Shown in pieces: positions 1 to 64,000 of a stretch of DNA of 64,000 nucleotides; the stretch's first letter is position 1, and every line of letters starts with the position of its first letter. The stretch spans positions 715,001 to 779,000 of the forward strand of contig NZ_CP040058.1 of NCBI RefSeq assembly GCF_005280655.1, in the 5' to 3' direction. Under the pieces are notes generated by a model. The model was not told the origin of the DNA. It searched no databases and saw only the letters and a list, made by a program, of their open reading frames with translations. The translations under genes were made by a program, and so were the position numbers. This DNA comes from Anaerostipes rhamnosivorans. Lineage in GTDB: Bacteria > Bacillota > Clostridia > Lachnospirales > Lachnospiraceae.

Positions 1-1419
1 GGAGTCAAACGTCGGGACGAGCCCGGCATTCTGCAGGTGGGGATCGCACCTGACCGGCTTTTGCGGGCGAAAAAACGGAACGAGCTTTCTTATGTTATTT
101 CCAGAGTGCCTGCGGACGAGGGATATGTACTTTTTGCTGTCAATGTCAAGAATGGAAAGATGGTTGCCCACTCAGAAGGAAAAAGGATGCAGGAGGTCAT
201 GTCAGAATTTAATTATTCTGACCGGCGGATGAGGCAGTTCAGGGATGGCAAGTTTTACGGAAGCGGAGACCGGAAGAAGTTTTATGTGCTGAGAAGGCAT
301 GGCAATCTATTATTAGGGACTGGGGTGACCGCCAAGGCCCTGTATGCGGAGAGCGGGGAACAGATGGGCATATCATTTCTATATCTGTTACTCACATCCG
401 TTATAATGCTCATTATGATCAACTATCTTCTAAAGCAAAAAATCATCGACGGCGTTCATCGGATTGCCTATGATCTGAAGCGGATCACGGAGGGCCATCT
501 TGAAACCGTGGTAGAGGAGGACAGCAACCCTGAATTCAGACAGCTGAGCCAGGGGATCAACCAGATGGTAGGAAGCGTTCTGGAAGCGTCTGTAAAAGTC
601 ACAAAAGTGATCGATACAGTGGATCTTCCTATTGGCGTATTTGAATATCATGAGGATTCGGACCATGTGATGGCCACAGAGAGGCTCCGCAGAGTTCTAA
701 GGTGGAGTGAAGAGGAGGCTGAACAGCTTTTTTGCAACAGGAAAGCTTTTGAAGCCAGACTGCAGGAGATTATGAACGATCCCTTGGCCGGAGCTGAGGA
801 GATTTATTATGTGAGCAAAGACCCAGACCAGTGGATCCGGATCCATATGACAAGAGAAAAGGGAAGTACATTCGGCGTGGTTGTGGATGTGACGGAGGAT
901 ATCAGGGAAAAGAGAAGGATCGAGCATGAAAGAGATTATGATCACCTGACAGGTCTTTGTAATATCAGTATATTTCACAGGACCACGGAACGCCTGCTGG
1001 AAAGTGATATCAAAACGGCGGCTATGATCATGATGGATCTAGATTGTTTTAAAGGGGTCAATGACCATTATGGGCACGACTGGGGAGACCAGTATCTGAA
1101 GACATTCGCAGGACTCCTTGACACGCTCAACGGCCCCCATGGAATCGCGGGAAGGCGTTCTGGAGATGAATTCTGCCTGTTCTTACACGGATATAATTCC
1201 AAAGATGACATACGGAAGGCCATAGAAGACTTCTATAATAGAATCGAAGAAAAGAAGATCCTGTTTCCGGATGGGGACCTCCGCAGTATAAAGATTTCAT
1301 CCGGTCTGGTGTGGGTATCCCAGGGCGACAGCTACATAAGAATCATGAAAGACGCTGATATGGCCATGTATGAGACAAAACGCAGCGGGAAGGGCTTTTT
1401 AAGCGAGTGTGGCAAATAA
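1..1419 (+). CDS. membrane diguanylate cyclase, 5' end outside window
   Basis: The reading frame is open from base 1 with no stop, so the first methionine at 37 is not a real start and the gene is cut by the window edge. The N-terminal part looks like the end of an extracellular sensor domain. It is followed by one membrane helix (bases about 370-440), a HAMP-like linker, a PAS-like segment and a C-terminal GGDEF domain beginning at DHLTGL. The active-site signature reads RSGDEF, a tolerated variant of GGDEF, and the metal-binding MDLD motif is present. The family makes cyclic di-GMP from two GTP at the inner membrane face. A strong hairpin follows the stop. The sensed signal is unknown. Confidence 0.9.
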   Translation, partial: GVKRRDEPGILQVGIAPDRLLRAKKRNELSYVISRVPADEGYVLFAVNVKNGKMVAHSEGKRMQEVMSEFNYSDRRMRQFRDGKFYGSGDRKKFYVLRRHGNLLLGTGVTAKALYAESGEQMGISFLYLLLTSVIMLIMINYLLKQKIIDGVHRIAYDLKRITEGHLETVVEEDSNPEFRQLSQGINQMVGSVLEASVKVTKVIDTVDLPIGVFEYHEDSDHVMATERLRRVLRWSEEEAEQLFCNRKAFEARLQEIMNDPLAGAEEIYYVSKDPDQWIRIHMTREKGSTFGVVVDVTEDIREKRRIEHERDYDHLTGLCNISIFHRTTERLLESDIKTAAMIMMDLDCFKGVNDHYGHDWGDQYLKTFAGLLDTLNGPHGIAGRRSGDEFCLFLHGYNSKDDIRKAIEDFYNRIEEKKILFPDGDLRSIKISSGLVWVSQGDSYIRIMKDADMAMYETKRSGKGFLSECGK

Positions 1420-1447
1420 ATTGTTTGTAAGGTACCTGTAAAAGAAT

Positions 1448-1490
1448 AAATCCGGAGAAGGTCAAAGCTGATCACTTCTCCGGATTTTTA
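1448..1490. terminator. bidirectional terminator
   Basis: Perfect 13-base stem AAATCCGGAGAAG / CTTCTCCGGATTT with a 14-base loop, followed by a T run on the plus strand and by a run rich in T on the minus strand. It separates the two convergent cyclic di-GMP genes and can end transcription from both. Confidence 0.85.
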
Positions 1491-1505
1491 TGATTGATTT
1501 CGTAC

Positions 1506-3626
1506 TTATTCTGGCAGCTCTCTATTCTCTTCCAGGAAACGGCAGAATTCTGAAAGCGGCATGGGGCGTCCGAACAGATAACCCTGGATGCCTTCACAGC
1601 GCAGCGCTTTTAAGATCTCAAATTGATCCTGTGTCTCCACACCCTCCACGATAAACTGGATATTCATGGTCTTGCAGATGTAGGCCAGTGCCTGGACGAA
1701 CATCACTGCTTTGTCGTTGCTCTCAATGGAATCGATCATGCTTTTGTCTAGTTTTAGTGTGTCGATGTCACTGTTGAGCACCAGTGACAGATTGGCGTAC
1801 TTTACGCCGAAATCATCGATGGCTACGGAAAAACCGGCATTTTTGATATCCCGGATCATATCATCCAGAAATGATTCATCTGTATAATCGGCACTCTCCG
1901 TGATCTCAAACTCCAAAAGATGCCGGGGCACCTTATATTGGTCACAGATCGTCAGAATCGTTTTTAAAAAGTCAGCGTCCAGCAGCGTAAATCTTGAGAA
2001 ATTTACGGAGATAGGAAAGACAGGGGATCCGGATCTTATAAAGTCCTGGATGATCTGACAAACCCTTTCAAATACGAAGAAGTCCACGTATTTGATGGTC
2101 ATTGCTGATTCCAGCACAGGAATAAAGTAGATCGGCGGTTCTATGGCCCCGTCTTTGCTGATATATCGGACCAGAGCCTCGGCACCGATGACTTCCTGGG
2201 TGCTGCACAGAACCTTGGGCTGCAGATAGACGCAGAAACGTTGGTCCTCGATGGCTTTTAGGAGCTGGTCCACACTCTTTAAGTTCAGCCGGTCGTCAAA
2301 GTAGTTCCGGTATCTGGAAGAGTTGGGATTGGAACGGTAAAACTCTTTTTTATCCGTGTACATCATCTCATCAGCTTCAGTCAGAAGTGCCTGGAAGTCA
2401 GATGGATTCTCAGACCAGCTGTATCCCACGGCACCGCTGCAGTCTACAGAGTGAGAAAATAAATATTTCAGCTCCCTTATGGTGCGCATGAAGTTTTCCT
2501 TATCCGTGTTCATGCAGAGGATGGCAAACTCGTCCCCTCCGATACGGTAAATCGTATGCTCTGAAAAGATGACTTGAAGCTTTTTGGCAGAATCCTTCAG
2601 GATCTGGTCACCGAACTGATGTCCCTTTGAGTCGTTGATATCCTTTAGTCCATTCAGATCCAGATAGATGACGCCTACAGTTTCTAAACGCTGTTTTGCG
2701 TAATACTCCAGGTCTTCGTTAAAGCGGTTGCGGTTATAGAGTCCGGTCAGTGTATCATGGTAGCTTAAATCCTTGAGGATACGGTATGTATGCATCTGGT
2801 CCATACTGGAAGACAGAAAATAGCTGAGAGTCTCCAATATGGGTTCCACCTGTTCAAATAAATCATCAGGAGGATTATCAACACCGATATATCCGGCCAG
2901 GTGCTGATTGGTAAAAAGCGGGGCTGCGATCAACCGTTTTATCCCCTGTGAGGAAAGGATCCTGTATTCTTCCGGTGACTGCGTACGGAGTTCTTCCATA
3001 TCTCGGATGAAGATACACCGGTTGTTCTCGAATTCAATCCGCCAGCGGTCAATAAGATCGGCAGGTAAGTTTTGCAGCTGGTCGATCTCTGGTTTGACAT
3101 TTTCGGCACACCATTCATGGGTGTTATTCATAAACTGGCCCTCAATCTCAAAGATGTACGCTCTCTCGGCGGACAAAAACTTCCCGGTCTTTTCCAGGAT
3201 CATCTGGATGGCTGTTTCCAGTTCTTTGGTCTGGTAGAGGATTCTCAAACACTCCAGCACCAGCTCTTCCCCTTTGGCTTTATTCTTTAAAAGCTGTTCC
3301 TGTTCTTCCTGTTCTGTCAGGTCAAAGCCGATCTCCATCCGGGCAACGTGCCCGTCCCATTCTACTAGTTTATCTTTTAAAATAAAATGGCGGTCCGTCA
3401 TTTCATTGGTAAACCGCCATGTATAAACTGAATCGTAGGACAGCAGGTGATTCGTGCAGAATTCACACGGCTGATCCTTGCCCTGAAGAAGCTGGTAGCA
3501 TTTTTCACCTTCATAGCTGTCCACTTGAAACAAACGTTTTCCGGAGCTGTTTAAGTACAGCATTTCATAGGTTTCCACGTCAGCGACGTAGATCACCTCT
3601 GCAATTTCATCAATCAATTTAAACAA
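1506..3626 (-). CDS. GAF-GGDEF-EAL cyclic di-GMP phosphodiesterase/cyclase
   Basis: A soluble 706-residue protein with an N-terminal PAS-like region, a GAF-like domain (about residues 125-275), a GGDEF domain with intact RIGGDEF, and a C-terminal EAL domain. The EAL catalytic set is present: EALVR, FEITES, DDFG, KLDKS and EGVET. Both halves look competent on sequence, so it may make or degrade c-di-GMP; in many such fusions the EAL activity dominates. The start is a TTG at 3624-3626 behind an AGGGG-type ribosome site; no in-frame ATG lies near. No membrane segment is visible, so the signal is probably cytoplasmic. It converges on the preceding cyclase gene. Confidence 0.92.
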   Translation of the reverse strand: MFKLIDEIAEVIYVADVETYEMLYLNSSGKRLFQVDSYEGEKCYQLLQGKDQPCEFCTNHLLSYDSVYTWRFTNEMTDRHFILKDKLVEWDGHVARMEIGFDLTEQEEQEQLLKNKAKGEELVLECLRILYQTKELETAIQMILEKTGKFLSAERAYIFEIEGQFMNNTHEWCAENVKPEIDQLQNLPADLIDRWRIEFENNRCIFIRDMEELRTQSPEEYRILSSQGIKRLIAAPLFTNQHLAGYIGVDNPPDDLFEQVEPILETLSYFLSSSMDQMHTYRILKDLSYHDTLTGLYNRNRFNEDLEYYAKQRLETVGVIYLDLNGLKDINDSKGHQFGDQILKDSAKKLQVIFSEHTIYRIGGDEFAILCMNTDKENFMRTIRELKYLFSHSVDCSGAVGYSWSENPSDFQALLTEADEMMYTDKKEFYRSNPNSSRYRNYFDDRLNLKSVDQLLKAIEDQRFCVYLQPKVLCSTQEVIGAEALVRYISKDGAIEPPIYFIPVLESAMTIKYVDFFVFERVCQIIQDFIRSGSPVFPISVNFSRFTLLDADFLKTILTICDQYKVPRHLLEFEITESADYTDESFLDDMIRDIKNAGFSVAIDDFGVKYANLSLVLNSDIDTLKLDKSMIDSIESNDKAVMFVQALAYICKTMNIQFIVEGVETQDQFEILKALRCEGIQGYLFGRPMPLSEFCRFLEENRELPE

Positions 3627-3813
3627 AGTAATCCCCTGCCCCTCTAATAATAATTATAATATGTCATTTCTCCCCTGTGATCATTCCCAAAACTTATCCC
3701 TTATTCCCCGTTCGGTTATATTCCATTATACAACAGTATTTACCAACTGCATAGTCGTTTATTGCGAAAGAAGGCATGGATCGGCAGTTAAATTCTGGAC
3801 AATCCGGTTTTCC

Positions 3814-3842
3814 TTGACACATATATCCTACACGTGTAAGAT
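3814..3842 (+). promoter_or_regulatory. PBP promoter with BlaI/MecI-type operator
   Basis: TTGACA (3814-3819), 17-base spacer, TAAGAT (3837-3842). Between the two boxes and touching the -10 lies the perfect palindrome TACACGTGTA (3829-3838), which fits the TACA/TGTA half-sites bound by BlaI and MecI repressors. Repressor bound here would block RNA polymerase. The same half-site arrangement recurs before blaI. Confidence 0.75.
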
Positions 3843-3890
3843 ATAGATAATATCTGAGTAACTGAAACTTCAATGTAAAAGGAGGTCTGA

Positions 3891-5909
3891 ATGAATAAGA
3901 AAAGAATCTTGATCCCTGTGGCAGCCGTGATCCTGGCTGTTCTTGGGTACTTTCTCTGGAGCAGGTTCGGGGCCGGACAGCCGGAGGATGTGCTCTCTGA
4001 GTATGCAGCTTGTATTGGAAAAAAGGATTATGAGTCCATGTACGGACTTTTAGATAAGAGCAGCAGGAAAGAAATTTCAAAAAAGGAATTTATCCAGAGG
4101 AATCAAAAGATCTATCAGGGGATAGAGGCAGAAAATATTAAGATTATTGTGGATAAAGATTCGGAAGGAAATAAGGTTACCTACCGTATGTCCATGGATA
4201 CCCTGGCAGGCCGTATCTCCTTTAAAAATGAAGCTTATTTTGAGAAGGAGAGCGGGGATTACCGTTTAAAATGGGATGACAGTATGATCTTTCCCGATAT
4301 GGAATTTACGGACAAGGTGCGGGTGACGAAACTGAAAGGAAACCGGGGAGAGATCTATGACCGGAACAAAAAGCTGCTGGCCGGAAAAGGAAAGGCCGCA
4401 TCCGTGGGCATCGTCCCGGGCAAGATGAAGGACAGGAAAACCTCAGTGGCAGCACTGGCCAGGCTTCTTGATATGAAGAAAGCGGACATAGACAAAAAGC
4501 TGAACGCTTCATGGGTCACAAAAGATTCTTTTGTGCCGGTCAAAAAGATGACAATGGCCAGCGAAGAAAAAATAGAAAAACAGCTGCTGAAGGTACCGGG
4601 TGTGTTAGTCTCCTCTGAGGATACCAGGGTCTATCCGTACGGAAAGGCAGCCTCCCATCTGACCGGATACGTACAGGAGATCAGCGCAGATGACCTGAAA
4701 AACCTCAGAGACAAAGGCTATGAGCAGGGACAGCTGGTGGGGAAAAGCGGCCTTGAGGCGCTGTACGAGGACCGGCTTCACGAGACAGACGGATATAAGA
4801 TCTCGATTCTCAACGAAGACGGCAGAGAAAAGAAAGTGCTGGCAGTAAAAAAAGAAAAGAACGGGGAAGCAATCTATACGACCATCGACGCAAAGCTTCA
4901 GACAAAGATCTATGAGCAGTATAAAAATGATAAGAGCTGTTCTGTGATGATGAACCCGAAAACAGGGGAAGTACTGGCTCTGGTCAGCACTCCGTCCTAT
5001 GACAGCAATGATTTTGTGCTGGGGATCTCTTCTGGCCAATGGAAAAAACTGAACAGTGACAAAGCAAAGCCCTTATATAACCGCTTCCGCCAGAAATGGG
5101 CACCGGGCTCAGCTTTTAAACCCGTGGTGGCTGGCATGGGCATGAATACGGGAAAACTGGATCCCAATCAGGACTTTGGATACAGCGGATTGTCCTGGCA
5201 GAAGGACAGCAGCTGGGGATCCTATAAGGTGACTACGCTGCATACATATGAGAATGCAGTGCTTAAAAATGCACTGATCTATTCGGACAATATTTATTTT
5301 GCAAAGGCGGCGTTAAAGATCGGGGCCAAAGGTTATGTGAGCCAGGCCAAACATCTGGGCTTTGGGACAGAGATGCCTTTCGACATTAAGACAGCAGTCT
5401 CACAGTTTTCTAATAACAAAAAGAGCATTGACACAGAGATCCAGCTGGCGGACAGCGGATACGGACAGGGCCAGGTTCTGGTAAATCCCATCCATCTGGC
5501 ATCGATCTATTCTGCTTTTTCCAACGAAGGCAGCATGATACGTCCTTACCTGCTCTATAAAGAAAAACTGGAGCCGGAATATTGGATCAAGGATGCATTC
5601 TCCAAAAAGACGGCGGGCGTTCTTAAGGAGGACTTGGTCCAGGTCATCGAGCATCCAAACGGAACAGGACATGGGGCGAAGACGTCCGGCGTAAAGCTGG
5701 CGGGAAAGACCGGGACAGCGGAGATCAAGGCCAGCAAGGACGATACCACCGGCACAGAGCTCGGATGGTTTAGTATATTTACCGTGGATAAGAAAGAAAA
5801 AGAGCCATGGCTTTTGATCACCATGGCGGAGGATGTGAAAGACCGGGGTGGAAGCGGCTATGTTGTAGGAAAGACAAAAGCCGTGATCAAAGAGAAAGAG
5901 TCCCGATGA
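3891..5909 (+). CDS. PBP2a/MecA-like class B penicillin-binding protein
   Basis: 672 residues, very close to the 668 of staphylococcal PBP2a. An N-terminal membrane anchor (residues 5-24) is followed by an NTF2-like MecA_N domain (about 30-140), a dimerisation/pedestal domain and a transpeptidase domain. Catalytic motifs lie at S407-A-F-K410, S465-D-N and K606-T-G-T, nearly the same positions as in PBP2a. It would cross-link peptidoglycan outside the membrane. Strong AAAGGAGGT ribosome site. A BlaI-type operator sits in the promoter, and blaR1/blaI lie convergently downstream, so the gene is probably beta-lactam inducible. Low drug affinity cannot be judged from sequence. The 3' end overlaps blaR1 by 23 bases. 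Confidence 0.93.
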   Translation: MNKKRILIPVAAVILAVLGYFLWSRFGAGQPEDVLSEYAACIGKKDYESMYGLLDKSSRKEISKKEFIQRNQKIYQGIEAENIKIIVDKDSEGNKVTYRMSMDTLAGRISFKNEAYFEKESGDYRLKWDDSMIFPDMEFTDKVRVTKLKGNRGEIYDRNKKLLAGKGKAASVGIVPGKMKDRKTSVAALARLLDMKKADIDKKLNASWVTKDSFVPVKKMTMASEEKIEKQLLKVPGVLVSSEDTRVYPYGKAASHLTGYVQEISADDLKNLRDKGYEQGQLVGKSGLEALYEDRLHETDGYKISILNEDGREKKVLAVKKEKNGEAIYTTIDAKLQTKIYEQYKNDKSCSVMMNPKTGEVLALVSTPSYDSNDFVLGISSGQWKKLNSDKAKPLYNRFRQKWAPGSAFKPVVAGMGMNTGKLDPNQDFGYSGLSWQKDSSWGSYKVTTLHTYENAVLKNALIYSDNIYFAKAALKIGAKGYVSQAKHLGFGTEMPFDIKTAVSQFSNNKKSIDTEIQLADSGYGQGQVLVNPIHLASIYSAFSNEGSMIRPYLLYKEKLEPEYWIKDAFSKKTAGVLKEDLVQVIEHPNGTGHGAKTSGVKLAGKTGTAEIKASKDDTTGTELGWFSIFTVDKKEKEPWLLITMAEDVKDRGGSGYVVGKTKAVIKEKESR

Positions 5910-7668
5910 TCTCCAAGGCGGTCTTTGCCGCCTCCTGCCCGGAGGCGTTGTCCTCTCCCTGGAGCCTCAGTGTGAAATAATAGGTATTGTCTTTTGTTTT
6001 CAGAAAGCCGATGAACCAGCCGTTTTTGTCGCGGCCGTCTACTCTGCCGGTACCGGTCTTGCCATAGAGGACACGCCCGGTACCGGCAGACAGTTTGATT
6101 GAATGTCTTACGGCATCTACGCTCTCTCTGGAATAACCCAGACGGTTCTGGTCGAGATCCCTAAGGAGTGCTGTCTGTTCCAGAGGAGAGATTTTTAAGG
6201 TAGACTCCAGCCAGAAGGAAGAAAGACCTCCGGATATATCTGCGTTTCCGTATCCGATGCGCTTTAAATTTCTCTGTACAGCGGCTGATCCAAGCTTCTG
6301 GTCAAGCCTTTGGAAGTACCAGTTGACGGAGGATTCCATGGCGCTTATCAGGGTCTGATCCTGGTTCCAGGACGCAAAGGGATAATCTGTATGATCCCAG
6401 GAAAGGCTGTTTTTCTCTGGGGAAATCACACCGGCATCCAGGGCTGCCAGGGCGCTGTATAGTTTGTAAGTGGAATCCGGAGAGACCCTCTGCCGGCTCA
6501 TCTTTTCATTATAGATGCTGTACCGTGCTTTCTTCTTGTCATACAGAACAAAGCAGCCCTCTTTTCCTGAAAAATGAGAGGAGAGGTCCAGGCTTATAAA
6601 AGGGCGGTCCGGGGCTTTGGAGACGGATCCGGCCATTATGTTGTTCTTCAGGAAGAAGGAGGAGAACAGCAGTCCAAAAACCAGGAGAAACACTATACTC
6701 GCAAGGTGTTTCTTTTTTGATGCCCTGCGGTAGGAGGCGATAGCTGTGATCCGCTGTCTAAGCTGGGATCTGCTGCCGCCGATGCCGGAGGAAACCGAAA
6801 GAACTTCCACGGAGGAAAGAGATCCGGCAAAGTTTAAGATGGTATGTCCGTAATTTCTCCATTCCTTTTGGTCGATACAGTTCAGGACAGCTGCGTCACA
6901 GGCAATCTCCCGGTCTGTGCGCATTTTTCTGAGGGAGTATAGGACCGCTGGATGAAACCAGTATAAGGCCCGGATGATGCAGCAGACAATGTTACAGACT
7001 AAGTCGCCCCGCTTGTAATGGCTCAGTTCATGATAGAAAATGTAGGACAGCTCTTTTTCAGAGAAGGCAGATAGACACTTTTTAGGAAATACGGCCACCG
7101 GGAAAAACAGGCCGAAGGCCATGGGGCTGTCCGTTTTTTCTGAGAGCACAAAGCGGATCCTGCGCCGGATCTTCAGATCCTTTTTACATTGGAGAAAAAG
7201 ACGTTCAGCTTCCGGATTCTTGATAAACGCCATGGATCGGCCCAGCCGGTTTAAACGGATGCGGCTGTACAGCAGGATCACAGCCATGGTCACAGTTCCG
7301 GCAAACCAGATCCAGAACAAGGCGGTCAGGAAGGAAGGGGATATGGACGTCCGGACAGACACGGCGTAGTCCTTCATCCAGCTGGAGGAGCCGGATACAG
7401 CAGAAGCAGAGAGGACCGAAGAGCCTTGACGGGTATTGCGGACAAAGCTGTTTAGGAGGGGAGAGGAGGAGAGAAAGGACGGAAGCCGGATGGGCAGAAA
7501 GAAAAAGAGCGCGGCGAAACAGTACAAATACCAGATGGAATGCTGGATTTGCAAAGTCAGGCAGCGCTTTAAAAGCTTTTTGGCAGCCAGAATCACAGGC
7601 AGGGCCAAAAAAAGGAGCAGGCAGTGGATGAGGAACTCTTTCATCAGCGAAGCGTACATCTTATTCAT
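5887..7668 (-). CDS. blaR1: BlaR1/MecR1-type beta-lactam sensor protease
   Basis: 593 residues with several N-terminal membrane helices, an M56 metalloprotease loop with zinc motif HELSH (about residues 213-217), another helix near 325-345, and a C-terminal extracellular penicillin-binding sensor. The sensor has S399-T-Y-K, S447-V-N and K537-T-G-T, so it can be acylated. In the family, acylation activates the cytoplasmic protease, which leads to repressor cleavage. The ATG overlaps the end of blaI by 8 bases and its ribosome site GAGGGGG lies inside blaI, indicating translational coupling. The stop lies inside the convergent PBP gene. Confidence 0.95.
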   Translation of the reverse strand: MNKMYASLMKEFLIHCLLLFLALPVILAAKKLLKRCLTLQIQHSIWYLYCFAALFFFLPIRLPSFLSSSPLLNSFVRNTRQGSSVLSASAVSGSSSWMKDYAVSVRTSISPSFLTALFWIWFAGTVTMAVILLYSRIRLNRLGRSMAFIKNPEAERLFLQCKKDLKIRRRIRFVLSEKTDSPMAFGLFFPVAVFPKKCLSAFSEKELSYIFYHELSHYKRGDLVCNIVCCIIRALYWFHPAVLYSLRKMRTDREIACDAAVLNCIDQKEWRNYGHTILNFAGSLSSVEVLSVSSGIGGSRSQLRQRITAIASYRRASKKKHLASIVFLLVFGLLFSSFFLKNNIMAGSVSKAPDRPFISLDLSSHFSGKEGCFVLYDKKKARYSIYNEKMSRQRVSPDSTYKLYSALAALDAGVISPEKNSLSWDHTDYPFASWNQDQTLISAMESSVNWYFQRLDQKLGSAAVQRNLKRIGYGNADISGGLSSFWLESTLKISPLEQTALLRDLDQNRLGYSRESVDAVRHSIKLSAGTGRVLYGKTGTGRVDGRDKNGWFIGFLKTKDNTYYFTLRLQGEDNASGQEAAKTALEIIGTLSL

Positions 7669-8047
7669 CCCCCTCAGTCAGGCCCTTGTCTAGGAGCTTT
7701 CTCAGGTCGTCGATCTCCTGGGAAGTCAGCCTGTCTTCCTCCAGAAAGTTCGAGACCATGGAGCTGATGCAGCCGTTATAAAAACGATTTAGAAAAGAAG
7801 AACTCTCTTTACTGAGCACCTCATTCTCCTCCACGAGAGGGGTATAATAAAAGGCTCTGCCCTGCTTTTCATAAGTGAGAGCACCCTTTTTTACCAGCCT
7901 TGAGAGCATGGTCTGGACCGTCTTAGGGCTCCATCCATTTGAGGCGGCCAGCATTTCGGTTACTTCCGGGGTACTGACCGGCGTATGGGACCAGACGGCT
8001 TTCATCACTTTATATTCAGCATCTGAAATCTGGGGAATCGGTTTCAT
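7661..8047 (-). CDS. blaI: BlaI/MecI-family repressor
   Basis: 128 residues with a winged-helix DNA-binding domain (about 1-72, helix around SPKTVQTMLSRL) and a C-terminal dimerisation domain, the normal BlaI size. The start at 8047 is preceded by AAAGGAGAC; an upstream in-frame methionine lacks such a site. An Asn-Phe bond at about residues 100-101 (SNFLEE) matches the site where staphylococcal BlaI/MecI (N101-F102) is cut on induction. Co-transcribed with blaR1. Predicted to repress its own operon and the PBP gene through TACA-N2-TGTA operators. Confidence 0.94.
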   Translation of the reverse strand: MKPIPQISDAEYKVMKAVWSHTPVSTPEVTEMLAASNGWSPKTVQTMLSRLVKKGALTYEKQGRAFYYTPLVEENEVLSKESSSFLNRFYNGCISSMVSNFLEEDRLTSQEIDDLRKLLDKGLTEGDE

Positions 8048-8067
8048 TGGTTGTCTCCTTTTAATCT

Positions 8068-8115
8068 TACAAATGTAGTATATGAAATTATAACATAACA
8101 TCATAAAAAAAGCAA
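8068..8115 (-). promoter_or_regulatory. blaI-blaR1 promoter and operator
   Basis: On the minus strand, TTGCTT (8115-8110), a 17-base spacer and TATAAT (8092-8087) form a good promoter. The operator TACAAATGTA (8068-8077; TACA-N2-TGTA on either strand) lies about ten bases downstream of the -10, near the expected start of transcription. It matches the spacing of the PBP operator, supporting autoregulation by BlaI. Confidence 0.65.
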
Positions 8116-8148
8116 AGCTGGAACCACGGTATTTATGGTTCCAGCTTT
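8114..8148 (-). terminator. terminator of the marR gene
   Basis: Thirteen-base stem AAAGCTGGAACCA / TGGTTCCAGCTTT with a nine-base loop. On the minus strand it is followed by TGCTTTTTTT. The stem overlaps the last codons of the MarR gene and the -35 of blaI. Confidence 0.8.
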
Positions 8149-8576
8149 TTTAGAATTCTCAGTGTTGTCTCGGCAGCCTGTTTTAATTCGTCAAGATCGT
8201 CTTCTGAAAGCCGGTCGAAAGACAGTTTCAGGTGACGGATGAAGCTTTGTTTGGCCTCCTGTATCATTCGGATTCCCTGATCAGAAAGCCGGATATAGAC
8301 GTATCTGCGGTTTTCTTCATCCACATAGCGTTCCACCAATCCCTCTTTTACAAGAGGAGCTACCGCACGGGTTGTCTGTTCTTTGGATGACGCGATAAAC
8401 TTGGACAGCTTTGACATGGTAAGGCCCGGTTTTACTTCCAGTGCAAACAAAATGGACAGCTGGCTCTTGGTCAGATTCAGTTCCTTCATGTCCACGGAAC
8501 AAAAGATCAGTTTGCGGCACAGTGGAAAGATTTCGAACAGAGATACTGCGATTCCCTTCGATTCTGACTGGTTCAT
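8133..8576 (-). CDS. MarR-family regulator, divergent from citrate synthase
   Basis: 147 residues with a MarR winged helix: recognition region about residues 55-85 (LTMSKLSKFIASSKEQTTRAV) and a wing with DEENRR. The start has an upstream GGAGAGGAT-type site (minus strand). It is transcribed away from the citrate synthase gene, and the two promoters share inverted repeats. The likely role is autorepression plus control of the citrate synthase gene. No ligand can be read from the sequence. Confidence 0.88.
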   Translation of the reverse strand: MNQSESKGIAVSLFEIFPLCRKLIFCSVDMKELNLTKSQLSILFALEVKPGLTMSKLSKFIASSKEQTTRAVAPLVKEGLVERYVDEENRRYVYIRLSDQGIRMIQEAKQSFIRHLKLSFDRLSEDDLDELKQAAETTLRILKKLEP

Positions 8577-8607
8577 TGATTTATCCTCTCCTTTTTTCTA
8601 TATCTAT

Positions 8608-8668
8608 AGTATAGACAGTTCCTTGACAAGTGTCAATGGTTGACAAATATCAATCGTTGAGGTATGAT
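8608..8668. promoter_or_regulatory. face-to-face promoters with MarR operators
   Basis: Plus strand: TTGACA (8640-8645), 17 bases, TATGAT (8663-8668) for citrate synthase. Minus strand: TTGACA (8636-8631), 17 bases, TATACT (8613-8608) for marR. The -35 boxes lie in inverted repeats TTGACA-AG-TGTCAA (8623-8636, perfect) and TTGACA-AA-TATCAA (8640-8653, one mismatch), spaced 17 bases apart, with a further TCAA-N3-TTGA at 8650-8660. A dimer bound here would block both promoters. Confidence 0.7.
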
Positions 8669-8706
8669 AAGAAGAAATACCAGGAAATGTAAAGGAGGTA
8701 CCCAGA

Positions 8707-10074
8707 GTGAGTTATAAGAAGACAAGCAGCATGATCAAAGACTACACAAATACCTATTCCAAGCTGTGCACAGAGAGCTGTACAGTCCCCAAAGATCTAT
8801 ATTCAAAATATGGAGTAAAAAGAGGACTGCGGGATGAAAACGGCACAGGAGTGCTTGCGGGGCTTACGAATATTTCATCCATCCAGGCATACGAGGAGAT
8901 CGATGGACAAAAAGTGCCGTGCTACGGCAAGCTTTTATACCGAGGCTATGACATTACGGATCTGACCAGGAACTTTGTGCAGAAACGCCGGTTTGGATTT
9001 GAGGAAACGGCATATCTGCTGCTGTTTGGGGAACTTCCAAACGAAAGCCAGCTGGAAGAATTTAAGAATATGCTGTCCCTGTGCAGGACACTGCCGAGAA
9101 ACTTCACCCGGGACGTGATCATGAAAGCCGCCAATGAGGATATTATGAATTCCCTGACCAAGAGCGTACTGAACCTGGCCTCCTATGATCCAAAGGCAGC
9201 CGATATTTCCATGCCGAATGTGCTGCGCCAGAGCCTGATGCTGATCAGTGTATTCCCGATGCTGGCCGTTTACGGCTATCATGCGTATAACCATTATGTG
9301 AAGCAGGAAAGCTTCTATATCCACAGACCGGATGAGAAGCTCTCCGCAGCGGAAAATATCCTGAGAATGTTGCGCCCGGATATGAAGTACACAGAACTGG
9401 AAGCGAAAGTGCTGGATATCGCACTGGTGCTTCATATGGAACACGGCGGAGGAAACAACTCCGCATTCACGACCCACGTAGTCACCTCCGCTGGGTCTGA
9501 TACATACTCTGTCATTGCTGCAGCCCTGTCATCCCTGAAAGGCCCTAAACACGGGGGAGCCAACATCAAAGTGGTCCAGATGATGCAGGATCTCAGGAAA
9601 AGTGTAAAAGATGTGAAAGACGAAGAGGAAGTCAAAGCATATCTGCTGAAGCTTCTAAACAGAGAAGCTTTTGATAAGAAGGGTTTAATCTATGGAATGG
9701 GCCATGCGGTGTACTCCATCTCTGACCCAAGAGCCATGATTTTTAAGAGCTTTGTTGAAAAACTGGCATCCGAAAAAGGCCGGGACGATGATTTTGTCCT
9801 TTATTCCTCAGTGGAAAAGCTGGCCACAGAGGCCATCGCCCAGGAACGCAAGATCTATAAAGGCGTCAGCGCCAATGTAGATTTCTACAGCGGTTTTGTC
9901 TACAGTATGCTGGATATACCGCTGGAGCTGTTCACGCCGATCTTTGCCATGGCAAGGATTGTGGGCTGGAGCGCCCACAGGCTGGAGGAGCTCACCAACG
10001 TGGATAAGATCATACGGCCTGCATATAAGAGTGTGGTGGAACAAAAGCCCTATGTTCCCATGGAAGACCGGTAA
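8707..10074 (+). CDS. gltA: citrate synthase
   Basis: 455 residues. Condenses acetyl-CoA and oxaloacetate to citrate in the cytoplasm. Conserved motifs are visible: HMEHGGGNNSAF with the first catalytic histidine, GPKHGGANIKV with the second, GMGHAVY, and the arginine-rich C-terminal part. It starts with GTG at 8707, seven bases after AAAGGAGGT; no better ATG exists. As anaerobes of this type rarely run a full TCA cycle, it probably supplies 2-oxoglutarate for glutamate synthesis. No aconitase or isocitrate dehydrogenase lies in the window. A 2-methylcitrate synthase activity is possible within this family. Confidence 0.93.
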   Translation: MSYKKTSSMIKDYTNTYSKLCTESCTVPKDLYSKYGVKRGLRDENGTGVLAGLTNISSIQAYEEIDGQKVPCYGKLLYRGYDITDLTRNFVQKRRFGFEETAYLLLFGELPNESQLEEFKNMLSLCRTLPRNFTRDVIMKAANEDIMNSLTKSVLNLASYDPKAADISMPNVLRQSLMLISVFPMLAVYGYHAYNHYVKQESFYIHRPDEKLSAAENILRMLRPDMKYTELEAKVLDIALVLHMEHGGGNNSAFTTHVVTSAGSDTYSVIAAALSSLKGPKHGGANIKVVQMMQDLRKSVKDVKDEEEVKAYLLKLLNREAFDKKGLIYGMGHAVYSISDPRAMIFKSFVEKLASEKGRDDDFVLYSSVEKLATEAIAQERKIYKGVSANVDFYSGFVYSMLDIPLELFTPIFAMARIVGWSAHRLEELTNVDKIIRPAYKSVVEQKPYVPMEDR

Positions 10075-10084
10075 GGCTTACCGG
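10068..10084. other. palindrome holding both convergent stop codons
   Basis: Perfect CCGGTAA-GGC-TTACCGG. The plus-strand TAA of citrate synthase and the minus-strand TAA of the MATE gene are symmetrical parts of the stem, and the genes are three bases apart. There is no T run on either side, so it is not a standard intrinsic terminator. Confidence 0.6.
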
Positions 10085-11499
10085 GATGCCGGTGAGACAT
10101 CGATTTCCGGGAGAACATCCGCTGACAGCTCAAGCTTTCGCATGGCCATAAATTCATGCCGGCCCAGGAAAAACGCAGTGACTGCGGCGATGCCGTCCGC
10201 GATGGGGCCTGCATACATGACACCGTCGATGCCTAAGAATATAGGAAGCACCAAGATTAACGGAAGCAGGAACAGTATCTGCCTGGTGAGGGATAGGAAG
10301 ATCCCTTTCCAGGCTTTTCCTATGGAACTGAAAAAGTTGGAGACGATGGGCTGGAGTCCATTGATGAACACCATAAAAAGGTAGATCCTAAAGTAGCGCT
10401 CCGCAAAGTGGAAGTACGCAGGGCTTCCCTCCCCGAAAATACTCACGATCTGTCTCGGGATCAGCTGAAAACTGACAAAGGCGGCGGAGAAGATCAACGT
10501 CACGATGATGATCTCTTTTTTCAGGGTATCCCGCACCCGGGCATACAGCTTGGCGCCGTAATTGAATCCCAGGATCGGCTGACATCCCTGGGCGATGCCG
10601 ATGGCAAATGCCATGACAAAAGCGTTGACCTTGATGATGACTCCCGCGCAGGCCAGAGGAATGTCACTGCCATAGGAAGACAGGGCACCATAATAGGTCA
10701 AGGTGTTGTTTAAGGCAATCTGGACCGCCATCATGGCAATCTGGTTAAAGAAGCTGGCAACACCGATGGACACGATGGATCTTACATTGTCCGCCTTGAT
10801 CTTTAAACAGTTTTTTGTAAGCTTCATGGACCGGAACCTGGTCAGGTAAACGGCAGCCATGAAGCAGGAGATGATCTGTCCTATGACGGTGGCGGCTGCT
10901 CCGCCTGCGATGCCCCAGTGGAATCCGAAGATAAACAAGGGGTCCAGGCAGGTGTTTATGATAGCGCCGGTCACCATACAGACCATGGAATATCTGGGAC
11001 TTCCGTCGGATCTGATGAGGTTGCAGAAACCGTTGGTGGCGATCAGAAACGGAAAGCCCAGCGCAGTGATCCTGGTGTAAGTAAGGGCGTAGGGAAGCAC
11101 CTGTTTTGTGGAGCCGAAAGCGAGCAGGATCGGCTTTAAAAACAGGAGAGAAAGAACACTTAATACGACTCCTGACAGGATGAGCAGGGAGATGGTAGTT
11201 CCGGCAAAGCTTTTTGCCTTTTCATTTTCGCCTCTTCCCATATTCAAGTTAAAATTGGAGGCACCGCCCACGCCGATGAGCAGCGCAAGGGCAATGCAGA
11301 TATTGACAAAAGGAAAGGCCACGTTGGTGGCCGCATTGCCGAGCATGCCGACTCCCTGGCCGATAAAGACCTGATCGACGATGTTATACAGGGAGCTCAC
11401 CAGCATTGCGATGATGCTTGGCACGGAATATCTGGCGATAAGGCGTCCCGTGCTCTCAACGGCGAGGGGGTTGTTCTGTACTGACTGCTGTTGTTCCAT
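10078..11499 (-). CDS. MATE-family multidrug exporter
   Basis: 473 residues with about twelve membrane helices in two related halves. The N-terminal half carries the typical segment IVDQVFIGQGVG, and each half is of the usual MATE size. The family exports organic cations or drugs in exchange for Na+ or H+. The gene follows a MarR regulator by 18 bases on the same strand, the arrangement of mepR-mepA, which supports an inducible efflux role. The substrate cannot be predicted. Confidence 0.92.
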   Translation of the reverse strand: MEQQQSVQNNPLAVESTGRLIARYSVPSIIAMLVSSLYNIVDQVFIGQGVGMLGNAATNVAFPFVNICIALALLIGVGGASNFNLNMGRGENEKAKSFAGTTISLLILSGVVLSVLSLLFLKPILLAFGSTKQVLPYALTYTRITALGFPFLIATNGFCNLIRSDGSPRYSMVCMVTGAIINTCLDPLFIFGFHWGIAGGAAATVIGQIISCFMAAVYLTRFRSMKLTKNCLKIKADNVRSIVSIGVASFFNQIAMMAVQIALNNTLTYYGALSSYGSDIPLACAGVIIKVNAFVMAFAIGIAQGCQPILGFNYGAKLYARVRDTLKKEIIIVTLIFSAAFVSFQLIPRQIVSIFGEGSPAYFHFAERYFRIYLFMVFINGLQPIVSNFFSSIGKAWKGIFLSLTRQILFLLPLILVLPIFLGIDGVMYAGPIADGIAAVTAFFLGRHEFMAMRKLELSADVLPEIDVSPASR

Positions 11500-11517
11500 A
11501 ATTTCTATCTCTCTTTC

Positions 11518-11946
11518 TTATCTGTGATACACAAAATCTAACATATGGTTTCCGGCCCGGGCCAGAAACTCAATAAACTGGTGTTTTTCCTCCTCAGTAA
11601 ACTCTTCAAGGATCTTAGAATTCCAGTGCTTTAAGGCATCCTTGATGACTGGATACACATCCCTTGCCCTCTGAGTGGGATAAATGTTGTAGCAGCGGCG
11701 GTTGTCTTTATTCTGTATCCGGACGATATAATTTTCCTTTTCCAGATGGGTTAAAGCTCTTGTCACATTGCTGGCATTGACATTAAAGGCGGAGAGCAGA
11801 TCTTCCTGGGCAACTCCCGGCTCCTCACAAATCTTTAATATATAAATATGCTGGCTTCCGTTGAAGCCATATTCCCGGAATTCTTTGTCCAGCTGCATTT
11901 TTGAGAACCGGGAGATCGTGGATATCCATTTTAAAAAACCTTTCAC
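11518..11946 (-). CDS. MarR-family regulator of the MATE gene
   Basis: 142 residues with a MarR winged helix (EDLLSAFNVNASNVTRAL helix, KDNRRCYN wing). GTG at 11946 was chosen because AAAAAGGAGT lies eight bases before it; the longer frame to a TTG at 11982 has no ribosome site and would run through the operator. Co-transcribed with the downstream MATE exporter, which it probably represses in the absence of ligand. Confidence 0.86.
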   Translation of the reverse strand: MKGFLKWISTISRFSKMQLDKEFREYGFNGSQHIYILKICEEPGVAQEDLLSAFNVNASNVTRALTHLEKENYIVRIQNKDNRRCYNIYPTQRARDVYPVIKDALKHWNSKILEEFTEEEKHQFIEFLARAGNHMLDFVYHR

Positions 11947-11970
11947 TTCTATCGACTCCTTTTTATATCG

Positions 11971-12025
11971 TTGCGTGCGCAATAGTAGATATATTTATGA
12001 TAACTCTGGTAAAAAATATTGTCAA
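11971..12025 (-). promoter_or_regulatory. marR-MATE promoter and operator
   Basis: Minus-strand TTGACA (12025-12020), 17 bases, TATCAT (12002-11997). The inverted repeat TTGCG-TG-CGCAA (11971-11982) lies just after the expected start of transcription and before the ribosome site, a natural position for an autorepressor. Confidence 0.6.
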
Positions 12026-12098
12026 CAAGCTGGGGTTTTGGGTTGATGTAGTGTATGATAGATAGGAAGGAACCGTGAAAAAAGAATGGGAGGCTGTT

Positions 12099-13187
12099 AT
12101 GGAAAACAATATCTCATATGCAAAGTGGAAAGGGCAGCTGATGAAGCTGAACCTGGTCATCATCCTGGCGCTGTCGGTGTTGGAATTCGGGCTCTATTTC
12201 GGAATCCGCCAGGCGGGAAAGATGTATGTGGGGTTTGATGTCTATCTGGTAAAATATATTATAGTGCCGCTTCTGATCAACATGGGCAGCTGGCTGCTCT
12301 GTCATTTTCTCCTGAAAAGAGAGAAGATCTCGCAGAGAAACAGGAACTTTATCACCCTTTTCAGCAGCCTTATGATCTGTCTCTGCATCGCCTGTGTCCA
12401 CAATGATTTTGTGGTGGTCATCTGCTTTTTTAGCCTGGTGATTATTATTTCGGGTCTTTTCGGCGATATTTTATTGACGAAGATGATCACGGGGCTGTCT
12501 CTGGGAGGCATGGCGATATCCGCCTGTTACGCGGCTTTCCACGAGAAGAGCGGGGATGTTGATTATATGTTTGAGGTGGCAGTTACAGTGGCATTTCTGA
12601 TCTTCACCTACTTATTTACCCGCATTATCATCGAATACAACAATGAACAGCTGAAACGCCTGAGCCAGACTTATCACCGCCTGGAACGTTTAGAGCACAG
12701 GATCCTTTTAGATCCTCTCACCGGGCTCTATAATCATACGGCGTTTTATACCATATTAAATAACCAGCTGGAGGAATGCAGGGATTCCGGGCAGGCTGTC
12801 ACACTGGCGGTGATCGACATTGATGATTTTAAGAAAGTCAACGACCGCTTCGGACATGAAAACGGCAATCTGGTCCTGATCCGGCTGTCTTCTTTACTCC
12901 AGACTTTCTGCGGCCCAAAAGGGTATGCATGCCGTTACGGCGGGGAGGAGTTTACGGTCATCTTTCCGGGCATGAAAAAGGAAAAAGCCAAGGAACTGAT
13001 GGAAAAGATCAGGATTGAATTTTCATGTTCTTCTTATCCATTCTTACAGGGAGAAAAGGTCACATTCAGCTGCGGGATCTATGAGTGTACGGATACAGCT
13101 GTGCATCCGCAGGAAATTTTCCAAAAAGCAGACGATATGATGTATCAGGCAAAGGATTTGGGGAAAAATCAATGTAAGATGAAGTAA
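12099..13187 (+). CDS. membrane diguanylate cyclase
   Basis: 362 residues. About six membrane helices fill the first 190 residues, then a short coiled linker (SQTYHRLERLEHR) and a GGDEF domain with DPLTGLYNH, the metal site AVIDIDDFKKVND and the active site RYGGEEF. Predicted to make cyclic di-GMP at the membrane. The start at 12099 has GGGAGG five bases upstream; a GTG at 12075 behind AGGAAGG is a real alternative that adds eight residues. It is 18 bases upstream of glycerate kinase and may share a transcript, though no functional link is obvious. Confidence 0.9.
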   Translation: MENNISYAKWKGQLMKLNLVIILALSVLEFGLYFGIRQAGKMYVGFDVYLVKYIIVPLLINMGSWLLCHFLLKREKISQRNRNFITLFSSLMICLCIACVHNDFVVVICFFSLVIIISGLFGDILLTKMITGLSLGGMAISACYAAFHEKSGDVDYMFEVAVTVAFLIFTYLFTRIIIEYNNEQLKRLSQTYHRLERLEHRILLDPLTGLYNHTAFYTILNNQLEECRDSGQAVTLAVIDIDDFKKVNDRFGHENGNLVLIRLSSLLQTFCGPKGYACRYGGEEFTVIFPGMKKEKAKELMEKIRIEFSCSSYPFLQGEKVTFSCGIYECTDTAVHPQEIFQKADDMMYQAKDLGKNQCKMK

Positions 13188-13205
13188 GAGAAAGAAGGAT
13201 TTTGC

Positions 13206-14342
13206 ATGGAAAAGTTTATTTGTATCCCAGATTCTTTTCAGGGAACCGCAAGTTCCCTGGAGGTATGCCGGATCATGAGCCGGAAGATCTCAGAAGTTTA
13301 TCCGGACAGTGAGGTGATCGCCATCCCTGCAGCTGACGGCGGGGAGGGAAGTGTCAGTGTGTTCTTAAAGGTTTTTGGAGGAGAGTGGGTGCAGACAGAG
13401 GTGAAGGATCCCCATTTTCATGACGTTCAGGCATCCTACGGTCTGGTGGATGACGGCAGAGTGGCTGTCATTGAGATGGCCTCCTGCGCGGGCATTCCGC
13501 TGGCAGGAAAAACAAAAAACCCTGAGCTCACCACCACATACGGAGTGGGACAGCTGATTCTTAATGCTGCCCAGCGGGGGGCCAAGATCATTATCGTGGG
13601 CCTCGGTGATTCCTGCACCAACGACGGGGGATGCGGCATGGCATCTGCCTTGGGGGTGCAGTTTTTAGACAGAGAGCAGAAGGCTTTTATCCCCAACGGG
13701 GGAACGCTGATGGACATCCATTATATTGACAAGACAGGGCTTGCCAAGGAGCTTTCCGGGGTGGAGATCATCACTATGTGTGATATTGACAGTCCTCTGT
13801 ACGGACTCCGGGGAGCGGCCCATGTATGTGCGTCTCATAAAGGAGCGGACACAGAGCAGGTGGCGCATTTGGACCAGGGCCTGATCCATCTGTGTACGAG
13901 GATCAAAGAAGATATTAACCTGGATGTGGCCAATATCCCGGGGGCGGGGGCAGCCGGAGGCATGGGAGCCGGCATGGCGGCGTTCTTAGGCTCCAAACTG
14001 AAAATGGGGATTGAAGTAGTATTAGATATGGTGCATTTTAACGACATTGCCCGGGATGCCAAACTCATCATGACCGGGGAAGGACAGCTGGACGGAGAAA
14101 GCCTGTGCGGAAAAGTTGTGGATGGAGTAGCCAAAAGAGCCAAGGCTCTGGGGATACCGTCAGTGGCCGTGGTCGGAGGAGTGGGAGAAGGCATGGATGG
14201 GATTTATGAGAAAGGGCTTACGGGAGTGTTTCCCATCAACCGCAGGCCCCAGGATTTTTCAGAGAGCCGTTTTTATACAGAGGAGAATATTGCGTTTGCG
14301 GTGGAAAATATCCTGCGCCTTGTCAGGGCTTACGGAAATTAG
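13206..14342 (+). CDS. glxK: glycerate kinase
   Basis: 378 residues, the usual length of the GlxK/GarK family. Characteristic stretches include IPDSFQGTASS near the N-terminus, ADGGEGS, the GLGDSCTNDGG loop and GAGAAGGMGAG. It phosphorylates D-glycerate with ATP (to 2-phosphoglycerate in most bacterial members), feeding glycolysis. Start ATG with GAAAGAAGGA upstream. Followed after eight bases by a hydrolase gene. Confidence 0.92.
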   Translation: MEKFICIPDSFQGTASSLEVCRIMSRKISEVYPDSEVIAIPAADGGEGSVSVFLKVFGGEWVQTEVKDPHFHDVQASYGLVDDGRVAVIEMASCAGIPLAGKTKNPELTTTYGVGQLILNAAQRGAKIIIVGLGDSCTNDGGCGMASALGVQFLDREQKAFIPNGGTLMDIHYIDKTGLAKELSGVEIITMCDIDSPLYGLRGAAHVCASHKGADTEQVAHLDQGLIHLCTRIKEDINLDVANIPGAGAAGGMGAGMAAFLGSKLKMGIEVVLDMVHFNDIARDAKLIMTGEGQLDGESLCGKVVDGVAKRAKALGIPSVAVVGGVGEGMDGIYEKGLTGVFPINRRPQDFSESRFYTEENIAFAVENILRLVRAYGN

Positions 14343-14350
14343 GAGGAGTT

Positions 14351-15010
14351 ATGTTTGTCCAATTAAACAGCATTAAGATGTATTATAAAAGGTATGGCAG
14401 TGGAAGGCCGTTGATCCTGCTGCACGGAAACGGAGAAGACCATACGATCTTCAGAGAGATCATAAAGCCTCTGTCCAGGAACTTTACCGTTTACCTGCCG
14501 GATTCCAGAGGACACGGAAAGAGTTCCGGCACAGGGGAGCTTCATTATATGGACATGGCTTCTGACATGGCTCAGTTTATCCGAAAGCTTGGTATTGAAA
14601 GCCCTGCTTTTTACGGGTTCAGCGACGGCGGTATCGTGGGGCTTTTGCTGGCATCCAGGAGGCCGGGGCTTATATCCCACCTGATCGTCAGCGGAGCAAA
14701 CCTGAATCCAAACGGCTTGAAGCCGGAACTCAGGATCCCGCTGAAGTTTTCATATTTTTGGAACAGGGACCCGAAAGTAAGGCTGATGCTCACAGAGCCG
14801 TCTATTACGAGAAGCCAGCTTAAGAATATCAGGGCAAAAACTCTGGTTCTCGCCGGGAGCAGGGATCTGGTCAAGGAGAGCCAGACCAAAGAGATCGCAA
14901 GGCAGATCCCGAGGGCCAGGCTGCGGATCCTAAAAGGCGAGAGCCATGAGAGCTATGTGGTGCATAATCTGTCTTTGGCCGCCATCATAGAACATGAGCT
15001 GCTGCGCTGA
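14351..15010 (+). CDS. alpha/beta hydrolase
   Basis: 219 residues with an alpha/beta hydrolase fold: oxyanion region LLHGNGED, nucleophile elbow GFSDGG, acid in GSRDLV and histidine in GESHES. AGGAGG precedes the ATG and the gene is eight bases after glycerate kinase, so they are probably co-transcribed. The substrate is unknown; an esterase or a C-C hydrolase are equally possible. Confidence 0.85.
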   Translation: MFVQLNSIKMYYKRYGSGRPLILLHGNGEDHTIFREIIKPLSRNFTVYLPDSRGHGKSSGTGELHYMDMASDMAQFIRKLGIESPAFYGFSDGGIVGLLLASRRPGLISHLIVSGANLNPNGLKPELRIPLKFSYFWNRDPKVRLMLTEPSITRSQLKNIRAKTLVLAGSRDLVKESQTKEIARQIPRARLRILKGESHESYVVHNLSLAAIIEHELLR

Positions 15011-15173
15011 AGTTTTAGGGACGAAGGGTATTGCAAAGAAGTGCCGGTGAGCATATACTTTATCGTGCGGAGCACGTGCACCCGAAGGGTATAAAATGCG
15101 GTGTGCCCTGTGGGTATACTAAAGAAACAAAAATGGATGCTTGATTTTGATATTTAGAGAAAAGAGGTATGGG
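15011..15173. other. intergenic region with small hairpins
   Basis: Contains CGTGC-GGA-GCACG (15064-15076), ACCC-GAA-GGGT and GTGTGCCC-TGT-GGGTATAC in close order. No T-box, SAM or lysine riboswitch signature is visible before homoserine dehydrogenase. TATACT at 15115-15120 could be a -10, but no good -35 is found. Confidence 0.3.
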
Positions 15174-16460
15174 ATGGAAGAATTAAAGACATTAAAGATC
15201 GGCCTGTTAGGATCAGGCACTGTGGGCATCGGGGTTTATAAGCTGGTTGAAGCCCAGAGGGAAGAGATGCCTCATAAAATAGGCGCAAATCTTTCCGTTA
15301 AAAAGGTCCTTGTCAGGGATAAGACAAAGAAACGGGAGGGGATCGATCAGTGCCTTCTCACAGACCGTTTTGAGGATATCATTGAGGATGATGATATTCA
15401 GATCGTTGTGGAAGTGATGGGAGGCATAGAGCCTGCCAGGACATACATAAACGCGGCATTAAAGGCAGGAAAGCATGTAGTCACTGCCAACAAGGATCTG
15501 ATCGCGGAACACGGAAAGGAACTGTTAGACACGGCGTCTGAACATGGGTGCGACCTGCTGTTTGAAGCGGCCGTTGCCGGCGGAATTCCGATTCTGCGGC
15601 CGTTAAAACAGTGTCTGGCGGGAAACCATCTGTCCGAGGTCATGGGGATCGTAAACGGAACCACCAACTTTATTCTCTCCAAGATGACAGAGGAAGGGAT
15701 GGAGTTTTCCGATGCCCTGATGCTCGCCACGGAGCTTGGCTATGCGGAGGCAGATCCGACAGCCGATATCGAAGGATACGACGCCGGGCGGAAGGTTGCT
15801 ATCATGGCTTCCATCGCATTTAACTCCCGGGTAACATTTTCTGATGTTTATACAGAAGGGATCACCAAGATTACATCCAGAGACATTGCCTACGCCAAGG
15901 AGATGGGCTGCACCATTAAGCTTTTGGGTGTGGCAAAAAACACACCGGAAGGCATTGAGGTGCGTGTCCACCCGATGCTCATCCCCAGCAGTCATCCGCT
16001 GGCTAAGGTGGATGACTCCTTTAATGCGGTGTTTGTCCACGGGGATGCAGTGGATGATGCCATGTTTTATGGACGAGGAGCCGGAGAGCTGCCAACTGCC
16101 AGCGCCATCATGGGCGATGTGATCGACGTGGCAAGGAATATCCAGTTTCACTGCAATGGAAGGATCAGCTGCACCTGCTATAAGGAACTTCCGATCAAAA
16201 AGATCAATGAGATCGAGAGCAAGTATTTCCTGAGAATGCAGGTGGAAGACAGAGCCGGTGTGCTGGCGAAGATTGCGGATACTCTCGGAAAACATAACGT
16301 CAGTATCTCTCAGGTGATCCAGAAGAACAGCAGAGATAACATGGCGGAACTGGTTGTCATCACTGCCAAGGTGAAAGAACAGAATTTCTCTGACGCTCTG
16401 GCAGACATTGCGGAGATGGAGACAACGAAAAAGGTATCCAGCGTGATCCGGGTGTACTAA
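15174..16460 (+). CDS. hom: homoserine dehydrogenase
   Basis: 428 residues. N-terminal Rossmann fold (GLLGSGTVGIGVYK), catalytic domain (TANKDLIAEHG, FEAAVAGGIPI, GIVNGTTNFIL) and a C-terminal ACT domain (about 350-428), the normal length for the ACT-containing form. It reduces aspartate semialdehyde to homoserine with NAD(P)H for threonine and methionine synthesis; the ACT domain usually gives feedback control by threonine. Start ATG 15174 follows AAGAGG. Its stop overlaps the convergent transporter gene by four bases. Confidence 0.95.
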   Translation: MEELKTLKIGLLGSGTVGIGVYKLVEAQREEMPHKIGANLSVKKVLVRDKTKKREGIDQCLLTDRFEDIIEDDDIQIVVEVMGGIEPARTYINAALKAGKHVVTANKDLIAEHGKELLDTASEHGCDLLFEAAVAGGIPILRPLKQCLAGNHLSEVMGIVNGTTNFILSKMTEEGMEFSDALMLATELGYAEADPTADIEGYDAGRKVAIMASIAFNSRVTFSDVYTEGITKITSRDIAYAKEMGCTIKLLGVAKNTPEGIEVRVHPMLIPSSHPLAKVDDSFNAVFVHGDAVDDAMFYGRGAGELPTASAIMGDVIDVARNIQFHCNGRISCTCYKELPIKKINEIESKYFLRMQVEDRAGVLAKIADTLGKHNVSISQVIQKNSRDNMAELVVITAKVKEQNFSDALADIAEMETTKKVSSVIRVY

Positions 16461-17362
16461 TCAGCCCCGGCGGCTGATTTTGCCTCTGAGGCCTCAGCCT
16501 TAGAATACAGAAGTACACCGCCGATGGTGATGAGGCCTCCCAGAATCTGCAAGATGGCAGGGAGCTCCTGGAACAAAAAGACCGCGAACACGGATGCTAC
16601 CACAGGTTCACACAGCTTGGAGGCCGATACGAAGGCCGGAGAGAAAAATTTCAGGCACCAGCTGAAGATGCTGTGTCCCAGCAGAGTGGAAAATATACTT
16701 AACAAAAGCCCGACGACTGCCGGGCTTTTTCCATGCCCAAAAAGAGAAGTTCTCTGGACCAGCAGGATCAGCAGCAGAGATAACGAACAGAAGCCATAGA
16801 CAATATAGGTGTAGCTCACGGTGGACATCTCGGTCCGGGCAATCCTTCCGATCAGAGTGTACACCGCCACAAACACGGCGGCGGCCAGGGCCAGTATGTC
16901 CCCGTATAGACTGCCGTGGGCACCGGAAGAATCGGAAAAAGCGATCAGAAGACTGCCGGCCAGGGTGACAGCAATGCTGATGACCGCAGTACGGGACAGA
17001 GAACCTTTCATAAAAAGAGTAAATCCCAGGGCAACCCAGATGACCTCCGTGCACACAATGGCGGTAGAGCTTGCCACAGTGGTGTGGTTCAGGGATTCAA
17101 ACCAAAACGTAAAATGCAGGGCTAAAAAAATTCCGCTGACTGCACAGAGCCACACGGTTTTCCGATCCGTATGCCGAAGTTCTTTCCGATAGCTTTTTTT
17201 GCCCAGCACCACCGGCGTCATCAAAAGCACCGTCCAAAACAACCGGTAAGCGGCGGTCACAGACGAAGGTGCAGAAGAATACTTGACAAAAATAGCAGAA
17301 AGGGAAATCCCAATAATCCCGATGACGATCATGGACATCGGATGCTTTTCAAAAAATCTCAT
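16457..17362 (-). CDS. EamA/DMT-family transporter
   Basis: 301 residues with about ten membrane helices in two EamA repeats; the N-terminal helix carries GIIGISLSAIFVKYS and a short repeat two begins near GDILALAAAVFVAVYTLIG. Drug/metabolite transporters of this kind export amino acids or other metabolites, substrate unknown. ATG 17362 follows GAGAG; a GTG twelve bases upstream is possible but its ribosome site would be too close. Convergent with hom, with a four-base overlap of stops. Confidence 0.87.
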   Translation of the reverse strand: MRFFEKHPMSMIVIGIIGISLSAIFVKYSSAPSSVTAAYRLFWTVLLMTPVVLGKKSYRKELRHTDRKTVWLCAVSGIFLALHFTFWFESLNHTTVASSTAIVCTEVIWVALGFTLFMKGSLSRTAVISIAVTLAGSLLIAFSDSSGAHGSLYGDILALAAAVFVAVYTLIGRIARTEMSTVSYTYIVYGFCSLSLLLILLVQRTSLFGHGKSPAVVGLLLSIFSTLLGHSIFSWCLKFFSPAFVSASKLCEPVVASVFAVFLFQELPAILQILGGLITIGGVLLYSKAEASEAKSAAGAD

Positions 17363-17540
17363 AACAACTCTCACTTTCCAAACAATAATCAGGAATAGTA
17401 TACCTTATTGCGCGAAGCGCGTCCACCTGGAGACAATGGAGAAAAACGTCTTTATACAATCTTAATGCCTTCCCCATCTACCTTAACACTAATTTTATTT
17501 CCTGTGTGATAAGCTGTTAAATCATAAGGAGGATATGAAA

Positions 17541-17630
17541 ATGAATACAGTCATTTGTCTGATCGGTGCCGCAGCACTGGCACTGCTTGTCTATTTAGTC
17601 ATAGTCTTGTTGAAAGGAGATAATATGTGA
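17541..17630 (+). CDS. kdpF: KdpF small membrane subunit
   Basis: A 29-residue peptide, one hydrophobic helix (ICLIGAAALALLVYLVIVLL) followed by KGDNM, the same length as E. coli KdpF. ATG at 17541 is eight bases after AAGGAGG. The TGA (17628-17630) overlaps the kdpA ATG by one base, so translation is coupled. KdpF stabilises the KdpABC potassium pump. Upstream, CTTAATG (17461) and CTTAACA (17482) are about two helical turns apart and could be a KdpE site, with a weak -10 TGTGAT at 17505. Confidence 0.88.
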   Translation: MNTVICLIGAAALALLVYLVIVLLKGDNM

Positions 17631-19360
17631 TGGAAGCTATATTACAATACGTGCTTTATCTCGTTATCCTGGTCGCGCTGGCGATTCCGCTTGGAAAATA
17701 TATCGGTAAGATCATGGATGGAGAAACGGTATTTTTATCAAAGATCCTGCGCCCAGTGGAGCGTGGCATTTATAAGATCTTGCATGTAAAAGAAGATGAA
17801 GAGATGGGATGGAAGCGGTACGCGGGAAGCGTGTTTATGTTCAGTATCCTGGCATTGGCCGTGTTGATGCTGATGCACATGTTCCAGGGATTTCTTCCAT
17901 GGAATCCCCAGGGACAGAAGGGAATTTCATGGGATCTGGCATTTAACAATGCGGTGAGCTTTATAACCAATACCAACTGGCAGGCATACAGCGGTGAATC
18001 CACATTGAGTTATTTCACCCAGGCAATGGGACTCACTGTTCAGAACTTTTTATCCGCCGCAGTGGGGATCGCAGTTTTGTTTGCGCTGATCCGGGGATTC
18101 ATCAAAGTCAAGGCTAAAGGCCTGGGAAGTTTCTGGGTCGATCTTACGAGAATCACACTTTACATACTGATCCCGTTATGTATCGTATCTTCCCTGATCC
18201 TTGTCTCCCAGGGAGTGGTACAGAATTTTCATTCCTATGAGACGGTGGATCTGGTAGAGCCCATTACATTAGAGGACGGCACAGAGGTGACACAGCAGAT
18301 CGTACCCCAGGGTCCGGCGGCCAGCCAGATTGCCATCAAGCAGGCAGGGACCAATGGAGGTGGTTTCTTCGGTGTCAATTCCGCACATCCGCTGGAAAAT
18401 CCAACGGCGCTGGCCAATATGGTAGAGATGCTTTCTCTCCTGCTGATCCCGGCAGCCCTGTGCTTTACATTCGGTAGACAGGTAAAAAATAAGAAGCAGG
18501 GATTTGCCATCTTTATGGCCATGTTCCTGATGCTTGCTGTATCGCTGGGTGTGATCGGCTACAACGAACAGATGGGCACACCCCAGCTGGCCAATGAACA
18601 GACAGTGGATCTTGGCACCAACGATCAGCCGGGCGGAAATATGGAAGGAAAAGAGTCCAGATTTGGAATTGCTTCGTCGGCCACATGGGCGGCATTTACC
18701 ACAGCGGCCTCCAATGGGTCAGTCAACTCCATGCATGACAGTTATACGCCGATTGGTGGTATGGTCCCGATGCTTTTGATGCAGCTGGGAGAAGTGGTCT
18801 TCGGAGGCACCGGATGCGGACTTTACGGAATGCTTGGCTTTGCGATTCTGGCAGTCTTCATCGCGGGACTCATGGTAGGGCGGACGCCGGAATTTCTGGG
18901 CAAAAAGATTGAACCGTACGAGATGAAAATGGCAGTTTTGGTCTGCCTTGCCACCCCGGTGGCGATCCTTGTCGGAAGCGGCATCGCAACTTTGCTCCCA
19001 CAGGTGGCAGACAGCTTAAACAATCCGGGAGCCCATGGTTTTTCAGAAGTCCTGTATGCCTATTCATCTGCGGGAGGAAATAATGGTTCGGCATTCGCGG
19101 GATTCGGAGCAGATACCGTATTCTTAAACGTGAGCCTGGGACTGGTCATGCTGTTTGTAAGGTTTCTTCCGATCTTTGCGGTTCTTGCCATCGCGGGAAG
19201 CCTGGTCAAGAAAAAGAAAGTTGCACAGACAGCCGGCACACTTTCCACAACCAATGCCATGTTTGTATTTTTACTGATCCTGGTCGTATTGATCGTGGGA
19301 GCGCTGAGTTTCTTTCCGGCACTGTCTCTAGGACCGATTGCAGAATTTCTTCAGATGTAG
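17630..19360 (+). CDS. kdpA: potassium-transporting ATPase subunit KdpA
   Basis: 576 residues with about ten membrane helices and four pore-loop repeats; the segments FITNTNWQAYSG and KQAGTNGGGFFGVNSAHP mark two of the selectivity-filter regions of this channel-like K+-binding subunit. Start ATG 17630 overlaps the kdpF stop; a GTG at 17627 is in frame. KdpA takes up K+ with micromolar affinity when potassium is scarce. Confidence 0.97.
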   Translation: MEAILQYVLYLVILVALAIPLGKYIGKIMDGETVFLSKILRPVERGIYKILHVKEDEEMGWKRYAGSVFMFSILALAVLMLMHMFQGFLPWNPQGQKGISWDLAFNNAVSFITNTNWQAYSGESTLSYFTQAMGLTVQNFLSAAVGIAVLFALIRGFIKVKAKGLGSFWVDLTRITLYILIPLCIVSSLILVSQGVVQNFHSYETVDLVEPITLEDGTEVTQQIVPQGPAASQIAIKQAGTNGGGFFGVNSAHPLENPTALANMVEMLSLLLIPAALCFTFGRQVKNKKQGFAIFMAMFLMLAVSLGVIGYNEQMGTPQLANEQTVDLGTNDQPGGNMEGKESRFGIASSATWAAFTTAASNGSVNSMHDSYTPIGGMVPMLLMQLGEVVFGGTGCGLYGMLGFAILAVFIAGLMVGRTPEFLGKKIEPYEMKMAVLVCLATPVAILVGSGIATLLPQVADSLNNPGAHGFSEVLYAYSSAGGNNGSAFAGFGADTVFLNVSLGLVMLFVRFLPIFAVLAIAGSLVKKKKVAQTAGTLSTTNAMFVFLLILVVLIVGALSFFPALSLGPIAEFLQM

Positions 19361-19381
19361 AATTTAGAATAGGTGGTTAAT

Positions 19382-21454
19382 ATGATGGAAACAAAAAAGA
19401 AAAGTGCTCTGGCAGACAAAAGTATGCTTTCAAGAGCCGTAAAAGATTCATTTGCAAAGCTTGCCCCAAAGACACAGGTAAAGAATCCGGTCATGATGCT
19501 GGTCTATGTATCCGCAGTGATGACGACCGTTCTCTTCTTTATCTCGCTGGCAGGCATAAAGGACGCTCCTTCCGGGTTTACCCTGGCTATTGCTGTCATT
19601 CTGTGGTTCACCGTGATTTTTGCAAACTTTGCGGAGGCCATAGCCGAGGGCAGGGGAAAAGCACAGGCAGACGCCCTGCGCGCGTCCAAAAAGGATGTGT
19701 CAGCCAATAAGATCCCATCTGCCGATAGGAAGGATCAAGTGACAGTGGTCCCTTCCACCCAGTTAAACAAAGGAGACTTCGTGCTGATCAAGGCGGGAGA
19801 ACAAATCCCTGCCGATGGAGATGTGGTGGACGGAGCAGCCTCCGTGGACGAGAGCGCCATCACCGGCGAATCCGCCCCGGTCATCCGTGAGAGCGGCGGA
19901 GACCGGAGCGCAGTGACCGGAGGAACGACAGTAATCTCCGACTGGATCGTAGTAAAAGTGACCAGTGAACCGGGCAAAAGCTTTATGGATAAGATGATCG
20001 CCATGGTGGAGGGGGCTTCCAGAAAGAAGACCCCAAACGAGATCGCACTGCAGATTTTCCTTGTGGCATTGTCCATTATCTTTATCCTGGTAACCGTGTC
20101 CCTGTATTCCTACTCCGTGTTTTCAGCAAAGCAGGCAGGGGTCCCAAATCCGACCTCCGTTACCTCTCTGGTGGCACTGCTGGTGTGCCTGGCACCGACC
20201 ACCATCGGAGCGCTGCTCTCAGCTATCGGCATTGCGGGGATGAGCCGGCTGAACCAGGCCAATGTGCTGGCCATGAGCGGACGCGCCATTGAGGCGGCCG
20301 GAGATGTCGATACCCTGATGCTTGACAAGACCGGCACGATCACTCTCGGAAACCGCCAGGCCAGTGAATTTATCCCCGTAGACACAAACAGTACCGAAGA
20401 ACTTGCAGACGCGGCCCAGCTGGCTTCCCTTCCGGACGAGACGCCGGAGGGCCGGAGCATTGTAGTGCTGGCAAAAGAACAGTTTGGCTTGAGAGGGAGA
20501 AACTTAAACGAACTTCACATGAAGTTTGTACCATTCTCGGCAAAAACAAGGATGAGCGGGGTGGACTATGACGGCATCCAGATCCGAAAAGGTGCAGCCG
20601 ATGCCATCAAAGAGTATGTGACAAAAGCAGGAGGGATCTTCAGCCCCCAGTGCCAGGAAGTCGTGGACGGGATCGCCAGAAAAGGGGGAACACCTCTGGT
20701 TGTGGCAAAAAATGAGCGGATCCTTGGAGTCATTTACTTAAAGGACATCATCAAACAAGGAGTCAAAGAAAAGTTTGCGGATCTTAGAAAAATGGGAATC
20801 AAGACAGTGATGATCACCGGAGACAACCCGCTGACTGCGGCGGCTATCGCGGCAGAGGCAGGAGTCGATGATTTCCTTGCAGAGGCAACTCCGGAAGGCA
20901 AACTTGATATGATCAGGGAACTGCAGACAAAAGGCCATCTGGTGGCCATGACTGGTGACGGGACCAACGATGCCCCGGCCCTGGCGCAGGCTGATGTGGC
21001 AGTGGCCATGAACACAGGGACCCAGGCCGCAAAAGAGGCGGGAAATATGGTGGACCTGGATTCCTCACCCACGAAACTGATCGATATTGTCAGGATTGGA
21101 AAACAGCTCCTTATGACAAGAGGAAGCCTGACCACGTTCAGTATTGCCAATGACGTAGCAAAATACTTTGCTATTATTCCGGCGATGTTTGTGGGATTAT
21201 ATCCAGGACTGCAGGCATTGAACCTTATGAACCTGCACAGTCCTATGAGCGCCATACTCTCCGCTACCATTTATAATGCGCTGATTATCATTGCGCTGAT
21301 CCCTCTGGCATTAAAGGGGGTCAAATACAGAGAGGTGTCTGCGGGAGCCCTGCTTTCAAGGAACCTGCTGATCTATGGTCTCGGCGGGGTCATCGCACCA
21401 TTTATCTCCATCAAGATCATCGACATTATCATTGTTGCGATGGGTCTGGTCTAA
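19382..21454 (+). CDS. kdpB: potassium-transporting P-type ATPase subunit KdpB
   Basis: 690 residues. P-type ATPase motifs are complete: TGES actuator loop, [10 protein letters not shown] with the phosphorylated aspartate near residue 315, nucleotide-binding KGAAD, and [15 protein letters not shown]. It hydrolyses ATP to drive K+ through KdpA. ATG 19382 (or 19385) follows AGGTGG; an earlier GTG at 19373 overlaps that site and was not used. Confidence 0.97.
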
Positions 21455-21474
21455 AGAAAGGATGTTATTGAGTT

Positions 21475-22113
21475 ATGAAGAATATAGTGAAGGATTATCT
21501 GCCCAAGGCGGCGTTGATTTTATTGATCTTTTCCATCATATGCGGACTGTTTTATACATTAGCCATCACCGGCATCGCACAGCTTTTGTTTCCAGATAAG
21601 GCCAACGGAAGCATCGTGGAAGTCAACGGAAAGAAATATGGGTGTGAGCTTCTGGCCCAGCAGTTCAACGATGAAAAGCATATGTGGGGAAGGATCATGA
21701 ACGTGGATACAGAGACATTCACAGACAAGGACGGCAGGCCGGTCATGTATGCATCGCCGTCAAACCTGACACCTGCAGGGGAAACCAAAGGGAAAAAGAC
21801 CGATGAAAAACGGATGAAAGAGCTGGTGGCTGACCGTGTTGCTATGATCAAAAAGGCAAATCCAGAGCAGGCCGGCAAGAAGGTGCCGGTGGACCTGGTT
21901 ACCTGTTCCGGCAGCGGACTGGATCCTGGGATCTCTGTGGCAGCAGCCAAGTATCAGATTCCACGTCTTGCCAGGACCACAGGAAAATCAGAGAAGGAAA
22001 TTCAGAAGATCGTCGACAAATATACCACTCACAAATTTCTTGGAATTTTTGGGGAAGAAAATGTCAATGTTCTGAAAGTCAATCTGGCTCTGGAAGGAAT
22101 TTTAAAATCATAG
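21475..22113 (+). CDS. kdpC: potassium-transporting ATPase subunit KdpC
   Basis: 212 residues with one N-terminal membrane helix (LILLIFSIICGLFYTLAITG) and a soluble extracytoplasmic domain containing NGKKYGCELLAQQF and VPVDLVTCSGSGLDP, hallmarks of KdpC. It completes the KdpFABC pump. Ribosome site AAAGGA. A large hairpin lies between this gene and kdpD. Confidence 0.96.
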   Translation: MKNIVKDYLPKAALILLIFSIICGLFYTLAITGIAQLLFPDKANGSIVEVNGKKYGCELLAQQFNDEKHMWGRIMNVDTETFTDKDGRPVMYASPSNLTPAGETKGKKTDEKRMKELVADRVAMIKKANPEQAGKKVPVDLVTCSGSGLDPGISVAAAKYQIPRLARTTGKSEKEIQKIVDKYTTHKFLGIFGEENVNVLKVNLALEGILKS

Positions 22114-22131
22114 AGAATCTGTCTTTGATGG

Positions 22132-22178
22132 ATAGAATAAAGCCTTACCATGGAGTATAATCCATGGTAAGGTTCTAT
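22132..22178. terminator. hairpin between kdpC and kdpD
   Basis: Perfect twelve-base stem CCTTACCATGGA / TCCATGGTAAGG with a six-base loop (22143-22172), extended by ATAGAA / TTCTAT outside a small bulge. The following bases are TTCTATGTGTTT rather than a clean T run, so it may be a weak terminator or an RNA processing/stability element that sets the ratio of pump to sensor. Confidence 0.5.
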
Positions 22179-22198
22179 GTGTTTAGGGAGGAAATGAA

Positions 22199-24907
22199 AT
22201 GAAAGAAGAAACACGCCGGGATCCGGATCGGATTTTGAAACAGATCCGCCAGGAAGAACAGGAACAGAAAAGAGAGCGGGGCAAGCTTAAAATATTTTTT
22301 GGTTATGCCGCTGGGGTGGGGAAGACTTACGCTATGTTAAAGGCAGCCCATGAGACATTGGCACAGGGGACTGATACCGTGGCAGGATATATCGAACCTC
22401 ATACCAGACCTGAGACAATGGCTCTGCTTAAGGGTCTTGAAGTCATACCGGTAAGGGAGATTGAATATAACGGCATGAAGCTTCGGGAGCTGGATCTGGA
22501 CGGTGTCATCAAAAGGCATCCGCAGCTGGTGCTGGTGGATGAGCTGGCTCACACGAACGGCGTGGGATGCCGGCATAAAAAGAGATACCAGGATGTGGAA
22601 GAGATCTTGAAGGCAGGGATTGATGTGTATACCACAGTCAATGTCCAGCACATCGAAAGCCTGAACGACATTGTGGCGTCCATCACAGGAGTGATCGTGA
22701 GAGAGAGGATTCCTGACAGTGTGTTTGACAACGCGGATTCTGTGGAACTGGCGGATATAGAGCCGGAGGACCTCTTAAAGCGTCTGAAGGCCGGAAAGAT
22801 CTACCGTGAAACCCAGGCCGGAAAGGCCATGGAGAACTTTTTTATAGAGAGCAACCTTGTGGCGCTGAGAGAGATCGCGCTCAGGAGGACAGCGGATAGG
22901 GTGAACCATATTTCCGAACAGCAGAAGGAGCAGGAGGGAAAAGAGGGATATTATACGGATGAACATATTCTCATCTGCTTGTCACCGTCCCCTTCCAACC
23001 AGCGTGTGATCCGCACTGCGTCAAGAATGAGCAGGGCATTTCACGGAAAGTTCACGGCGGTCTTTGTAAAGACAGAGGCTGCGGATAAGATTTCTCCGGA
23101 AGATGAAAAGAGGCTGGTGGAAAATGTGCGCCTTGCCGAACAGCTGGGGGCCAAGATCACTACCATTTTCGGGGAGGATATCCCGGAACAGATCGCAGGT
23201 TATGCAAAGGCGTCAGGGGTCTCCAAGATCGTCATCGGGCGGTCTATGAATCGGAGGGTTTTTTCAGCCAGACATAACTTTGCAGACAGGCTCTCAGCAT
23301 TGGCGCCGAATCTGGATATTTATATCATACCGGACCAACAGGCCGCACCTGACTCAGCAAAAAAGGTAATCTGGAAGAAAGAGAAGGTCAGGGTGACCAC
23401 ACAGGATGTGCTGAAGACGACAGGCATATTTCTGGCGGTCACCTTCCTGGGCTTGTGGTTTCAGAGCATCGGCTTCAGCGAGTCCAACACGATCACCATC
23501 TATATTCTGGGAACTCTCATCACTGCACTTGTAACGGAGTACAGATTTTACAGCCTTATATTTTCTGTGTGCAGTGTTTTAGTCTTTAATTTTCTGTTCA
23601 TCCAGCCGGTGTTTACGTTCAACGCCTACGGCAGCGGCTATCCGGTGACCTTTGCTATCATGCTTTTGTCCGCCCTGATCACAGGAAATCTTATGACAAG
23701 GGTAAAGCAGCAGGCCAGAGCCGCATCCATCCAGGCCTACCGCACGGGCATTCTGCTGGAGACAAACCGCAGGCTTCAAAATGCAGATGACCGGGAGGCG
23801 ATCATTGAGCTTTCTTCCAGACAGATGACAAGACTTTTAGACCGTGCTATTATTTTTTACGAGGCTGAGGACGGTAAACTTCTGGAGCCAAGAGCCTTTG
23901 GGGATGATGCTGGGACGGACCTGAGCAAATATCTGACCCATGAGGAGAAGGCTGTGGCAGAATGGGTGCAGAAAAATAATAAGCATGCAGGGGCCACCAC
24001 GGACACTCTTCCAGGTTCCAACGGCCTATATCTGGCAGTGAGGAGTGACGAGAACGTACACGGGGTCATCGGGATCTGCCTTGAGAAGACTAAGCTTGAG
24101 ACCTTTGAGAAAGAGCTTATGATCTCCATGCTGGATGAGATCGGGCTGGCTCTGGAGAAAGACCAGATCGCTGCAAAACAAAAGGAGGCGGAATTAAAGG
24201 CCCAGAGGGAAGAGTTCAGGGCCAACCTGCTCCGTTCCATCTCCCACGACCTGAGGACACCGCTCACAAGCATCTCGGGAAACGCAGGCGTCCTAAGGCA
24301 GAATTCGGACCACCTGTCTGAAGAAAAGAAGCAGGAGTTATACACGGACATCTATGATGATGCCATGTGGCTGATCAATCTGGTGGAGAATCTGCTGTCC
24401 GTCACCAGAATAGAAAATGGAACCATGAAGATTGAAAAGGAGCCGGAGATCGTGGAGGAAGTGATCTTGGAAGCGATGAAACATATCGACAGAAGAAAGA
24501 GTGAACATCATGTCCAGATTCATATGGATGACGATATGATGATGGCAGATATGGATGCCAGATTGATGATCCAGGTGATCATCAACCTGGTAGACAATGC
24601 CATCAAGTATACAAAAGAAGGCTCCAACATTGATATTTCAGCAGTGAAGAAGGGCCGGAAGGTGGTCATTGAGGTGTCTGATGACGGGGAGGGTATTTCC
24701 GATGAGGCAAAAGCCAAGCTGTTTGATATGTTTTATACGGGAAATAAGATCGCAGCGGACAGCCGGCGGAGTATGGGCATGGGTCTTGCCCTGTGCAGAT
24801 CCATCATCCAGGCTCACGGAGGCACAATAAGTGTCAGGGATAATAAGCCGAAAGGTACCGTATTTTCATTTGAGCTGCAGGCTGAGGAGGTAATTGTACA
24901 TGGATAA
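22199..24907 (+). CDS. kdpD: full-length KdpD sensor kinase
   Basis: 902 residues, the usual KdpD size. Order: N-terminal KdpD domain with Walker A GYAAGVGKT (about 35-43) and LVDELAHTN, a universal-stress-protein-like domain (about 250-380), four membrane helices (DUF4118, about 400-500), GAF-like domain, then histidine kinase core with SHDLRTP (H near 683) and a HATPase region (NLVDNAIKYT, DDGEGI, GMGLALC). It senses potassium limitation or ionic stress and phosphorylates KdpE. ATG 22199 follows AGGAGG. The 3' end overlaps kdpE by eight bases. Confidence 0.96.
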   Translation: MKEETRRDPDRILKQIRQEEQEQKRERGKLKIFFGYAAGVGKTYAMLKAAHETLAQGTDTVAGYIEPHTRPETMALLKGLEVIPVREIEYNGMKLRELDLDGVIKRHPQLVLVDELAHTNGVGCRHKKRYQDVEEILKAGIDVYTTVNVQHIESLNDIVASITGVIVRERIPDSVFDNADSVELADIEPEDLLKRLKAGKIYRETQAGKAMENFFIESNLVALREIALRRTADRVNHISEQQKEQEGKEGYYTDEHILICLSPSPSNQRVIRTASRMSRAFHGKFTAVFVKTEAADKISPEDEKRLVENVRLAEQLGAKITTIFGEDIPEQIAGYAKASGVSKIVIGRSMNRRVFSARHNFADRLSALAPNLDIYIIPDQQAAPDSAKKVIWKKEKVRVTTQDVLKTTGIFLAVTFLGLWFQSIGFSESNTITIYILGTLITALVTEYRFYSLIFSVCSVLVFNFLFIQPVFTFNAYGSGYPVTFAIMLLSALITGNLMTRVKQQARAASIQAYRTGILLETNRRLQNADDREAIIELSSRQMTRLLDRAIIFYEAEDGKLLEPRAFGDDAGTDLSKYLTHEEKAVAEWVQKNNKHAGATTDTLPGSNGLYLAVRSDENVHGVIGICLEKTKLETFEKELMISMLDEIGLALEKDQIAAKQKEAELKAQREEFRANLLRSISHDLRTPLTSISGNAGVLRQNSDHLSEEKKQELYTDIYDDAMWLINLVENLLSVTRIENGTMKIEKEPEIVEEVILEAMKHIDRRKSEHHVQIHMDDDMMMADMDARLMIQVIINLVDNAIKYTKEGSNIDISAVKKGRKVVIEVSDDGEGISDEAKAKLFDMFYTGNKIAADSRRSMGMGLALCRSIIQAHGGTISVRDNKPKGTVFSFELQAEEVIVHG

Positions 24908-25598
24908 ACCATTGATCCTCGTTGTGGAGGACGACAAAGCAGTAAAGAATCTGATCACCACCACACTGGATATTGAGGGATACCGCTACCACACCGCATC
25001 CCGGGGTCAGGAGGCCCTTGTGGAGGCGGTTTCCCAGACACCGGATCTCATGCTCCTGGACCTGGGTCTTCCGGACATGGACGGCATGGAGATCATCAGG
25101 AAGGTGAGGAGCTGGTCTAAGATGCCGATCATTGTCGTCAGTGCCAGAAGCGATGACGGTGACAAGATCGACGCCCTCAACGCAGGGGCCGACGATTATC
25201 TGACAAAACCGTTTAACGTGGAGGAGCTGCTGGCAAGGCTTAGAGTCAGCCTGAGAAGAATGAAAGATTTTACGGAAAACTCCCAGGAGGAGGCTGTGTT
25301 TCTCAACGGCGGCCTTGTGATTGACTATAGTTCTGGCTGCGTTTCCCTGGACGGAAATGAGCTCCACCTGACGCCCATTGAATACAAGCTTCTCTGCCTT
25401 TTGGCAAGAAACGTGGGCAAGGTTCTGACTCATAATTATATTTTAAACCATGTGTGGAAAAGCGCCCTGGACAGTGATGTGACATCGCTCAGGGTCTATA
25501 TGGCAAACCTAAGGAAAAAGATCGAGGCGGATACCTCCCATCCCAAATATATTCAGACCCATGTGGGGATCGGCTACCGGATGCTGAAGATAGGTTAA
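24900..25598 (+). CDS. kdpE: KdpE response regulator
   Basis: 232 residues: receiver domain (VVEDD acidic pocket, phosphorylated Asp in MLLDLGLPDMDG near residue 52, TKPF lysine) and an OmpR-type winged helix (HLTPIEYKLL, VWKSALDSDVTSLRVYMANLRKKI). Start ATG 24900 lies within the end of kdpD behind GAGGAGG. It should activate the kdp promoter. Followed after 11 bases by a second kinase gene. Confidence 0.94.
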   Translation: MDKPLILVVEDDKAVKNLITTTLDIEGYRYHTASRGQEALVEAVSQTPDLMLLDLGLPDMDGMEIIRKVRSWSKMPIIVVSARSDDGDKIDALNAGADDYLTKPFNVEELLARLRVSLRRMKDFTENSQEEAVFLNGGLVIDYSSGCVSLDGNELHLTPIEYKLLCLLARNVGKVLTHNYILNHVWKSALDSDVTSLRVYMANLRKKIEADTSHPKYIQTHVGIGYRMLKIG

Positions 25599-25609
25599 GG
25601 AGGGACATT

Positions 25610-26707
25610 ATGCAGACAAAAGAAGACAAGGAGCCAATGCTTTGGCAGTTCTTGGTCATGGCAGGGTTCCTCCTGCTGGCTTCCGCCGTGGGGATCATTT
25701 TCAGGGAAATGAAGTTTCAGGAATCCAACATTGTGATCGTTTACATGCTGTCCGTGCTGATGACATCCAGATTCACAAAGGGTTACGTGTTTGGGCTTAC
25801 GGCCTCCGTCATCGCCACGTTTCTATTTAACTGGCTGTTCACAAGGCCATACTACTCTTTTGCCGTCTATAATCCGGGGTATCTGATCACATTTGTGATC
25901 ATGACCATTACCGCCATCTTTACCAGCGCCCTGACAACCAGAGTGAAGGAGGACGCGGTGAGAGCGCAGGAGAAGGAGGCGGAGATAGAGCAGGAGAGGT
26001 ACCGGGGGAATCTTCTGCGGGCCATCTCCCATGATCTGAGAACCCCATTGTCAGGCATCATGGGTACTTCTGAAATGCTCATCGGTATGACAGACAAAGA
26101 CGACCCGTGCCATGAGATGGCTGCGGGAATTCACAAGGATGCGGACTGGCTGCATTCCCTGGTAGAAAATATTTTAAGCCTCACAAGGCTCCAGGACGGA
26201 CGGCTGAATATTAAAAAAGAGCCGGAAGCTTTGGAGGAAGTCATTGGGGGAGCCATTGCGGTCATTGGAAAAAGGGCTCCCGAGCATGAGATCCAGGTAG
26301 AAATGCCGGAGGAATTTCTTTTGATTCCCATGGATGCCAGGCTCATGGAGCAGGTGTTTGTAAATCTTCTGGACAATGCGGTAAAGCATTCAAGACCGGA
26401 GGAGCCGGTCACTGTCTCTGTAAAAGCCCCGGAACACGAAGGCATGGTAACGATCACAGTGGCGGACCGGGGAGAAGGAATCTCAGAAGAGGATCTTCCG
26501 AAGATCTTTGAGACCTTTTATACTTCCAGTACAAGAGAAACAGATTCCAAACAGGGGATCGGCCTCGGCCTTGCTATCTGTGATACGATCATAAAAGCAC
26601 ATGGAGGAACGATAAAAGCAGGAAACCGCCCGGACGGCAAAGGTGCTGTTTTCACTTTTACGGTTCCATGGAACAAGGAGGAAAGAAACAATGGAGCATT
26701 ATCATGA
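25610..26707 (+). CDS. short KdpD-like histidine kinase
   Basis: 365 residues. It has the four-helix DUF4118 membrane domain of KdpD (about 12-115), then a histidine kinase core with SHDLRTP (H141), NLLDNAVKHS, DRGEGI and GLGLAIC. It lacks the N-terminal KdpD ATP-binding and USP-like regions and the GAF domain. That is not a simple truncation artefact: it has its own ribosome site (AAGGAGGG) and an intact frame. The likely role is sensing a related membrane or ion signal, or modulating Kdp signalling. Stop overlaps the next regulator by 17 bases. Confidence 0.88.
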   Translation: MQTKEDKEPMLWQFLVMAGFLLLASAVGIIFREMKFQESNIVIVYMLSVLMTSRFTKGYVFGLTASVIATFLFNWLFTRPYYSFAVYNPGYLITFVIMTITAIFTSALTTRVKEDAVRAQEKEAEIEQERYRGNLLRAISHDLRTPLSGIMGTSEMLIGMTDKDDPCHEMAAGIHKDADWLHSLVENILSLTRLQDGRLNIKKEPEALEEVIGGAIAVIGKRAPEHEIQVEMPEEFLLIPMDARLMEQVFVNLLDNAVKHSRPEEPVTVSVKAPEHEGMVTITVADRGEGISEEDLPKIFETFYTSSTRETDSKQGIGLGLAICDTIIKAHGGTIKAGNRPDGKGAVFTFTVPWNKEERNNGALS

Positions 26708-27389
26708 ACGCATTCTTATTGTGGAGGATGATCCCCAGATCCGCAATTTTATCAGTTATGCCCTGAAGCGTGAGGGCTTTGAATGTATCACGGCAAACTC
26801 CGGCGAGAGTGCCCTGAATGCGCTTGTCTCAGAGCCTGTGGATATGATGCTTCTGGATTTGGGCCTTCCGAAAATGGACGGTATGGATGTTTTAAAGAAC
26901 GTCAGGGATTGGTCGGAGATGCCGGTGATCATCGTATCGGCAAGGGACCAGGACAGGGAAAAGGCTGCGGCCCTGGATGCAGGTGCCGATGATTACCTGA
27001 CCAAACCATTCTCTGCCACGGAACTGCTGGCGAGGATCCGGGTGGCATTCCGCCATTACTATAAGGGAACAAAAGCAAAGGAACAGACGTCCTTTCAAGT
27101 GGGCGGACTGCGGCTGGATATCCAGAAACGGGCCGTTTCCCTGGATGGGAAGATTCTGCATCTGACACCAATGGAATATCAGCTTCTGGTCCTGCTCTTT
27201 AAAAATATGGGTCGGGTGCTCACTACCACCTATATCATCCGGGAGATATGGGGTGAAGGTTATGGAAGGGACACTCAGGCCCTGAGGGCCCTGATGGCGG
27301 CCCTCAGGAGAAAAATAGAAAAGACACCGGCCAAACCGAGGTATATCATAACGGAGATCGGAGTGGGCTACCGGCTGGTAGATGAGTGA
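26691..27389 (+). CDS. second KdpE-like response regulator
   Basis: 232 residues, receiver (VEDDPQIRNF, Asp in MLLDLGLPKMDG, TKPF) plus OmpR winged helix (HLTPMEYQLL, EIWGEGYGRDTQALRALMAALRRKI). It looks paralogous to the KdpE encoded 1.8 kb upstream. ATG 26691 follows AAGGAGG inside the preceding kinase gene, so the pair is translationally coupled. The DNA-recognition helix differs from the first KdpE, so targets may differ. Convergent with the EFR1 gene seven bases away. Confidence 0.9.
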   Translation: MEHYHERILIVEDDPQIRNFISYALKREGFECITANSGESALNALVSEPVDMMLLDLGLPKMDGMDVLKNVRDWSEMPVIIVSARDQDREKAAALDAGADDYLTKPFSATELLARIRVAFRHYYKGTKAKEQTSFQVGGLRLDIQKRAVSLDGKILHLTPMEYQLLVLLFKNMGRVLTTTYIIREIWGEGYGRDTQALRALMAALRRKIEKTPAKPRYIITEIGVGYRLVDE

Positions 27390-27396
27390 AAAAGAC

Positions 27397-28149
27397 CTAA
27401 CTATGTTTGGGGCAGCGGTACCGGATCAGGTTCCTGGTGTGGCTGCCATATTCTACTGCCCCGGCAGGACAGCGGCAGATACATGCCATACAGTGGGTAC
27501 AATGGTTTCCCCATACAGCCTTTCCATCTGTAACAGAGATATTATTTAGCGGACAGACCTTTTCACACAATCCACAGGAGATGCATTTTTCTGTGGAATA
27601 AAACTTTTTTGCATGGATAAAGACAGGGTAATAAATGTCATTTATGATACCACTGCTTAATCTGTCCTTCAGAGTGATGGCAGGCTGTATATATGTCTCC
27701 CTGTTTTTTATCAGGTGCGCTGTCTCAGCTATGACTGGTTCCGCTCTGTTAATGATTTCCAGTGCCTCCTCTTGTGCCGGCGCTTGAAAAAGAGCAATAT
27801 AATTTTCCGGCATGATGACAGGGATACATCCCTGAAAGCTTAATCCTTTGCCTGAGCATAACTTCTTTATATAGGAAGCCGCATTTCCGATACTTCCCCC
27901 GCACGTCATAACAAAGTAAATATCCCTGGCCCCGCTGAGTTTTGTATTAGACATCCACTCCTGTACAATCCGGGGAATTCTCCATCCATAAGTGGGAGTG
28001 ACAATAACCCAGGGTTTCTCTGAAGACAAACCGCCGTAATCGCGGCTGCGGATTTTCTGAAACAGATTGACTGCTTCATCTTGTAACTCCTGGGCAAGCC
28101 GCTTTGCTGTATATTCACTGTTACCTGTTCCTGAAAAATATAAGATCAT
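27397..28149 (-). CDS. EFR1-type flavodoxin-ferredoxin fusion
   Basis: 250 residues. N-terminal flavodoxin-like domain (YFSGTGNSEYTAKRL phosphate loop, about 1-170) and a C-terminal ferredoxin with two [4Fe-4S] motifs, CISCGLCEKVCP and CTHCMACICRCP. Such clostridial proteins are assumed to shuttle electrons in the cytoplasm, with no defined partner. It is the last gene of a three-gene minus-strand group with an ArsR regulator and a ferredoxin-nitroreductase. Confidence 0.9.
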   Translation of the reverse strand: MILYFSGTGNSEYTAKRLAQELQDEAVNLFQKIRSRDYGGLSSEKPWVIVTPTYGWRIPRIVQEWMSNTKLSGARDIYFVMTCGGSIGNAASYIKKLCSGKGLSFQGCIPVIMPENYIALFQAPAQEEALEIINRAEPVIAETAHLIKNRETYIQPAITLKDRLSSGIINDIYYPVFIHAKKFYSTEKCISCGLCEKVCPLNNISVTDGKAVWGNHCTHCMACICRCPAGAVEYGSHTRNLIRYRCPKHS

Positions 28150-28167
28150 AAGGTTTCCTCCTATTGA

Positions 28168-28524
28168 CTACCTGGAAATATCATGGCTGTTATTTTTAAC
28201 GCTCTCATATATAAGGTTGATAAGCCCGGCAATCTGTTTCCAGCGGGTTTCATCTGAGCTTATATAATAATAATTCTTTGTCCCCTCTTTTCTCACGGCA
28301 ACGATTCCCGCCTCTTTTAAAATTTTTATGTGATGAGAGACAGATGGTCTGGTGAGATGCGTTTTCCGGGCGATCTCCCCTACACGGATCCCAGACAGGT
28401 CACTTTCTAAAAGTACGAATAAGATCAGCTGTCTTGTCTCATCACCGATGGCGGTGAAGGCATCTTTGCACTCTGTGAAACCTTGTATGATCTGGCTTAA
28501 TCTTTTTTTACAATCTTGTTCCAT
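28168..28524 (-). CDS. ArsR-family regulator
   Basis: 118 residues with a winged helix (VGEIARKTHLTRPSVSHHIKILKEAG, about 45-75). The alpha-3 Cys-x-Cys metal site of classical ArsR/CadC is absent, so metal sensing is doubtful. It lies between the nitroreductase gene (11 bases) and the EFR1 gene (18 bases) and probably controls this redox operon. Confidence 0.87.
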   Translation of the reverse strand: MEQDCKKRLSQIIQGFTECKDAFTAIGDETRQLILFVLLESDLSGIRVGEIARKTHLTRPSVSHHIKILKEAGIVAVRKEGTKNYYYISSDETRWKQIAGLINLIYESVKNNSHDISR

Positions 28525-28535
28525 GATTCCGTCCT

Positions 28536-29309
28536 CTACATATATCTCACATCTAATTTCTCACGCTGGGCAGAGCGCAGAAATCTTACATTGGGGTATC
28601 CTAAAACCAGAGTCATTGCAACACATTTCCCTCTGGGAACTTTTAATGTTCTCTTTATCTTTCTGGAAATATTCGCGGCGGATGTAAAGAAACCGCTGTA
28701 TAGCAGTCCGAGCCCGTTGGCTTCCGCAACGAATTCCATATTTTGTGCGGCAAGCAGCCCGTTTGTCTTGTCTTTTGCAAGAATTACAATAACAGTGGGT
28801 GCCTGAAAAAAGAAAAAATGATCATGGATTTTATTATTTCTTGCCATGGGACTAAACAAGTCTGCGATAGGTTTGACTTTTCTGAATAGGCGGACTGCCA
28901 TCTGTTCTACTTTGTTCTTTTCTTTGTCAAGGACAATAAAAGATACATCCTGCATATTTTTTGCAGTATGGGTGAGCCTTCCCGCCTCCAGAATCTGGGC
29001 AATCACGGAATCCGGTATTTTTTTGTCTTTAAACTGTCTGACGGTCCGACGGAAACGAATCACATCTAAGACTTCATCAGGATTTAGACGGGCAGTATTT
29101 TTTTTCGTCTGTTGTTTTGTGTTGTAGCCGGTGATTGAGATGGCCTCTTTCGGACATACAGAGGAACAATGTCCGCACATGAGACAGTCTTTTAATAAGA
29201 CCACCGCTTTTTTGTTTTTTATGGCGATATTATGTTCTGGACATGTCTTTGCGCATAATCCACAGCCAATGCATTTGTCAGCATCAATATTTACTCTATG
29301 AGGTTTCAT
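28536..29309 (-). CDS. ferredoxin-nitroreductase fusion
   Basis: 257 residues: two N-terminal [4Fe-4S] motifs (CIGCGLCAKTCP and CLMCGHCSSVCP) followed by an FMN-binding nitroreductase domain starting at RFRRTVRQFKD. Family members reduce nitro compounds or quinone-like substrates, here probably taking electrons from ferredoxin. First gene of the minus-strand operon, from promoter TTGAAA (29370-29365), 16 bases, TATAAT (29348-29343). Confidence 0.9.
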   Translation of the reverse strand: MKPHRVNIDADKCIGCGLCAKTCPEHNIAIKNKKAVVLLKDCLMCGHCSSVCPKEAISITGYNTKQQTKKNTARLNPDEVLDVIRFRRTVRQFKDKKIPDSVIAQILEAGRLTHTAKNMQDVSFIVLDKEKNKVEQMAVRLFRKVKPIADLFSPMARNNKIHDHFFFFQAPTVIVILAKDKTNGLLAAQNMEFVAEANGLGLLYSGFFTSAANISRKIKRTLKVPRGKCVAMTLVLGYPNVRFLRSAQREKLDVRYM

Positions 29310-29342
29310 AAGATTCCTTCCTTTCGTTAAAGATTATGAACC

Positions 29343-29370
29343 ATTATAACAAAGGAAATACAGATTTCAA
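29343..29370 (-). promoter_or_regulatory. promoter of the nitroreductase operon
   Basis: Minus-strand TTGAAA, 16-base spacer, TATAAT, about 35 bases before the nitroreductase ATG. A possible ArsR site overlaps the -10 (TTAT-N8-ATAA), but the arms are too short to be sure. Confidence 0.5.
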
Positions 29371-29420
29371 CATTGGGAAAGAAAGTCTTTACCGTTCCTG
29401 TTTTTTATCATGTTGGATTC

Positions 29421-29484
29421 CTCACAAGAATCTCACATCTTTTTTCATTTCCTCACATCCGGCTCACAGTATTCTTTTTATAAT
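29421..29484 (+). promoter_or_regulatory. direct-repeat activator box and -10
   Basis: CTCACA occurs four times at 29421, 29432, 29452 and 29463. Within each pair the start-to-start spacing is exactly 11 bases, the geometry of OmpR/PhoB-family response regulator boxes. The last pair covers the -35 position of TATAAT (29479-29484), and no normal -35 is present, as in an activator-dependent promoter. Confidence 0.6.
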
Positions 29485-29512
29485 AAAGGTAGAAAGAAAG
29501 GAAAGGAGTTTG

Positions 29513-29914
29513 ATGATGATGTTAAATCGTAAGAAAGAAAAAGACAGCTTGACAATGTTATGTGAGGAGGTCAGACATCTCATTGAAAATAAAGAATACG
29601 GCGTCTGTGAAGAGAAAATAACGGAGGCTATGAAGGAGTATCCCCATGCACCGCAGCCGCACAACCTGATGGGGATTCTGCTGGAGAAGAACGGAAACCA
29701 CATAAAAGCCATGAAACATTTCCGGGCAGCCTGGGCCTTGGACCCCACGTATGTGCCTGCAAGGAGGAATATGGAGCGGTTCTGCAATCTTTACCCGGAG
29801 GGCAGCTGTGCTTTTGACGAATCTGACTGCAGAGATGAAAATAAAAGAACCAGATATGAGACTGTTTATGACGAATACGGCGTAGGCCATATGGTAAGGA
29901 GGGAACTGGCGTAA
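29513..29914 (+). CDS. small tetratricopeptide-repeat protein
   Basis: 133 residues, soluble. The central part (about 40-90) has TPR-like helices (YPHAPQPHNLMGILLEKNGNHIKAMKHFRAAWALDPTY is split over two repeats, read here as motif positions 43-80). The tail is polar and ends MVRRELA. The start is taken at the first of three tandem ATGs after AAGGAG; the long upstream frame has no ribosome site. Function unknown; TPRs mediate protein contacts. Its promoter carries four direct repeats suggestive of a two-component target, and two KdpE-like regulators are encoded nearby. Confidence 0.75.
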   Translation: MMMLNRKKEKDSLTMLCEEVRHLIENKEYGVCEEKITEAMKEYPHAPQPHNLMGILLEKNGNHIKAMKHFRAAWALDPTYVPARRNMERFCNLYPEGSCAFDESDCRDENKRTRYETVYDEYGVGHMVRRELA

Positions 29915-30011
29915 AGGGGACAGATTTTCATTAAACAAAACCTGTGGAAAGTCTGCTATAATAAAGATAAACGTCAATGCAGTCTGATACAGGAAAGGTG
30001 GTTTTGCTTTT

Positions 30012-30848
30012 ATGGAGACAGTGACACTTTCAAACGGAAAACAGATGCCGGCCATCGGCTTCGGCACATGGAAGGCGCCCAGCGATGAGATCACGGTAAA
30101 TGCGGTGAAGACAGCCATCGAATGTGGTTATACCCATATCGATGCGGCGGCAGCCTACCACAATGAGGTCTGGGTGGGCAAAGGCATCCGGGAGAGCGGG
30201 ATCAAGCGGGAAGACTTATTTTTGACTAGCAAACTCTGGAACGATGATCATGGATATGAGTCCACTCTGGCCGCATTTGAGAACACGGTCACGGACCTGG
30301 GTGTGGATTACCTGGATCTGTACCTGATCCATTGGCCCGTGCCGGTAAAGTTTCATGACAATTATATAGAGAAGAACCGGGAAACCTGGAAGGCTTTTGA
30401 AGAGTTGTACAAAGCGGGGAAGGTGGGGGCTATCGGTGTCAGTAATTTTAAACCCCATCACATCGATGAGATCCTGGAAGTATGTGAGATCCCGCCGATG
30501 GTCAATCAGATTGAGTTTCATCCGAGCTGTCTTCAGGAGGAGATCCGGACATACTGTAAAGAAAAAGACATTGTTGTAGAGGCTTACAGTCCGCTGGCAA
30601 ATGGAAAAGTCTTTCAGTGCCAGGAGATCAGAGAAGTGGCGGAGAGAAACGGCGTGAGTGTGGCACAGCTCTGTGTGAAGTATGCGATGCAGCATAAAAC
30701 GGTGCCTCTTGTAAAAAGCGTGACCAGAGAAAGGATCCAGGATAATTTACATCTAGACTTTACGATCAGTGATGAGGATATGAGAGCCATTGATGCCATC
30801 ACCAACTGCGAGGGGTCATACAAGGACAGCGATCATATTAATTTTTAA
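30012..30848 (+). CDS. aldo/keto reductase
   Basis: 278 residues, (beta/alpha)8 barrel. The catalytic tetrad is visible: Asp and Tyr in HIDAAAAYHNE, Lys in LTSKLWN and His in YLIHWPV. NADPH binding is suggested by the C-terminal PLVKSVTRERIQDN. It reduces aldehydes or ketones in the cytoplasm; substrate unknown. GAAAGGTGG precedes the start. A TATAAT at 29957-29962 may be its -10. Terminated by a strong hairpin. Confidence 0.92.
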   Translation: METVTLSNGKQMPAIGFGTWKAPSDEITVNAVKTAIECGYTHIDAAAAYHNEVWVGKGIRESGIKREDLFLTSKLWNDDHGYESTLAAFENTVTDLGVDYLDLYLIHWPVPVKFHDNYIEKNRETWKAFEELYKAGKVGAIGVSNFKPHHIDEILEVCEIPPMVNQIEFHPSCLQEEIRTYCKEKDIVVEAYSPLANGKVFQCQEIREVAERNGVSVAQLCVKYAMQHKTVPLVKSVTRERIQDNLHLDFTISDEDMRAIDAITNCEGSYKDSDHINF

Positions 30849-30870
30849 TAACAGCGGGTTTAGAATTTAT

Positions 30871-30919
30871 AAGCAAGGGAATAAATGAGAATGACTCTCA
30901 TATATTCCCTTGCTTTTTT
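30871..30919 (+). terminator. terminator of the aldo/keto reductase gene
   Basis: Stem AAGCAAGGGAATA / TATTCCCTTGCTT with an inner stem TGAGA / TCTCA, followed by TTTTT. The inner loop sequence TGAGAATGACTCTCA (30886-30900) also resembles a Fur box. Confidence 0.85.
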
Positions 30920-30960
30920 TCGACGACGTGATATGATGTTTACAGTTAGTTAGAACTAAC
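30886..30960. promoter_or_regulatory. putative metalloregulator sites before the flavodoxin cluster
   Basis: TGAGAATGACTCTCA (30886-30900) matches 11 of the 14 defined positions of the 7-1-7 Fur consensus. Further on, TATGAT (30932-30937) may be a -10, and the perfect palindrome GTTAGTT-AG-AACTAAC (30945-30960) sits at the expected transcription start; its TTAG/CTAA arms resemble DtxR-family sites. Whether either is used is an inference from sequence likeness and from the flavodoxin downstream. Confidence 0.5.
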
Positions 30961-30993
30961 CATCGCGCGGTGTAAAAATGAAGCAGGTGAAGC

Positions 30994-31554
30994 ATGAGAG
31001 AGAAAACCTTATCAGATTTAATTGTAGAGCAATGTGCCCCTACATTAGCGGGCATGAAATGCGGCAGTTTATTTAATTATCATCATCAGAAAAGTGCAGA
31101 TGCCAGGCAGGAGATATGTGACTGGAATGAAAGGCTGAATCCTTTTGGGCTGTTTCTGGAGGCGCTTGATTGGAGAGAAGGATCCGTTCTGGTTTATGTG
31201 TATCGGAAAAAGGACCTGGATCAAAGACTCAGGGAGGAAGGCATTGCGGAGCTGCTCGCTGATTTCGGCTATCCCGGAACAGAGCCAGGAGAATGTCTGC
31301 GCCATTTGAAAAGCAGGCTTCTGGAAGATGATTTTCCTCATGAGATCGGTGTGTTCTTAGATTATCCGCTGGGGGATGTTCTGGGATTTATTGAGAACAG
31401 AGGGATGAACTGCAGGCTTTGCGGAATGTGGAAGGTTTACTGCGATCAATGCGAAGCACTTGAACTGTTTAAAAAATATAAGAAATGTAAAGAAGTCTAC
31501 TGGAAATTGTATCAGCAGGGCAGGGGTATCTTAAAGATGACCGTTGCGGCATAG
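30994..31554 (+). CDS. DUF3793 family protein
   Basis: 186 residues of the DUF3793 family, recognised by the N-terminal APTLAG motif, the central FPHEIGVFLDYPLGDVLGFI and the C-terminal NCRLCGMWKVYCD with CxxC. No biochemical function is established. Members commonly adjoin flavodoxin and DUF2325 genes in Clostridia, as here (13 and then 63 bases apart). The ribosome site is weak (GCAGGTG). Probably soluble; the cysteines may bind a metal. Confidence 0.85.
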   Translation: MREKTLSDLIVEQCAPTLAGMKCGSLFNYHHQKSADARQEICDWNERLNPFGLFLEALDWREGSVLVYVYRKKDLDQRLREEGIAELLADFGYPGTEPGECLRHLKSRLLEDDFPHEIGVFLDYPLGDVLGFIENRGMNCRLCGMWKVYCDQCEALELFKKYKKCKEVYWKLYQQGRGILKMTVAA

Positions 31555-31566
31555 GAAGGAGCTATC

Positions 31567-32004
31567 ATGGCAAAAGTATTCATCGCATTTTGGAGCGGCA
31601 CAGGAAATACAGGTATCATGGCGGAGGCAATCGCTAAAGGAGTTACAGCTGCAGGAGGAACTCCCGAATTTTTGGATGTGGAATCAGCTTCTGCGGACAT
31701 ATTAAAAGAGACAAAGGCATTCGCGCTGGGATGCCCGTCCATGGGTGTGGAGCAGCTGGAGGAATCAGCAATGGAACCTTTTGTTGAGGAAGTGGAAGCC
31801 TTTGCTTCAGGAAAGCAGATTGCGCTTTTCGGCTCTTATGGATGGGGAGACGGAGAATGGATGCGTGACTGGACTGACCGCATGACAGGGGCCGGTGCGA
31901 AGGTGATCGACGGGGAAGGCCTGATCGCCCATGAGACTCCGGACGACGATGCAAAAGCAGACTGTGTAAGTCTCGGAAAAGCATTGGCTGCGGCGGCAGA
32001 GTAA
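31567..32004 (+). CDS. flavodoxin
   Basis: 145 residues, short-chain clostridial flavodoxin. FMN phosphate loop WSGTGNTGIM, second loop near CPSMGVEQLEE, and third loop FGSYGWGDGEW. It carries low-potential electrons in the cytoplasm and usually replaces ferredoxin when iron is scarce. ATG follows GGAAGGAG. Followed by a hairpin with TTTT. Confidence 0.94.
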   Translation: MAKVFIAFWSGTGNTGIMAEAIAKGVTAAGGTPEFLDVESASADILKETKAFALGCPSMGVEQLEESAMEPFVEEVEAFASGKQIALFGSYGWGDGEWMRDWTDRMTGAGAKVIDGEGLIAHETPDDDAKADCVSLGKALAAAAE

Positions 32005-32022
32005 AAGAAGAGATGATATTCC

Positions 32023-32047
32023 GGAGCCGGTTTTGCCGGCTCCTTTT
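32023..32047 (+). terminator. terminator after flavodoxin gene
   Basis: Perfect eight-base stem GGAGCCGG / CCGGCTCC with loop TTTTG and a short TTTT. Short T run, so probably partial read-through into the DUF2325 gene. Confidence 0.65.
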
Positions 32048-32066
32048 CAAACAGAGGAGGTTTCTT

Positions 32067-32345
32067 ATGAGTGTTGTGATCATTGGAGGACATGACCGGA
32101 TGGTCTGTCAGTATAAAAGGATCTGTAAAGAGTATAACTGCAAAGCAAAGGTGTTTACCCAGATGAGCGCGAAACTGGGGAAACAGGTAGGCAGTCCTGA
32201 CTTAGTTGTTCTATTCACCAATACAGTTTCCCACAAGATGGTGAAATGTGCCCTCTGCGAGGCGAAAAGGAGTAAGGCAAAAATCGTGCGGTCCCACAGC
32301 AGCAGTGAGGCGGCTTTGGAATCCATCTTAGCGCAGTGCTCATGA
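32067..32345 (+). CDS. DUF2325 family protein
   Basis: 92 residues. MSVVIIGGHDRM at the start and DLVVLFTNTVSHKM in the middle are typical of DUF2325, with a C-terminal SSSEAAL. ATG 32067 follows AGAGGAGG. Function unknown; in Clostridia it often accompanies DUF3793, flavodoxin or iron transport genes. Conserved cysteines (residues 14, 19, 24) could be redox active or bind metal. Confidence 0.85.
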   Translation: MSVVIIGGHDRMVCQYKRICKEYNCKAKVFTQMSAKLGKQVGSPDLVVLFTNTVSHKMVKCALCEAKRSKAKIVRSHSSSEAALESILAQCS

Positions 32346-32400
32346 AAAACCTCATACTGCCAGATTGAATGCAGAAAAATTTTTATCCAAAACCTCATAC
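32346..32400. repeat. direct repeat AAAACCTCATAC
   Basis: The 12-mer AAAACCTCATAC occurs at 32346-32357 and 32389-32400, 43 bases apart (about four helical turns). Each copy is followed by a similar AGAAAAAT/T-rich stretch. A -10-like TATAAT lies at 32431-32436, with no good -35, so these may be activator sites. Confidence 0.55.
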
Positions 32401-32504
32401 CGGCTGATAGAAAAATCCCTTTTTTTATTGTATAATGATTAAGAACAGAAGTCTTTTTTTCAGGTAATAGAAAAAAGAATTGACAGGAAAAGAAGGAGAG
32501 GGAT

Positions 32505-32600
32505 ATGCTGCTGAGCAGGATAAGGCACCGTTTTGAGATGAAAAAAGAGAAGACTGGAGCGCCTGAAAAGGGGGCGGATTTCCAAAGTCATGGGAGTTGA
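32505..32600 (+). CDS. possible leader peptide
   Basis: A 31-codon frame, MLLSRIRHRFEMKKEK at its start, with a good ribosome site (AAGGAGAGGG). It runs through the 5' arm of a long hairpin and stops (TGA 32598-32600) in its apical loop. It is highly basic. It is too short to be sure it is translated, but its position suggests a leader whose translation would open the hairpin. Confidence 0.4.
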   Translation: MLLSRIRHRFEMKKEKTGAPEKGADFQSHGS

Positions 32601-32634
32601 CGGATTTTGGAACCGGACCCTTTTCAGACGCTCC
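32556..32634 (+). terminator. 79-base hairpin before the surface protein gene
   Basis: Outer arms GGAGCGCCTGAAAAGGG (32556-32572) and CCCTTTTCAGACGCTCC (32618-32634) match at 16 of 17 positions. An inner CGG.TTCCAAA / TTTGGAACCG stem and a GTCA / TGAC tip extend it to nearly the whole length. ATTTTATTTCTT follows. It can be a transcription attenuator of the surface protein gene or a small palindromic mobile element. Confidence 0.6.
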
Positions 32635-32751
32635 ATTTTATTTCTTGGAAAGCAGACACCTTACGGGAAAGTTCGTTGCGAGGATTGCTGGGAAAAACTG
32701 GAATACAATGTGGAATGCGGCAACAAGGAAAAGAAAGGAGAGATGCGGGCG

Positions 32752-35535
32752 ATGAAAAAGAAAAGAGGAAACAAAGTTTTGTGTATCATGATGGCGGTTT
32801 GCCTGACGGTGACAACGGTTTTACTCAGCTTTCCGGAGGATATCTATGGGGCGGACAGCTCGATGGGGAGGTATTTGGAGAGCATAACTGTAGATGCAGA
32901 GACAGGGACTTCTTATAGGGATCGGTATGATACTAATTTTTATAATAAAATCAAAAATGAGTATAACACTTCCTACACGAAGGAGGAGCCTCTGCAAATC
33001 AATAACGCCGGGCAACTTGCAGCCTTTTCCGCGGTAGTGAGGAATGAGCCGAAGTGTGACTTCAAGGGTAAATTCGTCAAATTAACGAGCGATATTGATC
33101 TGGAAGGAACGCCCCTGAAGATTGAGAAAGAGACGACGGGAGCCCCAGACCCAGATATACGTTACGAAACATTTAAGGCTACAATCAAGACGTCGGATGG
33201 TTCAGAGAAAGTTTCCAATACGTGGGCGCCGATCGGGTCGAACAAAACACCTTTTAGGGGGAGCTTTGACGGAGATAAACATACAATAAAGGGGATGGTT
33301 GTTTATGAGAAACTAAACGACCCGAAGGATGATACATTTGTGGGCCTCTTTGGCCGTGTGGAGGCTGGAACCATCCGGAATCTGGGAATTGAAAACGCTT
33401 ATGTAATGGTGAAGGTTACGAATGGGCAAAACTATGTTGCTGCAGGGTCCCTGGTTGGAACTATGAGGGAGGGAGTTCACATAGAAAACTGCTATGGAAG
33501 CGGCGGCGCAGTCTGTGTTTCCTCTAAGCTTAATAGAAAAGATATAGGTACTGGGGGTGATGCGGGAGGCCTGGTTGGAAGCAGTATAAGAGGGATTCAG
33601 GGGGAACAGACTGAACCCCTACCGTGTGAAATAAAAGACAGCTATGGAAACGTCGATGCCTATGTTGCTATTGATGGGGTGGGAGGTGCAATAAGCCATG
33701 CGGGAGGTCTTGCTGGATGGAATAGTTTTGATATAGAAAACAGCTTTGGAAGCGGCGATGCCTATAGTACAAGTTTAAATTCAGGTAAGATAAGCGTTCA
33801 GGCCTATGCGGGAGGCTTGGTTGGGTATAATGAGAGTGATACGGCTTTTAAGGAAGATCGAACAAAAAGTATAAAAAACAGCTATGGAAGTGGCAAGGCT
33901 GCTGCTTATGCTTACAACTCGAAACCGCTAACGCAGGATGGCGCTAACAATCAAGAAGTAAAGGCCTATGCGGGAGGTCTGGCTGGGTCTAATCTTCGGG
34001 CGGCTATAGAAAGCTGCTATGGAAGAGGTGATGTCTATGCCGCGTCTTTTGTTGATGATCCTGATAATAATTATACTACGGATAGTTGTATGAGCCTATA
34101 TGGGGGCCTATTGGGAACGAATTCGTCTGATGGTGAGATAAGGAACAGCTACCGAAACAGTGATGCGAAGATGGCGGGCCTACGGGGAGACAAAGTTCTC
34201 ACGGAGACTACAAAAATAAACAAGGACGGAATGTCCCTGACCCGCCAGGAAATGACCGGAACCGGTCCGGGCCGGGCGAGTGAGAAGATGAAGGGATTCG
34301 ATCCGGGCGTCTGGATCTTTACGGAAGACCGTGATCTTAATGCGGCAGCCGGTGAGCGGATTGGATATTTTCCCAGACTGGCTGCGATTAACTATCCTTC
34401 AGGCAGTGAACCGAGTTATCAGAAGACGGATGCACTGGAACCTGAAATCACCTCTGACCTGAGTACACAGGAAATCCTCTACAACAGAGGAACCCGGGCA
34501 GCGGCACTCGAGATTAAGGCCCGGGTGGGCGATAGCGGGGCGTTGGAGTATCAATGGTACCAAAGCGAGCGTAATGTGACGGCAGGCGGGACGAAGCTGA
34601 CTGGAGAGGACAAAGCATCGTATACTCCGCCGACCGATACCGTCGGTACCAGGTACTATTACTGCATTGTGACCAATGAAAATAACCAGGCAACCGGAGC
34701 GAAAACTGCCGTCAGCACCAGCAAAGCGGCGAAGATCACTGTAACAATGGATCATGTCCATAACTGGCTGTCAAACTGGAGCAGCGACGATACGCATCAT
34801 TGGCACAAATGCAAAGCAGCGGCCTGTCCGGTGAAGGATAAGAGGAATATGAACGGCTATGCACCCCATCAGAAAAACAAGGGTGTCGTAACAAAAAAAC
34901 CAACCTATACCCAGACAGGTGTGAAGACGTATTCCTGTAAAATCTGCGGTCACGCTATGAAAATGGAGAAACTTCCGAAGCTTGTGCCGGGAGCACCAAA
35001 TGTGAAATCCTCCACGACCTATAAGACAGTGAAGCTTTCCTGGAAGAGAGTGAAAGGAGTCAAAGGTTATCAGATCTACCGGGCATCAAAAAAGAACGGA
35101 AAGTATAAAAAGGTGAAGACGACCAAAGCCGGCTCCTGGACCAACAAAAAGCTGACCACAGGAAAGACTTATTACTACAAGGTGCGCGCTTATAAGAAAG
35201 AGGGCAAAAAGACCGTCTATGGAAGCTTCTCTAAAAAAGTGAAAGCAGTGCCGAGGACAAAAGCGCCCAAGTTTACGTTAAAGCCCGGCAGAAGAAGCAT
35301 CAGGGTGGTCTGGAAGAAAGTAGATGGCGGCCACGGTTACCGGATCTACCGTGCCAGGAGCAAAGACGGGAAATATAAGATGCTCAAGGATTCCAGAGCC
35401 TATATCCCAGGCTATACAAGTATCGGCATTACCGCAAACCATAAGTATTATTATAAGCTGCGTTCTTATCGGATTGTAAAAGGAAAGAAGGTTTACAGCG
35501 CCTATACGAAGGTGAAGACCGTGAGAACAAAATAA
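32752..35535 (+). CDS. secreted GLUG/fibronectin-type surface protein
   Basis: 927 residues. Basic N-terminus and a hydrophobic signal helix (LCIMMAVCLTVTTVLL) with likely cleavage near YGA-DSS. Residues about 70-540 hold GLUG-type repeats (GGLVGS, GGLAGW, GGLVGY, GGLAGS, GGLLGT, each followed by 'SYGSGDAY'-like turns). Then an Ig-like segment with a Trp/Cys pair, a zinc-ribbon-like CxxC region (HNWLSNW, CKICGH) and two Fn3 domains (YRASKKNGKYKKV and YRARSKDGKYKML). No LPXTG sorting signal or C-terminal anchor. Probably adheres to surfaces or glycans. Start 32752 or ATG 32743, both near AAAGGAGAG. The middle is AT-richer than its neighbours. Confidence 0.85.
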   Translation: MKKKRGNKVLCIMMAVCLTVTTVLLSFPEDIYGADSSMGRYLESITVDAETGTSYRDRYDTNFYNKIKNEYNTSYTKEEPLQINNAGQLAAFSAVVRNEPKCDFKGKFVKLTSDIDLEGTPLKIEKETTGAPDPDIRYETFKATIKTSDGSEKVSNTWAPIGSNKTPFRGSFDGDKHTIKGMVVYEKLNDPKDDTFVGLFGRVEAGTIRNLGIENAYVMVKVTNGQNYVAAGSLVGTMREGVHIENCYGSGGAVCVSSKLNRKDIGTGGDAGGLVGSSIRGIQGEQTEPLPCEIKDSYGNVDAYVAIDGVGGAISHAGGLAGWNSFDIENSFGSGDAYSTSLNSGKISVQAYAGGLVGYNESDTAFKEDRTKSIKNSYGSGKAAAYAYNSKPLTQDGANNQEVKAYAGGLAGSNLRAAIESCYGRGDVYAASFVDDPDNNYTTDSCMSLYGGLLGTNSSDGEIRNSYRNSDAKMAGLRGDKVLTETTKINKDGMSLTRQEMTGTGPGRASEKMKGFDPGVWIFTEDRDLNAAAGERIGYFPRLAAINYPSGSEPSYQKTDALEPEITSDLSTQEILYNRGTRAAALEIKARVGDSGALEYQWYQSERNVTAGGTKLTGEDKASYTPPTDTVGTRYYYCIVTNENNQATGAKTAVSTSKAAKITVTMDHVHNWLSNWSSDDTHHWHKCKAAACPVKDKRNMNGYAPHQKNKGVVTKKPTYTQTGVKTYSCKICGHAMKMEKLPKLVPGAPNVKSSTTYKTVKLSWKRVKGVKGYQIYRASKKNGKYKKVKTTKAGSWTNKKLTTGKTYYYKVRAYKKEGKKTVYGSFSKKVKAVPRTKAPKFTLKPGRRSIRVVWKKVDGGHGYRIYRARSKDGKYKMLKDSRAYIPGYTSIGITANHKYYYKLRSYRIVKGKKVYSAYTKVKTVRTK

Positions 35536-35542
35536 AGACAGA

Positions 35543-35578
35543 CAGCAGGCAGGAAAACACGATCCCGCCTGCTGTTTT
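35543..35578 (+). terminator. terminator of the surface protein gene
   Basis: Stem CAGCAGGC / GCCTGCTG with an inner GG/CC pair, followed by TTTT. It lies seven bases past the stop codon. Confidence 0.8.
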
Positions 35579-35620
35579 CAGTGTGCAGCTTTGTTTTGCC
35601 AAAAATCCTTCCATCAAAAC

Positions 35621-35666
35621 CTTACAGGAAGTGTAAGTGTTTTCTCACGGTATTATTTTGTATAAT
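35621..35666 (+). promoter_or_regulatory. BceR-like operator and promoter
   Basis: Inverted repeat CTTACA-GGAAG-TGTAAG (35621-35637), close to the BceR-family consensus TNACA-N4-TGTAA, sits just upstream of the poor -35 (TGTTTT, 35638) of a perfect -10 TATAAT (35661-35666). This is the geometry of a response-regulator-activated promoter. Confidence 0.65.
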
Positions 35667-35714
35667 AGGGTCAGACGAATAACAGAGGTTTCTGACTGTG
35701 AGAAAGGATAGAAA

Positions 35715-36485
35715 ATGACCGGGAAAAAATTAGAGATAAAGTCTCTTAGAAAGTATTATGGAAAAAAAGAAAATGTTACAAAGGCTTTGGACGGAATCAG
35801 TTTTCAGGTTGTGGACGGGGAGTTCATCGGAATTATGGGAAGCAGCGGGTCTGGAAAGACCACTCTTCTAAACTGCATTTCCACGGCCTCGCGTCCCACC
35901 GGCGGTAAGATCTTCTTAAACGGACAGGAGATCAGCAGGCTTACCAGAAAAGAATTGGATGTTTATAGAGGGAGACAGATGGGATATCTGTTTCAGAACT
36001 TTGAGCTGATCGACAATCTGACAGCCGAAGAAAATATCATGCTGCCGGCAGCGATCCATAATGCAGGAGGCAGGAAGCAGCGTATGCATGAGCTGGCAGC
36101 CTGTCTGGAGATCAGTGACATTCTGGGCAAGTTTCCATCGGAGCTGTCCGGAGGTCAAAAGCAGCGGGTGGCAGCGGCAAGAGCGCTCTTGTTGAATCCG
36201 GAGATTCTGCTCGCAGATGAACCTACGGGGGCACTGGACTCTAAAAATGCCAAGCTTCTGATGCAAAAACTGTCTGATTTGAACAAGGAGCAGAAATCCA
36301 CCATTCTTATGGTGACACACGATGCCAATGTAGCCAGCTATTGTTCCAGGATTCTTTTTATCCAGGACGGAGTCATTTTTCATCAGCTTAGGAAAAAGAC
36401 TCCGGGGGAATCCAAGCCGGAGTTCTATGAGAGGATCATAGCCGTGCTGGCCCAGCTGGGAGGGGGAAGTGCCAATGTTCTTTGA
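35715..36485 (+). CDS. BceA-type ABC transporter ATPase
   Basis: 256 residues. Walker A GSSGSGKTT, Q-loop, signature LSGGQKQRV, Walker B ILLADEPTGALD. It is the ATPase of a peptide-antibiotic detoxification transporter of the BceAB type, which frees lipid-cycle targets from drugs such as bacitracin or lantibiotics. Ribosome site GAAAGGAT. Overlaps the permease gene by 17 bases. Confidence 0.93.
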   Translation: MTGKKLEIKSLRKYYGKKENVTKALDGISFQVVDGEFIGIMGSSGSGKTTLLNCISTASRPTGGKIFLNGQEISRLTRKELDVYRGRQMGYLFQNFELIDNLTAEENIMLPAAIHNAGGRKQRMHELAACLEISDILGKFPSELSGGQKQRVAAARALLLNPEILLADEPTGALDSKNAKLLMQKLSDLNKEQKSTILMVTHDANVASYCSRILFIQDGVIFHQLRKKTPGESKPEFYERIIAVLAQLGGGSANVL

Positions 36486-38523
36486 GATCGTGAGAAAAAA
36501 CAGCAGGCGGAACCGGAAGGATAACGGACTGCTGTTTATATCCCTTGTAATATCCATCGTTGCGTTCTATGTGATTCTGTCTTTAGAGAACCAGGATGTG
36601 ATGCTGTTCCTGAAAAAAATGGAGAGCGATGCCGTTGACAGACTGTTTCTGCTGATCCCTGTACTCTATATGGTCTCTCTGTTCTTTCTGTTTTTCCTCG
36701 TATATTTTTCAGGGAAATACCAGCTGGAGCAGAGGAGCCATGAGTTTGGCATGTACCTGATGTTTGGAATGGGACGCAAAAGACTGTTTTCCATGCTTTT
36801 GGCCGAGGATATATGGAACAGTCTTCTGTCATTGGCAGCGGGAATTCCCATTGCAGTGCTGCTTTCGGAACTGATCAGCTTGATTACCGCAAAAGCGGTA
36901 GGACTGGGTATCGTGGGGCACCGTTTTACGTTTTCTTTCCAGGCAGCCATCTGGACCGTGGCCGGATACCTTGTCATCCGGCTGGCAGCGCTGCTTATTC
37001 AAAGCGGCAGCATCGCGGCGAAGGAGATCACCCAGCTGCTGTCAGAATCCCAGGATAAACGGCATAAGGTGCATAAAAGGTATATGACAGCCATACAGCT
37101 GGCAGTGAGTCTCCTTATGCTGGCAGCCGCCTATGCCAAGGCTGTGAAAGGAAACGCATGGAAGTCGGCAGGTCAGATGGGCATTACCATGGCTCTGGGG
37201 ATCACAGGGACTTTCCTTCTTTTCCGCGGCATCGGAATCCTATTTGATCTGTTTCTGAGGCGGAGGCGAAGCGAGAAGGGGCTGACAGTTTTCACGTTCC
37301 GCCAGATCCAGGAGACGATTGTGCTCCGGCCGGATTCCATAGCGGTCTCCTCACTGCTTTTGCTGGCTGCACTCTGCTGTTTTGGATATGGATCTTCTGT
37401 CAGCTTAAATTCCGGCCTGAAAAACCAGCGAGTCATCGATTATACCTTTGAGGGGGAGCCCGGACAGATCAAAAAAGAACTGGCCCGGATAAAAGTGGAT
37501 TCCTATATGCAGGAATCATTCCAAGTGAAAACAGGGTTATTCAAAGGGAGTAGGGAAGAGGGAACTTTTTCTGGAGACGAACTGCGGGAAGCTGTGAGAA
37601 CACAGGAGGATTCCGAGGGCAGGACCGTGCTCTTAAACAACCTGCAGTATTTTAACGAGCCTTATCTGATTTCGCTTACCGGGTATAACCGTATTCTAAA
37701 ACTGAAGAAAGAACCGCCGATACGTCTGAACAACCGTCAGGCAGCCCTGTATAACAGCCGGGAATATACAAACCAGGATTCAGACAGAGTCATAAAGCGT
37801 GCCCTGAAAAAACGTCCCAGTGTAGAAATGAATCATGACAGGTACCAGCTGTCGGATACACTCTGCCAGGAGAATATTGTAACGGACCGTCTGATCACCA
37901 TAAGCTATGGACTCATTGTGCCGGACCAGGTATTTGAGCAGCTGACAGGCGGAACCTATGACTCTTACTGGAACGCAGTACTGAAGAGGGATGTGGTAAG
38001 GGAGAAAGGGCTTATGCAGACGATTATGGACATCAATGAGAAGCTTGATAAGACTTCCCTGAAGTACGAAAGCTACCTGAACAGTATGGGGAGACAGCTG
38101 TTTTACACGGTGGCAGCCAGCTATACGACCATCTTTTTGGGTACGGTCTTTCTGCTGATCGCCAATACAGTGCTGGGAGTACAGTTTTTGATGCATCAGC
38201 AGCAGACGGCAAAGAGATACCGGACAGTCCTGCACCTTGGATGCCACATCAAATATCTGTGTGAATCAGCGAGAAGACAGATCAAATGGTTCTTCCTGCT
38301 TCCAGTATCTGTTGCTGCCTCAGGCAGCCTGTTCGGGGTCAGATCACTGGCCACAGGCTTTGCCTTTGCTGACCTGCAGGGAAAAGGGGGGCTTTTGACA
38401 GCGGCAGCCGTGCCTATGATTCTTATTTTGTGTGTGGTAGAATTAGGCTATATACTGGCTGTTATGAAAAAGAGTGACCGACAGATTTTAAGGCAGGCAG
38501 AGCTAAAGAGAGACGACGGCTGA
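36469..38523 (+). CDS. BceB-type ABC permease
   Basis: 684 residues with about ten membrane helices and a large extracellular domain (about residues 320-530) between helices seven and eight, the typical BceB layout. The extracellular domain is thought to bind the antibiotic-target complex and to signal transport flux to the BceS-type kinase. Ribosome site GAGGGGGAAG. Followed 12 bases later by the response regulator gene. Confidence 0.92.
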   Translation: MPMFFEIVRKNSRRNRKDNGLLFISLVISIVAFYVILSLENQDVMLFLKKMESDAVDRLFLLIPVLYMVSLFFLFFLVYFSGKYQLEQRSHEFGMYLMFGMGRKRLFSMLLAEDIWNSLLSLAAGIPIAVLLSELISLITAKAVGLGIVGHRFTFSFQAAIWTVAGYLVIRLAALLIQSGSIAAKEITQLLSESQDKRHKVHKRYMTAIQLAVSLLMLAAAYAKAVKGNAWKSAGQMGITMALGITGTFLLFRGIGILFDLFLRRRRSEKGLTVFTFRQIQETIVLRPDSIAVSSLLLLAALCCFGYGSSVSLNSGLKNQRVIDYTFEGEPGQIKKELARIKVDSYMQESFQVKTGLFKGSREEGTFSGDELREAVRTQEDSEGRTVLLNNLQYFNEPYLISLTGYNRILKLKKEPPIRLNNRQAALYNSREYTNQDSDRVIKRALKKRPSVEMNHDRYQLSDTLCQENIVTDRLITISYGLIVPDQVFEQLTGGTYDSYWNAVLKRDVVREKGLMQTIMDINEKLDKTSLKYESYLNSMGRQLFYTVAASYTTIFLGTVFLLIANTVLGVQFLMHQQQTAKRYRTVLHLGCHIKYLCESARRQIKWFFLLPVSVAASGSLFGVRSLATGFAFADLQGKGGLLTAAAVPMILILCVVELGYILAVMKKSDRQILRQAELKRDDG

Positions 38524-38535
38524 AAGGCGGATGAG

Positions 38536-39219
38536 ATGAAAAGGATTGTGATCGCGGAAGATGAACTTTTTATGAGGGAAGAGCTTGTGTCGATTTTGGA
38601 GAAGGAAGGATATGAGACAGAGTGTCTCGTATCCTTTGTGGATGCTGCCAGAGAGATCCTGGATGGGTCCCCGGATCTGGTGCTCCTGGATCTGAATCTT
38701 CCCGGTATCACTGGTTTTGAGATCTGCAAATCCATCAGGCAGAGAAGTACGGTACCAATCCTTGTGCTGACCAGCAGGGACCAGTTAAAGGATGAGCTGC
38801 ACGCCCTTGGACTTGGTGCGGACGAATATCTGACAAAGCCCTGCCATAAGGAAAGGCTGACTGCCCGGATCTTAAATCTGCTACGCAGATCTGAGGACAG
38901 GGACCGGTTCGCAGAGTTAAAAGGGATCAGGCTGGACCGGCAGACCTACACGGTGTATATGGACGGACAGTCTGCGATCCTGCCCGAAAACCAGGGGAAG
39001 ATCCTGGAACTTCTTTTGGCGCATCCGGATGAAACGGTGACAAAATCCATGCTTTTTGAGACACTTTGGGGGACTACGGAGTACATCGATGAGAATGCAT
39101 TGCAGGTAAATATGACAAGATTAAAGAAAACAATGAACAAGCTGCATTTGCCCTGCAAAATAGAGACCAAAAGAGGCATAGGATACTGCCTTGCCCAGAT
39201 TGGAGAAAAGGATGACTGA
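38536..39219 (+). CDS. BceR-type response regulator
   Basis: 227 residues: receiver (IAEDE, Asp in LVLLDLNLPGITG near 52, TKPC in place of TKPF) and OmpR winged helix (ENQGKILELLL, VNMTRLKKTMNKL). Encoded with a BceAB transporter and an intramembrane kinase. It is the obvious binder of the inverted repeat upstream of the operon. The last eight bases overlap the kinase gene. Confidence 0.92.
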   Translation: MKRIVIAEDELFMREELVSILEKEGYETECLVSFVDAAREILDGSPDLVLLDLNLPGITGFEICKSIRQRSTVPILVLTSRDQLKDELHALGLGADEYLTKPCHKERLTARILNLLRRSEDRDRFAELKGIRLDRQTYTVYMDGQSAILPENQGKILELLLAHPDETVTKSMLFETLWGTTEYIDENALQVNMTRLKKTMNKLHLPCKIETKRGIGYCLAQIGEKDD

Positions 39220-40237
39220 CAGACTGATCCGTATTGTCGTGAAATATAAAGAATGGCTGGTGCTTACATTGGCCCTGGATCTCATATTCTGTATATTTTT
39301 GTGGCTGCAGGATGCGGCAGGTTTTTATGCCATTTTGCCTTCCGTGATCCTGGCCACCATTATTTTATATGGATGTCTGGGAGTTTGGCTGGACAGAAGA
39401 GACCGGAAAAAAGAACAGGCCTTTTTGCGACTTATAGAAGATCCAGGCATCTTAAAGGACCGGATGATATTTCAACAGATGAATGGCCAGGAAAAAGAGG
39501 CGCTGAAACTGATGGGGACCCTGTTTGAAAAAATGGAACGGCAGATCAGGGACCAGGAGGCGGACATCCAGGAATATGAAGAATACATCGAGTCATGGGC
39601 TCATGAAATCAAAACGCCGCTGGCACTGATGACCTTTGTTCTGGACAACCGGAAGGATGAGATGTCGCCCGTTGTCTATCAGAGGATGGAATATGCAAGG
39701 ACCGATATGGAAGAGAACGTTGAGAGAATGCTGTACTATGCAAGACTTCGGACGGCATGTACAGATTATATATTTGAGCGGCTGCCACTGCCTCAGATCT
39801 GCGGGGAAGTGCTGGAAGGTTATGAAAATCTGCTGAAAGAGAAGAAAATATCCATTATAAATGATGTGGAAGATGTCAGTGTGCTGTCAGACAGAAAGGG
39901 TCTTTCTTTCTTGATCCGCCAGGCAGTTAGCAACTCCATCAAATATGCAGTGCATGAAGCGGGGACGGCCAGCATCCATCTATATACAAAGTATTATAAA
40001 GAGACGGGGGACATCATTTTGGCGGTCCGGGATAATGGTATGGGAGTCAAGCCGTATGACCTGCCGTTTCTCTTTGATAAAGGCTTTACGGGAGATACTG
40101 GTGAAAAGAAAAAGAACTCCACCGGGATGGGGCTTTATCTGGCAAAACAGACGGCAGACAGCCTTGGAATCCAGATCGGGATCCCGGAACAGAATGCCGG
40201 TGGATTTGAAATCACATTCCGGTTCTGTAAAGTTTAG
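39212..40237 (+). CDS. BceS-type intramembrane-sensing histidine kinase
   Basis: 341 residues. Two N-terminal membrane helices (about 15-60) joined by a very short loop, so no extracellular sensor; such kinases read the activity of the BceAB transporter. Kinase core with WAHEIKTPLAL (H near 130), NSIKYA, DNGMGV and GMGLYLA. ATG 39212 follows TGGAG and overlaps the regulator by eight bases; a longer frame start at 39191 lacks support. Confidence 0.92.
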   Translation: MTDRLIRIVVKYKEWLVLTLALDLIFCIFLWLQDAAGFYAILPSVILATIILYGCLGVWLDRRDRKKEQAFLRLIEDPGILKDRMIFQQMNGQEKEALKLMGTLFEKMERQIRDQEADIQEYEEYIESWAHEIKTPLALMTFVLDNRKDEMSPVVYQRMEYARTDMEENVERMLYYARLRTACTDYIFERLPLPQICGEVLEGYENLLKEKKISIINDVEDVSVLSDRKGLSFLIRQAVSNSIKYAVHEAGTASIHLYTKYYKETGDIILAVRDNGMGVKPYDLPFLFDKGFTGDTGEKKKNSTGMGLYLAKQTADSLGIQIGIPEQNAGGFEITFRFCKV

Positions 40238-40238
40238 A

Positions 40239-40291
40239 GCCCCCACAGAGGGGGCTTTTTATTATTCCATAGGAAAGTTCTCCCTATGGAA
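40239..40291 (+). terminator. terminator of the bce operon, plus second hairpin
   Basis: GCCCCC-ACAGA-GGGGGC followed by TTTTT (40239-40260) right after the kinase stop. A second stem TTCCATAGG / CCTATGGAA (40265-40291) follows, without its own T run on the plus strand. Confidence 0.85.
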
Positions 40292-40373
40292 CAAAAAAAC
40301 GCTCCGCGGGGATGCACACAGAATGCGTAAGGTAATCATTTGACTGCGCTAATCGCATTTGGCACTCGAATTT

Positions 40374-41219
40374 TTAACGCCAAAAGTTTCTGTACTGAAA
40401 CGGCGTCATATCGGTATTTTTCCGGAAAGCCATAATAAAATGCGATGGATTGGAAAAGCCGCATGTAAGCCCGATCTCCTCAATGCTCAGGGAGGTTGTG
40501 GTCAGCAATTCTTTTGAGCTTCTGAGCCTCTGGGTTAAGAGATATTTGTGAGGCGTCAGTCCGTAGATTTCTTTAAACTTTCTCAAATAGTAATAATGGC
40601 TGAGACCTGCCATTTCCGCAAGAACTTCCAGAGAGATATCTTTCTCTTCCAGGTGCCCTTTCATATATTCTGCTGTTTTTTCAATGGAAAGCTCCAGTTC
40701 GCTTTTCTTTTTTTCTTTGGAGGTGATGGCCAGTAAGGCCAGCAGTCTGTGAAGATAGACTGAGGCCACATGTGGAGACGGTTCCGCATTGCCATACAGC
40801 ATGAGAATCCGCTCGCAGCAGTGCTCGATCTCAGGGATCAGGTCGGCGGAACTGATGACAAATCCCTGCTGGTCCAGCAGCAGATCCGTATAGGCATGGC
40901 TTGTGTTGCCGGTAAAATGAAACCATCTCATGCGCAGATCATCTCCGCCGGAATAATATCTGTGGGGTTTTCTGCAGTCTAAAAGCACGATCATGCCCGA
41001 ATGGGCTGTTTTTGTCTCCCCTTCGTACTCTACTGTGAGGGTTCCTGAATCAACCAGAATGATCTGGTTTACATCCAGAGAATTTCTGCTTAAAGAGTAG
41101 TCTTTGTCACAGTGGTAGGCCCCTCCGTGGGGAGAATAAAACAGATGCTCAGCGGTAAACGGATCAGGTTCATAATAGTAGCGCTCTGAGTCTTTTAATA
41201 CTCCGGTCTCTCCAATCAT
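40374..41219 (-). CDS. AraC-family regulator of the inositol operon
   Basis: 281 residues: N-terminal cupin-like sugar-sensing domain (about 20-150) and two C-terminal helix-turn-helices (about 185-280; SLEVLAEMAGLSHYYYLRKFKEIYG and SIEEIGLTCGFSNPSHF are the key helices). Divergent from the operon starting at 41453. It probably activates that operon in the presence of its substrate, as is usual for AraC members with this arrangement. Confidence 0.9.
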   Translation of the reverse strand: MIGETGVLKDSERYYYEPDPFTAEHLFYSPHGGAYHCDKDYSLSRNSLDVNQIILVDSGTLTVEYEGETKTAHSGMIVLLDCRKPHRYYSGGDDLRMRWFHFTGNTSHAYTDLLLDQQGFVISSADLIPEIEHCCERILMLYGNAEPSPHVASVYLHRLLALLAITSKEKKKSELELSIEKTAEYMKGHLEEKDISLEVLAEMAGLSHYYYLRKFKEIYGLTPHKYLLTQRLRSSKELLTTTSLSIEEIGLTCGFSNPSHFIMAFRKNTDMTPFQYRNFWR

Positions 41220-41277
41220 ACATTTCTCCTTTGAAAAGCAATTTTTTATTATTTCCTGACAATCCTGTATAGTGATT

Positions 41278-41306
41278 TGTTGTATGGATTATTGTACAAT
41301 ACAACA
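41278..41306. promoter_or_regulatory. inverted repeat between AraC gene and inositol operon
   Basis: TGTTGTAT (41278-41285) and ATACAACA (41299-41306) are perfect inverted arms 13 bases apart; ATTGTACAAT (41291-41300) is a second palindrome overlapping the right arm. It is a likely site for the AraC regulator or another dimeric repressor. No clear -35/-10 pair could be fixed for the operon. Confidence 0.5.
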
Positions 41307-41452
41307 TGTAAAGAGTCAAACATGATTTTGCCGGCATATTTTATCATGATCAGAAAGCGGTACAGCCGTTGCTGCAGTGCGCTGGTCTCTTGCGGAAAAT
41401 AACAATATATTATTATGGATGAAAACACAATCTTGTATAGGAGGATCGGAAA

Positions 41453-42577
41453 ATGAAAGGAATTCGTATTGGTTTAATCGGAGCAGGATGGATGGGGAAG
41501 GCACATACAACCGCATTCCACAACGCAAAAATGATATTCGGGGATGACGTGCCAGTGTTTGAGATGATCTCTGATGTGAACGAGGAACAAGTAAAGAACA
41601 TGGCTCAGTCCTTAGGCTACAACCGTTATACAACGGACTGGACCGACATTGTAAAAGACCCGGACATAGATCTGGTGGATGTGGCCACTCCCAACAGCAT
41701 GCACTTTGAGATGGTGAAGGCGGCTTTAGAAAACGGAAAACATGTCTTCTGCGAGAAACCGCTGTCCCTGTCTGGAGAACAGTCACAGATCCTTGCGGAC
41801 CTGGCGGCAGAAAAGAACGTGGTCAATTACTGTGGATTTTCAAATCTCATGAACCCTGCTAACCAATATGTAAAGGATTTAGTGCAGAGCGGAAAACTGG
41901 GTAAGATCATGAGAATCCATGCAACCTACGACCAGGATATGCTGCTGGATCCGAAGCAGCCGATCACATGGAGACATGTAAATAAATTTGCCGGTTCCGG
42001 TGCCTTGGGAGATCTGGCAAGTCATCTGCTCTCTGTATCCCAGATGATCCTGGGGGACATACAAGAGGTGAACGCCGTGGATTCTATTGTCATACCAGAA
42101 CGTCCGCTTCCAGGCAAAAACGAGATGGGAACAGTAGAGAATGATGATCTGATCACCTTCCTTGTAAAATACAAAAACGGAGCCATCGGAGATATCTCAG
42201 CATCCCGGGTTGCCACAGGCAGAAAGAATTACTTCTATTATGAGATCCAGGGAACCGAGGGTACCGTGGTTTATGATCTGGAGAGAATGTGTGAGGTACA
42301 GGTTTATTTCAAGGCAGATGCAGATAAGGACAACGGACGGGACTGCGGTTTCCGCACAGTTCTTTTAAATCCGGAGCACAACGGATTCAAATACTTTCAG
42401 CCGGCAGGAGGCATCGCCATTGCCTTTGACGATATGAAGACACTGCAGGCACATGAGCTGATGCAGGCCATGAATGGCGGCAGCTATGAGGGAAGTTTTT
42501 CTATGGGCGCAAAAGTGGACGGAGTTATCAGCGCTGTTCTGAAATCTGTAAAGAGCAGACAGTGGGAATTATGCTAA
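41453..42577 (+). CDS. Gfo/Idh/MocA-family dehydrogenase
   Basis: 374 residues: Rossmann fold with GLIGAGWMGKAH, catalytic EKPLS lysine segment (FCEKPL) and GALGDLASHLL with the DxxxH motif. NAD(P)-dependent oxidation of a cyclic polyol or sugar, possibly scyllo-inositol or a keto sugar; exact substrate not certain. ATG follows AGGAGG. First gene of the AraC-controlled operon; 12 bases before iolE. Confidence 0.9.
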   Translation: MKGIRIGLIGAGWMGKAHTTAFHNAKMIFGDDVPVFEMISDVNEEQVKNMAQSLGYNRYTTDWTDIVKDPDIDLVDVATPNSMHFEMVKAALENGKHVFCEKPLSLSGEQSQILADLAAEKNVVNYCGFSNLMNPANQYVKDLVQSGKLGKIMRIHATYDQDMLLDPKQPITWRHVNKFAGSGALGDLASHLLSVSQMILGDIQEVNAVDSIVIPERPLPGKNEMGTVENDDLITFLVKYKNGAIGDISASRVATGRKNYFYYEIQGTEGTVVYDLERMCEVQVYFKADADKDNGRDCGFRTVLLNPEHNGFKYFQPAGGIAIAFDDMKTLQAHELMQAMNGGSYEGSFSMGAKVDGVISAVLKSVKSRQWELC

Positions 42578-42589
42578 AGGAGGAGAACC

Positions 42590-43483
42590 ATGAAGTTTCA
42601 AAATGTTAAATTAGGAATCGCACCCATCGGGTGGACAAATGACGATATGCCTCAGTTGGGGGGAGACCTGTCCTTTGAGCAGATGGTCTCCGAGGCTTCC
42701 CTGGCAGGATTCCAGGGCACTGAGGTGGGAGGAAAGTTCCCAACCGATCCCAAAGTACTGAATAAGGCTTTAAAACTGAGAAATATGGAAATCGCCAGCC
42801 AGTGGTTTTCTTCCTTTCTCTGCTCCGAACCGTACGAAGACAATGAAAAGGCGTTTATCAAACAGCTGGACTTTCTGGAGGCAGTGGGGGCATCCCGCAT
42901 CAATGTCTGTGAACTGACAAGATGTCTGTTTGCAGAGGAGACCTCTATGTTTGGAGACAACAAGCCAAAGGCAACAGACCAGGAGTGGGAGCTGCTGTGC
43001 AAAGGACTTGACAAGTTGGGAAAGATCGCCGCAGACCGTGGGTTTAAACTGTGCTTTCACCATCATATGGCTACGGTGGTACAGACCACTGCGGAGACAA
43101 AACGGCTGATGGACCATACAGATCCACGATATGTATTTCTCTGCTATGATACTGGTCATTTTACGTTTTCAGATGAGGACCCGGTGGAAGCAGCCAGACT
43201 GTTCGGTGACAGAATCGGACATGTGCATCTGAAAGATATCCGCAGGGATAAAATGAATCAGGCATATGAAGAAGGCTTTAAATTCAGAAAAGCAGTGCTG
43301 GAAGGATGCTTTACGATTCCGGGAGACGGATGTGTGGATTATGACGGTGTTTTTGCGGAGCTTGACAAGGCTGGCTATGAGGGCTGGTTCATCGTGGAGG
43401 CGGAACAGGATCCGGCAAAGGCTAATCCATTTGAATACGCAGTCATGGCAAGAAACTATATCAGAGAAAAAACCGGTCTGTAA
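42590..43483 (+). CDS. iolE: myo-inosose-2 dehydratase
   Basis: 297 residues, TIM-barrel of the xylose-isomerase/AP-endonuclease superfamily. The N-terminal GIAPIGWTNDD, GTEVGGKFP, FHHHMATVV and HVHLKDIR motifs are specific to IolE. It dehydrates 2-keto-myo-inositol to 3D-(3,5/4)-trihydroxycyclohexane-1,2-dione. Strong ribosome site AAAGGAGG. It sits between two dehydrogenase genes that could provide its keto substrate. Confidence 0.92.
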   Translation: MKFQNVKLGIAPIGWTNDDMPQLGGDLSFEQMVSEASLAGFQGTEVGGKFPTDPKVLNKALKLRNMEIASQWFSSFLCSEPYEDNEKAFIKQLDFLEAVGASRINVCELTRCLFAEETSMFGDNKPKATDQEWELLCKGLDKLGKIAADRGFKLCFHHHMATVVQTTAETKRLMDHTDPRYVFLCYDTGHFTFSDEDPVEAARLFGDRIGHVHLKDIRRDKMNQAYEEGFKFRKAVLEGCFTIPGDGCVDYDGVFAELDKAGYEGWFIVEAEQDPAKANPFEYAVMARNYIREKTGL

Positions 43484-43498
43484 GGAGGACAAAAAGCT

Positions 43499-44503
43499 AT
43501 GGGAAAGATCAGATTTGGAATTATAGGAACAGGAAATATGGGACGCATGCGTATCCGGAACCTTCACTGCCGTATCCCGCAGTCAGAAGTCATCGCCGTA
43601 TGTGATATGAGGGAGGCCCAGGTCAAAGCAGTCCAGGAAGAATTCGGCATTCCTTACGGCTATACGGACTGCGGTGAGATGCTTCAAAATCCAGAGATCG
43701 ACGCGGTTTTGATCGCCACAGGGGCAGACGCCCACAAGGATCAGGTGGTTGCTGCCTGCAAGGCAAAAAAGCATATCTTCTGTGAAAAGCCGCTGGCGAA
43801 AAAGGTGGAGGACTGCCTGGCCATTGAAGAGGCAGTAAGAGAAAATTCAGATAAGTGCTTCACTGTGGGATTTATGAGAAGATTTGATCCTTCTTATGCA
43901 GAGGCAAAGGAAAAGATCAAAAACGGTGAGATCGGTACACCGATCCTGTTTAAAGGGGTCAGTCTGGATCCGTCCACTGTGCTGGACGCCCACTTAGAAG
44001 GTGTGAAAAACGGAATCTATGTACCGTGGTTTATCGAGATGGGCAGCCATGACACAGACCTTGCACGGTGGTTCCTGGAAGGGGATCCCGAGGACTGCCA
44101 TGCTTTTGGAGGCGCTTATGTGTGCAAAGGGTTGGAGGAATATGACGACTATGACAACGGATTTTCCCTGACCAAGATGGACAATGGGGCAACTGCATAC
44201 ATCCAGGTGGGAAGAACTGCCACATGCAGCCATGTGGAATCAGAGATCGTGGGAACAAAAGGCACCATCCGTGTAAACAGCGTGCCGAGGAAAAATTATG
44301 TGTCTTCTTTTACAGAGAAAGGATATGTGGAGGAATGCCAGGAGGACTTTATGAACCGCTGGGGAGACGCGTTTTATAATGAACTGGAGAATTTTGTGGA
44401 CTGCATAGAGAACGGACGCAGCCCGGAGACGACAGCCCATGACGGCACGATGAGCCTTAAGTTCTGTCAGAAACTGCATCAGGCATATTTGGATGAAAAA
44501 TAA
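43499..44503 (+). CDS. iolG: inositol 2-dehydrogenase-like Gfo/Idh protein
   Basis: 334 residues with FGIIGTGNMGRMR (NAD binding), FCEKPLAKK, GFMRRFDPSY and MGSHDTDLARW, motifs shared with IolG. Predicted to oxidise myo-inositol to 2-keto-myo-inositol with NAD+, the step before IolE. Ribosome site AAGGAGG. Its substrate could instead be another inositol isomer, since the operon carries a second member of the family. Confidence 0.82.
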   Translation: MGKIRFGIIGTGNMGRMRIRNLHCRIPQSEVIAVCDMREAQVKAVQEEFGIPYGYTDCGEMLQNPEIDAVLIATGADAHKDQVVAACKAKKHIFCEKPLAKKVEDCLAIEEAVRENSDKCFTVGFMRRFDPSYAEAKEKIKNGEIGTPILFKGVSLDPSTVLDAHLEGVKNGIYVPWFIEMGSHDTDLARWFLEGDPEDCHAFGGAYVCKGLEEYDDYDNGFSLTKMDNGATAYIQVGRTATCSHVESEIVGTKGTIRVNSVPRKNYVSSFTEKGYVEECQEDFMNRWGDAFYNELENFVDCIENGRSPETTAHDGTMSLKFCQKLHQAYLDEK

Positions 44504-44527
44504 ACGGAGATCTGGAAGGAGAAAAAG

Positions 44528-45565
44528 ATGAGTGATAAAATGAATGCAATCGTATTTAAAGATTTAGGAGAATTTGAATATACTAAGAGGCCTGTTCCAA
44601 AGGTCTGCCACGGAGACGATGTACAGATCAAGATCCTGGCCGCAAGCATCTGCGGCACAGATGTACATATCCTGCGCAACCCGCCTGGGATCGAGGCAAA
44701 CAAGGGAATCATCCTTGGACACGAGTGTGTGGGTGAGGTCACAGAAATAGGCAGTGACGTGATGGATCTGAAAGTGGGAGACCACATCATCCTGGATAAC
44801 AATGTGCCGTGCGGAGTCTGCACACCGTGCCAGACCGGAAACAGCAACCTGTGTAAGCACATGGGCTCCATGGGTGTCCATAAAGACGGAGTATTCGCCC
44901 AGTATGCGGTGGCTCCTGAAAAACAGATGGTGCGGATTCCAAAGGAGATTCCAATTGATCAGGCCATTTTTGCAGAGCCGTTAAATTGTGTCATGGGCGC
45001 AGTGAAAAAGCTGAAAGTTATGCCTGGAGATACCGCCCTGGTACTTGGAGGCGGACCGATCGGATTATACTTTACCACATTGATGAAAGCCTGCGGAGCC
45101 GGAAAAGTTCTTGTTTCTGAGGTATCGGATTTCCGTACGGAGTATGCGAAAGCCCAGGGAGCAGACCGGGTGATCAATCCTGCCAAAGAGGACTTAAAGA
45201 CAGAAGTGTTGAATGAGACAGATGGAAACGGGGCAGATATCGTCATCGATGCAGTGGGAGTGCTGATCAACGACGCTCTCATGGCAGTCAAAAGCGGAGG
45301 AAGCATTCTGCTCTTCGGACAGAACGGCGTCGCCAGACAGGAAATCTGCCAGAACGATATCACAGCAAGGGGTCTCACGGTTTATGGCAACTTTATCGGC
45401 AATTACACCCTGAAAAATGTGGCAAATCTCTTGTCCAGCAATAGAGTAGACTTTACAAAGATGATTACCCACAAGCTGCCCTTGGAAGATTTTGAGACAG
45501 GGTTAAAGGCAATGCAGAAAGGAGAAGCATTGGAAGTGATCCTGGATCCGTTTGCCAACGAATAA
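44528..45565 (+). CDS. zinc-dependent medium-chain alcohol dehydrogenase
   Basis: 345 residues. Catalytic zinc region ICGTDVH and GHECVG, structural zinc loop CGVCTPCQTGNSNLC, and NAD-binding GGGPIGLY. It resembles sorbitol/threonine-type dehydrogenases; in this operon it probably interconverts a polyol or a keto intermediate. Ribosome site GGAAGGAG. Confidence 0.88.
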   Translation: MSDKMNAIVFKDLGEFEYTKRPVPKVCHGDDVQIKILAASICGTDVHILRNPPGIEANKGIILGHECVGEVTEIGSDVMDLKVGDHIILDNNVPCGVCTPCQTGNSNLCKHMGSMGVHKDGVFAQYAVAPEKQMVRIPKEIPIDQAIFAEPLNCVMGAVKKLKVMPGDTALVLGGGPIGLYFTTLMKACGAGKVLVSEVSDFRTEYAKAQGADRVINPAKEDLKTEVLNETDGNGADIVIDAVGVLINDALMAVKSGGSILLFGQNGVARQEICQNDITARGLTVYGNFIGNYTLKNVANLLSSNRVDFTKMITHKLPLEDFETGLKAMQKGEALEVILDPFANE

Positions 45566-45602
45566 GCCATCGCCGGAAAACAACTGTTTATGGAGGAAAG
45601 AT

Positions 45603-47000
45603 ATGGAGAAACAGACGACGGAAACTGACAATAGTTTTAAAAGTATCCCCTGGAGGGTGCGCTTTGCCTACGGCTCCGGCGATGTGGCGATCAATGTGGT
45701 TTACGGGATGATCGGAAGCCTGCTCACGATATTTTATACAGATTATGTGGGTGTCTCCGTGGCGGCCATCGGTGTGGTAATGCTGGTCTCAAGGCTTTTT
45801 GACGGATGCTCTGACATCATTATGGGCTTTGTTGTGGAGCGGACCAACTCAAAATGGGGAAAATCAAGGCCGTGGGTTTTGTGGATGGCGCTGCCGTACT
45901 CCATTTCTGTGGTACTTTTGTTCACAGTGCCCATGACCACAGATCTTCTGCAGCTGGTCTACATTTTTATCACTTACAACCTGTGTAATACCGTATGTTT
46001 CACTATGCTGAGCCTGCCCTATGGAAGTCTGTCTGCCATGATGACCAGAAATTCTACAGAGCGTGATATGCTGAGCATTGTGAGGATGGGGATGTCCCCG
46101 TTCGGGCGGATCATGGCGGTGGGTTGTTCGCTTCCGCTTGTAAAGATCCTGGGCAATGACCAGGCTGCCTGGGTCAAGACGATCACGATCTGGGCGGTGA
46201 TCGCGCTGATCCTGCTGCTGGTCTGCTTTATCAACTGCAAAGAAAATGTCCATATACCGGCGGCGGAGACAAAAAAGGAGAAGCAGCCTATACTGAAGTC
46301 TATGAAGTATTTACTCACAAACCAGTACTTCTGGGCAGTACTGGTCCTGTGGATGATGCAGAATGTCATTTACAGCCTGACAGGAACGATCCTTCCGTAC
46401 TATTGTAAATATATACTTTATAATGACAGCTGGATGTACAGCGTGCTGTATTTTACAGAGACACTGGTACTCATGGGGGCTACGTGCATCTGTCCCCTGC
46501 TGTTAAGGAAATTTGGAAAGAGGAATATGTCTCTTTTTGGGGCAGTCTGTGCCCTGGCAGGACAGCTGGTATTCTTTTTAAACCCTGAAAGTTTTGTCTG
46601 GCTGTTGTTCAGCTGTGTGATCCGGGCGCTCTGTCTGGCACCGTTAAATTCCATTATCTTTGGAATGCTGGGTGATGTGGTGGAATTCGGACAGTGGAAG
46701 CATCATGTGCGCCAGGAAAGCCTGATCTTTGCCTGCGGTTCCGTGGGGACAAAGATCGGAAACGGGCTTGCGGCAGCCACGATGACGAGCCTGTTGGGTA
46801 TTTCAGGCTACATAAGCTCAGCCGCTGGAAGCACTGCCCAGCCGGGTTCTGCTCTGGCCATGATTTTGAACATATATAAGTTCGGCCCTGTCCTTGTGTG
46901 GGTGACTGTCATCATTGTGCTGTTTCTTTATAAGCTGGACAAACGGTATGATACGATCATGGGAGACCTGGCAAAGAGGGAAGAACAGGGACAATTATAA
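45603..47000 (+). CDS. GPH-family sugar:cation symporter
   Basis: 465 residues with about twelve membrane helices. The N-terminal YGSGDVAINVVYG and the GxxDxxxG-like LFDGCSDIIMGFVVERTNSKWGKSRPWVLW region (read as motif positions near 75-105) are typical of the glycoside-pentoside-hexuronide family. ATG 45603 follows TGGAGG; the frame extends upstream but lacks a ribosome site. It should import the operon's substrate, inositol or an inositol-like sugar, with Na+ or H+. Last gene before a strong terminator. Confidence 0.9.
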   Translation: MEKQTTETDNSFKSIPWRVRFAYGSGDVAINVVYGMIGSLLTIFYTDYVGVSVAAIGVVMLVSRLFDGCSDIIMGFVVERTNSKWGKSRPWVLWMALPYSISVVLLFTVPMTTDLLQLVYIFITYNLCNTVCFTMLSLPYGSLSAMMTRNSTERDMLSIVRMGMSPFGRIMAVGCSLPLVKILGNDQAAWVKTITIWAVIALILLLVCFINCKENVHIPAAETKKEKQPILKSMKYLLTNQYFWAVLVLWMMQNVIYSLTGTILPYYCKYILYNDSWMYSVLYFTETLVLMGATCICPLLLRKFGKRNMSLFGAVCALAGQLVFFLNPESFVWLLFSCVIRALCLAPLNSIIFGMLGDVVEFGQWKHHVRQESLIFACGSVGTKIGNGLAAATMTSLLGISGYISSAAGSTAQPGSALAMILNIYKFGPVLVWVTVIIVLFLYKLDKRYDTIMGDLAKREEQGQL

Positions 47001-47065
47001 CAGGCTTAGAAAATATGACATGACGGATAAAAGGCCCTATGGCGCAGGAAAACCATGGGCCTGCA

Positions 47066-47104
47066 GAAGGTATCACAAGAAAAGGTGTGATACCTTCTTT
47101 TTTG
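47066..47104 (+). terminator. terminator of the inositol operon
   Basis: Perfect twelve-base stem GAAGGTATCACA / TGTGATACCTTC, eight-base loop, then TTTTTTTG. Confidence 0.9.
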
Positions 47105-47106
47105 TG

Positions 47107-47595
47107 TTATTTAGAATGATTTCTAGAATTCATCTGCAGTTCATGTTCCAGAAACTGTCTGATAAATGGATTGTTTTCTTCATTCAGAAAGGGCATGAAA
47201 GCCATATAACGGCATTTTTCATAGGGTTCTCCATCCATCGAGAAGCGGTATCCCATAATACATTTTGGGTTGCAGTCCTCCGGGTTGACCATTCTCTTAC
47301 AGACGGATGCTTTGCGTATATCCTTTTTCATCTTTTCAGGAAGAAGGTCAAGAAAACTCTCATACTCTTTTATATGCTCCGGATAAATACGCAGCTTGAT
47401 GCCTGCCTTGCGGAATACAAAGCTGGCCAGTGTCCGCTTGGGTTCAGGTAGAATGTAGGAAACCAGATAGCCGCTTTTGGCAGTTTTGATCTCGCACTTG
47501 CAGTGATGCTCCAGCAGAATATCATGCAGCTTTGTTACAAAGTCCCTGTTATTTTCATCTACGGTTTCGAGGAATGACTGAAATTTTTCATCCAT
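47107..47595 (-). CDS. hypothetical cysteine-rich protein
   Basis: 162 residues, soluble, not recognised. It is polar with a DUF-like alpha/beta layout and several cysteines, the CNPKCIMGY stretch being the clearest motif. Its start has AAAGGAGAAAC upstream. It lies 14 bases after an AraC/GyrI-type regulator on the same strand, so the two are probably one operon; a role in a small-molecule response is conceivable but unproven. Confidence 0.65.
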   Translation of the reverse strand: MDEKFQSFLETVDENNRDFVTKLHDILLEHHCKCEIKTAKSGYLVSYILPEPKRTLASFVFRKAGIKLRIYPEHIKEYESFLDLLPEKMKKDIRKASVCKRMVNPEDCNPKCIMGYRFSMDGEPYEKCRYMAFMPFLNEENNPFIRQFLEHELQMNSRNHSK

Positions 47596-47609
47596 ATGTG
47601 TTTCTCCTT

Positions 47610-48464
47610 TTATGATTCGGTTATGATCGGTATCCAGATCTGGCTCAGGTAATGAGTGTCATAGGGATTCCCGCTGCTGTACCATTCAAGCTCCGGACAC
47701 CCGGCATGGCGGAAAGGATATGCATCCAGCCATTCGTCGTTTAGATACCTCCAGCCGGCCTGGACTGCCCCGGGCACAGGACCTATACAGTCAAAGACGG
47801 CCCATTCGGTCTCAGGAATGACAAGTTCATGAAACCCTGGAGGAAGAGGCTGTTCGGAGGTGACCATGATGGAATAATCCATCAGACCGGAAAGGTCATC
47901 ACAAATTCTGCACAGGCCGAACGTTCCTTTTGGATTCCCTGAATCCATTGAGACCAGCCGGGAATATACACCGTCTCTCTGACACTGGCTCCAAAATTCC
48001 GGAATCGCTTTCTCAGGGGAACCTGATACCCGGACACTTTTTCCAATGAGGCGGAAAGCACTTTTTTTCTCAGATCTCCAGCAAAAAGAGTGCTTTGAGG
48101 AAGTCTGCATTTTAGGATAGACCTGCAGTCGGGCATTCTTATTTTTTGCCTCTGTCGGTGTAATCCCGTGGAACTGCTGAAATGCCCTTGTAAAGGATGT
48201 GGGAGATTCATATCCGTATTTGCAGCTGATCTCCAATACTTTCATATCCGTACTTTTTAAGTCATAGCCGGCCAGGGTCATCTTTCTGAAACGGATATAC
48301 TCAGAGAGACTGATCCCGTTCATGTAGGAAAAGACCTTTTGAAAAAAGCTAAAGGAGCATCCGGCAATCTCTGAGATCTTTTCAGTGTCGACAGGCTCTT
48401 CCTTCCGCTGCAGATGGTGCTCAATGTGATCGATGATCTTCTGCAGTTTTTCTTCCCAGTTCAA
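47610..48464 (-). CDS. AraC-family regulator with GyrI-like ligand domain
   Basis: 284 residues: N-terminal AraC helix-turn-helix pair (about 10-110; CSFSFFQKVFSYMNG and KYGYESPTSFTRAFQQFHG) and a C-terminal GyrI/SoxR-type effector-binding domain (about 125-284). This order is typical of Rob-like and multidrug-sensing regulators. Start is a TTG at 48464 behind AAGGAGGG. Probably controls the hypothetical gene downstream and others. Confidence 0.88.
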   Translation of the reverse strand: MNWEEKLQKIIDHIEHHLQRKEEPVDTEKISEIAGCSFSFFQKVFSYMNGISLSEYIRFRKMTLAGYDLKSTDMKVLEISCKYGYESPTSFTRAFQQFHGITPTEAKNKNARLQVYPKMQTSSKHSFCWRSEKKSAFRLIGKSVRVSGSPEKAIPEFWSQCQRDGVYSRLVSMDSGNPKGTFGLCRICDDLSGLMDYSIMVTSEQPLPPGFHELVIPETEWAVFDCIGPVPGAVQAGWRYLNDEWLDAYPFRHAGCPELEWYSSGNPYDTHYLSQIWIPIITES

Positions 48465-48601
48465 TTCTTTTCATCCCTCCTTGTCTATAATTCAGTGGTT
48501 CCATATTATCATTTATAAAGATGGATGTCCTCTCATTTTTTGCACCGGAAGGATAGATTGAGAGAGCTCTGGCATTCGATATAAAACTAAAAAAGGGCAG
48601 T

Positions 48602-48632
48602 AAAAAAGGATGACAGAATTCATCTGCCATCC
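48602..48632 (-). terminator. terminator of htpG
   Basis: Minus-strand stem GGATGGCAGA / TCTGTCATCC with a five-base loop, followed by TTTTTT. Confidence 0.85.
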
Positions 48633-48654
48633 TCTGTTATCTAAAAAACTTCTC

Positions 48655-50646
48655 TTATTTTGTCAGCATCTGCATGATCTTATTGCTCCGGGCAATAAAT
48701 TTGGTCATCTGGTCAGCAGGGAGCTGTTTGTTGCTAAGAACTGCCAGGTCATACAGCTGTTCGCAGATGATCGGTGTGTTTTCTGCATCTCCGTGTTCAA
48801 ACAGATACTGAACCAGCTGGTTGTTGGCGTTTAAGGTCAGGGATTCTGCCCCTCCGAACATGGACGGATCCATGCCAGCCATTCCGTACATCTTCATCAT
48901 ATCCTGCATCCGTCGGCTTTCCTCGGACAGGGTGATGACTGCGGATACATCCTCATTTTTCAGCTTATCCACATGGACGTCCAGGTTTTCTTTGCCCAGA
49001 GTTTTTCTGAATAATTCTGTCAGGGCTGTTGTGATATCCGTCAGATCCTCATCGGAATCCTCTTTCAGCGCACCTTCCACATCCGCATCGATCCGCTTAA
49101 AGGCCAGGTTCTGGCTCTGCTGCTCCAACTGGGAGATAAACGCGGAATCAATGTTGTGTTTCAGGATCACGGCGTCCAGTCCCTGCTCCTTGAACATGTT
49201 GATATACTGGCTCTGCTGTACTTCATCCGTAATATAGTAGATGGTCGTCTTTTCTTTTTCGTCAGCAGGCACTGGAGCCAGGTCACTTAAGGTTAGGTAT
49301 TTCTGGTCCATGTTCTTGAACAGAATATAATCCTTGATCTTTTCTCCGAACTTCTGATCCTTGATGTAGCCAAACTTAATAAACGGGCTGATATCATCCC
49401 AGTATTTTTCATAGGTCTCCCGGTCAGTCTTGCACATGCCGGTCAGTTTATCCGCTACCTTTTTAGAGATATAGTCGGAGATCTTCTTGACGAATCCGTC
49501 ATTCTGAAGCGCACTTCTGGAAACATTCAGAGGAAGGTCCGGACAGTCAATGACACCTTTTAGGAGCATGAGGAATTCCGGAATCACTTCTTTGATATTG
49601 TCGGCGATGAATACCTGGCTGTTATACAGCTTGATGGTTCCCTCGATAGAATCATATTCTGAATTAATCTGAGGGAAGTATAGGATTCCTTTCAGATTAA
49701 ACGGATAGTCCATGTTCAGGTGGATCCAGAACAGAGGCTCCTTAAAGTCAGAGAATACCTTGTGGTAAAATGCTCTGTATTCTTCGTCTGTGCAGTCGTT
49801 TGGATGCTTCATCCAGAGAGGATGGGTATCACTTAATGAAACCGGGCGTTTGTTGATCTTTACAAGATCCTTTGCAGGGGAGACCTCCACAGTTTCCTTC
49901 TCGCCGTTTTCGTTTTCTTTCTCTTCCGTCTTGGCATCCTCATGGATATGCTCAACAACCACATCTTCCTCAGTCAGCTCTGATTCGTCGATGGTCTCAA
50001 ATTCCTGTTCCTTGTTGGCATCGGTTAAGAAGATCTCCACCGGCATGAAAGAGCAGTATTTCTGTATGACTTCCTCTACCTTGGATTCATTGGCGAACAT
50101 CAGGCTGTCTTCATTTAAAAACAGAGTGATCTGTGTACCGATCTGTTCTCTGGTACCGTCCTCAATGTCATATTCTGTTCCGCCGTCACATTCCCAGTGT
50201 ACCGGCAGAGCTCCTTCTTTATAAGAGAGGCTGTCGATGGTTACCTTGTCGGCTACCATAAAAGCAGAATAGAAGCCCAGACCGAAGTGACCGATGATCT
50301 GATCCTGGTCTGTTTTGTCTTTGTATTTTTCTAAAAATTCAGTAGCGCCAGAAAATGCGATTTGTGTAATGTACTCCTCAATCTCATCGGCAGTCATACC
50401 CAGACCGGTGTCGATAAATTTCATTGTTTTTTCATTGGCATCCACAACGACTTCGATCTTTTCTTTATAATCCTCCGGCAATTCAAATTCACCCATGGAG
50501 GACAGCTTCCGAAGCTTTGTGATGGCATCGCATCCGTTGGAGATCAGCTCCCGGACGAAGATGTCGTGGTCAGAATACAGCCATTTTTTAATGATTGGAA
50601 AAATGTTCTCACTGTTAATTGAAAGGTTACCATGTTTTTGTGCCAT
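48655..50646 (-). CDS. htpG: Hsp90-family chaperone HtpG
   Basis: 663 residues. N-terminal ATPase domain with GCDAITKLR, DTGLGM and GHFGLGFYSAFM, a middle domain beginning near GILYFPQ and a C-terminal dimerisation part. Uses ATP to fold and protect client proteins in the cytoplasm. A charged linker with repeated E/K residues (about 215-250) is longer than in E. coli HtpG. The start at 50646 is preceded by GGAGTG; the longer frame lacks support. A CIRCE operator lies just upstream, implying HrcA control. Confidence 0.97.
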   Translation of the reverse strand: MAQKHGNLSINSENIFPIIKKWLYSDHDIFVRELISNGCDAITKLRKLSSMGEFELPEDYKEKIEVVVDANEKTMKFIDTGLGMTADEIEEYITQIAFSGATEFLEKYKDKTDQDQIIGHFGLGFYSAFMVADKVTIDSLSYKEGALPVHWECDGGTEYDIEDGTREQIGTQITLFLNEDSLMFANESKVEEVIQKYCSFMPVEIFLTDANKEQEFETIDESELTEEDVVVEHIHEDAKTEEKENENGEKETVEVSPAKDLVKINKRPVSLSDTHPLWMKHPNDCTDEEYRAFYHKVFSDFKEPLFWIHLNMDYPFNLKGILYFPQINSEYDSIEGTIKLYNSQVFIADNIKEVIPEFLMLLKGVIDCPDLPLNVSRSALQNDGFVKKISDYISKKVADKLTGMCKTDRETYEKYWDDISPFIKFGYIKDQKFGEKIKDYILFKNMDQKYLTLSDLAPVPADEKEKTTIYYITDEVQQSQYINMFKEQGLDAVILKHNIDSAFISQLEQQSQNLAFKRIDADVEGALKEDSDEDLTDITTALTELFRKTLGKENLDVHVDKLKNEDVSAVITLSEESRRMQDMMKMYGMAGMDPSMFGGAESLTLNANNQLVQYLFEHGDAENTPIICEQLYDLAVLSNKQLPADQMTKFIARSNKIMQMLTK

Positions 50647-50735
50647 GATATACACACTCCTTTGCATTTTATTTCTATTGATCGTTGTTTTCTTTATGTT
50701 CTGCGGCAGGACAAGAATCTGCCGTTCTGCATAAT

Positions 50736-50764
50736 ATTGTAGAGCCATAGAAGGGGAAAGTCAA
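50736..50764 (-). promoter_or_regulatory. htpG promoter
   Basis: Minus-strand TTGACT (50764-50759), 17-base spacer, TACAAT (50741-50736), a strong sigma-A promoter about 90 bases before the htpG start. Confidence 0.75.
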
Positions 50765-50771
50765 GAGAAAA

Positions 50772-50798
50772 TTAGCACTCAATCATAAAGAGTGCTAA
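50772..50798. promoter_or_regulatory. CIRCE element (HrcA operator)
   Basis: TTAGCACTC (50772-50780), nine bases, GAGTGCTAA (50790-50798), an exact match to the CIRCE consensus. It lies seven bases upstream of the htpG -35 and about 75 bases upstream of the divergent Rieske gene, so it could act on either. Confidence 0.93.
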
Positions 50799-50871
50799 CA
50801 ATATCGGAATGAATAGTACGGCAGCATTTTAGCCATCCTAAAAAGAAAAATCAATGAAAGGAGGGATTTTT

Positions 50872-52359
50872 ATGGATACGATCTGGGAAAAGACTGTGGA
50901 TATGCCGTCTTATCCTCCTCTAAAAGGGACAAAAAAGGTTGAAACCGCAGTCATCGGCGGAGGGATGGCCGGGATCCTGACAGCGTATTTTCTGGCCAGG
51001 GAAGGCCGGGAAGTATTGGTGCTGGAGGCCGACAGGATCGGCAGCGGACAGACCAAAGGGACAACAGCCAAGATCACGGTATCCCACGGTCTGATTTACG
51101 AAAAACTGATCCGGGAGGTTGGGAAGGATCAGGCTAGGCAGTATGCCCTCATGAATCAGACTGCGGTGAGAAAGTATAAAGAGCTGATAAACGATCTTCA
51201 GATTGACTGTGATTTTAAAGAGTGTGATTCCTTTCTGTATTCCAGGTTCCGGGATGAGGCGCTGAAGGAGGAGGTGCATGCGGCCCAGTCCCTTGGACTT
51301 CCCGCTGTCTTTGCGGACCAGACAGAACTGCCGTTTTCTGTAGCCGGGGCGGTCAGGTATGCCGGACAGGCCAGATTTCATCCGCTGAAATTCTTAAAAG
51401 CGGCGGCAAAAGGACTGGAGATCTATGAGCACACGATGGTGAATGAGGTTGAGGGAAACCGCATTATCACGGAACACGGTACGGTGGAAGCTGAGAATAT
51501 CGTCTTCGCCACACATTATCCGATTATGAACAGACCTGGCTATTATTTTCTCAGGATGCACCAGGAACGGAGCTATGTGGTGGCGCTTACGGGGACAGAA
51601 CAGATGGAGCATATGTATCTGGGGATTGATGCTGGTGACAGCCTGTCCTTCCGTTCTTACGGACCGTACCTTCTGCTGGGAGGCGGAGGTCACAGAACTG
51701 GAGAAAACCCGCTGGGAGGACAGTATGAAATGCTTAAGCTTACTGCCAGACAGTATTGGGAGCACTGCCGGGTGGATACAGAATGGTCCGCCCAGGACTG
51801 CATGACCATCGATTCAATCCCGTATATCGGATACTATTCCTATTCCAGGCCGGGATGGTTTGTGGCCACGGGATTTAAAAAATGGGGCATGAGTTCGTCC
51901 ATGGCATCGGCTCTTCTGATCACCGACTATATAATAGAAAGAAACAATGCCTTCTCTCATGTATTTTCGCCTCAGAGACTTCATGTGAAAGCTTCAGCAA
52001 AGGCTCTGACAAAGGAGAGCGCCCAGACTGCCCGGGGATTTATACTGGAGAGGTTTAAGATCCCTAAGGAGGAAGCGGACCAGCTCAAAAAAGGAGAGGG
52101 CGGCCTGATCGAATACGAGGGGAAGAAAGCAGGAGCATACAAAGATGAGAACGGAGAGGTATTTGTGGTATCTCTCACCTGTCCTCACCTGGGGTGTGTG
52201 CTCCAGTGGAATCCAGAGGAATTAACCTGGGACTGTCCGTGTCACGGCTCCAGATTTGACTATAAAGGAAATTTAATCGATAATCCGGCAAAGGAGGATT
52301 TAACACATGAACAACCCGCATGCATTTCAGGGGACAAAGAAAAAGAAGGGATACTTTGA
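50872..52359 (+). CDS. FAD-dependent oxidoreductase with Rieske domain
   Basis: 495 residues. N-terminal DAO-type FAD domain (AVIGGGMAGILTAYFLA, GTTAKIT) and a C-terminal Rieske [2Fe-2S] domain with CPHLGC and CPCHG ligands (about 430-470). Such fusions occur in Firmicutes and are assumed to oxidise amines or amino acids with electrons passing to the Rieske centre; no substrate can be named. ATG 50872 follows AAAGGAGGG; an earlier in-frame ATG overlaps that site. Overlaps the next gene by 53 bases. Confidence 0.9.
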   Translation: MDTIWEKTVDMPSYPPLKGTKKVETAVIGGGMAGILTAYFLAREGREVLVLEADRIGSGQTKGTTAKITVSHGLIYEKLIREVGKDQARQYALMNQTAVRKYKELINDLQIDCDFKECDSFLYSRFRDEALKEEVHAAQSLGLPAVFADQTELPFSVAGAVRYAGQARFHPLKFLKAAAKGLEIYEHTMVNEVEGNRIITEHGTVEAENIVFATHYPIMNRPGYYFLRMHQERSYVVALTGTEQMEHMYLGIDAGDSLSFRSYGPYLLLGGGGHRTGENPLGGQYEMLKLTARQYWEHCRVDTEWSAQDCMTIDSIPYIGYYSYSRPGWFVATGFKKWGMSSSMASALLITDYIIERNNAFSHVFSPQRLHVKASAKALTKESAQTARGFILERFKIPKEEADQLKKGEGGLIEYEGKKAGAYKDENGEVFVVSLTCPHLGCVLQWNPEELTWDCPCHGSRFDYKGNLIDNPAKEDLTHEQPACISGDKEKEGIL

Positions 52360-53233
52360 GGGCTGGTATTTAAAACATCAAAAAGGCAGTCAGATGCTTT
52401 CCGTCATACCGGCCTATCATATTGACAGGGAAGGCAGGGCATATTCCTCCCTGCAGATCATCACGAAGGAGCAGTCTTGGTATTTTTCTTATCCGGCGGA
52501 TGCATTTTACGGATCAGATAAGAAATTTCATGTAACACTGAATACGGGAAAAGAGGACCAGTCGGCGAGCATTTTTTCTGAAAAGGGGATTTATCTGAAC
52601 ATTCATGAGGATGGGCTGGACCTGGAGGGAAGGATCATTTATAAAAATATCCATCATTTATCCTCAGACATCATGGGACCGTTTCGGTTTATGCCCAGCA
52701 TGCAGTGCCGGCATGGCATTCTCAGTATGCGGCATAAACTGTATGGAAGTCTTACCTTAAACGGGGACAGGATGAATTTTGACCAGGGGACAGGATATAT
52801 TGAAAAAGACTGGGGCGGCTCCTTTCCGGATGCATATGTGTGGTCCCAGAGCTTGTTTCCCGACAGCGGAAAAAACAGCCTTATGCTGGCAGCGGCCAAG
52901 ATACCGGCTTTGGGGCTTCATTTTAACGGAGTGCTGGCAGCCCTTGATCTGTACGGAAAAGAGTATAAGCTGGCCACTTATCTGGGAGCCAGGGTGAAGA
53001 CGGACTGGGAATCCAGGATTGTCATCAAACAAGGGGATTATAAGCTACGGGCTCAGCTTTTGTCCGGGACGGGCCGGGAACTATATGCACCGGAGCAGGG
53101 AGCCATGGACCGCAAGATCAAGGAAAGTCTCTGCTGCAAGGTGCGCTATACCTTCTGGGACCAGAAACTGAAGGTGCTGGATATGGTCACAGACCGGGGA
53201 AGCTTTGAGCAGAGCAAAAAGGAGATGCCATGA
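52307..53233 (+). CDS. tocopherol-cyclase-family protein
   Basis: 308 residues. N-terminal KKGYFEGWYLKHQ, central GYIEKDWGGSFPDAYVWSQS and MLAAAKIP motifs mark the tocopherol cyclase family, whose plant and cyanobacterial members close the chromanol ring of vitamin E. Here the natural substrate is unknown, because this anaerobe is not expected to make tocopherol. It begins inside the Rieske gene (behind AAAGGAGG) and overlaps the next gene by four bases (ATGA), so the three are translationally coupled. Confidence 0.85.
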   Translation: MNNPHAFQGTKKKKGYFEGWYLKHQKGSQMLSVIPAYHIDREGRAYSSLQIITKEQSWYFSYPADAFYGSDKKFHVTLNTGKEDQSASIFSEKGIYLNIHEDGLDLEGRIIYKNIHHLSSDIMGPFRFMPSMQCRHGILSMRHKLYGSLTLNGDRMNFDQGTGYIEKDWGGSFPDAYVWSQSLFPDSGKNSLMLAAAKIPALGLHFNGVLAALDLYGKEYKLATYLGARVKTDWESRIVIKQGDYKLRAQLLSGTGRELYAPEQGAMDRKIKESLCCKVRYTFWDQKLKVLDMVTDRGSFEQSKKEMP

Positions 53234-53682
53234 ATCAGCAGGCAGAAGAGATCTTAAAGTTTTATGAACGGCAGGGAAAACCTGCCGGACAGGAGGAGAT
53301 CTTAGGGGCGCTCCAGGAGCTCCAGCAGGTCCTGGGCTGCATTCCTAAAGAAGTGCAGGAAGAAACGGCAAAGCGGCTTGGGGTCAAGCCGTCTTTTCTT
53401 TCGGCATTTATAAAGAAATATCCTGGATTCAAGGAGGTTTCAGCCGTACATGAGATTCATGTATGCACCGGCCCGTCCTGCGGGTCAAAAGATGCTTTAA
53501 AGATTCTGCGGGCTTTGGAGCAGGAGAGCGCACAAAAAGAACGGAAAGAAGGGATCTCTGTCAAGATTGTCAAAGGGAGATGTACCCGCAGGTGTGCAAA
53601 AGGACCGAACATAAAGGTCAACGGGGAACTATGCCATCATATGACACCGGAACAGGCGGCAGACTTAATCCGCCGCCTGTAA
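53230..53682 (+). CDS. NuoE-like [2Fe-2S] thioredoxin-fold protein
   Basis: 150 residues with an N-terminal helical part (residues 1-75) and a thioredoxin-like [2Fe-2S] domain with CTGPSCGSK and the second pair in [11 protein letters not shown]. It matches the 24-kDa NuoE/HoxE subunit family but stands alone, so it probably serves as a ferredoxin in the operon. The start ATG overlaps the previous stop. The 3' end overlaps the convergent DUF255 gene by 18 bases. Confidence 0.85.
53652..53680. other. stem-loop at the convergent gene ends
   Basis: ACAGGCGGC (53652-53660) and GCCGCCTGT (53672-53680) form a nine-base GC-rich stem over the stops of both genes. No T run, so it may only protect 3' ends or slow polymerase. 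Confidence 0.5.
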
Positions 53683-55704
53683 CAGGTCATGAAGACTCCG
53701 GGCATCATAGACCGGGGCACTGCAGGTCTGATTCTGGCAGAGATAACAGGATACCTTATCCGATTGTACAGGGTACTCTTCTGTAAATGGCGCGATGGAG
53801 GCAAGATAGTCTTTGTTCTGTTCCGTTTTGACCAAAACCGCAAGGTCAAGCGGATGGTACTTTGAGAGCAGTTTCTGGAATTCTTCGGGAAGGCTCTCTT
53901 TTTTTGATGTGATGACCAGCTGCCTGGAAGTAAGGAACTCCGTGGACAGTACCATCAAAGCGCTGCAGTAAGCAGAGGGATTTGCGGAAAGATCAGCGGA
54001 AAAGCAGGCAAAGGTTTGATCCATGCAGTCCCGGTATCTTCTGTCTCCGGTCATGTGGTACAACATGGAGAGCGCTTGAAGGGCGGCAGAATTTCCGGAT
54101 GGCAGAGCACCGTCGTAAAGCTCTTTTGGGCGGGCGATGAGTTTTTCGCTTTTCTTGGAATACAAAAAAAATCCGCCGTGTTGGGCATCGTAAAACAGGG
54201 AGATCATATGACCGGCCGCCTGTATCGCTTTTTTCAGGTAATCATCCGAAAATGTAACGCGGTACAGGGAAAGCATGGCCAGGCAGTAAAAGGCGTAATC
54301 ATCCAACTGTCCGTCATAGGCCGCCTCCCCGTCACACCACCGAAGAAATAAAAGGCCGTTTTCCTTTTTCAAATAGCGGTCAAGAAACGCTTCCGCTTTC
54401 CTGGCTGTTTTTAGATAATCACTCCGGCCGAACACAGATGCCGCCTCTGAGAGGGCAGAGATCATCAGGCAGTTCCAAGAAGTCAGGATCTTTTTGTCTG
54501 TAAAAAGGCTGGTCCGGTTTCTCCGGTACTCATAAAGGAATTGTTTCATCTGCTTTAATTCTTCCGGGCTGATGAAAACGTCCGATTCTTTCAGCAGATT
54601 AGGGATGTTTTTTGCCTCAAAGTTACCATAGTCCGTGATATCGTACCGGCGGCAGTAGGCTTTTCCTTTCTCTGCACCTAAAACCTCCAGGATCTCTTCC
54701 ACGGAAAAGGTATAATATTTCCCCTCTTCCCCTTCGCTGTCCGCGTCCTGGCTGCAGTAGAAACCGCCCTCCGGATGGGAGAGCTCTTTTTGGACATAGG
54801 AGATAGTGGATGCTACGGTCTCTGGGAAGATAGGATCTTTACAGGATAGATAAGCTTCGGTATACGTCTGGGTGAGCAATGCATTATCATAGAGCATCTT
54901 TTCAAAATGGGGCACCAGCCACTGTGCATCGGTGGAATAACGGGAAAAACCGCCGCCGATATGGTCAAAGATGCCTCCCTGGAACATCCGTTTCAGAGTG
55001 TGTTCTGCCATCAGGAGACTGTCCTGATCCCCGGTCTGGCGGTATTGCTGAAGCAGAAAGAGCAGAATTGAAGGTGTGGGGAACTTAGGAGCGGTTCCAA
55101 AACCTCCGAAGTACTTGTCATAGGAGTCTTTCAGGGCATCCAGAGCCTTTGAGATCTCCTTTTCTGTAAGGGATACAGTCCCGTAAGGTGTTCCAGCAGT
55201 ATTCAGATGTTCCGTGATCTCGTTTCCGATCTGAAGCAGACGGAACCGGTCCTGTTTCCACAGAGCAGAGATCTGAGGCAGCAGTTCTATAAGGCCGGTC
55301 AGATGGTATCTGGATGTTTTCGGAAGATAGGTCGCTGCAAAAAATGGTTTCTGGTCCGGAGTGAGAAAGACGGACATAGGCCAGCCGCCGGACCCGGTCA
55401 TGGCCTGGCATACAGACATGTAGACTGCGTCAATGTCCGGGCGTTCTTCCCGGTCCACCTTGATGGAGATAAAATCTTTGTTCAGAAGGTCTGCCACCTG
55501 CGGGTCTTCAAAAGATTCCTCCTCCATCACGTGACACCAGTGACAGGATGCATATCCGATACTCAAAAAGACTGGCTTGTCTTCCGACCTGGCTTTATCA
55601 AAAGCTTCAGCTCCCCATGGGTACCAGTGCACCGGATTATGGGCGTGCTGAAGCAGGTAAGGGGATTTTTCATGGATTAATTTGTTAGGGTTACTGTTTG
55701 GCAT
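53665..55704 (-). CDS. thioredoxin-domain/DUF255 protein (YyaL-like)
   Basis: 679 residues. N-terminal thioredoxin-like domain with SCHWCHVME (CxWC) and DREERPDID, then a large alpha/alpha-barrel of the N-acylglucosamine-2-epimerase type ([20 protein letters not shown] segments). Family members (YyaL, human SPATA20) are widespread, with no agreed function; the barrel suggests sugar or cell-wall precursor handling. Start ATG follows AAAGGAGC. Converges on the NuoE-like gene. Confidence 0.88.
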
Positions 55705-55854
55705 AAAAGCTCCTTTCTAGTCACTATTAGTTTTTATATTGGAATACAAAGCTATTTAGCAGGCGGGTATGGCTTTAGAATATGCAGTTCCTTTTTGTTT
55801 CATCCAGACATCAGGTTCTGTTATAATAGAAAGAAGTATAAAGGAGAAAGAATC

Positions 55855-56499
55855 ATGGCATATTTTATATACGGAGAAAAGGAAATCAACCATTTAAAAG
55901 CCAGGGATCCGGTGCTGGGACAGGCCATTGACCGGATCGGCATGATCAAAAGGGAAGTTCACACTGAATTGTTTGCTGCACTGGTGAATTCTATTGTGGG
56001 ACAGCAGATCTCTACCAAGGCTCAGGTTACGGTCTGGAACCGGATGAAAGAGGGGCTTTTAGAAGTCACACCCCAGAAGGTAGGACAGTGTACGAAAGAA
56101 GAGCTGCAGAGCTTCGGAATTTCTTTCAGAAAAGCGGCATATATAAAAACCGCGGCGGAACGTGTTTTAAACGGAAGCCTGGATCTTCGGGGCCTTTCAG
56201 AAGCAGAAGATGAACAGGTCAAACAGGAGCTTACAAAGCTTCCCGGGGTGGGAGTCTGGACGGCGGAGATGCTGATGACATTTTCCATGCAGCGGCCGGA
56301 CATCGTAAGTTATTCTGATCTGGCGATCCAGAGGGGAATGAGAATGCTCTACCACCACAGGGCCATCACACCGAAATTATTTCAAAAATACGCAAGGAGA
56401 TACAGTCCCTGTGGCACTGTGGCCAGTCTTTACCTTTGGGCTGTGGCAGGAGGGGCAATCCCAGAGATGAAGGATTATGCCCCGAAGAAAAAGAAATGA
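55855..56499 (+). CDS. AlkA-like DNA-3-methyladenine glycosylase
   Basis: 214 residues, HhH-GPD fold: NSIVGQQISTKA, the hairpin LPGVGVWTAEM and the catalytic aspartate region SYSDLAIQRGM. It excises alkylated bases from DNA to start base-excision repair. The C-terminal end KKKK is short and the iron-sulfur motif of MutY/Nth is absent. ATG 55855 follows AAAGGAGA. Confidence 0.9.
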   Translation: MAYFIYGEKEINHLKARDPVLGQAIDRIGMIKREVHTELFAALVNSIVGQQISTKAQVTVWNRMKEGLLEVTPQKVGQCTKEELQSFGISFRKAAYIKTAAERVLNGSLDLRGLSEAEDEQVKQELTKLPGVGVWTAEMLMTFSMQRPDIVSYSDLAIQRGMRMLYHHRAITPKLFQKYARRYSPCGTVASLYLWAVAGGAIPEMKDYAPKKKK

Positions 56500-56593
56500 A
56501 AAAACGATTGTAAGATTTTTTTCAGAATTGTATTAAAGGAAAACTCAGAATTGGATGATACACTGTGATCATGAAGGAAAGAGGAGGAAGATT

Positions 56594-57304
56594 ATGAAAC
56601 AACCCAGGATTTTAGTAGTAGACGATGACAGAGAGATTGTAGGGGCGATCAAAAAACGCCTGGAACTGGAAGGTTATGAAGTAGTACCTGCCTACAATGG
56701 TCTGGAAGCGCTGGATGTGCTTATGGAGCAGGAGATCCATCTTTTGATCATCGACATCATGATGCCGGGTATGGACGGACTTTCAGCTACCATGAAGATC
56801 AGGGAGAGCAAAAACATCCCGATCATCATTTTATCCGCTAAGACGGAGGAAAGCGACAAGATCCTGGGGCTCTCAATGGGAGCCGATGATTATATCAGCA
56901 AACCGTTCCGCCCGGATGAGTTAGTGGCCAGGGTGAAATCCCAGCTACGCAGATACTTACAGCTGGGAAGCAAGGCAGCGGCATCGGAGCAGAACAAGAA
57001 CCAACTCACGCTGGGAGGACTGGTACTGGACCTGGACGGCAAATGTATCTACGTGGATGGGGAACCTGTGAAGGTGACAGCTACAGAGTTTAAGATCCTG
57101 AATCTTTTGATGAAGCATCCCGGCAGAGTCTTTTCAGCAGAGGAAATCTATGAGAGAGTCTGGGAGGAAGCAGCTTATGCAACAGAAAACACAGTGATGG
57201 TTCATATTCGGAGGATCCGTGAAAAGATCGAGATCGATCCGAAGAACCCAAAATATTTAAAGGTGGTATGGGGAATTGGATACAAGATGGAAAAGATGGA
57301 TTAA
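56594..57304 (+). CDS. OmpR-family response regulator
   Basis: 236 residues: receiver (VVDDD, Asp in LLIIDIMMPGMDG, SKPF) and winged helix (VTATEFKILNLL, VWEEAAYATENTVMVHIRRIREKI). ATG 56594 follows GAGGAGGAAG. It overlaps the kinase gene by 29 bases, so it is paired with it. It resembles VanR/PhoP-type regulators. Confidence 0.9.
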   Translation: MKQPRILVVDDDREIVGAIKKRLELEGYEVVPAYNGLEALDVLMEQEIHLLIIDIMMPGMDGLSATMKIRESKNIPIIILSAKTEESDKILGLSMGADDYISKPFRPDELVARVKSQLRRYLQLGSKAAASEQNKNQLTLGGLVLDLDGKCIYVDGEPVKVTATEFKILNLLMKHPGRVFSAEEIYERVWEEAAYATENTVMVHIRRIREKIEIDPKNPKYLKVVWGIGYKMEKMD

Positions 57305-59414
57305 CAGCGGGCTGATCGCTGCGGTGATCATAGCCATGGTAGGCGGAGTGCTGTTTGGTATTTATCAGATGCATTCCATGGATAATTATAATGACGGACT
57401 GGACTTTGCAACGATCAAAAAGGGTGAGCGGATGGAAGATTCCGATTACTATGTGCAGGCCGTACAGCGTATTTTAAACAGATGGGTGGTACAAAACAAT
57501 CTCTCGGACAGTAATTATGACGGGGTCGATTCAGAGCTTCCGTCCAGCCTGGAAAAAGAGATCTTTGTCAAGGCGAAGCTGACAATTCAGCCTTACGGTA
57601 AAAAAGCCAGGACAAAAACGTTTGGAATTGAGGAAGACGAAAAGAGGAAACCAAAGTTTATAAAAAAGATCGTGATCAACAGAAATGATACTCTTGGATA
57701 CGGGCTCAATTCCAACAAAAGTATCAAAGCCAAGTATTCCAGCAATGCCGAAACCAATAACAGCTATGATGAGTACGAAGAAAATCTCATGTCCCCGTCT
57801 GATTTTTTTAATATCAGCGGGAGCAGCATGAACGGGGGAAGTCTCTCTCTGCCTCAGACATTTTATATTGATGATGCCAAGCAGCAGAGACTGGAATCCG
57901 CAGTGATCGAGGTTGGATTCTATGACGGATTTTATAAGGCTCTGGACCAGCATTACAAGACATTTCCTGATTTGAGGAAAGCCCTGATGGTCAGGATGTC
58001 TATTTTGCTCGGAGCGGAGGTTCTGGGACTTCTTGCTCTGTCCGTGTTGTTCGCACTTCAGAAAAGCCGTGCCCGGTTCTTTGAAAATCTGGACCGCATC
58101 TGGTATGAAGTGATCCTCTGTATCATAGGATTTGGGATTTTCATGGGGACAGGAACCGTTGCGGCTGCGTCCATCGGGGCCCTGCAGCAGGAAGAACTGA
58201 TCCCGATTATGACATTTGCGGGGATCGTGCTGCTGGTGATCGGAATCATACTCTCCATCTGTCTGCAGACTACGGTGTGGCGGTTAAAGGACGGTACATT
58301 CTTAGAGCATACATTCTGTGTGGGCACGATTCGGAGATGGTACCGGAGAAACAGACAGAGAAGAGAAGCAGAGAAACAGGCACTGGAGTTTGCGGACCGT
58401 CTGGCGGTGGAGCGTCTTTCTATCTACCGGAAGGGAAAATACCTGATGCTTGCGATCTTTTTTGCGGGACTGTTTATCATAGGGGGGTCCCCGCTGCTGG
58501 CAGTGATCGCCATCTGCATCAGCGTCCTGGGGATGAAGTATCTGGGAGAGCATTTTGATGAGCTGGCAAAGCAGCAGAAAGATTTAGGCAGACTCATCCG
58601 GCAGATCGAGAGCATTTCTGAGGGAGATTTGAAAGCAGAAGCGGACATCCCGAGAGAATCCCTCTATTATAATGCATCCAAACAGCTGAGCAACATCGGA
58701 AGCGGACTGGATAAATCTCTCCAAGACCAGATGAAAGGGGAACGCATGAAGATCGACTTGATCACCAATGTATCCCATGACTTAAAAACACCTCTCACAT
58801 CCATCATCAGCTACGTGGACCTGCTCAAAAGAGATGAAACGTTGTCTCCGGAAGCAAGAGACTATGTGATGATCTTAAACCAGAAAACAGAGAGGCTGAA
58901 AAATACCATCGCTGATCTGTTCGAGCTTGCAAAGTCCACCAGCGGGGAAGCCAAGGTCACATTAGAACCAATGGATCTAAAGAAGCTGATGGAGCAGACC
59001 TTAGAGGATATGAGTGACCAGATTGAGGAGGCAGGTTTTAAGGTGCGGTTCCAGTGTGAGGCGGATCACACAAAATTCAAGGGCGACGTAAACCGCATGT
59101 ACCGTGTGGTGCAGAATGTACTGGAAAATGCGCTGAAGTATTCTCTGAAAGGAACAAGAATTTTTGTCACTATTTCAAATGTAGGTCAAAAAGTATGTCT
59201 GACGGTTCAGAATACCTCTGCCTATGAGATGGATTTTACAGAGGAAGAGATTATGGAGCGTTTCTACAGAGGTGAGAAATCTAGGACCAGTGAAGGAAAC
59301 GGACTGGGACTTTCCATCGCAGACAGCTTTACAGCCAACTGCGGGGGAGAATTTAAGATCGAGATTGACGGTGACCAGTTCAAAGCCATGATCCTGTTCC
59401 CGACGCTTCCGTAG
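57276..59414 (+). CDS. multi-pass sensor histidine kinase
   Basis: 712 residues. One N-terminal helix (about 12-30), an extracellular domain (to about 225), then about five more helices (to about 410), a HAMP-like linker and a kinase core with NVSHDLKTPLTS (H near 506), NALKYS and GNGLGLS. The start appears to be TTG at 57276 inside the regulator gene; no ATG lies before the first helix. The first helix supports this. Signal unknown; the long extracellular part suggests envelope sensing. Confidence 0.87.
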   Translation: MDTRWKRWINSGLIAAVIIAMVGGVLFGIYQMHSMDNYNDGLDFATIKKGERMEDSDYYVQAVQRILNRWVVQNNLSDSNYDGVDSELPSSLEKEIFVKAKLTIQPYGKKARTKTFGIEEDEKRKPKFIKKIVINRNDTLGYGLNSNKSIKAKYSSNAETNNSYDEYEENLMSPSDFFNISGSSMNGGSLSLPQTFYIDDAKQQRLESAVIEVGFYDGFYKALDQHYKTFPDLRKALMVRMSILLGAEVLGLLALSVLFALQKSRARFFENLDRIWYEVILCIIGFGIFMGTGTVAAASIGALQQEELIPIMTFAGIVLLVIGIILSICLQTTVWRLKDGTFLEHTFCVGTIRRWYRRNRQRREAEKQALEFADRLAVERLSIYRKGKYLMLAIFFAGLFIIGGSPLLAVIAICISVLGMKYLGEHFDELAKQQKDLGRLIRQIESISEGDLKAEADIPRESLYYNASKQLSNIGSGLDKSLQDQMKGERMKIDLITNVSHDLKTPLTSIISYVDLLKRDETLSPEARDYVMILNQKTERLKNTIADLFELAKSTSGEAKVTLEPMDLKKLMEQTLEDMSDQIEEAGFKVRFQCEADHTKFKGDVNRMYRVVQNVLENALKYSLKGTRIFVTISNVGQKVCLTVQNTSAYEMDFTEEEIMERFYRGEKSRTSEGNGLGLSIADSFTANCGGEFKIEIDGDQFKAMILFPTLP

Positions 59415-59441
59415 GACACAAAGTTTTAAACATTACGGACA

Positions 59442-59470
59442 ATGACAGAGGTGCCGATTCATGCTATAAT
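59442..59470 (+). promoter_or_regulatory. promoter of the nagZ-like gene
   Basis: ATGACA (59442-59447), 17-base spacer, TATAAT (59465-59470), 25 bases before the start. Confidence 0.65.
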
Positions 59471-59494
59471 GATTTCATTATGAAAGGAATTTTT

Positions 59495-60694
59495 ATGATG
59501 AGAAGACGTATTATATGCATGATGCTGGCCCTCTGTCTTTTATTGTGCGGCTGCAACATTGACGGAAAAAAGGATTATACAAAAACAGAGGATCTGGACG
59601 AAGCTACTCTGCAGGGAATGGCCAAGGATATCACAAAGGACATGTCGTTAAAGCAAAAGATCGGACAGCTTTTTATGGTATCCGTCTATTCATTAGACAG
59701 TTCCGGGAGCAAGTCACAGACTAAGGTTACAACTGCAATGAAAAAGACTATGAAGAAGTATCCCGTGGGAGGCATTCTTTTGTTTTCTAAGAATGTGGAA
59801 TCCGAAAAGCAGCTTAAGAAACTTACGCAGGATCTCCAGAATGCTTCCCACGTACCGCTTTTTATAGCGGCAGATGAGGAGGGAGGGACGGTATCAAGGA
59901 TTGCTTCTAAACTCCCGGATTCAGTTACCCAGTTTCCTCAGGCCAGGGAGATCGGGGAGACCTATACGGACCAGCAGATCGCCAAGATGGGAAAGGAACA
60001 GAGCAAGCAGCTCAAAGACCTGGGGGTCAATATGAATCTGGCTCCGGTGGCAGATGTTCTGTCCAATGAGGACAATACGGAGATTGGAAACCGGTCCTTT
60101 GGTTCCGATGCGAAGGAAGTGGCATCCATTGTAAAGACACTGGTAAAGAGTATGCAGAAGCAGCAGATCTCAGCCACGCTGAAGCATTTTCCCGGAAGTG
60201 GTGACGCTTTGGGGGATACCCACCGTGGAGCGGTAGAGACAAAGCAGACGATCCAGGAGTTGAGGAAAAAAGAGTTTCTTCCATTTGAAAGCGGTATGGA
60301 CGCGGACTCGGATGCGGTCATGGTGTCTCACCTGATTCTTACCAATGTGACAGATGAAAAGGAGCCCTGCAGTTTAAGCGAGAGGGTTATCTCTGACATT
60401 TTAAGGGATGAGATGGAGTATGACGGACTGATCCTCACCGACGCCATGAATATGAATTCTATCACCGACAACTACAGCTCCGGGGAAGCTGCTGTGAAGG
60501 CAGTGAAAGCAGGAGTGAACATCGTTGTCATGCCTGAGGATCTGGGACAGGCATATAAGGCAGTCAAAAGCGCGGTGAAGAACGGCAGAATCAAGGAGTC
60601 CGTAGTGGATAAGGCCGTGAGACGGATCATTTATACGAAGCTTAAGAGAGGTGTGATCCCCCCGGATACCAAGCTTCTAGAGGATAATCAATAA
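59495..60694 (+). CDS. NagZ-like glycoside hydrolase family 3 lipoprotein
   Basis: 399 residues. Type II signal peptide with lipobox LLCGC, so it is anchored outside the membrane. The GH3 domain has KHFPGSG, a DTHRGA acid/base-type motif and the nucleophile aspartate in LTDAMNM, as in beta-N-acetylglucosaminidase NagZ. It likely cleaves GlcNAc from muropeptides during wall turnover. Short ATG choice (59495) after AAAGGA; 59480 is possible. Follows the kinase gene but has its own promoter. Confidence 0.9.
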   Translation: MMRRRIICMMLALCLLLCGCNIDGKKDYTKTEDLDEATLQGMAKDITKDMSLKQKIGQLFMVSVYSLDSSGSKSQTKVTTAMKKTMKKYPVGGILLFSKNVESEKQLKKLTQDLQNASHVPLFIAADEEGGTVSRIASKLPDSVTQFPQAREIGETYTDQQIAKMGKEQSKQLKDLGVNMNLAPVADVLSNEDNTEIGNRSFGSDAKEVASIVKTLVKSMQKQQISATLKHFPGSGDALGDTHRGAVETKQTIQELRKKEFLPFESGMDADSDAVMVSHLILTNVTDEKEPCSLSERVISDILRDEMEYDGLILTDAMNMNSITDNYSSGEAAVKAVKAGVNIVVMPEDLGQAYKAVKSAVKNGRIKESVVDKAVRRIIYTKLKRGVIPPDTKLLEDNQ

Positions 60695-60721
60695 TTTTTT
60701 TGTATTTCGAAAAATAAAAAT

Positions 60722-60752
60722 CAGTGCAATAGAAGATATTGCACTGGTTTTT
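60722..60752 (+). terminator. terminator after the nagZ-like gene
   Basis: Perfect nine-base stem CAGTGCAAT / ATTGCACTG followed by GTTTTTT. Confidence 0.9.
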
Positions 60753-60767
60753 TATATGTGATACTAT
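60739..60767 (+). promoter_or_regulatory. possible purC promoter
   Basis: TTGCAC (60739-60744), 17 bases, TACTAT (60762-60767), overlapping the preceding terminator. A small stem GCCTCC / GGAGGC follows at 60777-60793. No purine riboswitch core was found. Confidence 0.4.
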
Positions 60768-60829
60768 TTGTGAGGAGCCTCCGGCTTGGAGGCAGTGCAG
60801 CAGAAGCAGAAGAATAAAGGAGATAAAAC

Positions 60830-61534
60830 ATGGAAAAACAGGAATTATTATATGAAGGAAAAGCCAAAAAAGTTTTTACGACGGAAGATCCGGACTTATT
60901 AATTGTCGACTATAAAGATGATGCGACAGCATTCAACGGTGAAAAAAAGGGAACGATTGTCGGAAAAGGTGTTGTAAATAACCGTATGTCCAACTATATG
61001 TTCAAGATGCTGGAAGAAAAAGGTGTGCCTACTCACTATGTGCAGGAACTCAGTGACCGTGAGACTGTTGTGAAAAAGGTTGAGATCGTGCCGCTTGAAG
61101 TCATCATCCGTAATGTGGCAGCAGGAAGTTTTTCCAAGAGACTCGGAATTGAAGAAGGTTTTGAATTATTAGAGCCTACCTTTGAATTCAGTTATAAAGA
61201 CGATGATCTCGGGGATCCGTTGATCAACGAATATTTTGCTTATGCAATCGGTATCTCCAACCGCAAAGAAGTAGAACAGATCAAAGAATATGCATTTAAA
61301 GTCAATGAAGCACTGATCGAAGAATTTAAGAAGATCGGCATCAAACTGGTTGATTTTAAGATTGAGTTCGGCCGCTATAAGGATGAAGTGATCTTAGCAG
61401 ATGAGATCTCTCCGGATACATGCCGTCTGTGGGATTTAGAGACAAACCAGAAGCTGGACAAGGACCGTTTCCGCAGAGATTTAGGTGACGTAGAAGAAGC
61501 ATACGAGGAAGTATACAGAAGACTTGGTTTATAA
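60830..61534 (+). CDS. purC: SAICAR synthetase
   Basis: 234 residues, full length for the family. [11 protein letters not shown] at the N-terminus, [12 protein letters not shown] and [12 protein letters not shown] motifs. Joins aspartate to CAIR with ATP in purine synthesis. Ribosome site AAGGAG. First gene of the pur group purC-purF-purB. Confidence 0.97.
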
Positions 61535-61556
61535 TATTTAATAGAGAGGCTTGATA

Positions 61557-62984
61557 ATGGACAGAGAACGTTTTGACAAGTTAGGAGAGGAGTGCGGTGT
61601 CTTCGGAGTCTATGATTTTGACGGCAACGACGTAGCTTCTACAATTTATTACGGTTTATTTGCACTGCAGCACCGGGGACAGGAAAGCTGTGGCATCGCA
61701 GTTTCCGATACCAATGGTCCGAAGGGACAGGTGGCTTCCAAGAAGGGGATGGGGCTTTGCAACGAGGTCTTCACCCAGGAGTCTTTGGGAGAACTGAAGG
61801 GTGACATCGGTGTCGGCCATGTAAGATATTCCACCGCGGGACAAAGCTGCCCTGAGAACGCGCAGCCCCTGGTATTAAATTATGTCAAAGGAACTTTGGG
61901 TCTGGCCCACAATGGCAACCTGATCAATGCTCTGGAGTTAAGGCATGAACTTGAATATTCCGGGGCGATTTTTCAGACGACCATTGACTCGGAAGTGATC
62001 GCCTACCACATCGCACGGGAAAGGGTGAATACCCACAGTGTGGAGGACGCGGTGGCAAAAGCGATCCGAAAGGTCAAAGGGGCATATTCCCTGGTTGTTA
62101 TGTCTCCGAGAAAGCTGATCGGGGCAAGGGACCCATATGGTTTTAAGCCGCTCTGTATCGGAAAAAGAGACAATGCCTATATTCTAGCTTCTGAGACCTG
62201 TGCGCTGGACACCGTGGGAGCAGAATTTGTCCGCGACGTGGAGCCGGGTGAGATTGTGACTATCACAAAGGACGGTATCCAGTCGGACTGCAGCATGTGC
62301 CTACCAAAGGGAGAAGCAGCCAGATGTGTATTTGAGTATATTTATTTTGCAAGGCCGGACAGCTGCATTGATGGAGTCAGTGTCTACGAGTCCAGGCTCA
62401 AGGCCGGCAAGTATCTGGCAGTGGACTCACCGGTAGAAGCCGACGTGGTGGTGGGCGTGCCTGAGTCCGGTAACGCCGCAGCTTTGGGTTATTCCCTGGA
62501 ATCCGGCATACCGTACGGGACCGCCTTTGTGAAGAACACTTACGTTGGACGGACGTTCATTAAGCCGAAGCAGAGCAGCCGGGAATCCAGTGTCCAGGTG
62601 AAGCTGAATGTATTAAAGGAGTCGGTAAAAGGAAAAAGAGTCATCATGATTGATGATTCCATTGTCCGGGGCACTACCAGTGACCGGATCGTATCCATGC
62701 TCAGAGATGCAGGAGCTTCGGAAGTCCACGTAAGGATCAGTTCCCCGCCGTTTTTGTGGCCTTGTTATTTTGGTACGGATGTCCCGGCCAGAGAACAGCT
62801 GATCGCCTATAACCGCAGCATCGATGAGATCTGTGATATAATCGGGGCAGACAGCCTTGGTTACCTGAGGACCGAGAGACTTGACGAGCTCTCAGAAGGA
62901 CTTCCGATCTGCAGAGGATGTTTTACAGGAACATATCCGATTGAGCCGCCGAAGGAAAATATCCGCGGAGATTATGATAAATAA
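61557..62984 (+). CDS. purF: amidophosphoribosyltransferase
   Basis: 475 residues. Begins with a short propeptide ending at the nucleophile Cys13 (EECGVFGVYD), a glutaminase domain (HRGQESCGIA, HNGNLIN) and a phosphoribosyltransferase domain with MIDDSIVRGTT. Commits PRPP to purine synthesis. A CRGC-type motif near the C-terminus suggests an iron-sulfur cluster as in Bacillus. Start ATG 61557 follows AGAGAGG. Confidence 0.97.
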   Translation: MDRERFDKLGEECGVFGVYDFDGNDVASTIYYGLFALQHRGQESCGIAVSDTNGPKGQVASKKGMGLCNEVFTQESLGELKGDIGVGHVRYSTAGQSCPENAQPLVLNYVKGTLGLAHNGNLINALELRHELEYSGAIFQTTIDSEVIAYHIARERVNTHSVEDAVAKAIRKVKGAYSLVVMSPRKLIGARDPYGFKPLCIGKRDNAYILASETCALDTVGAEFVRDVEPGEIVTITKDGIQSDCSMCLPKGEAARCVFEYIYFARPDSCIDGVSVYESRLKAGKYLAVDSPVEADVVVGVPESGNAAALGYSLESGIPYGTAFVKNTYVGRTFIKPKQSSRESSVQVKLNVLKESVKGKRVIMIDDSIVRGTTSDRIVSMLRDAGASEVHVRISSPPFLWPCYFGTDVPAREQLIAYNRSIDEICDIIGADSLGYLRTERLDELSEGLPICRGCFTGTYPIEPPKENIRGDYDK

Positions 62985-62998
62985 GGAGATTTTAATTC

Positions 62999-64000
62999 AT
63001 GAACGATAAATATCAGAGCCCGTTATCCGAACGCTATGCCAGTAAAGAAATGCAGTATGTCTTTTCTCCGGATATGAAGTTCAAGACATGGAGAAAACTG
63101 TGGATCGCCCTGGCAGAGGTGGAGAAGGAACTGGGTCTTTCTATCACGGAAGAACAGATCAACGAGTTAAAGGAACATGTGGAGGACATCAACTATGACG
63201 TTGCCAAGGAGCGCGAAAAGCTGGTGCGCCATGATGTTATGTCCCATGTCTATGCCTACGGACAGCAGTGTCCAAATGCCAAAGGAATCATCCATCTGGG
63301 AGCGACGTCATGTTATGTGGGAGATAACACAGATATCATCATCATGACAGAGGCGTTAAAGCTCGTGAAGAAAAAGCTTGTAAATGTCATCGATGAGCTT
63401 TCAAAATTCGCTTTGGAATACAAAGATCTTCCAACTCTTGGCTTTACCCACTTTCAGCCGGCCCAGCCGACCACAGTGGGCAAACGTGCAAGTCTCTGGC
63501 TGATGGATCTTGTATATGACCTTGAAGACCTTGACCATGTGATCGACAATATGCGTCTCCTTGGCTCCAAGGGAACAACCGGAACCCAGGCCAGCTTTTT
63601 AGAACTGTTTGAGGGAGACCATGAGACCATCAAAAAGATTGACGGCATGATCGCAGAAAAAATGGGATTTGACAAGTGCCAGCCGGTATCCGGACAGACG
63701 TATTCAAGGAAGATCGATTCCAGAGTGCTCAATGTGCTGAGCGGTATTGCACAGTCTGCCCATAAGTTCTCCAACGATATCCGCCTTCTCCAGCATTTGA
63801 AAGAAGTAGAAGAACCGTTTGAGAAAAACCAGATCGGTTCCTCCGCTATGGCATACAAGAGAAATCCTATGAGAAGCGAACGTATGGCATCCCTGGCTGA
63901 TTATGTGATGGCTGATGCCATGAATCCTGCCCTGGTTGCATCCACCCAGTGGTTTGAGAGGACCCTGGATGACTCCGCCAACAAGCGTCTTTCCGTTCCG
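62999..64000 (+). CDS. purB: adenylosuccinate lyase, 3' end outside window
   Basis: The first 334 codons are present and the frame is open to the last base. It carries the fumarase-superfamily signature [10 protein letters not shown] (positions about 281-290), with [12 protein letters not shown] and [14 protein letters not shown]. It performs two fumarate-releasing steps of purine synthesis. ATG 62999 follows AAGGAG. 14 bases after purF, so co-transcribed. Confidence 0.95.

What the first reader, a model, noticed from the sequence alone, without database searches (positions are those of the whole stretch)
3814..8115. Complete BlaR1/BlaI regulon around a PBP2a-like protein in a gut anaerobe
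The PBP matches PBP2a in length and in the spacing of SxxK, SDN and KTGT motifs, with a MecA_N domain. Beside it are a sensor-protease and a BlaI repressor that keeps the Asn-Phe cleavage bond at residues 100-101. TACA-N2-TGTA palindromes lie in both promoters. In staphylococci mecA is divergent from mecR1-mecI; here the genes converge. This suggests an inducible, mobilisable-looking resistance circuit, although no transposon is visible.
Basis: partly seen in the sequence, partly recalled or inferred. Interest (0 to 1): 0.8.

Follow-up and report, generated by a model that had tools for sequence, protein, structure and literature searches.

The report
Probable penicillin-sensing wall-repair switch
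A probable gut bacterium carries, in its ordinary chromosome, a likely beta-lactam-sensing switch beside a spare cell-wall enzyme; relatives keep the layout and the switch sites, and the same sites mark a lipoprotein and a wall-cutting enzyme elsewhere in the genome, which points to an inherited wall-repair programme rather than a mobile resistance gene.

Summary
In detail: a MecA_N-type class B PBP (3891-5909 +), a full-length BlaR1 (5887-7668 -) and a BlaI (7661-8047 -, N100-F101), with the window's only two TACANNTGTA sites in their promoters. Comparison supports an inducible circuit; mobility is not supported. In 150 genomes of the same family, 14 of 16 with PBP and BlaR1 have the operator before the PBP, against 0 of 11 with PBP but no BlaR1. 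In 13 of 13 sampled genomes where both lie together they converge. The PBP misses NCBI's Mec cut-off and is nearer PBP4(5). The same operator precedes a DUF6070 lipoprotein and a GH25 muramidase elsewhere in this genome; DUF6070 occurs with BlaR1 in 17 of its 21 genomes. I read it as a chromosomal BlaI wall-stress regulon with a new candidate member. Against: the Asn-Phe bond is in only 5 of 18 BlaI read, and a Blautia annotated with blaI/blaR1 was ampicillin-sensitive. Induction, binding and drug affinity are untested.

The parts
3814..3842 (+). PBP promoter: -35 TTGACA 3814-3819, 17-nt spacer, -10 TAAGAT 3837-3842; the operator lies in spacer and -10
   Evidence: 10 of 12 matches; 8 promoter-like sites in the stretch against 5.7 in shuffles, so weak alone; same promoter in G006 and G003
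3829..3838 (.). BlaI operator TACACGTGTA, overlapping the -10
   Evidence: 2 mismatches to the published mec/bla consensus, which has 15 specified bases
3891..5909 (+). pbp: 672-aa class B PBP, MecA_N (NTF2-like) + PBP_dimer + transpeptidase; S407xxK, S465DN, K606TGT
5887..5909 (.). 23-bp tail-to-tail overlap of pbp and blaR1
   Evidence: same 23 bp in G003 and G006
5804..5827 (-). terminator-like hairpin downstream of blaR1, inside the pbp coding sequence
   Evidence: 8 such sites against 5.3 in shuffles; same place in G006 and G003; may be kept only because it is coding
5887..7668 (-). blaR1: 593-aa M56 protease (HELSH 213) with beta-lactam sensor domain (S399TYK, S447VN, K537TG)
7661..8047 (-). 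blaI: 128-aa repressor, N100-F101; overlaps blaR1 by 8 bp
8068..8077 (.). BlaI operator of the blaI-blaR1 operon (TACATTTGTA on the - strand), 9 nt after the -10
   Evidence: (1 mismatch)
8087..8092 (-). -10 of the blaI promoter (TATAAT on the - strand, preceded by TGT)
   Evidence: read; gap to operator 9 nt; not reported by the promoter scan
8114..8148 (-). terminator-like hairpin between marR (8133-8576) and blaI
   Evidence: similar in G006

Best explanation
This is the control centre of a chromosomal, inherited BlaI/BlaR1 regulon. In the resting cell a BlaI dimer sits on TACA-N2-TGTA sites in the promoters of blaI-blaR1 and of pbp (in the latter across the -10). A beta-lactam acylates the outer sensor domain of BlaR1; its inner metalloprotease then cuts BlaI at Asn100-Phe101 and the promoters open. 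The PBP, probably of low beta-lactam affinity, takes over cross-linking; in trans the same switch raises a DUF6070 lipoprotein and a GH25 muramidase. Shown: genes, catalytic motifs, cleavage dipeptide in this BlaI, operators, their promoter geometry, their conservation and dependence on the presence of BlaR1, and the two distant operators. Inferred: binding, cleavage, induction, low affinity and the benefit to the cell.
For: Family and motif matches. Operators differ from the published mec/bla consensus at 1-2 of 15 specified bases (consensus from the Fig. 2 legend of PMC5341023, passages seen). Of 27 family genomes with the PBP, an operator lies upstream in 14 of the 16 with BlaR1 and 0 of the 11 without (Fisher 6e-6). 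Genus: 7 of 10 PBP copies carry it directly, one more at the head of its operon; the two without are G005, the only PBP-bearing genome there with no BlaR1 over the cut-off, and the second copy of G007. Specific promoter pattern: 23 sites in 20 of 299 genomes, 0 for the reversed pattern (the pattern was drawn from genus and Blautia promoters, so the sites in G000 and G007 are not independent); 18 of 23 stand before PBP, transpeptidase-domain or DUF6070 genes (four of the 18 judged by eye). In trans in this genome: DUF6070 site exact in G003 and with 1 mismatch in G006; GH25 site exact in G003.
Against: No binding, induction or affinity data. The Asn-Phe bond is not general among relatives: 5 of 18 BlaI read have it; of the others, 12 could be seen at that place and show Ser, Ala, Thr or Asn before Tyr or Phe (11) or Ser-Leu (1). 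The loose motif (TACANNTGTAAGA, up to 1 mismatch) is not enriched genome-wide: 62 sites against 89 for the control. G035 and G151 have PBP and BlaR1 but no operator within 700 bp; G143's second PBP copy has none. The BlaR1 autocleavage Ser-Phe of S. aureus reads Gly-Ile here, judged from one pairwise alignment. Blautia producta DSM 2950, annotated with blaI and blaR1, had ampicillin MIC <1 and amoxicillin MIC <0.5 ug/ml (PMC8146736, passages). The GH25 site was seen in 2 genomes (G000, G003) of the 8 in the genus whose closer copies I read.
Confidence: 0.75

Rival explanations
1. The regulon answers mainly to cell-wall damage (natural wall-active compounds, muropeptides), and the PBP is a spare transpeptidase of ordinary drug affinity; beta-lactam resistance is not the function.
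For: Chromosomal locus kept with its neighbours in two congeners; targets include a muramidase and a lipoprotein; a peptidoglycan dipeptide releases BlaI and MecI from DNA in vitro (PMC3305447, passages); Blautia producta with blaI/blaR1 was ampicillin-sensitive; most relatives lack the exact Asn-Phe bond.
Against: BlaR1 keeps an intact-looking penicillin-binding sensor domain, and MecA_N-type relatives in the PDB include PBP2a and an entry named low-affinity PBP5.
Confidence: 0.35
2. The sites belong to a CopY copper repressor, whose operator has the same ten-base core, and not to BlaI.
For: CopY binds TACANNTGTA, and this core alone predicts binding poorly (PMC7253601, abstract and passages).
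Against: Of the 7 Penicillinase_R hits in this genome, four other BlaI-like proteins end without a CxC motif and have no TACANNTGTA site before them within the fetched 1.5 kb (L003 has one 3' of its gene); L006 and L007 read by eye as MarR-like. The site tracks BlaR1 across genomes.
Confidence: 0.03
3. A recently acquired, mobile mec-like cassette.
For: Priestia megaterium plasmids carry a convergent PBP-bla / blaR1-blaI locus with paired TACANNTGTA sites before the PBP.
Against: Same neighbours in G003 and G006 with 81-82% PBP identity; no plasmid record at 60% identity or more; no mobility genes seen near (by eye).
Confidence: 0.03
4. A relic: the genes are present but the switch no longer works.
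For: Gly-Ile in place of the autocleavage Ser-Phe; susceptible Blautia.
Against: The three reading frames are intact; the M56 motif is kept in the G003 and G006 BlaR1, the N-F bond in their BlaI, the operators in both; autocleavage-deficient S. aureus BlaR1 still cuts BlaI, at a reduced level (PMC9834060, passages).
Confidence: 0.07

Closest known systems
Staphylococcal mecA-mecR1-mecI and blaZ-blaR1-blaI; Macrococcus mecD-mecR1m-mecIm
   Same: Sensor-protease, repressor with an Asn-Phe bond, operator consensus, effector PBP with MecA_N domain
   Different: In mecD one operator serves a divergent promoter pair (PMC5341023 passages); here two separate operators, convergent genes with overlapping 3' ends, and further targets in trans. 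MecA on plasmids is 36.5% identical.
Enterococcal PBP4(5)/PBP5 and PDB 7bn9 'Penicillin-binding protein 3'
   Same: Best sequence matches of the PBP (NF051842, 590 bits; 7bn9, 492 bits)
   Different: Below the NF051842 cut-off of 700; BlaI control of those PBPs was not examined here
Priestia megaterium plasmid loci (NZ_CP085447.1, NZ_CP018877.1)
   Same: PBP convergent with blaR1 and blaI; TACANNTGTA pair before the PBP
   Different: Plasmid-borne; class A beta-lactamase follows the PBP; blaR1 precedes blaI; PBP 37-38% and BlaR1 41% identical
[quoted passage not shown]
   Same: Small clostridial BlaI regulons with BlaR1 in the target operons (PMC8457756, passages)
   Different: Different motif (GTCTAT/GACTAT); no MecA_N PBP or DUF6070 named in the passages seen
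Clostridioides difficile blaR/blaI beta-lactamase system
   Same: BlaR-regulated beta-lactam response in an anaerobe (recalled, and cited; paper not held)
   Different: Effector is a class D beta-lactamase (recalled)

Membership tests
BlaR1 sensor-protease | M56 domain fused to a penicillin-binding sensor; NCBIfam cut-off | tested here: met
   NF000326 595 bits vs 400; HELSH, STYK, SVN, KTG
BlaR1 sensor-protease | S. aureus-type Ser-Phe autocleavage site | tested here: not met
   Gly-Ile in the aligned place, one pairwise alignment; the S. aureus F284A mutant still cuts BlaI at a reduced level
BlaI/MecI repressor | Penicillinase_R fold and Asn-Phe bond at about residue 100 | tested here: met
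   PF03965 126.7 bits; N100-F101. Relatives: only 5 of 18 read have Asn-Phe
BlaI/MecI repressor | mec/bla operator in its own and the target promoter | tested here: met
BlaI/MecI repressor | DNA binding and BlaR1-dependent cleavage | not testable with these tools
   needs purified proteins or cells
BlaI/MecI repressor | NCBIfam cut-off of a named BlaI or MecI model | tested here: not met
   best NF012168 111.5 vs 180 bits; these models are of type 'exception', narrower than the family
CopY repressor | C-terminal CxC metal motifs; TIGR02698 cut-off | tested here: not met
   no CxC in the sequence; 101.3 vs 121.95 bits
PBP2a (Mec) family | NCBIfam MECA_PBP2A cut-off | tested here: not met
   445 vs 750 bits
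PBP2a (Mec) family | MecA_N + PBP_dimer + transpeptidase | tested here: met
PBP2a (Mec) family | Low beta-lactam affinity | not testable with these tools
   needs acylation kinetics
PBP4(5) equivalog NF051842 | Curated cut-off | tested here: not met
   590 vs 700 bits
Mobile mec element | Recombinase/transposase or plasmid carriage, foreign context | tested here: not met
   (by eye)
IseA autolysin inhibitor (for DUF6070, outside the window) | IseA fold | tested here: inconclusive

The most novel reading that the evidence does not exclude
In this family of anaerobes BlaR1/BlaI does not guard one resistance gene but runs a dispersed wall-repair regulon: a MecA_N PBP, a previously unassigned DUF6070 lipoprotein (C-terminal domain predicted NTF2-like) and, in some species, a muramidase or a second class B PBP. 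DUF6070 would be a new working part of the beta-lactam response, and the muramidase could feed muropeptides back to the switch. The convergent, 3'-overlapping layout, with no terminator-like site found within 500 bp after the pbp stop in the three close species, could let the induced pbp transcript run antisense into blaR1 and damp the response.
Probability: 0.45. Interest if true: 0.68.

Novelty: new variant of a known kind. Interest (0 to 1): 0.5.

Why it matters
Commensal anaerobes are bystanders of every oral beta-lactam course. If this reading is right, many of them carry an inherited, inducible survival programme whose reach can be read from the operator, and DUF6070 gets a first testable role. 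It also warns that BlaR1/BlaI or 'mec-like' hits in gut metagenomes need not mean a mobile resistance gene, or resistance at all.

Tried and rejected
A CopY origin of the operators was considered and rejected. Mobility was rejected (the collections may leave out records very near this genome). A phage link was rejected: the 16 phage records with a BlaR1 match are under 60% identical, and the six viral-contig hits of the promoter pattern show no wall gene downstream in the longest frames I listed. An IseA-like reading of DUF6070 arose with the whole model; with the C-terminal domain alone IseA ranked 39 in Foldseek and is not among the 50 VIA-align rows shown, so I do not lean on it. A profile of DUF6070 found no convincing PDB sequence relative (best E 0.059). 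The operator-BlaR1 test for DUF6070 itself is weak: 10 of 17 genomes against 0 of 4, p 0.055, with two or more of the ten sites inside the called open frame. The geometry pattern missed the PBP promoters because I set its gap too long; that geometry rests. The script prints '14 specified' as a label; the consensus has 15. One search stopped with an error at L109 in its last part, after the Asn-Phe table; the blaI-site counts therefore rest. E-value cut-offs (1e-90 PBP, 1e-70 BlaR1, 1e-20 DUF6070) define presence, and draft contigs may hide linkage. G114 counts as BlaR1-positive on a broken partial match (2 TAG); without it the operator test is 13 of 15. G103's PBP had only 85 bp upstream. Literature: no paper in the held library names DUF6070; searches pairing BlaI/BlaR1 with Clostridia, C. 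difficile, Lachnospiraceae, gut or Anaerostipes, or Anaerostipes with beta-lactam terms showed no paper on this regulon in the rows listed (at most 20 each of up to 2,512 papers); most subscription papers are not held.
Full report
What is there. The window is G000:C1:715001-779000 of a 3,588,860-base single-contig genome. The genus has 11 held genomes. The only named relative found by the PBP scan is Blautia parvula, 57% identical, a Lachnospiraceae species. Below, 'family' means the tool's own family of this genome.

The three genes. PBP 3891-5909 (+) has MecA_N, PBP_dimer and transpeptidase domains and S407xxK, S465DN, K606TGT. NCBIfam puts it nearest PBP4(5) (590 bits, cut-off 700), then MECA_PBP2A (445, cut-off 750); the best solved relative is 7bn9 'Penicillin-binding protein 3', E 4e-146. 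BlaR1 5887-7668 (-) passes NF000326 (595 against 400 bits) and aligns with the S. aureus BlaR1 structures over residues 16-582. BlaI 7661-8047 (-) matches MecI and BlaI structures and has Asn100-Phe101; S. aureus BlaI is cut at Asn101-Phe102 (PMC9834060, passages seen). BlaI and BlaR1 overlap by 8 bp; BlaR1 and PBP overlap tail to tail by 23 bp, the same 23 bp in G003 and G006.

Cleavage bond in relatives. Of 18 BlaI proteins read (8 genus, 10 family loci), 5 have Asn-Phe at this place: the window, G006, G003, G143 and G025. Twelve others could be seen there: five Ser-Tyr, two Ala-Tyr, one each of Thr-Tyr, Asn-Tyr, Ser-Phe, Ala-Phe and Ser-Leu; the printed tail of L249 did not reach it. So an aromatic residue after the bond is kept in 16 of 17 seen, the Asn is not. 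Either BlaR1 proteases of this family accept other residues before the bond or cleavage differs; this counts against copying the S. aureus mechanism to all relatives.

Operators. TACANNTGTA occurs exactly twice in 64 kb, in the two promoters. In shuffles of the two intergenic stretches each site arises with frequency 0.0066 and both together in 0 of 5000. The PBP site lies in the 17-nt spacer and -10 of a TTGACA/TAAGAT promoter; the blaI site lies 9 nt after TATAAT. They differ from the published mec/bla consensus at 2 and 1 of 15 specified bases (consensus from PMC5341023, passages).

Test across the genus (11 genomes). A BlaR1 over the cut-off is in 8 of 11 and the PBP in 9 of 11; G009 and G010 have neither. 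Ten PBP copies were read: 7 carry the operator (G000, G003, G006, G008, G001, G002, G004), one (G007:C13) lies in an operon headed by a 260-aa lipoprotein gene with two operators, and two lack it: G005, which has the PBP but no BlaR1 over the cut-off, and the second G007 copy. In G001, G002 and G004 blaI-blaR1 lies on another contig, so control there would be in trans. The exact site stands at the blaI-blaR1 operon in 7 of 8 genus loci (not G008; in L100, L109 and L110 it falls inside the called ORF but before the likely start) and 7 of 10 family loci (not L247, L249, L255).

Test across the family (150 genomes, one per genus). PBP in 27, BlaR1 in 25, DUF6070 in 21. PBP and BlaR1 share 16 genomes (Fisher 9e-9) and DUF6070 and BlaR1 share 17 (5e-13). 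An operator within 700 bp before the start of the PBP match: 14 of 16 BlaR1-positive genomes (exceptions G035, G151), 0 of 11 BlaR1-negative (6e-6). One of the 14, G114, counts on a broken partial BlaR1 match. The background is low: 1 exact site in 87,474 bases of control loci. These p-values treat genera as independent, which they are not wholly.

Layout. PBP and BlaR1 lie together in 9 of those 16 family genomes (G000 included) and in 4 further genus genomes; all 13 are convergent, none divergent. In several the space between holds DUF6070 genes. Two Priestia megaterium plasmids also have PBP-bla convergent with blaR1-blaI and paired operators before the PBP. So convergence is a recurrent design.

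Targets in trans. Seven exact TACANNTGTAAGA sites exist in this genome. Four stand in promoters: PBP, blaI, a DUF6070 lipoprotein starting at 689840 (29 kb before the PBP start) and a 462-aa GH25 + Big_2 protein starting at 2637107 (-). For the other three I saw no convincing gene start. The DUF6070 site is exact in G003 and has one mismatch in G006; in G009 and G010, which lack BlaR1 over the cut-off, no exact site lies in the 4.5 kb around the gene. The GH25 site is exact in G003; of the other genomes with closer GH25 copies (G005-G010) none showed an exact site in the loci read. The looser motif shows no genome-wide excess (62 sites against 89 for the control), so only the promoter-placed exact sites carry weight.

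What such promoters drive in the family. The pattern TTGACN{6,8}CYTACANNTGTAAKAT gave 23 sites in 20 of 299 genomes and none for the reversed pattern. Downstream genes (PBP coordinates; Pfam on 10 proteins, 9 of them from these loci; the 260-aa lipoprotein without Pfam match): 9 MecA_N PBPs (7 by coordinates, 2 by eye), 4 DUF6070 (Pfam), 4 class B PBPs without visible MecA_N (2 by Pfam, 2 by eye), 1 transpeptidase-domain lipoprotein (Pfam), 1 lipoprotein heading a PBP operon, 2 membrane-like proteins without a Pfam family, 1 BlaI-like (by eye), 1 without a clear frame.

Mobility. G003 and G006 keep marR, citrate synthase, MATE and a second marR-like gene beside the locus; the GGDEF-EAL gene on the PBP side is kept in G003 only. 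G+C is even. Plasmid and phage records with matches are all under 60% identical.

Mechanism and limits. The best reading is BlaR1/BlaI derepression with two separate operators plus targets in trans. In support of a wall-fragment input, a peptidoglycan dipeptide releases BlaI and MecI from DNA in vitro at millimolar level (PMC3305447, passages). Against a simple resistance reading, Blautia producta DSM 2950, annotated with blaI and blaR1, was ampicillin- and amoxicillin-sensitive (PMC8146736, passages). Clostridial BlaI regulons have been mapped in C. thermocellum with another motif (PMC8457756, passages). A terminator-like hairpin for blaR1 lies inside the pbp coding region in all three close species, and none was listed within 500 bp after the pbp stop on the + strand (such sites were 8, 12 and 10 against 5.3, 5.1 and 4.7 in shuffles); antisense damping is therefore possible but unproven.

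Verdict.

Noticed in passing
G000:C1:689840-690970 (+), outside the window (locus L167:3841-4971): DUF6070 (PF19546) lipoprotein with a BlaI-type operator in its promoter; DUF6070 co-occurs with BlaR1 in 17 of 21 family genomes.
   Followed up: partly
G000:C1:2635722-2637107 (-), outside the window (L044:94-1482): GH25 + Big_2 muramidase-like protein with an operator 5 nt after TATAAT; the G003 copy keeps the site.
   Followed up: partly
BlaI of L101, L102, L108-L110, L243, L245-L247, L250, L251, L255: The Asn-Phe pair at the cleavage place differs in these relatives (Ser, Ala, Thr or Asn, then Tyr, Phe or Leu), while an aromatic residue after the bond is usually kept.
   Followed up: partly
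L119 and L130 (G155, G211): Membrane-like proteins of at least 468 and 489 aa (cut by the locus end) without a Pfam family stand directly behind BlaI-type promoters.
   Followed up: no
L254 (G025:C64): A 351-aa lipoprotein-like protein with a transpeptidase domain, convergent with blaR1 and behind an operator; possibly a class D-type beta-lactamase.
   Followed up: no
L244 (G151:C12): A BlaI-like gene directly upstream of, and in one direction with, a MecA_N PBP, with no TACANNTGTA site in 8 kb; a different control logic.
   Followed up: no
window 8133-8576 (-): MarR-family regulator between blaI and citrate synthase, kept in G003 and G006; sigma-70-like promoters near 8608-8668 on both strands.
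   Followed up: no
L264 (NZ_CP018877.1): Priestia megaterium plasmid typed as mobilizable with PBP, class A beta-lactamase and a second PBP convergent with blaI and blaR1, and two operators before the PBP.
   Followed up: partly
window 37-1419, 1506-3626, 12075-13187: Three GGDEF-type proteins, one with EAL, close to the locus (two judged from sequence only).
   Followed up: no
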